A DNA stretch of 33,306 nucleotides, from positions 1 through 33,306 of IMG/VR virus record IMGVR_UViG_3300025141_000409; one strand, 5' to 3'. This DNA is from a virus. Shown here piece after piece: positions 1-33,306 of this stretch. The translations under genes were made by a program, and so were the position numbers. The notes beneath the pieces are model-generated. The model saw nothing but the letters and a program-made list of their open reading frames with translations, was not told the origin of the DNA and made no database searches. Position 1 is the first letter of the stretch. Each line of letters begins with the position of its first letter.

Positions 1-1249
1 ACATTACACGATTAGTTTCTGACCAATGTGTTTTTCCAAGTGTAACCGTTTTAGCATATAGATATGCATATTTTAAAGTCTTTAAATAATCTTCTACATC
101 TTTATGATTATGTGGAAATGTTTCAACCAAACAACATAACTCATAACTTTCTAAACTTTGTTCTAAACAAGGATTACCACCAGCTACTCTATGGTCTTTT
201 CTATCCCTACCATTTTTCATTCTTGAATAATCTCTCATATTGGATAACCAAGCAAATCCTGGTTCTCCGTTATCATTAATTCTTTTTGAAGCCTCTGTAT
301 AATCCATTCCAAGTTCTGCAAATATAGAATTGTTTGATGTCCAACCATATTCTTCTCTATCTGGATTCTTTTTATAATTCTTTAAATTAAGATATTCATC
401 TGATGTTGGATCACCAAATACAATTTCTGCGGTTCTTCTGACATTACCAGCAACAACACATTTACCAATCAAATTCATAATATCTACAATTGTTGTTATT
501 GTAATTGGTTCACTTACATTTTTATCTAATACTTCTCTGATATATTCATGAACTTCTTCCAATGGTTTATAACCACTTGATACACCACCAAATCCTTTGA
601 TTGGTGCTCCTTCAGGTCTTATTTCTCTATAATCAAAAACAACTGGTGATATTCCAAGAAAATAACTTTCCAATAATCTTTTAACTGATTCAACCCAACC
701 TTCTCTTGTATCTGGTATAACATAAGTTTCTACATCCCTATCATAATTTGGTCCTTTAATGATAAGTTGTTCAGCACCTTTTGTATCAAATCCAACACCA
801 ACACCAACCATACTTGCATCCATTAAAAAACAAAATGGTTTGGATAAATCTTCTTTTAAATTATTAGTTGATACAAATGCACAATTATTTAGAGCAGCAT
901 ACAATCCTCTTTCTTCTGTAAGTAATGTTCCCATTGACCATAATCCTCTACCGGGTGGTAAAAATTTCATATAAAAAATTCGACTATACATCTCTTGTGC
1001 TGACCGTTGTGCTTGCCATGCATTCCAACCTAAATCATATCTTTCAATATGTTTCTTTTGCATGTTGTAAGTTCCTTCAACTACTCGTTGAACAGTCTCC
1101 CACCACATTTCATTTTTTCCATCTTCTTTAAGTCTTGAGTAAGTTCTCATATAGACTAATTCCCCCAAGCCGTTAAATCCGAATGGTGGTCTTTTTCTTT
1201 TATAACCATCTATAAAATTATCTGATAATTTGAAGGGTTTGTAATCCAT
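1..1249 (-). CDS. nrdJ: adenosylcobalamin-dependent (class II) ribonucleoside-triphosphate reductase, C-terminus beyond window
   Basis: Reduces ribonucleotides to deoxyribonucleotides for phage DNA synthesis. The first 416 residues are visible; the 3' end lies beyond base 1. Visible landmarks match monomeric B12-dependent RTPR: an early LPPGRGLWSMGT segment (residues 97-108), NNC with Cys123 (first redox Cys), and NPCLEQSLESYELC with Cys361 (expected thiyl-radical Cys), Glu363 and Cys372. The 11-residue spacing of the last two Cys equals that of Cys408/Cys419 in the Lactobacillus enzyme (known family fact). The ATG at 1249 follows an AGAGGA ribosome site and lies 12 bases after the methyltransferase stop, so the genes are probably co-transcribed. 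No TGA interrupts the visible part. Class II enzymes are oxygen-indifferent but need host cobalamin. The C-terminal Cys pair that would take electrons from thioredoxin is outside the window. Confidence 0.93.
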   Translation of the reverse strand, partial: MDYKPFKLSDNFIDGYKRKRPPFGFNGLGELVYMRTYSRLKEDGKNEMWWETVQRVVEGTYNMQKKHIERYDLGWNAWQAQRSAQEMYSRIFYMKFLPPGRGLWSMGTLLTEERGLYAALNNCAFVSTNNLKEDLSKPFCFLMDASMVGVGVGFDTKGAEQLIIKGPNYDRDVETYVIPDTREGWVESVKRLLESYFLGISPVVFDYREIRPEGAPIKGFGGVSSGYKPLEEVHEYIREVLDKNVSEPITITTIVDIMNLIGKCVVAGNVRRTAEIVFGDPTSDEYLNLKNYKKNPDREEYGWTSNNSIFAELGMDYTEASKRINDNGEPGFAWLSNMRDYSRMKNGRDRKDHRVAGGNPCLEQSLESYELCCLVETFPHNHKDVEDYLKTLKYAYLYAKTVTLGKTHWSETNRVM

Positions 1250-1261
1250 TAAATAAATCCT

Positions 1262-2347
1262 CTACTTTTTGAACACAAAAATTGGTTCATACTTATATCC
1301 CGCTCCCATAACCGAAGAGAGAGTTAATTGTAATGTTTTTTCTTGAGTAAAACCTAAATCTTTACATATACGCAAAGTTCCATCTTCAATGTTTTTTCCA
1401 CGAGATGTATTTGCAATGTTCAATAATAAATATCCACTTTTCTTTAAACTTTCATAACAATTTTCAATTGTTAAAAATAAAAATCCATCTATCCACTCTT
1501 GTTCAGTAGGATATTTAATATAACTTTGAGTTGGTTCATCACTATACTTTTCCGTATCAAAATATGGTGGTGAAGTAAAACATAAATCAACTGACTCTTC
1601 GTCTGGTCTAAAAACTTCACTACCAAGTTTATGTAATTCTACTTTTTTATCTATATAACTAAATTCTTTTTGAATATTTTTCAATCCCTCAAATGTTCTT
1701 GTTGAAGGTTCTGTTCCTATATATTTTTTAATTCTTTTTGAAGACAATGCTCCTAATAATCTACCACCCCAACCTGACGACATATCCCAAGTTATACCAT
1801 CACCACCATATTCTTCATAAACAAGTTTAGCTGCCGTTGGTCTGAAATTACTTACCGATTGTGTTCCTGTATAAATTTTTAATGATTGTCTAAGTCTATT
1901 CTCATGAAATTTATGATTTTGAGAATCTGGATTTTCACCAGCCCAATGTTTTGATTCCCATTTCCAACATTTTTTAATTGTTGCCTTAAACTTATCATCA
2001 TTTAAAAAAATTTCCATTGGTGACTTCATAGAATTACCACACTTGATTTCCCAAAAAAATGGAAAATATGACCAAGCAAGTCTTAATGCATGCATAGTTT
2101 GAATAATTTTATCACCATCTAAAATTGTATTCACATCAAACTTTTTAAGTTTCCTCATATGTTCGTGTTTTTCATCTTCACGAATTTTATAATGAGGAAA
2201 GCCATGTCTACGATAATATTGAAAAATAATATCAACACCATAATCTATATCAACAATGTCGATATTATTTACAACTCTATCAAATTCTAAATCTTTTTCA
2301 TCATACTCAAAAAACTGGCCAAGAGTTTTATAACTTACTCTACTCAA
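1262..2347 (-). CDS. DNA adenine/cytosine-N4 methyltransferase
   Basis: Predicted SAM-dependent amino-methyltransferase acting on DNA. A glycine-rich SAM-binding segment, WDMSSGWGGRLLGA, lies at residues 187-200. The catalytic motif IV, TSPPYF, lies at 258-263, which is the (S/D/N)PPY signature of N6-adenine and N4-cytosine enzymes. The N-terminal 180 residues are not recognised and may hold target recognition. The protein is 361 residues. The start is a TTG at 2347: a TAG stands immediately before it in frame and the next in-frame ATG is about 44 residues in. The TTG overlaps the stop of the micro-ORF 2340-2417 by 8 bases, so it may be translated by coupling. I see no partner endonuclease nearby, so it more likely protects or marks phage DNA than forms a restriction-modification pair (inference). 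Confidence 0.85.
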   Translation of the reverse strand: MSRVSYKTLGQFFEYDEKDLEFDRVVNNIDIVDIDYGVDIIFQYYRRHGFPHYKIREDEKHEHMRKLKKFDVNTILDGDKIIQTMHALRLAWSYFPFFWEIKCGNSMKSPMEIFLNDDKFKATIKKCWKWESKHWAGENPDSQNHKFHENRLRQSLKIYTGTQSVSNFRPTAAKLVYEEYGGDGITWDMSSGWGGRLLGALSSKRIKKYIGTEPSTRTFEGLKNIQKEFSYIDKKVELHKLGSEVFRPDEESVDLCFTSPPYFDTEKYSDEPTQSYIKYPTEQEWIDGFLFLTIENCYESLKKSGYLLLNIANTSRGKNIEDGTLRICKDLGFTQEKTLQLTLSSVMGAGYKYEPIFVFKK

Positions 2348-2417
2348 CTATTGTGTACTCCACATCATGTGAACATACCCAATAATCTTCTGGTATTTCT
2401 ACATATCCTAATATCAT
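2340..2417 (-). CDS. micro-ORF, 25 residues, unknown
   Basis: A 25-codon reading frame (begins MILGYVEIPEDYW, ends TIVE) fills the gap between helicase and methyltransferase. Its ATG sits next to the helicase stop, and the helicase's last codons supply a GGAGAAG ribosome site. Its TAG overlaps the TTG start of the methyltransferase by 8 bases. The same 8-base stop/start overlap occurs at three other junctions in this window, which argues that the frame is really translated. It could be a peptide in its own right or a coupling leader for the methyltransferase. No function is assignable. Confidence 0.45.
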   Translation of the reverse strand: MILGYVEIPEDYWVCSHDVEYTIVE

Positions 2418-2418
2418 T

Positions 2419-3777
2419 TTATTCTTCTCCCATCAAATCCTCATATTTATTCTTTAACATTCTTTTCATAACCTCAGTTCCACTCTTCATTTTTTGAGTT
2501 TGCTGTTTTCCATCAACAGTGGAACTCTCGTATATTTCAACTGCTCCTGTGTTAGTATTTACTTTCGCGGGGAAAGTCAAACCATCAGGACCAAATCTAT
2601 TTTTAATTACATGAAATCTACCTGTATTTGCAATCTTGTCTTCTACTTTTCTACTCAATGACAACACAAAATCCGCTGTCATAACTTTTTGATATGATTC
2701 GGCAACTTTTTGAGCCTCAATAACTTCCTCATCAAGTGCACTCCTATTAGCTTGTGAAGCAGTCCATATTGGAACTTCAAACTCACCAGCGAGTCCTCTT
2801 AAATCTTCATAGATATTTCCAAGTGCGTGTCTTACTTCTGAACCACCTCTTGTATCTCTCAATATATCTCCATAATCTACAATGACCATATCAAATTTCT
2901 TACCCAATATCTTAAGTTGTTGTAAGTGAGCAGATAATGTATGAACTGATGCTGTCTTAGTTGGAAAATACTTCACTACCAATTCACCCTTAATATCTTC
3001 AATTTTAGTTTTCACTTCATCTTTATGATACTTTAAATTCTGATTAGCTACACCTGTAAATACCGAATCATATCTCAAACCAACATAAGCTTCATTTAAT
3101 TCTAATGTATAGTGAATCACATTTGTACCTTTTTTCATAGCTCCACCACCAAGAGCACATAATATCCAAGTTTTACCAATACCTGCTGGTGCCACAATCA
3201 CACCCAATTCACCAGCAGCTAAACCACCTTGAGTTAAATCATTTATCACATCCCATGGCGTTTCAACTGTAGTACGAGCCATTTCAGAATATCTTACCTC
3301 AATATCTTCGATATATTCATGTCCTATATTTCTTTCCGTACCAGCCTTCATAGCATTGTCTATAATATTCTTTATCTGATCATAGTCACCTTTATTCTCT
3401 AATATCTCAACTGATTGTATGATAGCATTTTTTAATGTTTGATTCTTAAAAAAGTCAACAACCTTATCTTGAACGAATTCCAAATCAGGTGCTTCTAAAT
3501 ATCTGTATATCTCTTTAAGAGTTTCAACTACAGTTGTCTTTAACACATCATTCTGAATTTCATTTACTTTTACTTTAAAAACATCAAGTGTTATGGGTTT
3601 CTTATATTCAGTAAAATACTGTTTACATTGTTTTACAATCCATTTTAAACTATCGTTATCATAATGACTTTCATCTAATATATCAATAATCTGTTCAATA
3701 AAATTAGGTTTTGTCATTAAACAGACAACCGATTTTATTTGAAAATTATGTCCAAACTCTTGTAATCTATCAGTCAT
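2419..3777 (-). CDS. 41: replicative DnaB-type helicase (T4 gp41-like)
   Basis: Hexameric 5'-3' helicase that unwinds DNA at the phage fork. It is 452 residues, near T4 gp41 length. The N-terminal 150 residues are helical and match the DnaB-type N-domain. A RecA-like core follows: Walker A APAGIGKT (196-203), Walker B MVIVDYGDIL (297-306), then a segment with WTASQANRSA that fits the DnaB motif carrying the nucleotide-sensing Gln and Arg. The acidic/basic C-terminal tail (about 420-452) is the likely contact for primase or loader. The ATG overlaps the exonuclease stop by 8 bases. It lies in the gp32-uvsX-exonuclease-helicase replication cluster. No primase or helicase loader is seen in the window. 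Confidence 0.93.
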   Translation of the reverse strand: MTDRLQEFGHNFQIKSVVCLMTKPNFIEQIIDILDESHYDNDSLKWIVKQCKQYFTEYKKPITLDVFKVKVNEIQNDVLKTTVVETLKEIYRYLEAPDLEFVQDKVVDFFKNQTLKNAIIQSVEILENKGDYDQIKNIIDNAMKAGTERNIGHEYIEDIEVRYSEMARTTVETPWDVINDLTQGGLAAGELGVIVAPAGIGKTWILCALGGGAMKKGTNVIHYTLELNEAYVGLRYDSVFTGVANQNLKYHKDEVKTKIEDIKGELVVKYFPTKTASVHTLSAHLQQLKILGKKFDMVIVDYGDILRDTRGGSEVRHALGNIYEDLRGLAGEFEVPIWTASQANRSALDEEVIEAQKVAESYQKVMTADFVLSLSRKVEDKIANTGRFHVIKNRFGPDGLTFPAKVNTNTGAVEIYESSTVDGKQQTQKMKSGTEVMKRMLKNKYEDLMGEE

Positions 3778-4828
3778 TTAATCCTTTAAATCTGTCTAAT
3801 CTTACAAATTCTTTTATCCAACTTCCAAAATCAGGAACTTGTGAATAGAGTTTATCTTTTAAAAACATTGTTTGTAATTTATATTTAATCAATTGTGGAA
3901 TATCTTTATTAACAGCTCCTTGTATTTTAAGTTTTACATTATTTGGTATGTCCACGTTTTGTAACTGCATTAATAAATAATTCCTCTTTACTAAGTTACT
4001 ACTTTTTTTTATATTTTCCAAGAGTTTTATTTTAGAATCTAAGTTTTCTATAAATTCTAATAAATCTCTTACATCAAATTTTTCCATAGACGAAATTTTC
4101 GGGCAGAATTTTTTCAAGGTTTTTAGTCCTGCACCTTTAATTCCGCCTATATTATCTGATTTATCGCCATCCAATATTCTATAGGTTAACATATTGCATG
4201 AAGGTATGCCATATTCTTCGAATACACTTTCTTCATCATATAATTTCTTTTTTGTTGGACTCCAAACATTTACCCTATCATCTACCAATTGTAGAAAGTC
4301 TTTATCCGTAGACATTAAAACTATCTTATTATCTTTAAGGATTTGTTGTGATATATAAGCCATTGTATCATCAGCTTCTATACCATCTACACAAATTAAA
4401 GTCAAAGGAAGTTGTTCAAGATAATCAACCAATCTACCGAGTTGCAATCTCATTGATTCTTCTTCGTTAGCGGGAGCTATTCCCCAATCTACATTTCTAT
4501 TTAATCGTTGTTTTACCTTACGATTTTCTTTATATTGGGGATATAACTTTCTTCTTCTTTTACTACCATCTTTTCCATCAAAGACAATGATGCATCTTGA
4601 AGGTTTTAACATATCTATTGTATATCTAATAGATTTTAGGAATCCTGTTAAACCACCAATATGTACACCATCATCATTAATTGAGGGATTAACGCTAAAA
4701 GCTCTAATAAAGGTATTTAAACCATCAACAATCAAAACTTTATCATTTAGTCTTAAAGTTTTTGGTTTCTCTTGTACATTCTCAAGGAATGAGTTGTATT
4801 GTTCTTTTACCTTATCATTAGAGTTCAT
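3770..4828 (-). CDS. rnh: 5'-3' exonuclease of the FEN family (T4 RNase H-like)
   Basis: Structure-specific 5' nuclease that in T4 removes RNA primers from Okazaki fragments. It is 352 residues. Metal-binding acids appear in the family order: Asp35 in LIVDGLNTF, Asp84 in IVFDGKDG, Glu151/Asp153/Asp154 in DGIEADDTMAYI, Asp175/Asp177 in STDKDF, and Asp220/222/225 in ILDGDKSDNIGGIKG. The last runs into the helix-3-turn-helix DNA-binding element (about 226-240). A basic stretch after Asp84 (KRRRKLYPQYKENR) fits the helical arch. The start overlaps the uvsX stop by 11 bases. The gene ends in TGA, showing that TGA is an ordinary stop in this genome. There is no polymerase domain. Confidence 0.93.
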   Translation of the reverse strand: MNSNDKVKEQYNSFLENVQEKPKTLRLNDKVLIVDGLNTFIRAFSVNPSINDDGVHIGGLTGFLKSIRYTIDMLKPSRCIIVFDGKDGSKRRRKLYPQYKENRKVKQRLNRNVDWGIAPANEEESMRLQLGRLVDYLEQLPLTLICVDGIEADDTMAYISQQILKDNKIVLMSTDKDFLQLVDDRVNVWSPTKKKLYDEESVFEEYGIPSCNMLTYRILDGDKSDNIGGIKGAGLKTLKKFCPKISSMEKFDVRDLLEFIENLDSKIKLLENIKKSSNLVKRNYLLMQLQNVDIPNNVKLKIQGAVNKDIPQLIKYKLQTMFLKDKLYSQVPDFGSWIKEFVRLDRFKGLND

Positions 4829-5936
4829 CTATCAATTCACCCGTTTCAGTAACATCATCAATACCAAGTTGTTTTGAATCATATTTCAAAATACATGCTT
4901 CACATATTCTATTATAACAATAATGCTTTAATTCATCATCTTCTTCCAGCTTATTTTGAAAATCTTTTGACTGAAATTTATGTTCAGATAAAATTTCTCC
5001 AGTATTTGGATCAACAACATTTAAAGTGTACCAAGAACCACCCTGTTTAACAATATTATGATCTTTCATTACTTGTAACCAACTACCATAATCATCAATA
5101 CCCGTATCAAAAAATAATGGAAACTCTGCGGTTCTCATTGGTGGACCAAGACGGTTTTTAATAACCTGACCTTTAATCTTTATACCAATTGTATTTTTCT
5201 TGGTATCTTTAATCTGACCCATGTTCTTGAAACGAACACGAGTTGATGCATGAAACGGTAATGCTTTTCCACCACTTGTAGTCCAAGGATCTCCAAACAT
5301 TACACCTAACTTTTGACGAAGTTGATTTGTGAAAACGAGAGCCACTTTTTGACGAGCAATCATTTGTGTTATTTTTCTCATCGCTTTTGATATAATGATA
5401 GCTTTAGCCGTAGCCCAACCATCTTTATCAAAGTCAGCATCCATTTCTACTTTTGTAGAAGCTGCTGCCAAACTATCAACAAGAATTGTAACTAATCTAT
5501 CTTTATCTGATTCGCGAATCTTTGTAACAATTGTTTCAATTGTATCAAATATTTCTTCAACAGTTTCAAGATGTACATATAACATCTTACTTGTATCTAC
5601 ACCTATAGCTTCAAGAAACTCTGGTGACACTGCTGATTCTGCATCTATATAAACTGCTATACCATCTTTTTGTTGTGTTGAAGCTAATAGATGAGAACCA
5701 ATAAGAGATTTACCACTACCCTCTAAACCATTTAATTCTGTGATTTTACCTACTGCAACACCACCATTTGGTTTATTAGATATAGCTAAATCTAACATTG
5801 TAGAACCTGTTGAAATCCAATCAGTTACATCAGTAGGATTAGAATCTTTATCAAGAAAAAATGCTACTTTTTGATGTTTGAATTGTTTATTTAATTCAGA
5901 AGCAATAACTTCTGCCAATTCATCTTTTTTAGACAT
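4818..5936 (-). CDS. uvsX: RecA-like recombinase UvsX
   Basis: Forms filaments on ssDNA and carries out strand exchange for recombination-dependent replication and repair. It is 372 residues, close to T4 UvsX (about 390). Walker A NGLEGSGKS spans about 69-77 and Walker B LVTILVDS about 148-155. A conserved ATPase segment, VFTNQLRQK, follows, then a glycine-containing DNA-binding loop (TTSGGKALPFHAS). The C-terminal domain has three Cys (in HYCYNRICEACIL), unusual for UvsX but of unknown meaning. The ATG at 5936 follows a strong AGGAGG. Immediately upstream (5937-6074) is a strongly foldable RNA segment that may tune its expression relative to gp32. Confidence 0.95.
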   Translation of the reverse strand: MSKKDELAEVIASELNKQFKHQKVAFFLDKDSNPTDVTDWISTGSTMLDLAISNKPNGGVAVGKITELNGLEGSGKSLIGSHLLASTQQKDGIAVYIDAESAVSPEFLEAIGVDTSKMLYVHLETVEEIFDTIETIVTKIRESDKDRLVTILVDSLAAASTKVEMDADFDKDGWATAKAIIISKAMRKITQMIARQKVALVFTNQLRQKLGVMFGDPWTTSGGKALPFHASTRVRFKNMGQIKDTKKNTIGIKIKGQVIKNRLGPPMRTAEFPLFFDTGIDDYGSWLQVMKDHNIVKQGGSWYTLNVVDPNTGEILSEHKFQSKDFQNKLEEDDELKHYCYNRICEACILKYDSKQLGIDDVTETGELIDEL

Positions 5937-5956
5937 AAAGTCCTCCTATAATGAAA

Positions 5957-6057
5957 GTGGGGATATCAGTTAATCTAAATAGAGAGTGATACTAAGAACT
6001 TTTGATCAGTGTGTTAGTTTCTTATGTGAAATGTCATCTATTGCCAGACATCCCCAT
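5957..6057 (-). promoter_or_regulatory. candidate structured RNA between gp32 and uvsX
   Basis: Read on the minus strand, this intergenic segment can fold into one long hairpin of three helices. The outer 10-bp stem pairs 6056-6047 (UGGGGAUGUC) with 5967-5958 (one G-U pair). The middle 9-bp stem pairs 6042-6034 (AAUAGAUGA) with UCUAUU (5983-5978) and UCA (5989-5987) around a 3-nt bulge. The apical 8-bp stem pairs 6024-6016 with 6000-5993 around one bulged A, closing a 15-nt loop. There is no T-run, so it is not a standard terminator. It ends about 20 nt before the uvsX ATG. A processing site or translational control element is the likely role (inference). Confidence 0.6.
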
Positions 6058-6074
6058 CTTTTTCATTTATTTAT

Positions 6075-6860
6075 TTAATTATTGAATAACTGATCGAATG
6101 CATCTTCAACATTTGATGTTTTACCCGATTTACTTTCAACGTTACTTGTTGGAGTTGTTGATGCTTGAACTCCATTTGGTGTAGTTGATGTGGTTGAAAC
6201 ATCATCATCTGATGGATTGAAGAAATTATCAAGAGCTTCTTTTAATTCTTCATAAGTTGGTTCATTATACAACTCTGTTAAATTAACTTGACTATTGAAT
6301 ATTTTTTCAAGAAGTTCTTTTTCTTCAGTAATCGGAATTTGATTTGGTTTAACACGAATAGTAGTTTTACCATATTGATTACCAGCCTCAGCGGGTGTAA
6401 TTCGTTCCACTACTACATCTCTACCGTTAATTGGATCAGTGATATCACCATAATCGGGGTCAGCGATTATACTCAATAATTCCTGATACACAGTTTTACC
6501 AAATCCCCAAAACTTAACACCTTCAGATTCTTTTCCACGAACAATTACTGGAGCGAAGGTTCTCATTTTAGGTTCAAGTCTTTTACCTTGAATCCATTCG
6601 TCTTTATCACCTGTTGATTTAAGTTTATCTGCGAATTCATTTACAGGATCAGGTTTACCAAAAGAAACTGGAGAAAGATATGTTTTATTCTTTCCCAATC
6701 CATAATGGAAATATAACTCAATAAAAGGATTATCCTTATTATGTTTATATGGAACAATTCTTATTTGAGTTTTACCAGGATCAGGTTTCCAAAAGTTTTC
6801 TTTAGTTGATGTTTGATTTTGTAACTGAGTTAAGCGGTTTTTTATTTGTGTAATATCCAT
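6075..6860 (-). CDS. 32: single-stranded DNA-binding protein gp32
   Basis: Coats ssDNA at the replication fork and in recombination intermediates, working with UvsX and helicase. It is 261 residues against about 300 in T4. The N-terminal basic segment (1-25) is the cooperativity region, the OB-fold core carries FWGFGKTVYQELL and KTTIRVKPNQ, and a Ser/Thr-rich linker (about 220-250) leads to a short acidic end (DAFDQLFNN) typical of gp32 partner-binding tails. Oddly, the protein has no cysteine. Where gp32 relatives have the zinc-binding CP...PCPxCEF region, this one reads SPVSFGKPDPVNEF. The ATG follows AAGGAG. A leader hairpin at 6901-6922 recalls T4 gene 32 autoregulation. Confidence 0.93.
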   Translation of the reverse strand: MDITQIKNRLTQLQNQTSTKENFWKPDPGKTQIRIVPYKHNKDNPFIELYFHYGLGKNKTYLSPVSFGKPDPVNEFADKLKSTGDKDEWIQGKRLEPKMRTFAPVIVRGKESEGVKFWGFGKTVYQELLSIIADPDYGDITDPINGRDVVVERITPAEAGNQYGKTTIRVKPNQIPITEEKELLEKIFNSQVNLTELYNEPTYEELKEALDNFFNPSDDDVSTTSTTPNGVQASTTPTSNVESKSGKTSNVEDAFDQLFNN

Positions 6861-6900
6861 TGATATTCTCCTTGTGTTTTAGTGTTTAGTATTTATTGTT

Positions 6901-6922
6901 TATGGTTTACTCTGAAACCATA
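6901..6922 (-). promoter_or_regulatory. leader hairpin upstream of gp32
   Basis: On the minus strand TATGGTTT-CAGAGT-AAACCATA forms a perfect 8-bp stem with a 6-nt loop, about 40 nt before the gp32 ATG. It is followed by an A-rich unpaired stretch up to the AAGGAG ribosome site. In T4, gp32 represses its own mRNA by nucleating at a leader structure and spreading over an unstructured ribosome site. The arrangement here is similar, though I see no pseudoknot. The 6923-6975 stretch upstream is very AT-rich and may hold a promoter, but I cannot define its boxes. Confidence 0.5.
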
Positions 6923-6975
6923 TAACCATTTCCTATAATATATATCTTTTTTGACATACAAAACAAGCTTTTTTT

Positions 6976-7143
6976 TTAATTATTTGGAAATTCTTCCTCG
7001 ATATATTCTCTTATTTTTTGTCCAAGTTTTTTATCATCATCAATGTCTTCAATTATTGAAACAATATGTTTAAGTGTTCTCTGATAATAACTACTTTCAG
7101 CAATCGTTCTTCCCAATTGATCTTTATATTGTTCTTTATCCAT
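6976..7143 (-). CDS. small protein of 55 residues, unknown
   Basis: A short frame (begins MDKEQYKDQLGRTIAESSY, ends IEEEFPNN) that is charged and probably mostly helical, with no Cys and no membrane segment. Its ATG overlaps the thioredoxin stop by 8 bases, the same geometry as the junction before the thioredoxin, so it belongs to the redox operon and is probably translated by coupling. It is the last gene before the gp32 leader. No family recognised. Confidence 0.65.
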   Translation of the reverse strand: MDKEQYKDQLGRTIAESSYYQRTLKHIVSIIEDIDDDKKLGQKIREYIEEEFPNN

Positions 7144-7480
7144 TTTGTTCCTCTGAAATTAATCCTTCGAGAAAATACTTAAGAGTTTCTTCATTTAGAG
7201 CTCCTAAAGTTGAATTTGATTTACCACTTTTAAAAATTGTGGTTACTGTAGGAACACTCCTAACATTAAATAAACCTGCAATTTCAGGTTCTTCTTCAAT
7301 ATTTACTTTGTATAAATTTATTTTATCTTCATATTCTGGTGTTACTTTATCGAGCACCTGCTCAAACATTCTACAAGGTCCTCACCAAGTTGCATAAAAA
7401 TCTATAAAGATAGGTTTACCTATAAGGTTTTTACCTTCATTATAAATTTTCATAAGTTCTTCTTTTGTTAAATTATTCAT
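7136..7480 (-). CDS. thioredoxin with in-frame TGA at the first active-site Cys (probable selenoprotein)
   Basis: Reading TGA through, the frame gives a 114-residue thioredoxin: N-terminal helix, strand PIFIDFYATW, active site W-TGA-G-P-C (TGA at 7384-7382, codon 33; resolving Cys at codon 36), then VRSVPTVTTIF with the cis-Pro loop, and a C-terminal helix. The only departure from a normal WCGPC thioredoxin is TGA for the first Cys. The ATG at 7480 overlaps the upstream stop by 8 bases and the stop at 7136 overlaps the next start by 8 bases, so the reading frame is framed tightly on both sides. A hairpin follows the TGA (separate entry). I infer selenocysteine. The alternatives are a pseudogene, a base error, or a truncated 77-residue product from the ATG at 7369. 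Selenocysteine insertion would need SelA/B/C/D from the host or elsewhere in the phage. Likely role: electron donor to RNR. Confidence 0.8.
7350..7365 (-). promoter_or_regulatory. SECIS-like hairpin downstream of in-frame TGA
   Basis: On the minus strand TTGAGC-AGGT-GCTCGA forms a 6-bp stem (one G-U) with an AGGU loop. The stem begins 16 nt and the loop 22 nt after the TGA. Bacterial selenocysteine insertion elements lie just after UGA, with the apical loop roughly 16-37 nt downstream and a G in the first two loop positions; the E. coli fdhF loop has a similar GCAGGU core (established knowledge). The stem is encoded by GAG CAG GTG CTC, four consecutive G/C-ending codons in a genome that nearly always uses A/T-ending ones. 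That suggests selection on the RNA rather than the protein. Confidence 0.7.
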
Positions 7481-7886
7481 CACAATTTTTATCATGTTCA
7501 CAATCACAATGACATCCACAATGTTTTTTCCATTTATCGATTGGACATTCAGCTATAGCATAATGAACTTTAACATTCATGAAACAACCACAATGTGTAC
7601 ATCTACCATCTTTTTTACCTGTGTCGGGATTAGTTTCATCGTATTTAAGATAAGGACAACCTTTACAAATTTCCCATCTTCGTTCAGCTTCTTCTTGTGG
7701 AGCTATTACTTGAGAACCTTTTATCCAAGCTTTTAATGTCTTCCAGTGATCTGTAGCTATATTTCGAATCATCTGAGATGCTGGAGGAAGTTTTTGTTCT
7801 CCCTCTAACATCTCTTCAGTTTTATCAATACATTTTAATTCTTCTTCAGTAGCTTCTCTATCAACCGTTGGTTTTGGTCTTATCAC
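7473..7886 (-). CDS. Cys-rich zinc-ribbon-like protein
   Basis: 137 residues. The N-terminal half is charged and helical. The C-terminal half has paired Cys motifs: CKGC (CPY follows), CTHCGC, CPIDKW, then a dense tail HCGCHCDCEHDKNCDE. The first four pairs look like a treble-clef or zinc-ribbon fold often seen in small phage proteins with the CxxCP...RCxxCGC...CPxxKW pattern. The tail could bind extra metal. It lies between the glutaredoxin-like gene (start abutting at 7886) and the thioredoxin (8-base overlap). That context suggests a thiol- or metal-linked job, but no function is established. Confidence 0.75.
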   Translation of the reverse strand: MIRPKPTVDREATEEELKCIDKTEEMLEGEQKLPPASQMIRNIATDHWKTLKAWIKGSQVIAPQEEAERRWEICKGCPYLKYDETNPDTGKKDGRCTHCGCFMNVKVHYAIAECPIDKWKKHCGCHCDCEHDKNCDE

Positions 7887-8845
7887 TACTTCCTACCTTT
7901 AGCTCTTTTCTTCTTTGGTGGTTTTTTACTTGCAGGTGGTGCGGGAGTTTTTCTCGGTAAAGTAGATCGAGCAGGTAATTTAGTTTGTGATTTATTTAAT
8001 CTTTTGTTTTCCCATTCAGTATCATCAACAACTTTAATTAATTTTCCACTGTTATTTCTTACATAATACTGTTGTTTAAGTGATTTAACATATTCAGACT
8101 CAGCATATACTTCAACTTTTTGTCCATTTTCTACAACATAATAATATTTTAAATTAAGATTTTTTTGATGTGTTACATTACCACCTATATTAGCTGACGG
8201 TGCACCAGTTGGTGGTTGTCCTCTATTTTTAAATCTTTGAACTATCACATCAGATGATATAAGATTTGGCAAATGAGAATTTTCCCCTGCCCATACGTCA
8301 TATTGCTCTTTCCATTTATCTATTTCTTCGTCAGTTGAATTTGGATTTGGAGGAGTTGGTGGTAAAGTTTTTGGTCTTGGCATTTTTAATATATCATCAA
8401 CAGTTCTAATGTTTGGTAACTTTTTATTTTTTTTCGCCCATTCTTCATATTCTTTTTTCCATTTTTCAACTTCTTCATCAGGCGCGTTCATCAATGGTGG
8501 TCTTGGAGGAGGTCCTGTTGGTCTTGGTGGTTGTGGTATTTCTTCACCATTTATCCACTTTAATAAAATATCTTTTTCTCTATAACCACAAACTTGATTT
8601 CCTGTTTCGGCATTAATGAACCATGGTGTACCACATTGTGCTTTATATTTATCTTTTAATTCTTTGTTTAAAGTTGCATTATCTTTATCAGCTAAATCTA
8701 ATCTTAATATATCATGACCTTCTTTATTAAGTTCATCAACAATTGGATCTACTTTTTTACAAAAACCACACCCTACTGAATAAAAGTAATATAAGGGTGA
8801 TAATTTTTCTTCTTTGGTCGTTTCTTTTGAATCTGTCATAACCAT
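7886..8845 (-). CDS. glutaredoxin/thioredoxin-domain protein with internal repeats and basic tail
   Basis: 319 residues. The N-terminal domain (about 15-100) is thioredoxin-like: strand PLYYFYSVG, redox motif CGFC (Cys26/Cys29), and a cis-Pro loop CGTPWF (71-76). A Pro-rich middle follows with two copies of a roughly 38-residue unit (about 115-152 and 165-202) sharing DEE(V/I)(E/D)KWK...W(A)...LPN. The C-terminal region has YYVV/YYVR segments and ends in a Lys/Pro-rich basic tail. No signal peptide or membrane segment is seen. It starts at an ATG 5 nt after AGGAGA; a second ATG is two codons on. It leads the redox cluster. The C-terminal extension is unusual for a dithiol reductase and suggests tethering to nucleic acid or a protein partner (inference). 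Confidence 0.8.
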   Translation of the reverse strand: MVMTDSKETTKEEKLSPLYYFYSVGCGFCKKVDPIVDELNKEGHDILRLDLADKDNATLNKELKDKYKAQCGTPWFINAETGNQVCGYREKDILLKWINGEEIPQPPRPTGPPPRPPLMNAPDEEVEKWKKEYEEWAKKNKKLPNIRTVDDILKMPRPKTLPPTPPNPNSTDEEIDKWKEQYDVWAGENSHLPNLISSDVIVQRFKNRGQPPTGAPSANIGGNVTHQKNLNLKYYYVVENGQKVEVYAESEYVKSLKQQYYVRNNSGKLIKVVDDTEWENKRLNKSQTKLPARSTLPRKTPAPPASKKPPKKKRAKGRK

Positions 8846-8870
8846 TTTTCTCCTATAATTTAAATGTATT

Positions 8871-8884
8871 GTATATATAAATAT
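8871..8884 (-). promoter_or_regulatory. AT-rich repeated motif upstream of redox cluster
   Basis: GTATATATAAATAT on the plus strand is a close variant of the repeated intergenic motif found before gp18, gp19 and other late genes. It stands 26 bases before the ATG at 8845. It may be a promoter element for the redox cluster. The surrounding 8846-8903 is nearly all A/T, so chance similarity is possible. Confidence 0.35.
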
Positions 8885-8903
8885 ATATAAAAATTCAAAA
8901 CGC

Positions 8904-9305
8904 TTAATCTATTTTTATAATTTTATATATTCTTGTTGATATTCTATTCAGCCCATCTGAATTTGTAACCAACAAAGTATTCTTAAAATTTTCCCACGGC
9001 ACTATAAATTTACTATCTACTACTCCATTGTTAAGATTTGTAATAACCTCATTTAGTGCATTTATTGTATATAATGTATTGGAATGTTTCTTTCTGTGAA
9101 GTGATATTGTATTTGCTACTACATTATAATCAACACTACCTTTTTCTAAATCTACATTATATGTACACACCAATTCATTCACTTCTTTTTCATTCTGTAA
9201 AACATATATCTTTTTGAACGCTATTTCATATGCAGATTTTATCTCATCAACTGTTTCATCCAGTTGTGATTTTGTTGTGAATGTGCATAGTAATTGTGTG
9301 TTCAT
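8904..9305 (-). CDS. hypothetical protein, 133 residues
   Basis: Begins MNTQLLCTFTTKSQLDETVD and shows a mixed alpha/beta pattern with no membrane segment and two Cys. Its ATG overlaps the stop of the 672-residue gene by one base (TAATG), so the two are probably translated together. Its end is followed by an AT-rich gap with a promoter-like motif. No recognised family. Pairing with the upstream nuclease-like protein could be functional, but nothing in the sequence proves it. Confidence 0.75.
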   Translation of the reverse strand: MNTQLLCTFTTKSQLDETVDEIKSAYEIAFKKIYVLQNEKEVNELVCTYNVDLEKGSVDYNVVANTISLHRKKHSNTLYTINALNEVITNLNNGVVDSKFIVPWENFKNTLLVTNSDGLNRISTRIYKIIKID

Positions 9306-11323
9306 TATAATTCTGTTACATATTCAATTTCATTTAATATGTCCTGTTTTTCATCTGTAGTTGCTTCACTTAAATTATCTTTTAAATTTTTAATTCTTTC
9401 ATTCTTCCATTTATTTTTTGATTTTTCATCCCATTGTCCAACATTAGTAGAACCTTGTTTTATTGCATTACCCATAAAAGTCGTCTGTGCCATTTCAAGA
9501 GTTGGTGATGCTCCCAATGGTCTTGAACGAGTACCAAATGAAAATAAATGAACCCCTTTTGAATTTTCATTATCTTTATCCTTTATGCGAATCTCACCTT
9601 GTCTACTACCTTCTTGATGATCTATTACAATACTTTCTTCTGCAATTCCTATTATTTTCTGTTTTAGCTCTTCTCGTTTCTTTGGATTTCTTTCATTTTG
9701 CCATTTTTGATGTAAATCTTTAACACCAAATGTTTCAATTATAAAGTTAGTACTCAAAGTTGTTTTTTCTTTACCGTATATAGTCATAAAATCATCAAGA
9801 TTTGGGTTGTCACCATTAAATAGTGTGTCTTCAAAATGCATACCCTTGAGAACAGTTACTCTCAAACCTTTTTCTGCTTCTGGATTACTCTTAAAAAAAT
9901 CACTAAATCTTCGTGTATAATCTAAATCTGATTTACGAGCATTATCATATAAATCTGGTGCAGTACTTCTCAATGGATCGTTTTTGGCTAATTTATGTAT
10001 AAATTTATGTAACTCTTGTTTAGTTAATTGTTTAGCTTTATCTGGATATTTTTGTTTTAAGTGTTGTATAACACTCTCCACATCTGGTAACTTTTCTAAT
10101 ATTTTATCTACTTCATTTACAAAAGGTTCGTATTTATCAGAATCAAAATCTTTTATAATCAAATCACTTTGACCATAATACTTTTGTCTTATATCTTTTG
10201 CTATATCCATATTTGATTTTAAAACAGAAATAGTATTATCCATAGCCTCATTTAATTGAGTAGTATGTAAACTAGGATTAGTTGCTTCATCAAATAAACT
10301 AACTGTTTCTTTAGAAACATTAGCATCTGTAAGAATTTGTTTCATCAGCTTTTGTTGTGTGGGTGCACCACCATTCATTAAAAATACTTTTGTATCTTTT
10401 TTTAATGATATACCAATTCTTTTTCCATTTTTTAATGTAACAAACATATCAGATGAAGTTCTATGATCTTCTGTATCTATCAAATGTCTACCCGCTTTTG
10501 TATCCCAAACCACTTCCTTTAAATTGTCAGTACCAAAAGTATCAACTAATAAATTCATAGAATTAACAGCAGATTCTGCCCAATCTTTCTTTAAATATGT
10601 ATCCGAATCTTTTGCTATACCCATTAATTTCTTTGTTATAATTTCATTGACTTCATCCATAGATTTTCCCTTACCAAGTAAATCAATCGCAGTTCTTAAA
10701 GACCAATGGACAGCCGCTTCACCAGCTCTTGATTCTGGAGTTCCAGCGCCTACTCCTTTTTCTCCAGTTTTTAATTTATCTATCTTATATTGAGATTTTG
10801 TATAATTTAAAGCATTATTTGTATTCTCGTGGTCTTCATTTCTTAAAGTATCTTTTTCATTAGAAGTTAATGTGGATGATTTTTTCAAAAAAAGTTTTTT
10901 TCTTTTTTCTTTTGATGATGTAGTTACTTTTTTATCTTTATCAAATGGGTCAGATTTAATCTTTGTAATTTTTGATTTAGGTTTAGGTTTTTCTTCCGAT
11001 GGTTGTTTTTCTTTTGGTTTTTCCTCATCACCAATAGGAACAAGTTTTCCATCTTGTGCTTTGTGTGTTGGCCTTCCTACATCTTTTCCCCAAGTACCTT
11101 TACCAAGATGTTTTAATCCTTTCTTATGTGCCCTTTCTCTTTCCTCTGGTGATAATCCACCATTACCTTCCGATAGAATTGATATAGCAGATTGTACATC
11201 ATCAAATGGCATATCCATATCCATAAGCATCTGACTTAATATAGCAATATGTTCTGGATCTTGTCTATTTATTGTTCCAACTTGTTTAGACCACTCTTCT
11301 AAAATTATATCAATTACACCCAT
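9305..11323 (-). CDS. large protein with PD-(D/E)xK nuclease-like core
   Basis: 672 residues. Residues 1-60 are helical, 80-150 are Lys/Glu/Pro-rich and probably disordered, and 195-330 look like a restriction-endonuclease fold: Glu202 in SRAGEAAVHW, then SSDMFVTLKNGKRIGISLKK with Asp292 and a Ser-Leu-Lys in place of the usual (D/E)xK. That pattern (D, 13 residues, xLK) fits phage PD-(D/E)xK-type proteins, though the Ser makes catalysis uncertain. The remaining 340 residues are unrecognised, with a possible second domain near residue 585 (VIDHQEGSRQGEIRIKDK). The ATG at 11323 follows AAGGAGG. It may be a homing, degradation or packaging-linked nuclease, or a structural protein with a decayed fold. 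Confidence 0.7.
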   Translation of the reverse strand: MGVIDIILEEWSKQVGTINRQDPEHIAILSQMLMDMDMPFDDVQSAISILSEGNGGLSPEERERAHKKGLKHLGKGTWGKDVGRPTHKAQDGKLVPIGDEEKPKEKQPSEEKPKPKSKITKIKSDPFDKDKKVTTSSKEKRKKLFLKKSSTLTSNEKDTLRNEDHENTNNALNYTKSQYKIDKLKTGEKGVGAGTPESRAGEAAVHWSLRTAIDLLGKGKSMDEVNEIITKKLMGIAKDSDTYLKKDWAESAVNSMNLLVDTFGTDNLKEVVWDTKAGRHLIDTEDHRTSSDMFVTLKNGKRIGISLKKDTKVFLMNGGAPTQQKLMKQILTDANVSKETVSLFDEATNPSLHTTQLNEAMDNTISVLKSNMDIAKDIRQKYYGQSDLIIKDFDSDKYEPFVNEVDKILEKLPDVESVIQHLKQKYPDKAKQLTKQELHKFIHKLAKNDPLRSTAPDLYDNARKSDLDYTRRFSDFFKSNPEAEKGLRVTVLKGMHFEDTLFNGDNPNLDDFMTIYGKEKTTLSTNFIIETFGVKDLHQKWQNERNPKKREELKQKIIGIAEESIVIDHQEGSRQGEIRIKDKDNENSKGVHLFSFGTRSRPLGASPTLEMAQTTFMGNAIKQGSTNVGQWDEKSKNKWKNERIKNLKDNLSEATTDEKQDILNEIEYVTEL

Positions 11324-12582
11324 ATTTCCTCCTTGATATCAACCATTTTACCATAATTTAAACCAATTTTCATCTTAACAGAATGGTTATTTCTTTCTAA
11401 AATGTTCTTTATTATCTTGATTTCTTCTTTCCCATTGACTTTATCTACATCAAATAAAAAACTGTCATAACCATACAATACCAGTTTTGTTTTCTTATTA
11501 TATAAATAGTCTTGTAATTTAATTATTGTCACTATATTACATTCAGTCTCATAAGCTTGAATTATATAATTAAATAATTTATTCTTATTCATTTTTTCAA
11601 AATTATCTTTTAATAGTGTTCTTCTATAAATATCAGTTTTAATGCAATTATTCTTATTAAATTCATTCCACTTCTTATCTATGAACTTCTGAACTTTTCC
11701 AAAAAATGATATGGATTTTGCTATATCTTTATCTATTCCACCATATAATAATCTAAAGCTTATTGATTTTGACTCGTCATATGTTGAACCATAGAAACTT
11801 GCAAGATATTGATGAACAGAACCTTGTGGAAATTTGTAATCAATTAAGTCGGCAATCAATCTTAGATGGTATGCATCATAGTCAAACTCAACTAACATGT
11901 CATATTCGGGTATGAATCCCCTTCGTTGTTCTTGATTAAGAGCTGCGAAGTTTACACTTCCGAATGAATTACTTGGTCTACCTGTAGATGTCCATAAGAA
12001 ATAATTGGAATACAACTTACCATCTGATATGTGTCGTTTCACTCTATGGTCAAATATATCACATATATCATCAGATACTTTTACACCATTTTTTTCAATA
12101 TAATTATAAGCTTCTATCGCTTCATGATTATATAAATTTTCATAAACCGTATCAACAAACTCACTTATCTTATCAAAAACCTTATCACAATATTCTTTAT
12201 GTTTAACCATTGGAATAACTTCATTAACATTTTTCATATTATAATACTTGTTATTAAAGAAATCATATGAGTTTATTCTTATATCTTCAAAGTTCATTGG
12301 TTTATTATGTTTCCACCAATGCATAAGATTCACATCAATCAATCTCGTATTAGGAAATATATTCATAAGTTTCTTCTTATCTGGTGTTAGATAGAAACTG
12401 GTATTATCATTCTTTATATCATCAATTGATTCTTTATCACCACAATCAGGATGAGATAGGCATATCATTCTACCCTCTTTATCACCGATATGGCGTAGAT
12501 ATAATAGAGATAAATTATTATCTTTGTGTAATGGATGTAGAAATCCATCTGAATATATTGGAATTATGATATTCATAACCAT
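11314..12582 (-). CDS. family-A DNA polymerase-like protein without recognisable exonuclease
   Basis: 422 residues from ATG 12582, which has AAAAGG upstream; an in-frame TTG at 12615 has no ribosome site. Family-A polymerase motifs appear in order: TSTGRPS (about 199-205) equivalent to TxTGRLSS, motif A EFDYDAYHLRLIAD with catalytic Asp234, motif B KSISFRLLYGG (Lys272, Phe276, Tyr280), and motif C YGYDSFLFDV with Asp373. In motif A the usual Glu of the ribose gate (IELR) is His (YHLR), and motif C has DS rather than DE. The N-terminal 190 residues show no clear 3'-5' exonuclease motifs. T4 itself uses a family-B polymerase. This gene sits beside baseplate genes rather than in the replication cluster. 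Confidence 0.82.
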   Translation of the reverse strand: MVMNIIIPIYSDGFLHPLHKDNNLSLLYLRHIGDKEGRMICLSHPDCGDKESIDDIKNDNTSFYLTPDKKKLMNIFPNTRLIDVNLMHWWKHNKPMNFEDIRINSYDFFNNKYYNMKNVNEVIPMVKHKEYCDKVFDKISEFVDTVYENLYNHEAIEAYNYIEKNGVKVSDDICDIFDHRVKRHISDGKLYSNYFLWTSTGRPSNSFGSVNFAALNQEQRRGFIPEYDMLVEFDYDAYHLRLIADLIDYKFPQGSVHQYLASFYGSTYDESKSISFRLLYGGIDKDIAKSISFFGKVQKFIDKKWNEFNKNNCIKTDIYRRTLLKDNFEKMNKNKLFNYIIQAYETECNIVTIIKLQDYLYNKKTKLVLYGYDSFLFDVDKVNGKEEIKIIKNILERNNHSVKMKIGLNYGKMVDIKEEIWV

Positions 12583-12632
12583 TATAATATACAACCTTTT
12601 TATAATATAAGTCAATTAATATTTTATTAAAA

Positions 12633-15600
12633 TTATTGTTCCTCTTCCTCTTCAGAAGAAGTTGGAAACACTATTCTACGAGATGCAGAATTTGCATATT
12701 GATAAAACGACCATATTTTGTCACTACATAGTCTTACAACAGATTCTAATTTATCCGAACTTTCTTGAGCAATAATCAAAGCCCCTCCAAGAAAAACTAA
12801 AATATAATAAAGTCTATTACTTTCATCACTAAAACCACCAAATGTACTAAGAACATTTGCTCCAGTAGAGTTGATCATATGTAATAGACTTTCTCCTTGT
12901 GATGGACTAATCCAATTATCATAAATAGTGTTATCAAATAATTGATGCGGGTAAACTGTAACCTCTTCATGTTTTATGACTCGAGCTTTAAAAACTAATA
13001 TTTCACGTGTACCAAATGGTATAAGATCAAAATGTGTAAAATGTTTATTAATAAGTGGATGAGCTTTTTCACGCATCCAAGTTCCAGAAAGATAAATTTT
13101 AGGATTTTTATATAGTCCTAATAATTTTTTATCAGCTTTAACTCGCATTTGAGAATTAATGGAAGTTGTCCAACCATTACTACTTATTGTCTGAGTTATC
13201 TTCATAATTTGAAAATAAACTCTATCTCTATATTGCTTAGGTAAATAATCAATAACAAATAAATCTCCAGGCATTAAAGATGATATTCCATAAGTAGATA
13301 AATTTAGCTCAAGTGGTAAAGGTGTAGACAATTTACCATTAATAAATTCTCCAGTAGCTTTATATCTATAATAATCTTCTAAATTTTTTACATACATTAC
13401 TCCAGGTATATACTCATCTTGAACGTAATCTTCATTTACACTAGTCGGTTCATTTTCATCAAAATCAAATACATCATCCTCCAAAGCCTTATATCTAGAC
13501 TCAACTTCACTCCACCGATTATCAACTTTTTGTTGAAAAGCTTTAAACTGTTCTTGTGAAACTCCACCTTCAACTGGTTGATTTATAAATCCCGTATCAC
13601 TAAATGATCCTGGATTTATAAGCCATTCTAGTAGATTAAACTCTCTTTCAATAGCATTACCCTTTTCAAGTTTTGGAATATTTTGAATACCAAGATGTAT
13701 TTGATCTTCACTTAAAATATTTTGTAAAGCTCTCAAAACATTATTTACTTCTTGATTAAGAGTTGTAGAAAAAAGTGGAAAATTAGTACTAGTTCCCTGA
13801 ATAGTTAACATACTCATCAAACCAGCCTTTGGTGTAGAATAATTTAAATCCATTGTCTTAACTATACTTTGTGGAGAATGTGGTTTAAATTTAAACATTA
13901 TTGAACTTTTATTTTTTTCATCTTTAGATTGAACTCTATTATTATCTACTACCATCAAAGTCGAATTATCTCTTGTTCCAGTTGTTAATTGTAAATCAAA
14001 AATATTAAATGAATCTTCTGAAATTTCATCTAATATTTGTTTGATTGCGTCATTTACGGAAGCTTCTTCTCTAAAAGCTTTTCTAATAACATCAACATTT
14101 ATAAATAATTCTCTTAAAGGAATTCTTTTAGCAGTAACATCAAGTGCATAAGATTCTGTATATAGTTCCAAGTCACCAAAATGATCTTTCCACAACTCCT
14201 TTGATTTCGCTATCTGTTCATCATTTTCTGGTCGAATTGGTGTTTCATATCCTCTTCTATTCGCATTATTTGTAAAATAAGTTTCTCCATCATGCCATGT
14301 TTGTGGAATTAAAAATTTTAAGTCAGTTTTATTCCCTTTAGAATAAATAACACTAATATGTTGTCTCTCCTTAAGTGAATGAGACAATGTTACAAATGAC
14401 TGTGATGAATCAAATCTTCCTCCAAATTTAAAACTTTCTCCATAACCTAATGCTACATTTTCATTTAATATTTCTTCTTCAAAAAATCCCCAAGATACAT
14501 AAATATTGTTATTATTAGAAAGTGTTTTTGACTTATAATTCAATCCTTGCCAATATACTCCAGATAAAAGAGCATCTTCAGACATATCAATTATTCCAGA
14601 TGCATATTGTAAAATGTCATAAGCTGGTCCTTGTCCAAAAAATTTACTAGCAAAAATATTAGCATATTCTTCACTTTCCATTAAATTCTCACTACTAGTA
14701 TTCCAATTATTTCTTAAAAACTGCTTCCCGAATAAAGCAGCTGCTTTATCAATAACTAGAGGACCAATACCACTAACAAAAATATTTCTAAGAGAATTTC
14801 TTTCAGATAACTCTTCATCTAAAATACCTTCATTAGCCGAAACAATTTCAACACTACAATCCCAACTTCCATTATCTTTAGCTTTCGCATCCCATTTAAC
14901 CACATTACCTATAAGAATATCCATATCACCATCATAAGAGTTGATAACTCCATTATCACCGTAAAAAAAATCTATTATATCAGCACCTTTATTATAACCT
15001 TCTAACACATCGTTAACATTATAAGGTGTTACCGTATCCCATCCAAAATCAATAAAAATTAAAGCACCAGGTCTCAAGAAATACTTTGAATATATATTTT
15101 GAAAATCTTGAAAATTATGAACAACAAACTGAACCGTTGTTCTTTTGATAGCTCCAAGTGGACCTTCTGTTGCTGAAGTTAAAGAAGTTATACCAGCTCC
15201 TGGTTTTAAAAATTGATTTGATTGAAACTCTTTTTTTAAATAATCACCTGCTGAAATTCCCTTTAATGTGTCTATCTGTTCTTGAGATAATTCACGATCA
15301 GCTGCTTGTTGTTGAACAATATCATCTAAACTCTTTTCACCACTTATTACAGGATTGTTAATTTCTTTTCCTTCATCAAGAACATTAAATTTATGATTTC
15401 CAATTACATAAGCTTTCGTTGCGATTGTATTCTCTTCTTCAGCTCTTGTAACTTCTTCAATTTTTAACAAATTGGGATTTTCTTCTATTTGGTCTGTGTG
15501 ATATATATTTGATCCTAATTCATCCTGAGCAGTATGATAAATAGGAACATCATCTATGTGACTTGTTCCTCCAGGAGATGTTCCAGATATCCCGTAACCG

Positions 15601-15911
15601 TCAGTCATATCCGCCTTTTCTCGTATATGTAAAAATAACTCTAACGCTGTCCACATTCTAACCCACGGCGTTCTTGATGAAAGATCTACTAATGAACCTT
15701 TTTTTGCACCATCTTGTAATTTAAAATTTGGATTTAATACTTCAAAAATATCTATACTTGCATCCATTTCATTTCCAGCAGCATCCAAAGTTTTAAATTG
15801 TATAGGTTGACCTGGTAAAGAATCTTGAGCAACAGCTTGTTTTGCTTTTAATTTATTCTTAACTGATGGATGTATACTAGTTCCAAAAATTCTTTTATTA
15901 AATGTAGTCAT
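12633..15911 (-). CDS. large baseplate hub protein (gp27-like)
   Basis: 1092 residues. The segment YSKYFLRPGALIFIDFGWDT (about 280-300) resembles the tube-like domain of gp27/late-control-D hub proteins, and the C-terminal part has the matching second barrel (GDLFVIDYLPKQYRDR, then KITQTISSNGWTTSINSQMRV). T4 gp27 is only about 390 residues, so this one carries long insertions and a C-terminal extension ending in a Glu run (SSEEEEEQ). It follows the LysM-like and gp48-like genes in the baseplate cluster. The hub trimer would cap the tail tube and hold the spike. The gp27 assignment is by pattern and context. Confidence 0.7.
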   Translation of the reverse strand: MTTFNKRIFGTSIHPSVKNKLKAKQAVAQDSLPGQPIQFKTLDAAGNEMDASIDIFEVLNPNFKLQDGAKKGSLVDLSSRTPWVRMWTALELFLHIREKADMTDGYGISGTSPGGTSHIDDVPIYHTAQDELGSNIYHTDQIEENPNLLKIEEVTRAEEENTIATKAYVIGNHKFNVLDEGKEINNPVISGEKSLDDIVQQQAADRELSQEQIDTLKGISAGDYLKKEFQSNQFLKPGAGITSLTSATEGPLGAIKRTTVQFVVHNFQDFQNIYSKYFLRPGALIFIDFGWDTVTPYNVNDVLEGYNKGADIIDFFYGDNGVINSYDGDMDILIGNVVKWDAKAKDNGSWDCSVEIVSANEGILDEELSERNSLRNIFVSGIGPLVIDKAAALFGKQFLRNNWNTSSENLMESEEYANIFASKFFGQGPAYDILQYASGIIDMSEDALLSGVYWQGLNYKSKTLSNNNNIYVSWGFFEEEILNENVALGYGESFKFGGRFDSSQSFVTLSHSLKERQHISVIYSKGNKTDLKFLIPQTWHDGETYFTNNANRRGYETPIRPENDEQIAKSKELWKDHFGDLELYTESYALDVTAKRIPLRELFINVDVIRKAFREEASVNDAIKQILDEISEDSFNIFDLQLTTGTRDNSTLMVVDNNRVQSKDEKNKSSIMFKFKPHSPQSIVKTMDLNYSTPKAGLMSMLTIQGTSTNFPLFSTTLNQEVNNVLRALQNILSEDQIHLGIQNIPKLEKGNAIEREFNLLEWLINPGSFSDTGFINQPVEGGVSQEQFKAFQQKVDNRWSEVESRYKALEDDVFDFDENEPTSVNEDYVQDEYIPGVMYVKNLEDYYRYKATGEFINGKLSTPLPLELNLSTYGISSLMPGDLFVIDYLPKQYRDRVYFQIMKITQTISSNGWTTSINSQMRVKADKKLLGLYKNPKIYLSGTWMREKAHPLINKHFTHFDLIPFGTREILVFKARVIKHEEVTVYPHQLFDNTIYDNWISPSQGESLLHMINSTGANVLSTFGGFSDESNRLYYILVFLGGALIIAQESSDKLESVVRLCSDKIWSFYQYANSASRRIVFPTSSEEEEEQ

Positions 15912-15921
15912 TGTTAATTTG

Positions 15922-16212
15922 TTATGTACCTTTAGAAAAACCAGTCGTTGAAGGAATCCTTAACGATGTACCATTTGGAACATTCATATTACTTAAATTA
16001 TTTACTTGAGCTATATACCACCAAAAATGTGGATTACCATAAAAAGTAGTTGCTAAATTATCAAGCCTATCACCTTCTTGAGTAATTACAAAAATATCAT
16101 CATTTCTTTCAGGTATAGCGTTATAAAGAGTAGTTTTATACTTTAAAAAACTTTGTTTTCTTTGTTTTGTAATTTTTGATCTATTTATTTTAGTATTTTC
16201 ATATCTTCCCAT
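15922..16212 (-). CDS. 53: LysM-like baseplate protein (gp53-like)
   Basis: 96 residues: a basic N-terminus (GRYENTKINRSKITKQR), then a LysM-type domain with EGDRLDNLATTFYGNPHFWWYIAQVNN and a closing GTSLRIP. The NP-x-(F/Y)WWxIAxxN signature is typical of T4 gp53 wedge proteins and small LysM baseplate or tail proteins that glue the hub to the tube. It lies 3 bases after the gp48-like gene, in a baseplate block. It is shorter than T4 gp53 (196 residues), so only the LysM part is conserved. Confidence 0.75.
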   Translation of the reverse strand: MGRYENTKINRSKITKQRKQSFLKYKTTLYNAIPERNDDIFVITQEGDRLDNLATTFYGNPHFWWYIAQVNNLSNMNVPNGTSLRIPSTTGFSKGT

Positions 16213-16215
16213 TTT

Positions 16216-19200
16216 TTATCCTCTTTTTAAATCCGCAGTTTCTATAGGACTTGAAACTCCATAAAATTTTGTAAGTTTATCTGGTGGACTGTCATGAATA
16301 ACTTGATAACTAAGAGCAGCTGATATATGTTTTGGTACTCTTTGAAACATATCAGTTTCCCAAGGTGAAGTATCTGGTATAGAATAAGATAATGATTTTA
16401 TAAATCCTGTTATTCCCTGATTAAACATATTACCATATAATTCTCCTATTCTAAATTTTGCTATTGGTGGCTTCATCCTAAGTTTTTGTAAATCTAAATC
16501 TGGATGATACTCCGGATAACATAATGATGATAGCCTTCTTAATTTCGCATAAATTGCAAAAAGTTCTAGTTTAGTTTGGGCGAATAACTTTAATGAAAAT
16601 GATATATCTCTTTCTGCTCTTTCATAAATATAAACAGGTTCACTTCTTCCAATGTAGTTTTCTGATGTCCAAGATGGTGATATGTTTTCTGTTAATCCTT
16701 CTATATATCCTCTAAATGTTATATAAGTTCCGTCTCTCATATCTTTAAAATAAAATGGCATTCCAAAGGAAGGATCCTCTATTGGATGTTTTCCTCCTTT
16801 TGTAAAATTTTTATAATCTCTCTCAAGAGGTGCTATAGTATGTGAGTCTCCAGCTCCAGCAGTGGTACCAATTGATGATAATGCTTGTAACTTACTTGGA
16901 TAAAACATTCCCCTTATATTTTTCTTTAAATTTGGAGCTTTATGAGTTGCTGGATTCTGTAGTTGAGCATATGGTGTTGATTCCGCATCAGTTATAAAAG
17001 TCGGAGTCATAGAAGACACATCAGTTCTAATCATATCACCCAATGTTGGTGTTTTTACTGGATATGTGAGATTAAGATGTCTTGGTTCATTTTTACCAGT
17101 AGGTGGTCCCCATGCACCAGCATACTTAGCTTGTCCACCATAATCTGTTTTCTTCATAGGATTTTGAATATCTATAGATGGAAATTCAAATTCCGATATT
17201 GGATTTAAGTTTAATCCAAGTTCACCTACTAATGATAGAGCTCCAGCTAAGTCTTTTGCCAGACCTGTAAAATCTATTTTTCCCATACTACCACCAGAAA
17301 AACTAATTGAAGGTAAATCAAATTTACTAAATGCATCACCGATACCTCCACCTATACCACTAAAGAAATCTCCTACAGCAGCACCAGCATCCGTCATCCA
17401 TTGAGGTTTCTCAAAGCTGTCTACTATACCTTTCGTAAAGTCAGATGTGGCTCCACTAAAACCTTCCCAAGCTCCTCCCAGTTTATCCGATATAGTTTTT
17501 AACAATTCACTCTCAGTTATGAATTTTGTATTATCCGTTAAAAATTGTTCATAATCATATGTTAAAACACTTTGCCATACATTAGTAAGACCTGTGTATG
17601 TAGGTATAAGAAGATACTTACTAAGTATATTCTCCTGTGGAAAAGATTTTAGTGCTTCTATCATCTCCTTAAATTCTTTGCTAGTTTCCAAAGATGGACT
17701 TAAATCTGGTTTATTGGCTGCCCACCAAGCATCTAATCTATTATAACTACTTTTCTGCTTATCCTCCAACCATCCAAAGATAGGAAAAGCATCTGGATCC
17801 CGGAATCCCCATTGTGTTCCGATTTCATCTAAATCAAATAAATTAGCAATTAAATCACCTATATCTCCAAGTCCATCTCTAATATAATCAACAGAATTAT
17901 TATACCAGTTTCCAAGATCACCCATCTTCAAATCAACATTAGGAAATGTTGGGAATGTAAAATGTTCAAATGGCCACACTAGTGAACTAAATTCTTTCCA
18001 AGGACCTGTCGCGCCGTCAGGCATACTAAAAGATATATTACCAAAATCCTTTATATCAAATGGAAGTTGAAAACCAAGAGTATTTTGAACTAAAAATTGA
18101 TAACTATAATCTAATTTTGGTTGTGCATTACTTTTTGCTGGGACAATAGATCCAGGTGGAAATGGATTAAAATCACCAGCACTATTAATAGCACTTATAA
18201 TATCAGTTACATCATTTCCTGTATCAAAAAGGGAATCTATATTATTTGGATCAATACCAGAAGACCTACCAAATTCAATATTCGAAATTATGTCTTCATA
18301 TCCTGGTAATTCTTCTGAACCATCTGGATTATTTCTAGCGCCCAATGTTTGAAATACAATTCCTCTATATGGATTGTCAAACATTGGTATGCCTCTAGTT
18401 GTAGAACGCCAATTAAACATTTGACCTGTTTTCTCTAAAACAGGCGCGTCTTCATCAGTAGGAATCCCCTGTGACCTATTTCGTACCATACCTTCGGTAA
18501 GTTCAAAAACACTATTCGCATATGTTATAGGTTTTACTTCAAATAATTTTTCTATTATACTCGCTGGATTTGTAAGAATATCTGTTATTTCTTTTAAAGA
18601 TGCACCGAAAATATTTTCAAGAAGTGGATTAACAAGAGCGTCCACACTATTTCCTGGTGCATTATATCCCAACAAAGACATCCATCTTGCAGCTCCAGCT
18701 ATATATGGATTAAATTCTGTTTTAAATGTATTAAATTCTCCCAATTCATCATTTAAAGAAAAAACATCACCTTTAGTAAGGTCAAAGTAAAACTCTTCGG
18801 TAGTTATTCCAAAACTTCCAGCGTCTACACCAGTAAATGGCCAAAACATGCTTTGAGCATCAAATACACCTTTACCATCAAGGGCATCTTGTATAGGTGG
18901 AAGCCCAATAACATCTGATACATAATCTGGAAGTCTAAATGATTTCCTAAATGTTGATGGTTGTGTAGTAAATTCTTGAGTAACTAATCTCTTATCTATC
19001 CAACTAAATTTATCTATTGTGTATGGTGTTTTCAAATCTGAAAATCCAGTTCTCGCAGATGTAGCAAAATCACCGTTTACAAATCCAGTTCTTCTTTGAT
19101 TATTATCATCAACAGTATTAAAAGTATTAAAATTTGTTAATGCTTGAGGAACACCTGAATAAAACCATGTAGAAGCTTTAAGATTTGGTTCGTGATTTCC

Positions 19201-19836
19201 TGTTTTTGTTGAACCTTTTACACCTATAACACTTTCATTTCTTCCAGGTTCAAAATAACCAGTTGGTTTTATTCCTTCAAAAAAGAAACCCTCACCAGAA
19301 ACTTCTCTAAACGCATCTAATTTAGGTTGTAATGTAGAATAACCAACTCCACTAACATTAGGATTACCTAATTCAGCTATATTTCCAAAATTTACAATAT
19401 GATCTAATGTTGGTAAATTAATCTCTCTAAAATTTTCAGAATATTTAATAGAACCGATATTACTTAAAGACCTAGCAGTTATTTCATTATTAAATAATCC
19501 ACCAAATCCAGTTAAAAGATTACTTTCGAATCCAACATACTTTGAATTACCAATTTGTTTATCAGCAAATGAATAACCACCTTTATTGAAATTTAATGTA
19601 AATCCAGGTATAGATGGTTCAAAAGATGAAAAATATGAATTACTTCCACCCATAAAATCTACAGCTCTTCCTATTTCACCAAAAACATCATTCATTGTTG
19701 TTGGCGTCATCGAACTCAAAGGATTTGATTCAGCAGAAGTTATATTATCTAAATCACTATTTAATGAAGTAACATCACTTCCAATAGTAGGTTCTATTTC
19801 AGAAAATAAACTTTTTAATTTTTCTAACCCTGCCAT
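16216..19836 (-). CDS. giant baseplate/tail-tube initiator protein with gp48-like C-terminus
   Basis: 1206 residues. The last 170 residues resemble gp48/gp54-type tube-initiation proteins: GYIEGLTENISPSWTSENY (from about 1043), RSEPVYIYERAERDISFSL, LELFAIYAKLRRLSSLCYPEY, then a GFIKSLSYSIPD segment. The first 1000 residues are Gly/Asn/Pro/Phe-rich, with no recognised domain. T4 gp48 is 364 residues, so the N-terminal part is a large lineage-specific addition, perhaps peripheral baseplate structure. The ATG abuts the tape-measure stop (10 bases). In the assembled tail the C-terminal domain would form the ring from which the tube grows (family knowledge). Confidence 0.72.
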   Translation of the reverse strand: MAGLEKLKSLFSEIEPTIGSDVTSLNSDLDNITSAESNPLSSMTPTTMNDVFGEIGRAVDFMGGSNSYFSSFEPSIPGFTLNFNKGGYSFADKQIGNSKYVGFESNLLTGFGGLFNNEITARSLSNIGSIKYSENFREINLPTLDHIVNFGNIAELGNPNVSGVGYSTLQPKLDAFREVSGEGFFFEGIKPTGYFEPGRNESVIGVKGSTKTGNHEPNLKASTWFYSGVPQALTNFNTFNTVDDNNQRRTGFVNGDFATSARTGFSDLKTPYTIDKFSWIDKRLVTQEFTTQPSTFRKSFRLPDYVSDVIGLPPIQDALDGKGVFDAQSMFWPFTGVDAGSFGITTEEFYFDLTKGDVFSLNDELGEFNTFKTEFNPYIAGAARWMSLLGYNAPGNSVDALVNPLLENIFGASLKEITDILTNPASIIEKLFEVKPITYANSVFELTEGMVRNRSQGIPTDEDAPVLEKTGQMFNWRSTTRGIPMFDNPYRGIVFQTLGARNNPDGSEELPGYEDIISNIEFGRSSGIDPNNIDSLFDTGNDVTDIISAINSAGDFNPFPPGSIVPAKSNAQPKLDYSYQFLVQNTLGFQLPFDIKDFGNISFSMPDGATGPWKEFSSLVWPFEHFTFPTFPNVDLKMGDLGNWYNNSVDYIRDGLGDIGDLIANLFDLDEIGTQWGFRDPDAFPIFGWLEDKQKSSYNRLDAWWAANKPDLSPSLETSKEFKEMIEALKSFPQENILSKYLLIPTYTGLTNVWQSVLTYDYEQFLTDNTKFITESELLKTISDKLGGAWEGFSGATSDFTKGIVDSFEKPQWMTDAGAAVGDFFSGIGGGIGDAFSKFDLPSISFSGGSMGKIDFTGLAKDLAGALSLVGELGLNLNPISEFEFPSIDIQNPMKKTDYGGQAKYAGAWGPPTGKNEPRHLNLTYPVKTPTLGDMIRTDVSSMTPTFITDAESTPYAQLQNPATHKAPNLKKNIRGMFYPSKLQALSSIGTTAGAGDSHTIAPLERDYKNFTKGGKHPIEDPSFGMPFYFKDMRDGTYITFRGYIEGLTENISPSWTSENYIGRSEPVYIYERAERDISFSLKLFAQTKLELFAIYAKLRRLSSLCYPEYHPDLDLQKLRMKPPIAKFRIGELYGNMFNQGITGFIKSLSYSIPDTSPWETDMFQRVPKHISAALSYQVIHDSPPDKLTKFYGVSSPIETADLKRG

Positions 19837-19846
19837 TTAATTTCTC

Positions 19847-21736
19847 CTATTCAGTCATTCTTGGAGTCATAATCACTTTTAAATCTTTATTTGTTATATC
19901 AGTATTTAATTCCAATGAACTTAAAATTTTATTAGTTTTTTCTTGAACACTTGTTTGTTTATTTATAGCATCAAGTAATACTGTATTACCACCACCCATA
20001 GCTGTACCACCAACAATGGTATCTTTTGGATTTACTGTATAAGTACCTGCTGGTGATGATATGACTGTTTGACCTCCAGGTTTCATCTCAAAATCACTTA
20101 ACGCACCAGTAGCTGATGCCAATCCTACAGCACCCGCTATTCCATATCTCGCCACCTTAAAATACTTACCAGGACCTACAAAAAATGATAACAAAGAAAA
20201 TAGTGGTTTTATTGCTTTACTTGTCAATACAGCAGTAATTATACCACCAATACCTTTTAAAACCCTATCCAAATCAGCTAATTTACCAACAAGTCCCGCA
20301 ACCAATCCAGTTACTTGACTAACAGCTGGTGCTACTACATTAATAATCGCAGCAGCTATACTTTTTAAATTATTTGTCAATTGAGCTATAGAATCTAAAG
20401 CTCTTCTTCCAACCAACTCTTCAAATCCTTTTTGTTTTGAAAGTTTTTCAGCTAATGTAACACCTCTTTCTTGGTTATTAACAAATTTAGCTAATTGGTC
20501 AGTACTAATACCTATAGCTTTAGAAAGTTCATCTCTCTGTATAGCATTTAACTTATTAAATTCTGCTTCACTTCCAACTTGTTTAACAATTTCTCTTGTC
20601 ATTTCCGCGATTTCACCTGATAAAGCTAGTTCTCTCGCTCTTTGTAAATTAAGTTGTCTACCAATAAGAACACTTGCTTGTAATTCTGCTTCAATTGATG
20701 ATTGAAAATCAAGTAAACTACCTGCAATTTGTGATGTAATACTAAAACTTACACCCAATTTTCGTGCTTGGATAGCAGCTTGAGCAATATTTTCACCTGA
20801 ATCTTTTGTAAATTTGGCAACCTCAGCACTAGAACCAGCAATATCTTTTAAAACCTGAACTGGTGATACACCTTCAGCTTCTGCGAGTAACGATACTTGT
20901 TTTGCAAATTGGTCAGCTGAATCTACAGATAATCCAAGAATTTTAGTTAAAGTTCCTATTAATTTTGCACCTTCATCAGCACTTAAACCTAAAGCAACTG
21001 ATGTATCCAAAACAGATTCAGATAAATCTATAGAAGTATGTAATGATATTCCAAATTCATTTGTCAAGGTTGCGATAGTAGTTGTTACATCATCCATACC
21101 TTTTCCTAATCTCTTAGCGGCTACATCAGCATCTAACAAATCTGTTTTAAATTTCATTACTCCAATAGCACCAAATCTTTCTCCAATTTTTCCAACTAGT
21201 TCAGCAAATGGTGTAAGTATTTTAAGTCCTACCGCATAAGCAGCCACTGCCTTTTCACTCCAATGAGCATTTGCCTTTGTAAAAACTTTTATCTTTCCAA
21301 AAATTGGAAATTGTGACTTCAGAGAATCTAAAATTTCATTTTCCGACTTCTTCTTTTTATCAGAATTGCCTTTATTCTTATTTTCCCATTTAAATTGTTC
21401 TTTTAATGCATCAACAATGTCTATATGTTCATCTTTAGTTCCTTTTGTTTTCTTTAATCTATATTCTGCAATACGTAATAATGTCTTTGTCCAAAAATTC
21501 TGTTTTTGCATATGATTTATAACAGCGACACCATATTTATTCATTTTATCTGCAACATCCAATTCTTCCTTGCTATCACTTAAATTATTCTTATATGCTT
21601 TTCCAATTTGTTTAACCATGTCAAGAGAACTTTTAAATGTTTTCTCAGTTTCTTTTCCTAGGTTATTTATAGCTTTTGATAAATCTTCAGTAGATTTTAA
21701 ATTTTGTATAGCTTCATTTTCTTGTTTTGTTGGCAT
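19847..21736 (-). CDS. tail tape measure protein (gp29 functional equivalent)
   Basis: 629 residues, mostly helical and Ala/Lys/Leu-rich. The N-terminal 150 residues are charged coiled-coil-like. The centre has repeated helix-rich segments (SVALGLSADEGAKLIGTLT, LSVDSADQFAKQV). Hydrophobic Gly/Ala helices at about 465-560 could insert in a membrane (AAAIINVVAPAVSQVTGLV; SLLSFFVGPGKYF). A C-terminal SPAGTYTVNPKDTIVGGT segment is common in tape measures. Length is close to T4 gp29 (590), implying a similar tail length. The ATG follows AAGGAA. It is flanked by the gp26-type chaperone-like gene and the tube initiator, as expected for a tail module. Confidence 0.88.
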   Translation of the reverse strand: MPTKQENEAIQNLKSTEDLSKAINNLGKETEKTFKSSLDMVKQIGKAYKNNLSDSKEELDVADKMNKYGVAVINHMQKQNFWTKTLLRIAEYRLKKTKGTKDEHIDIVDALKEQFKWENKNKGNSDKKKKSENEILDSLKSQFPIFGKIKVFTKANAHWSEKAVAAYAVGLKILTPFAELVGKIGERFGAIGVMKFKTDLLDADVAAKRLGKGMDDVTTTIATLTNEFGISLHTSIDLSESVLDTSVALGLSADEGAKLIGTLTKILGLSVDSADQFAKQVSLLAEAEGVSPVQVLKDIAGSSAEVAKFTKDSGENIAQAAIQARKLGVSFSITSQIAGSLLDFQSSIEAELQASVLIGRQLNLQRARELALSGEIAEMTREIVKQVGSEAEFNKLNAIQRDELSKAIGISTDQLAKFVNNQERGVTLAEKLSKQKGFEELVGRRALDSIAQLTNNLKSIAAAIINVVAPAVSQVTGLVAGLVGKLADLDRVLKGIGGIITAVLTSKAIKPLFSLLSFFVGPGKYFKVARYGIAGAVGLASATGALSDFEMKPGGQTVISSPAGTYTVNPKDTIVGGTAMGGGNTVLLDAINKQTSVQEKTNKILSSLELNTDITNKDLKVIMTPRMTE

Positions 21737-21746
21737 TCTTTATTCC

Positions 21747-22025
21747 TTATTTAACATAATCATTTATTGTATGTCTTTTTATTTTAACTTTTTTTCCATA
21801 TGCTTTTTGAAATGCTTTTTCAAATTTGTCTGCGGCTTTATTTGACTTTTCAACTCCTTTTTGAATTTCCTTTTCAATTTTTTCAATGTCTTTTTTCTTT
21901 TTATCAATATACGTCTTATCCATTTCATCTTTTAAAGCTTTTGGAAGAATGGATTTGATAAGTTTATCAACAATAGACTCGTCTAAGATATTTTTAACAT
22001 TCATATATGATTTGTTTTTTAACAT
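21747..22025 (-). CDS. small basic protein, 92 residues, unknown
   Basis: I choose the ATG at 22025 because it follows GGAG by 8 nt; an upstream ATG at 22046 lies inside the repeated AT-rich motif and has no ribosome site. Lys/Glu-rich with a long coiled-coil-like helix (about 45-75) and a basic end. It lies 10 bases before the tape measure gene, where myoviruses often carry small tail-assembly proteins. No family recognised. Confidence 0.7.
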   Translation of the reverse strand: MLKNKSYMNVKNILDESIVDKLIKSILPKALKDEMDKTYIDKKKKDIEKIEKEIQKGVEKSNKAADKFEKAFQKAYGKKVKIKRHTINDYVK

Positions 22026-22043
22026 AAATTGTCTCCAACTATT

Positions 22044-22057
22044 CATATATAAATATC
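22044..22057 (-). promoter_or_regulatory. repeated AT-rich motif, copy before 92-residue gene
   Basis: Plus-strand CATATATAAATATC (minus GATATTTATATATG). With flanks, 19 bases (22042-22060) are identical to the copy before gp19 at 24053-24071. It lies just before the ribosome site of the gene starting at 22025. Probable late promoter element (inference). Confidence 0.5.
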
Positions 22058-22071
22058 AAATATGTAAAAAA

Positions 22072-22305
22072 TTACTTGTTGAATCTTTGTTTAAAAGTTG
22101 GTCTTGCTATTTTTTGTTTTGGAGTTTTTTGAATTGAGTCTATTTGTTTTTTTTCCGCATGCTTTAAATCTAACAATTTTTTAGCATAAAATTTACGAAT
22201 ATAAATTGGCATAGAATAAACATCACTGTGAGTAAAACCATTACCATAATAAACTAAACTAAATACTTCTTCGTGAATACTAAGTTTATCGTTGGGTGCT
22301 AGGCC
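22072..22305 (-). CDS. probable frameshift-encoded C-terminal extension of the gp26-type protein
   Basis: A 77-codon open frame (GLAPNDKLSIHEEVF..., ending FKQRFNK) overlaps the end of the gp26-type gene in the +1 (or -2) frame and runs to TAA at 22074-22072. It has no plausible start: the first ATG is 32 codons in, beyond the best-looking segment HEEVFSLVYYGNGFTHSDVY, and there is no ribosome site. The two frames meet at a run of seven T (22312-22306) followed by GG. Slipping there would join 244 residues to this 77-residue part (321 total). Tail-assembly chaperones of many phages are made by such frameshifts, -1 or -2. A base-count error in the T run, or reinitiation at ATT, would also explain it. 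Confidence 0.65.
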   Translation of the reverse strand, partial: GLAPNDKLSIHEEVFSLVYYGNGFTHSDVYSMPIYIRKFYAKKLLDLKHAEKKQIDSIQKTPKQKIARPTFKQRFNK

Positions 22306-23038
22306 AAAAAAAGTCTACGGTCAGTGGAATATCCACACTAACCGTTTTACCTCCTATTTCCACATCTTGAGTCAATTCAATATCTGGTGAAATCTCTGAT
22401 AGTTTTTGTCTAAGATAAAATGAATCTCTTGATAGCATATTATCAACAAAATTATAAATTTTTCTTTCATCAGCATCACCATCAACTTCTATAATAGTAT
22501 GTTTTAATCTTGTTGTCAATTCAGGAGATACCATAGAATTTAATTTTTGTAAAGATTTAATTTCTTTATCTATTTTTTTCTCATCATGTCCACATAAAAG
22601 TTTAAATTTAATTTTAGCCTTAGAAATAGGTAATGTAATCTCAAAATTATTTTCTTTTACATACTCTGGAATATACTTAAATGGACAATCCGCCAAATTA
22701 AATACATGTTCTATTTTTTCTCCAGTATCGGGTAAAGTTACTTCAACTAAATATTCTGGTCCGTATGCTAAAATACGAGCAGCTACCATAATTGCATTTT
22801 TATCACCTAATATTAAATCATCAATAGAAATTTCTTCTGTAATTATAAGTGATTCTAATAATTTATCTATAACTATTCCCTTTTCAATAAGATTTTGAGA
22901 CGTTAATATATCCTCTTCCTTAGCAGTCATATACTTTATTTCAAGTTTTCCTGATGAGAGTGGACTATCTTTTGGATATACCTTACCTCTACTTGGTAAA
23001 TCTATAACTTCACTTGGAAATTTATTTTCTTCGGCCAT
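22286..23038 (-). CDS. 26: gp26-type baseplate/tail assembly protein
   Basis: 250 residues from the ATG at 23038, which follows GGAGG; an upstream in-frame start lies inside the lysozyme gene. It has the family signature LPSRGKVYPKDSPLSSGKLEIKYMTAKEEDILTS near the N-terminus and IIVDG-like repeats replaced by LILGDKNAIMVAARILAYG (about 85-105), as in the T4 gp26/T4_baseplate family. A Cys pair (DCPFKY and LLCGHDEKK) might bind metal. It resembles tail-assembly chaperones in composition and position upstream of the tape measure gene. The last seven codons (W to R) overlap an alternative frame, entered by the T7 slippery run at 22312-22306. Confidence 0.83.
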   Translation of the reverse strand: MAEENKFPSEVIDLPSRGKVYPKDSPLSSGKLEIKYMTAKEEDILTSQNLIEKGIVIDKLLESLIITEEISIDDLILGDKNAIMVAARILAYGPEYLVEVTLPDTGEKIEHVFNLADCPFKYIPEYVKENNFEITLPISKAKIKFKLLCGHDEKKIDKEIKSLQKLNSMVSPELTTRLKHTIIEVDGDADERKIYNFVDNMLSRDSFYLRQKLSEISPDIELTQDVEIGGKTVSVDIPLTVDFFWPSTQR

Positions 23039-23039
23039 T

Positions 23040-23513
23040 TTATACCTCCAATGCTCTTTTGAACCAACCATACCAAAATTTCTCTTGTTCTGGTTTTTTT
23101 ATAACTAAATTTGCATAATGTAAAACTCTATAAGACCTTACTCTTTGTAATTCTACATTCTGTATTGATTTTAATGTCGATGGACCTAATCCTCCATCAA
23201 CCTTTAAATTTGCACCTTTCGCATTTGCAGCTCTTTGTAATACTTTAACTGCAGTACCTCTACCCTGATTCACACACATATCAAAAAATATATGGCGTAG
23301 TTGTTCAGGTAATTCATCAACACGATTTTTATCCCAATAATCGCGTTTGTAAATTTCTTTTGCTTGTTCTTCGGTTAGATTTTTGATATCAACATCAGGA
23401 TAGAATCTTTTTGTGATTCCATATTTGGTTTCTCCGCCTAAATCAGTCGGATCGTTTACATAACCACCTTCTTTTTCAAGAACATGTTCTATAATTTCAT
23501 CGAAACTTATCAT
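23040..23513 (-). CDS. GH108-type lysozyme (N-acetylmuramidase)
   Basis: 157 residues. The N-terminal catalytic domain has EKEGGYVNDPTDLGGETKYGIT, with Glu14 of the EGGY motif as the expected acid, and then DYWDKNRVDEL. The C-terminal part has peptidoglycan-binding features (LKVDGGLGPSTLKSIQN) and ends GWFKRALEV. Cuts the murein glycan chain (family knowledge). No signal peptide or membrane segment. It sits between tube and gp26 genes, so it may be a tail-associated lysozyme for entry, playing the part of the lysozyme domain fused to T4 gp5, or an endolysin needing a holin. The stop abuts the gp26 start. Confidence 0.9.
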   Translation of the reverse strand: MISFDEIIEHVLEKEGGYVNDPTDLGGETKYGITKRFYPDVDIKNLTEEQAKEIYKRDYWDKNRVDELPEQLRHIFFDMCVNQGRGTAVKVLQRAANAKGANLKVDGGLGPSTLKSIQNVELQRVRSYRVLHYANLVIKKPEQEKFWYGWFKRALEV

Positions 23514-23534
23514 TTCATAACCTTATTTTAAAAA

Positions 23535-24023
23535 TTAGAATTGTAATATAGCGTAATCATATCTTAATGTTAATGTAATTTCAACTGGGTCACTTGAAGC
23601 AAAATCCATATCACCAAACTGTGCGTCTTGAATCCAAGTTCCTTTAAGTGTCCATTCTTCAATTTTATCACCTACAGGACCTAAAATATTAAAAGTAATA
23701 TCTTTTTTGTAAAAATCACTATATCCATCTCTACCAGTTACACTTTCATGAGATAATCTTATCCATTCCATTGCAGCTTGAGCTGCTGATGGAACAACAG
23801 GGTCATAAAGAGTTACTTGTAATGTTTGCCAAGTTCCTTTTCCCTTAACAAATCGTTTAATGTTTAAATGATTTAATTCAACTTCATCAAATGTTATTTG
23901 AGGACGATTAGCTGTTTTAATCATATAAGCTGGGATTCCATCTATCGCCATTAGATATCTATTTTTTAATTTTGGTTCAAATGGTGTATAAAATACTTCA
24001 TTTGCACTTACTAATTCAGCCAT
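23535..24023 (-). CDS. 19: tail tube protein gp19
   Basis: 162 residues, the same size as T4 gp19 (163). Tube-protein segments are PKLKNRYLMAIDGIPAYMIKTANRPQ near the start, YDPVVPSAAQAAMEWI in the middle, and LKGTWIQDAQFGDMDFASSDPVEITLTLRYDYA at the end. Subunits stack as hexameric rings inside the sheath. The ATG follows GGAGAA, and the repeated AT-rich motif lies 31 bases upstream of it. The gene follows gp18 directly as in T4. Nothing is odd about its length or composition. Confidence 0.95.
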   Translation of the reverse strand: MAELVSANEVFYTPFEPKLKNRYLMAIDGIPAYMIKTANRPQITFDEVELNHLNIKRFVKGKGTWQTLQVTLYDPVVPSAAQAAMEWIRLSHESVTGRDGYSDFYKKDITFNILGPVGDKIEEWTLKGTWIQDAQFGDMDFASSDPVEITLTLRYDYAILQF

Positions 24024-24054
24024 TATTATTCTCCAAGTTAATGTTATATGTCTT

Positions 24055-24068
24055 CATATATAAATATC
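24055..24068 (-). promoter_or_regulatory. repeated AT-rich motif, copy before gp19
   Basis: Plus CATATATAAATATC, part of the 19-base stretch identical to that at 22042-22060. It lies 31 bases upstream of the gp19 ATG. Likely late promoter element giving gp19 its own transcript (inference). Confidence 0.5.
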
Positions 24069-24093
24069 AAAAATCCAAAAAAATATTTATTTA

Positions 24094-25956
24094 TTATTCT
24101 GGAAATGTAGCGCCAGTTGGTTGTAATGTAAAGTCAAGAACAATAAACTCTGCAGTTCTTGTAGGTTGAATGAATATTTGACCATATAATACATTCCTAT
24201 CAACTAAATCTGGTGTATTATTTGAAGCATCCATAACAACCCTAAACGCTGTCAATCCACTATTTGATTGAACTTGTTCAAGATACGGATTTACAATATT
24301 CAGAAATCTATTTCGTGTACCAGAATTATTCTGTTCAAACACAAGAAATCTTGATGTACTTGCAATAAATTTCTTAACTTTAATCATTAATCGTCTTATA
24401 TTAATTCTATCAAGTGCTGATGCTTTTTTCTGTAAAGTTTTTTGTCCCCACACAACTACACCTTGACCTGGAAATGTAGCTATCGGATTAACATTTGAAT
24501 CATATAATGTATCACGATTAGCGTGTGTTAATTTTCGTTCCGCCTGAATAGCCACATCAATTCCACCACGATTCAAACCTGCTGGGGCGAACCATGGATG
24601 AGCAACCTTGTCATTAAACGCATATATTCCAGGTATAACAACAGATGGTGGTACCCATACATTTCTACCCAATGATACATCAGCAACTTGAACCCAAGGC
24701 CAATACACAGCGGCATAATTTGAATCTCGTGTTTCTGCTTGTGTTGCAGCTGCAGATAACCCACCACCATACAATACTGGATCTGTTACATAAAAAGCAT
24801 CTCCCCTATCTTCACATATATCTATAGCTTTTGTAGCTATCTCTGTATGATTACTTTCCTTTGAAATAATACCAGGAGTAATTAATAGATTAAAATCATA
24901 TTCATCTTGATTATTTAATAATGCTAACGTATCCAAGTATCTTTGTTTAGATGAAGTGGAAGATGTTCTTCCAAGTGCTAATCCCTGTGCATTTGTATTT
25001 GATATATCACTATAAAATTTCATCGGATGGCCATAATCATCTTCAACTTGTTGATAACCACTACCACCAACTCCACCACCAAATGAACCACTTTGTAATT
25101 GAGGTATAGAAGCTGAAAGTGTATTATCTCTTATATTACCATTTTCATCAAGATAAGTAGGTGTTGGTTTTAACACTTCAACACGAATATATTTAGATTT
25201 ATTTGGATATGAACCACTTGGTTGTATGTAAACATCTGTAGTTCCTGCACCTCTAAACGTATTAACTTGATCACCTATCACTTTTGCAACATAATTTGGT
25301 GAATTTGGATCAAGATTAACATTACTCCAAGTTTCAAGTGTCTGTTTACGTTTAGTTACATCATCCCCTCGTCTAACTAACAAAGTAAATGTACCTTTCT
25401 TTGGATTAGATGAAGCTATTTCCCATCTTAAATTATCAATTGATCCAGAATTTAATAAACCCTTAGATTTATGTGAATTTAATGATGCGCTACTATTCAT
25501 AACTCTACCTTCTCCAAGAGTATAAATTCTTAAAGATGCACTGTCCTGATTTAAATTAGCTTTTTGTGCTAAATTAGGAAATGGATAACCTCCTCCAGAA
25601 CCTGTATATATTGTTCCAGCATCATTTAATGCTCCACTTTGGAAAACACTCGCCGATGCAAAGGAATAGGCACCTTCTGGGATTCTTACAACGGTCAATT
25701 TTGCACCGTGTTTTAAATATTGTCGGGCCGCTATAGATGTTAAAAATGTATAATTTGCAGAACCACTTTCAAATTTTTCTCCAAATTTTATTTGAAATTC
25801 ACTAAAAGAATTGACCACAGTTGGATTCATAAATGTTCCTTTTACTGTTGGTCCTATAATAACAGCACCGATTTCACCTATCGCTGCTGGTAAAAATGTT
25901 TGATCTATTTCATTGGTAAATACACCTGGACTGATGATTTTTTCACTTGATGGCAT
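24094..25956 (-). CDS. 18: tail sheath protein gp18
   Basis: 620 residues against 659 in T4. The N-terminus SPGVFTNEIDQTFLPAAIGEIGAVIIGPTVKG is the sheath handshake region. The middle (60-330) is the protease-resistant, surface-facing part with Gly/Ser-rich loops. The C-terminal domain (about 340-620) has the conserved VWVPPSVVIPGIYAFND, HPWFAPAGLNRG and RLMIKVKKFIASTSRFLVFE segments. The contracting sheath drives the tube through the envelope. The gene begins at ATG 25956 with AGGAGAA upstream. It has a long AT-rich leader (25957-26086) with promoter-like boxes. Confidence 0.95.
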   Translation of the reverse strand: MPSSEKIISPGVFTNEIDQTFLPAAIGEIGAVIIGPTVKGTFMNPTVVNSFSEFQIKFGEKFESGSANYTFLTSIAARQYLKHGAKLTVVRIPEGAYSFASASVFQSGALNDAGTIYTGSGGGYPFPNLAQKANLNQDSASLRIYTLGEGRVMNSSASLNSHKSKGLLNSGSIDNLRWEIASSNPKKGTFTLLVRRGDDVTKRKQTLETWSNVNLDPNSPNYVAKVIGDQVNTFRGAGTTDVYIQPSGSYPNKSKYIRVEVLKPTPTYLDENGNIRDNTLSASIPQLQSGSFGGGVGGSGYQQVEDDYGHPMKFYSDISNTNAQGLALGRTSSTSSKQRYLDTLALLNNQDEYDFNLLITPGIISKESNHTEIATKAIDICEDRGDAFYVTDPVLYGGGLSAAATQAETRDSNYAAVYWPWVQVADVSLGRNVWVPPSVVIPGIYAFNDKVAHPWFAPAGLNRGGIDVAIQAERKLTHANRDTLYDSNVNPIATFPGQGVVVWGQKTLQKKASALDRINIRRLMIKVKKFIASTSRFLVFEQNNSGTRNRFLNIVNPYLEQVQSNSGLTAFRVVMDASNNTPDLVDRNVLYGQIFIQPTRTAEFIVLDFTLQPTGATFPE

Positions 25957-26032
25957 CTAATTTCTCCTATATTTTCTGCTCGTAAAGGTTGGATAACATA
26001 TATATTTCTAATATAAAAATAATAATTTTAAT

Positions 26033-26076
26033 CATATATAAATATATGATATTTTTTGAAAACAAATATATTTATA
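26033..26076 (-). promoter_or_regulatory. candidate late promoter region for gp18
   Basis: The 130-base gap before gp18 holds two candidate elements. On the minus strand TATAAATA at 26076-26069 is an exact match to the T4 late promoter box. The repeated AT-rich motif copy (plus CATATATAAATAT, 26033-26045) follows. Which one is used cannot be told from sequence. The gap 25957-26086 has no convincing gene. Confidence 0.5.
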
Positions 26077-26086
26077 GTATTTGTGT

Positions 26087-26395
26087 CTATTTATTTAAAG
26101 AATATTCTCCAGTTTGTGGATTTAAACTTCCAGGTCCATATTTTTTTTGTATTTCTTCAACAAACTCTCGTTCTTCTTCTTGAACCTTTTTAAATCTTTG
26201 CTCTATTTCAGTTTGTGCTTTATCCATTGCTTCAAATTGTTGTTCAGCTCTAACCCTCATTATAGATATATTACCAAACGATTGTTGTATTTCAAAATAA
26301 TCCTTTTGAAATTTTTCTACTTTTTCAAGTTCTTCTTTATCGAACTTTGAAGCTTTTTCATATTTTTCTACTATTTTTGATTCTTTTTCTGGCAT
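26087..26395 (-). CDS. coiled-coil protein, 102 residues, unknown
   Basis: Highly charged (Glu/Lys/Gln), with heptad-like spacing over about residues 5-88 and an end GPGSLNPQTGEYSLNK that looks like a short folded tip. The ATG follows AGGAGG, 20 bases after a TATAAATA box. It lies between the tail terminator gp15 and the sheath gp18. Its place suggests a tail-assembly or virion protein. No family recognised. Confidence 0.75.
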   Translation of the reverse strand: MPEKESKIVEKYEKASKFDKEELEKVEKFQKDYFEIQQSFGNISIMRVRAEQQFEAMDKAQTEIEQRFKKVQEEEREFVEEIQKKYGPGSLNPQTGEYSLNK

Positions 26396-26414
26396 TTGTA
26401 ACCTCCTATTATTT

Positions 26415-26422
26415 TATTTATA
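26415..26422 (-). promoter_or_regulatory. T4-type late promoter box
   Basis: Minus-strand TATAAATA, an exact match to the T4 late consensus, 20 bases before the ATG at 26395. Transcription starting just after it would give a short leader holding AGGAGG. Well placed for a late gene. Confidence 0.55.
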
Positions 26423-26440
26423 TATAAGTATATACAAAAA

Positions 26441-27310
26441 CTACTTTCCCACCTGGAAATCTGTCGCGTCTCCCTCAAAACCAAATACTACTTTATTAGG
26501 AGTTATTACTTTTTTAACTTGTGTTATTTTATTTGTAACAACTGAATTGGTTTCTTCTGGTAATAAATAAGCTTTAGTTATCATTGAAAAATTTGATTTA
26601 ACAAACCTTTCTGAATCTATATTCATTTCCGATGCATCACTTATTGATTCTGTATTACATAAAAACTTATAATCTGTCGAATTACCCCAATAACTATTAT
26701 TTTGTTCAATAAATGATTCTACCAAAAAATTCATTTGTTCCATATAATTGGTCCATAAAATAAAATCATAATTAATAGTTACAAAATTTGGCATTGTGGT
26801 AACAATATTTTCAACTAATGGATTAATATTAGATTGAATAGTAAATCTTGTATATTGATTCTTATCAGACCATTTAGATGAACGTATAACTTGTACATGT
26901 TCTCTTTTAACATCATGTTCAAAACCTTGTGGTAATTCCATATTTTTTTCTACAGATGTTCTCTTCAACATAATCAATGGTAATATTATAATGCCATTTT
27001 TATCTCTCATCACACCACGTTTTCTAACCGCTTTCCATCTTTCTTCATTACCATACATCACATTAACTTTAACCATCTCATTAGCTTCTTTTACCATAGG
27101 TCTCATTATTTCTTTAACGTGTGACAAAATAGAAGAATCTACATCTTTAAGAGTTATTGCATAATTTTCAGATAAATTACCACCATTTACCACCAAACTA
27201 CTTCTATCGTTACCTCCTCTAGATTTTAAACCTTTTGTAGATACTTGTTTTGCTCTATTTATATTTTCCTTTGATACAACTTGTTTATTTGTTATTGGTA
27301 CTACAGCCAT
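26441..27310 (-). CDS. 15: tail terminator / sheath stabiliser gp15
   Basis: 289 residues (T4 gp15 272). The centre has INYDFILWTNYMEQMNFLVESF (about 178-199), the characteristic gp15/gp3 tail-completion segment, preceded by YTRFTIQSNINPLVENIV. It caps the tail tube and sheath before head joining (family knowledge). The start overlaps the upstream stop (TAATG). Its place before sheath and tube matches T4 order apart from missing gp16/gp17, which must lie elsewhere. Confidence 0.83.
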   Translation of the reverse strand: MAVVPITNKQVVSKENINRAKQVSTKGLKSRGGNDRSSLVVNGGNLSENYAITLKDVDSSILSHVKEIMRPMVKEANEMVKVNVMYGNEERWKAVRKRGVMRDKNGIIILPLIMLKRTSVEKNMELPQGFEHDVKREHVQVIRSSKWSDKNQYTRFTIQSNINPLVENIVTTMPNFVTINYDFILWTNYMEQMNFLVESFIEQNNSYWGNSTDYKFLCNTESISDASEMNIDSERFVKSNFSMITKAYLLPEETNSVVTNKITQVKKVITPNKVVFGFEGDATDFQVGK

Positions 27311-27720
27311 TATCTTTTATTCCTATTTTGTTTATTATACATTTTTTTATGTCTCAATGCTTTAAGTTTATTTTTCTTATTATGAACCTTTCCTTTAAAT
27401 TCTTGTGATTTTACAGCGTTTTGATCAACCATTGCGATAGATATTTCTCTCTCAATATCTACCTCTATTGGTTTAATACCTGTTTGACTATCTGTTCCAA
27501 CATTGTCTAGTTTATTTAATATTTTACCCATCATCTGTTCCATCTGAAGATTACCATTTGGTTCTGGTATATAAGTATGTTTTTTTTCACCATACATATC
27601 TTCTTCAACTACATTTTCATTTACCTCTTCTTTCTTTTCTTTTTTAAGCAGAGGTTTGTAATTTGGACTCGTTATATCAAACTTTGTAATCTTTTTCTCA
27701 AATATTTGTTTAACCGCCAT
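27310..27720 (-). CDS. hypothetical basic protein, 136 residues
   Basis: Lys-rich at both ends (KPLLKKEKKEE; NKKNKLKALRHKKMYNKQNRNKR), with a middle containing MEQMMGKILNKLDN and a strand-like IEVDIEREISIAM. No Cys and no membrane segment. Joined to its neighbours by one-base TAATG overlaps on both sides, so it belongs to the neck operon. The very basic C-terminus could contact DNA at the portal-neck channel (inference). No family recognised. Confidence 0.75.
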   Translation of the reverse strand: MAVKQIFEKKITKFDITSPNYKPLLKKEKKEEVNENVVEEDMYGEKKHTYIPEPNGNLQMEQMMGKILNKLDNVGTDSQTGIKPIEVDIEREISIAMVDQNAVKSQEFKGKVHNKKNKLKALRHKKMYNKQNRNKR

Positions 27721-28187
27721 TATCTTGGTCTCTCTTCAATTTGTAAATTTGATAATCTTATTCTATGAGCATTAGCTTTAATTTGATGTCTAAATCCTTC
27801 ATGTCCTGCGATTAATTGTGGTTCAACTATAGAATTCATTTCCCAGTAATGTCCATTCCAATCCACTATATCACCAATTTCTGGATAGAAATTAGCTTCT
27901 GATAATGTTGTTCTATGAAAATACATTTCAATTGATGTATTTAAATCAGCACCAAATTCATCTTGTAATGTTTCTGGTTCATTATATAATATCAAACAAT
28001 TTACTCTAAAGCCTTTATCATAATATTTTGTTGTTGATTCTCCATAAAGATTTTCTTCTGTATCTTCAACCGATATTTTATATATATCTACCGACTGACC
28101 AACAATATCGTCTATAAGTTCCTCATTGAGAACATCAATCAAGTTGATTTCCTTTTGAGTAATAAAAAATGGTCTATTTTCCGCCAT
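27720..28187 (-). CDS. 14: neck / head completion protein (gp14-like)
   Basis: 155 residues with a beta-rich pattern: VDIYKISVEDTEENLYGEST, then FRVNCLILYNEPETL, then YPEIGDIVDWNGHYWEMNSI and a final HQIKANAHRIRLSNL. The LYGEST / IGDIVDW pattern is typical of the T4-like neck proteins that close the head and contact the tail. T4 gp14 is larger (256), so this is the core only. It lies between the larger neck gene and the basic 136-residue gene, as in T4-like 13-14-15 order. Confidence 0.65.
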   Translation of the reverse strand: MAENRPFFITQKEINLIDVLNEELIDDIVGQSVDIYKISVEDTEENLYGESTTKYYDKGFRVNCLILYNEPETLQDEFGADLNTSIEMYFHRTTLSEANFYPEIGDIVDWNGHYWEMNSIVEPQLIAGHEGFRHQIKANAHRIRLSNLQIEERPR

Positions 28188-28191
28188 TATA

Positions 28192-29433
28192 TTATCCTAT
28201 ATAAATTTCAAGAGGAGCTTTATTCAAAACCTGTTGATTTGCTTCAGCTTCCTCCGCTTCTGCCTTTGATTTTTCAGTTAATGAAACTGTTTCAAGAAAT
28301 TCTTTTATTTCATCAAGAAGTAATGTCTTTTCTTCTCTACCTTCTGCTTTTAATGACTCACCATCCATAGTCACTTCACCGTTTGGTAATGGTAATGAAG
28401 CATATTTACTTCTGATTATTCCAAGTAATTCTTTTGATAAAGATAGTGTAAATTTTCGTATCCACTGTCTTCCACTTGAATTTATCTCTTCATACGTAAT
28501 AAACTTATATGGAACATTACTTGGGTCAGTTACTTTATTCTGTGTAAAGTTTCTTGTTGTTGATTTTAAATCTTCTCTTAAAAAATAAGAAAACCATACC
28601 TTATCACCAGCATCCGCATCTTTTGGTCTAGGAAATATCCTTATTTTATTATTTATCAATTCAAATGAATATGCAGATTTTCTAATTCTATCATTCGTTT
28701 CTATGGCTTGTGCTCTTGCTATATCATAAGATATAGGTCTTAATATAAATGAAACCGCTGGTGCAACATTTCCCATTCCAAATGCATCTAACATCTGTCT
28801 TTGTTCAAACGAACCAGCAAATGGATCATAAAATCGTGTTATAGCTGCTGGTCCTTGTTGAAATACCCTTTGTATTTCAAGTCTATCACCTGTTTTTTCA
28901 AGTTTTCCTACACTTTCTAAATCATATTCCTGTTGACTTCCTGTTAATGTTATAGAACCACTATACATTTCAATATCACCACCGACATTAGCAGCTTCAC
29001 CATATTGTTCTGATAAAAATACAGATATTCCCATATTTGGGTGTGGTGTTTGAATACTTCCTGTTCCCATTGATGATGAACCATTGTTTCCCCAATTAGA
29101 CCCAGATAATTTATTATCCGAACCGTAAGAGTTCCACATCCAATTTTTTATATTGTAATTATTTATATGAGTTGAATACTCTGATACTGCTTCTTCGAAA
29201 CACGCCCAAATTGAACCACTATTAAATTCCAGTTGCATGATAGGATGACCTAATCTACGAGCTGTCCACTTACATACATTAATACTTTCACTTACAAATG
29301 ACGCATCGTTATCATATGTTCCATATGGTGTTGGGCCACTACCAGTGGGTGGAGTATTATTAATCTTCAAAGCTAATGATGCTGAAAAAGAAGCTACTGT
29401 TGGGTCTTGATATGTATAAGAAAATTTTGACAC
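28192..29433 (-). CDS. 13: neck protein (gp13-like), GTG start
   Basis: 413 residues. The start codon is GTG at 29433 (ribosome site GGAGA 7 nt upstream). The N-terminal half has VCKWTARRLGHPIMQLEFNSGSIWACFEEAVSEYSTHIN, a pattern typical of head-tail adaptor/neck proteins. The middle carries NGSSSMGTGSIQTP (flexible). The C-terminal part has KVWFSYFLRE and an alpha-helical Glu/Ala-rich tail before LEIYIG. By position (after gp23, before gp14-like and gp15) it corresponds to T4 gp13, but the similarity is by context more than motif. Confidence 0.6.
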   Translation of the reverse strand: MSKFSYTYQDPTVASFSASLALKINNTPPTGSGPTPYGTYDNDASFVSESINVCKWTARRLGHPIMQLEFNSGSIWACFEEAVSEYSTHINNYNIKNWMWNSYGSDNKLSGSNWGNNGSSSMGTGSIQTPHPNMGISVFLSEQYGEAANVGGDIEMYSGSITLTGSQQEYDLESVGKLEKTGDRLEIQRVFQQGPAAITRFYDPFAGSFEQRQMLDAFGMGNVAPAVSFILRPISYDIARAQAIETNDRIRKSAYSFELINNKIRIFPRPKDADAGDKVWFSYFLREDLKSTTRNFTQNKVTDPSNVPYKFITYEEINSSGRQWIRKFTLSLSKELLGIIRSKYASLPLPNGEVTMDGESLKAEGREEKTLLLDEIKEFLETVSLTEKSKAEAEEAEANQQVLNKAPLEIYIG

Positions 29434-29465
29434 TATAATTTCTCCATTAAAATGATATTATTCAT

Positions 29466-29478
29466 CATATATAAATAT
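29466..29478 (-). promoter_or_regulatory. repeated AT-rich motif, copy before neck operon
   Basis: Plus CATATATAAATAT, 33 bases upstream of the GTG at 29433 and just after the terminator at 29490-29518 in transcription order. That is the expected place for a new promoter restarting transcription of the neck-tail operon. Confidence 0.5.
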
Positions 29479-29489
29479 TAAGAAGAAAC

Positions 29490-29518
29490 AAAAAAGGGAT
29501 AGAATTAACTATCCCTTT
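29490..29518 (-). terminator. Rho-independent terminator after the head genes
   Basis: On the minus strand AAAGGGATAG-TTAATT-CTATCCCTTT is a perfect 10-bp stem with a 6-nt loop, followed directly by a run of T (29495-29490). It lies after the 87-residue gene and before the neck operon, separating head and neck-tail transcription units. Confidence 0.85.
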
Positions 29519-29546
29519 AAGTTGTTTTTAAAACATTTTTAAGATT

Positions 29547-29810
29547 TTATTTTTTAACACATAATATTAAAAAATCATCCACACCAGCTGCATTAGCGGC
29601 GGTTAAACATGTACTACTAGTAACAAATAATTGTCCTGAAGAAGCACCAGCGTTACCACCTGTGGATGCGCCTGAACCACTAGCTATGTATCCATCTTTG
29701 TTGAGAAAATCACCTATTGGAGCTGTCCAAGCAGCTTCTGCGGCGACTCTATCTTTCTCATCAAGATGATACGTTAAACCTTCAAATGTTATTGTTTTTT
29801 TCACTGCCAT
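29547..29810 (-). CDS. small hypothetical protein after gp23, 87 residues
   Basis: Begins AVKKTITFEGLTYHLDEKD, has a Gly/Ser/Ala-rich middle (IASGSGASTGGNAGASSG) and an end DDFLILCVKK. Predicted beta strands at both ends with a flexible link. The ATG follows AGGAGAA. Being in the strong gp23 transcript, it could be abundant, perhaps a virion decoration or accessory protein (inference). No family recognised. Confidence 0.7.
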   Translation of the reverse strand: MAVKKTITFEGLTYHLDEKDRVAAEAAWTAPIGDFLNKDGYIASGSGASTGGNAGASSGQLFVTSSTCLTAANAAGVDDFLILCVKK

Positions 29811-29844
29811 TTTATTTCTCCTAATTTGACATTAAGTTAAGTAT

Positions 29845-29868
29845 GGAGACTGAAATAAATCAGTCTCC
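29845..29868 (-). promoter_or_regulatory. hairpin between gp23 and the next gene
   Basis: GGAGACTGA-(6 nt)-TCAGTCTCC is a perfect 9-bp stem with a 6-nt loop, 16 bases after the gp23 stop. No T-run follows on the minus strand, so it is more likely an mRNA-stabilising or partial attenuation hairpin than a true terminator. Confidence 0.65.
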
Positions 29869-29883
29869 ACACAATCACATTAT

Positions 29884-31551
29884 TTACAGAAGGTTCAAGT
29901 CACCTATATGTATCTTAGCATAAAACTCTGGTCTAATCATCTTCTTAGCGTAACGAGTCATCACACCTTTACGTGGAGTAAAATCAGATGGATCGTACAC
30001 AAGAGGAGTCATAATCAGTGGTACATATGGAGCATAAACAGCACCGGTTTCAAGGAAGTTACTTCCTCTAAAACCAACTAAAATAGTATTTTCAGTCATA
30101 TAAGGATTCTTATAAACTGTAAACCTACTATCTACAGATCCTATTTTTGATACACCCATTGCGAACTGTTGAACACTTGCATCACCACCAGGACTTGAAT
30201 TATATCCAGGTAAAGATTCAAGTATAGTTGATACTTTAGGACTACACACAACAAAATTAGCTCCACCACGTAGAGTCAATTTATGTATTTCATTAGAAAC
30301 TTTTTGAACCTTAGCAACAAGTGTCTGCCACCATTCAAATCTAGTTCCAGTGAATGTTGTATTCTTAAATGATTGTGAATTTGAATCATAGTCATTACCT
30401 TGTCTAGCTGACCAATAATCAACTGTCACTGCATCATTTATCAACATGTCAAGGATTTCTAAATCAATTTCCATTGATATATAATCGGATAACATTGATG
30501 TTAATTCAGCTTCAGCATCAACACTATGATAAGCGTTAAGGTCTTGAGCTAATTCAGGTGTCCATACTGCTTTCAACTTACGAGTTTTAGCAACAATAGC
30601 TGCACTTCTTAATTGAAGATCAATTTCAGGTATTGCTAATGAATCCTGAGTAGCGTTACCACCAGTATCTTCAAAGTCACCTCTATCTGATGCAAGATTA
30701 TTGATTATAGGATTAACAGTTGCTGATCCAGATACAGTAGCCAGACCATTTGAAGATGATACAATCATAGTGAGTGTACCATTTGAGATTGATCTGTATT
30801 GTGCTAGTTCACCCTTCATCGTATGTGCAAATCCGTTTTCATTCGCGTCTGTACTAGCCGAACAAACCCAACCTCTAATAGCTTGAGTATCTAGTTGAGT
30901 TCTATTGTCCAATACATTTGTTGAAGTAACTTTATAAAGTCCTCCATTACCAACTTTAATTGAACTTGCTGATTGTTCATTATCAAAGTTAATATCTTTC
31001 ATTGATACAGCTGCACTACTTGCAGTAAATTCTGCTGTTTGTTGTGAACCAGTACCAACAGTATAACCATATCTGCCTGCACCATAAAATCCAGTTTCAC
31101 CAAACGGTGCTTCTGAACCAGATGGTGTTTTAGGACCAGTTTTACCATGTATTGATTCACCTTGATTCATACCTAATCTAGTATTACCAAACTTAAAGTC
31201 AAGATAAAATACTAGACCAGAAGGTAGATTCATAGGTTGAACTGACACAAATTCCTGAGCTACAATCTCACCAAAGATTCTACGAACCAATGGAAGAGCA
31301 ACACCAGACCACTCTTCAGAATTTGCAGCTAATGACGCACCACCGGCACGACCACTAGTCGCTGAATTCTCTGAAATTAACTGTCGTGCTTGGTTTTCAA
31401 GTAGGACAGCCATTCCACTTTTTTGAAAATCCTCATTTAAACCATCAAGAAGACCTGTTTTATCCCATTTATTAACGAGAGCTTTAGCTTCTTCATGCTG
31501 TTTTTTATGAGGGGATGCACCTAATAATGCATCATTTATATAATTTCCCAT
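29884..31551 (-). CDS. 23: major capsid protein gp23
   Basis: 555 residues (T4 521). N-terminal ALVNKWDKTGLLDGL, then LLENQARQLISENSAT. T4 prohead protease cuts after (I/L)xE, and ISE at residues 59-61 is in the right place, so a mature form probably starts at Asn62. After that, WSGVALPLVRRIFGEIVAQEFVSVQPMNLPSGLVFYLDF is the hallmark T4-like capsid segment. The C-terminal part has KKMIRPEFYAKIHIGDLNLL. It makes the hexameric capsomers. The ATG follows AGGAGAA; upstream is the scaffold gene. No separate gp24 vertex protein is seen nearby. Confidence 0.96.
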   Translation of the reverse strand: MGNYINDALLGASPHKKQHEEAKALVNKWDKTGLLDGLNEDFQKSGMAVLLENQARQLISENSATSGRAGGASLAANSEEWSGVALPLVRRIFGEIVAQEFVSVQPMNLPSGLVFYLDFKFGNTRLGMNQGESIHGKTGPKTPSGSEAPFGETGFYGAGRYGYTVGTGSQQTAEFTASSAAVSMKDINFDNEQSASSIKVGNGGLYKVTSTNVLDNRTQLDTQAIRGWVCSASTDANENGFAHTMKGELAQYRSISNGTLTMIVSSSNGLATVSGSATVNPIINNLASDRGDFEDTGGNATQDSLAIPEIDLQLRSAAIVAKTRKLKAVWTPELAQDLNAYHSVDAEAELTSMLSDYISMEIDLEILDMLINDAVTVDYWSARQGNDYDSNSQSFKNTTFTGTRFEWWQTLVAKVQKVSNEIHKLTLRGGANFVVCSPKVSTILESLPGYNSSPGGDASVQQFAMGVSKIGSVDSRFTVYKNPYMTENTILVGFRGSNFLETGAVYAPYVPLIMTPLVYDPSDFTPRKGVMTRYAKKMIRPEFYAKIHIGDLNLL

Positions 31552-31578
31552 TTTTATATTCTCCTAAAAAATTATAAG

Positions 31579-32640
31579 TTATAAAATTCCAGCAAGTTTT
31601 CTAAATCGGTCAGCAACATTTTCCTCTTCGGTTATAATTTTCCGTTTTGGTTTAGTTGAACCTGATTTAGAGCTTGCGGACTCTTTAATTGAATGTTTTC
31701 TTGTAATTGAACCATTATCACCGAACTGTTCAGCAAGTGTAGAATAAACAAGTTTAATCTCTCTTGTTGATTGTGCTCTGTCAAAAGTTTCAACTACCTT
31801 TAATTTCTGACCATTATCCAAGTTAAATTCCTTGAATAACTTATTTGTAAATAGAAGTTTAGCATTCAGTATGTTGACTTCATGAAGTTTGTCTTTCAAG
31901 AAAGTTACTGCTTCTTTATATTCACCTAATTCAGCTTTGATTTCGTCAATTTCATCAGACTTATCTTCATCAACTTCTTCATCAACTGTTTCATCTTCTT
32001 CTTTTTCAAATAAAGCTTCATCAATTTCATATTCTTTGTCATTAGACTTTTCATCTTCATTGACTTCTTCTTCATTTTCAGTTTTATCAGACTCTTCAAC
32101 AGTTTCTTCCTCAGTTGGTTTTTCTTCTTCAGAAAGTTCATCTTCAAGTTCACGAATTATAGCTTCAAGATCAAGATCACTAATATCTTCAGCGGTAACA
32201 TCTTCTTCAAATTCATCTTCTTCGGAAACTACAGGTGCATATTTAACACCATCGATTTCGATAATTTTAGATTCGTCAACTTCAGGTTCTTCTTCATCAC
32301 CAAATTCTTCTTCGTCACCAAATTCTTCTTCATCATCACCACCAACATTTATATCAACATCATCTTCATGATAAGTTTCTTCAGGTTCTTCTTCAGGAAC
32401 TTCCTCTTCACCACCGAATTCATCTTCTTCACCACCGAATTCATCTTCTTCACCACCGAATTCATCTTCTTCACCACCTTCTTCATCTTCAAACTCATCG
32501 TCATCTTCACGAAGTTTAGCAGCTAACATAGATTTCAGTTGAGGTGTAAATGCTTCTTCTAACGCCATCTTAGCATTTTGTAAAGCTGTTTCACGAACTG
32601 CTTTAGCGTCTGCTATGGCTTCTTTTAATAAATCACCCAT
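31579..32640 (-). CDS. 22: prohead core scaffold protein gp22-like
   Basis: 353 residues, extremely acidic. The N-terminal helix (1-45) precedes a Glu/Asp-rich stretch (46-230) with three tandem GGEEDEF units and FGDEEE repeats. The folded C-terminal part (about 240-353) has YKEAVTFLKDKLHEVNILNAKLL, KLFKEFNLDNGQKLKVVETFDRA and a basic segment SGSTKPKRKII. The last two fit marine T4-like gp22 relatives. Scaffold fills the prohead and is degraded by the phage protease before packaging (family knowledge). Longer and more acidic than T4 gp22 (269). The ATG follows GAGGAG. No protease gp21 is in the window; it would be expected upstream. Confidence 0.85.
   Translation of the reverse strand: MGDLLKEAIADAKAVRETALQNAKMALEEAFTPQLKSMLAAKLREDDDEFEDEEGGEEDEFGGEEDEFGGEEDEFGGEEEVPEEEPEETYHEDDVDINVGGDDEEEFGDEEEFGDEEEPEVDESKIIEIDGVKYAPVVSEEDEFEEDVTAEDISDLDLEAIIRELEDELSEEEKPTEEETVEESDKTENEEEVNEDEKSNDKEYEIDEALFEKEEDETVDEEVDEDKSDEIDEIKAELGEYKEAVTFLKDKLHEVNILNAKLLFTNKLFKEFNLDNGQKLKVVETFDRAQSTREIKLVYSTLAEQFGDNGSITRKHSIKESASSKSGSTKPKRKIITEEENVADRFRKLAGIL
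32407..32478 (-). repeat. 21-base tandem repeat in the scaffold gene
   Basis: Three perfect copies of a 21-base unit (32407-32427, 32428-32448, 32449-32469) plus a 9-base partial copy, encoding repeated Gly-Gly-Glu-Glu-Asp-Glu-Phe. Perfect identity at the DNA level indicates recent expansion by slippage. A similar shorter repeat (FGDEEE units) lies at about 32290-32330. Confidence 0.9.
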
Positions 32641-32673
32641 GATTTATCTCCTCAATATTATTTCATTTTGGAA

Positions 32674-32702
32674 TATAGTTATTAGGAACTATAATAATAG
32701 TT
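32674..32702 (-). promoter_or_regulatory. competing hairpins in the scaffold gene leader
   Basis: The middle block (plus 32687-32692 AACTAT) can pair either with ATAGTT on one side (32697-32702, loop AATA) or with TATAGTT on the other (32674-32680, 7 bp using AACTATA, loop ATTAGG). The two hairpins exclude each other. They lie 35-60 bases before the scaffold ATG. The region is very A/T-rich, so this may be chance. Confidence 0.35.
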
Positions 32703-32717
32703 AATGGGAATGTTTAG

Positions 32718-32752
32718 ACACCGTATATCCCTCCCAATACGGTGTATTTATA
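32718..32752 (-). promoter_or_regulatory. late promoter box overlapping a strong hairpin
   Basis: Minus-strand TATAAATA (32752-32745) is an exact T4 late promoter match, about 105 bases before the scaffold ATG. Its end overlaps a 9-bp inverted repeat ACACCGTAT / ATACGGTGT (32718-32726, 32737-32745) with a purine-rich GGGAGGG loop on the minus strand. RNA started at this box would lack the full 5' arm, so only read-through RNA from the bS21 gene could fold the hairpin. A copy of the AT-rich repeated motif (32763-32773) lies just upstream. Confidence 0.55.
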
Positions 32753-32787
32753 AGTTTTTGTACATATAAATATAAAAAATATAAAAA

Positions 32788-33021
32788 TTAATAAGAATTA
32801 TTTTCTTTTTGGTCTTTATATCTTTGTCTTGATTTTGCTAAATTTATTCTTTCTCTTTTTAATTCTGATTTCTTTTTATAATATGATTTGTTCTTTAATT
32901 GTAACATCAATTCACTATCTCTTATTATTCTTTTAAATTTTTTTAATGCACCCTCTACATTATTATTGTATACCTTAACTCCAAGACCACTCAGTTTACT
33001 ACCTCTAACTTTTTTTGCCAT
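32788..33021 (-). CDS. rpsU: phage-encoded ribosomal protein bS21
   Basis: 77 residues. Matches bS21: a short strand GVKVYNNNVEGALKKFKRIIRDS (compare [23 protein letters not shown]), then LKNKSYYKKKSELKRERINLAKSR, as in EFYEKPTxxRKRxxxxAVKR. Lys/Arg-rich throughout. bS21 sits near the mRNA exit/anti-SD region of the 30S subunit and helps initiation. Phage copies are known from aquatic phages and are thought to enter host ribosomes. The ATG follows AAAGAGGT and overlaps the upstream stop by 17 bases. A late promoter box follows the gene. Confidence 0.87.
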   Translation of the reverse strand: MAKKVRGSKLSGLGVKVYNNNVEGALKKFKRIIRDSELMLQLKNKSYYKKKSELKRERINLAKSRQRYKDQKENNSY

Positions 33022-33306
33022 TCTTTACCTCTTTAATTATCTCTCTTACCATAACTCTTAATTTACCTTCACTTATCTGTTTTGATTTCAAGTGTTTCAT
33101 AAATTCTCTTGCTAAAAATCTTTCTCTTTTATATGCAGCTTTTGGCCATTTCTTTTTCATTGATACAGGCATTGAATCATAATCTTCTGATAAACTATTA
33201 TTTACCAACCAAGAAACTCTACGAGCATCAGAATTATAAGTTTTCTTATATCTATTCTCTTCAAGAGTTTTGAACCATTTTTTGATTTCTTTTACTGTTG
33301 TTTTTC
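33005..33306 (-). CDS. partial unknown gene, 5' end beyond window
   Basis: At least 99 residues are open to the window edge in the frame ending KNGKKS. The visible part begins KTTVKEIKKWFKTLEENR and contains SDARRVSWLVNN, MPVSMKKKWPKAAYKRERFLAREF and a basic C-terminal helix. It is likely all-helical and basic. The TTG at 33208 is internal, not the start, because the frame stays open upstream. It overlaps the bS21 start by 17 bases. No family recognised. Confidence 0.75.
   Translation of the reverse strand, partial: KTTVKEIKKWFKTLEENRYKKTYNSDARRVSWLVNNSLSEDYDSMPVSMKKKWPKAAYKRERFLAREFMKHLKSKQISEGKLRVMVREIIKEVKNGKKS

Follow-up and report, generated by a model that had tools for sequence, protein, structure and literature searches.

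A thioredoxin gene carried by a group of apparently marine T4-like phages has an in-frame TGA, followed by a SECIS-like RNA hairpin, at the codon for the nucleophilic active-site Cys, and the product is probably a phage selenoprotein decoded with host SelB. We assign this reading a probability of about 0.94; Sec insertion itself and the dependence on SelB are inferred. The gene was found in a 33,306-nucleotide IMG/VR record (IMGVR_UViG_3300025141_000409), referred to here in its entirety as the window. The marine origin is inferred from the series of contig names and from relatedness to Marinimicrobia.

The window encodes a thioredoxin with an in-frame TGA

The initial annotation described a complete thioredoxin frame with TGA in place of the first active-site Cys and proposed a probable selenoprotein. 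The observation was confirmed: the 114-codon frame has TGA as codon 33 and reads ...FIDFYATW-U-GPCRMF.... The claimed 8-base overlaps with both neighbours are real, and the exonuclease gene does end in TGA, as claimed. The interpretation was also supported, although the annotation did not include the hairpin, the tRNA-Sec in a relative, or the second selenoprotein family, which are the strongest evidence.

Pfam Thioredoxin (PF00085) covered both sides of the TGA, with a score of 65.1 bits with one TGA inside and 73.5 bits when Cys was put in for the unknown residue. The W-[CU]-G-P-C motif and the cis-Pro region (S-V-P-T) are present. An AlphaFold2 model had a thioredoxin fold with pLDDT 92.7, and its best PDB match was spinach thioredoxin m (TM 0.82). 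The window belongs to a T4-like myovirus: gp23-type capsid, sheath, UvsX and gp32 were identified (PHROGs 138, 23, 97, 1192), and the capsid protein was 51% identical to that of an uncultured huge phage, 50% to that of a Microcystis phage, and 47% to those of Flavobacterium phages.

Table 1. Coordinates of features in the window and in related contigs.
Feature	Position	Strand	Remarks
Thioredoxin gene, predicted selenoprotein	7136..7480	-	ATG to TAA; active site U33-G-P-C36
In-frame UGA (codon 33)	7382..7384	-	Plus strand reads TCA; position of the nucleophilic Cys
SECIS-like hairpin	7350..7365	-	UUGAGC-AGGU-GCUCGA; 6 bp including one G-U; loop starts 22 nt after the UGA
Upstream neighbour	7473..7886	-	Cys-rich protein; PHROG 13558, weak DUF6171; overlap with thioredoxin start at 7473-7480
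Downstream neighbour	6976..7143	-	55-aa protein of unknown function; overlap with thioredoxin end at 7136-7143
Class II (B12-dependent) ribonucleotide reductase	2..1249	-	Cut off by the record end; PF17975 and PF21995, PHROG 367
Exonuclease gene	3770-4828		Ends in TGA
Second thioredoxin-like protein	7886-8845		Y-S-V-G-C-G-F-C; long Pro- and Lys-rich tail; two genes from the Sec-thioredoxin
tRNA-Sec of contig G001	L050:1501-1595 (G001:103633-103723)		RF01852, 69.4 bits (cut-off 47)
tmRNA of contig G001	L052:1578-1923		Tag GNEYQYMAVA; next to a tRNA-Arg(UCU)
Trypsin-like protease, locus L143	revcomp 16788		
Trypsin-like protease, locus L147	10123		

The TGA is conserved and the downstream frame is under purifying selection

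To determine whether the TGA is shared by related genes, we performed a homology search, which revealed 11 full-length relatives at 69-93% identity. All of them have TGA at this codon. A pattern search for W-TGA-G-P-C-[KR]-M in 2.9 million viral contigs gave 28 contigs, of which 27 carry thioredoxins of this family and one is a chance match. Together with the window these represent 23 distinct genes, each open before and after the TGA. In close pairs, pN/pS was 0.28 before and 0.41 after the TGA, and about 0.1-0.14 in the five codons following it. These findings indicate that the residues past the TGA are translated and selected.

The same pattern gave 10 hits in a genome collection, about half of which are chance matches. 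Neomarinimicrobiota genomes encode a thioredoxin-like protein with a signal-peptide-like start and W-TGA-G-P-C-K-M, apparently a host selenoprotein; two of these genomes have tRNA-Sec. Thioredoxins with W-TGA-G-P-C were also present in a Chlorobiota and a Planctomycetota genome, in which tRNA-Sec did not pass the cut-off.

A SECIS-like hairpin accompanies the TGA

The stretch around codons 7 to 10 after the TGA folds into a hairpin with a 4-7 bp stem and a G-rich loop of 3-4 nt in 22 of the 23 genes; the remaining gene (L031) has one mismatch inside its stem. In 19 genes (type A) the stem is (UU)GAGC-AGGU-GCUC(AA) or a close variant. In the other four (type B) it is UUUAGUA-GUG-UACUAGA, which is unrelated in sequence and one base shorter in the loop, but lies in the same place. 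One outer pair changes from U-A to C-G, a compensatory change, and to U-G. The loops (AGGU, GGUC, AGUU, GUG, GUA) and the 22-nt spacing fit the bSECIS model (PMC13188914), which specifies a 3-9 nt loop, a 4-16 bp stem, G in the first two loop positions, and 16-37 nt from UGA to loop.

In this 31% GC genome, the hairpin imposes rare codons. GC3 was 0.82 at the hairpin codons and 0.15 in the rest of the same genes; Glu was GAG in 16 of 16 and Gln was CAG in 18 of 18, against about 10% elsewhere. We next compared hairpin energy with that of sequences resampled synonymously using the codon use of the family. The 18-nt stretch of the window folded at -6.8 kcal/mol, and 0 of 2000 resamplings folded as well. 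The p value was <=0.0015 for all 19 type-A sequences and 0.04-0.05 for the four type-B sequences. However, the upper stem alone (-2.9 to -7.9 kcal/mol) does not reach the bSECIS limit of -7.5 kcal/mol in most members, and longer stretches (-10 to -12 kcal/mol) partly adopt other folds. In isolation, the 55-nt stretch of the window folds slightly better into a structure that pairs the UGA itself, which a ribosome sitting on the UGA would probably block.

An alignment search revealed two homologues of the same clade, L155 and L157 (58% and 55% identity), with TGT (Cys) at this codon. Both use other codons downstream and have no hairpin (0.0 kcal/mol). The hairpin goes with the UGA and not with the protein.

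A related phage contig encodes tRNA-Sec

We searched 15 records carrying the gene for components of Sec decoding. The longest, a 113,475-base contig (G001, IMGVR_UViG_3300030099_006395), also encodes tRNA-Sec, with a UCA anticodon assigned by ARAGORN and a long acceptor stem. The acceptor stem, the discriminator G and an encoded CCA look intact. The tRNA-Sec was absent from 22 other related fragments and from the relatives that share its neighbouring CobT-like gene; because it was found in only one record of the group, it is not a general phage trait. Neither tRNA-Sec nor selB was found in the window, which is a 33-kb fragment, and SelB was not found in any of the 15 records. SelA, SelB and SelD are then inferred to come from the host, although of these only SelB was searched for.

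A trypsin-like protease in the same phage group also has TGA at a conserved Cys

To identify further selenoprotein genes, we scanned the window and its relatives for in-frame TGAs. Most candidates were antisense or shadow frames, and after masking only the thioredoxin and a trypsin-like protease with a dockerin domain survived. C-terminal TGA extensions at two loci (L140 and L146) were attributed, tentatively, to overlap with the next gene. The protease has TGA in S-W-G-Y-G-U-A, where trypsins have a disulfide Cys (probably Cys220 in chymotrypsin numbering). Of 26 informative viral loci, 12 have TGA and 14 have TGT. All TGA forms have a GUAC-type stem after the TGA with compensatory changes (C-G to U-A, G-C to A-U), and 45 of 45 core pairs are kept in 9 distinct sequences; the TGT forms keep 45 of 55. 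The separation is less clean than for thioredoxin, because four distinct Cys forms (L235, L243, L249, L257) still keep the five core pairs, mostly as A-U and G-U. L235 lies in G001 and would fit a recent switch. The protease loop starts 15-16 nt after the UGA, at the edge of the bSECIS range. A tree of the protease needs about 7 Sec/Cys changes; however, it is poorly resolved and does not cluster the label beyond shuffles, so the number of switches is not firm.

Host evidence points to Marinimicrobia

The closest cellular relative of the phage protease was found in a Marinimicrobia genome (G216), with 71% identity over 246 residues, on a contig with MsrA and a nitroreductase; it is therefore probably chromosomal. 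The best match in a 247-genome sample of the phylum of a Chlorobiota record (G019) was 42%. The phage tRNA-Sec was closest to Marinimicrobia tRNA-Secs (79% and 78%), but this evidence is weak because other viral tRNA-Secs reach 76%. In the Marinimicrobia phylum, 166 of 245 genomes passed the SelB cut-off, although G216 does not appear among the listed matches over the cut-off. These findings support Marinimicrobia as host but do not prove it. One protease-bearing relative lies on contig IMGVR_UViG_2716884846_000003, whose name looks like an IMG genome rather than a metagenome. It is more likely than not that a clade of marine T4-like phages of Marinimicrobia carries a small selenoproteome of its own, comprising the thioredoxin and a secreted trypsin-like protease that has switched repeatedly between Sec and Cys, and that at least one member brings its own tRNA-Sec to raise Sec decoding during infection.

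Alternative explanations

Programmed readthrough, in which the hairpin stimulates insertion of an ordinary near-cognate amino acid (Trp, Arg, Cys) and yields some full-length protein and a 32-residue truncated one, is very unlikely. A hairpin downstream of a stop codon can probably stimulate readthrough, and the fold alone does not prove SelB binding. However, the position is the catalytic Cys in all homologues, in-clade relatives have exactly Cys there without the hairpin, a second family uses UGA at another conserved Cys, the loop G and the spacing fit bSECIS, and a tRNA-Sec is linked. It is also very unlikely that there are two separate products, a 32-residue peptide and a protein restarted at ATG codon 38, neither of them a redox enzyme. 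An ATG does lie five codons after the TGA and is conserved in the family, but a start there would leave G34-P35-C36 outside any product, whereas W-U-G-P-C is the most conserved part.

In favour of genome-wide reassignment of UGA, UGA is rare as a terminator in the window (TAA 23, TAG 5 and TGA 1 in 29 genes checked). Reassignment is refuted by the absence of in-frame TGA from the other checked genes, while TGG is used throughout; moreover, a reading as Trp would kill the active site, and the hairpin and its absence from the Cys forms would be unexplained. A single-base change makes TGA from TGT or TGC, but sequencing error, nonsense mutation or gene decay is likewise refuted: 23 distinct genes share the TGA across many assemblies, with purifying selection after it, which excludes an assembly or read error without recourse to the reads.

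Predicted function and relation to known systems

In the proposed mechanism, host SelB bound to the hairpin just downstream of the UGA delivers Sec-tRNA-Sec to the ribosome during infection. The first active-site Cys of thioredoxin attacks the substrate disulfide, and Sec at this position should be a better nucleophile at neutral pH; the product would be a fast disulfide reductase, recycled by a host thioredoxin reductase. Class II ribonucleotide reductases take electrons from thioredoxin and one lies in the same gene cluster, so support of DNA precursor synthesis is inferred to be the likeliest role.

Bacterial Sec-containing thioredoxin with the UxxC motif is known (PMC13188914) and was also found in GOS metagenomes (PMC2398784). 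It shares the thioredoxin fold, Sec in place of the first Cys of CGPC, and an in-frame UGA followed by a hairpin; the present genes are encoded by T4-like phages rather than bacteria and form their own phage clade (51-93% identity to the window's protein). Phage thioredoxins with Cys (PHROG 22) are carried by T4-like and other phages, and the two nearest examples lack the SECIS-like hairpin. A Sec trypsin-like serine protease family with Sec at a conserved Cys was reported from GOS reads, without an organism in the text consulted (PMC2398784); these phages or their host are a possible source. The two selenoproteome surveys examined (PMC2398784, PMC13188914) do not mention phages, and we found no report of a phage selenoprotein in a literature search that excluded preprints and most subscription journals, so an earlier report cannot be excluded.

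Selenocysteine use is costly and has been treated as a cellular trait. Phage selenoproteins that keep Sec over long divergence imply that Sec gives enough catalytic advantage to be kept under phage selection, and tie infection to selenium supply and to hosts with SelB. The Sec/Cys pairs in one phage group are a natural experiment on why Sec is kept or lost. Standard gene callers cut such genes at the UGA, so more may be hidden in viral databases.

Phage-borne tRNA-Sec genes are known from Basilisk-like Bacillus phages (PMC6145125, in which the significance is called unknown) and from huge wastewater phages (PMC10747093), with no selenoprotein gene named in the text consulted. In G001, the tRNA and a selenoprotein gene lie in one phage genome, which gives this otherwise unexplained phage gene a client. 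About 48 viral contigs carry a tRNA-SeC call by ARAGORN; some of these lie in long tRNA arrays and may serve as UGA suppressors instead of Sec decoding.
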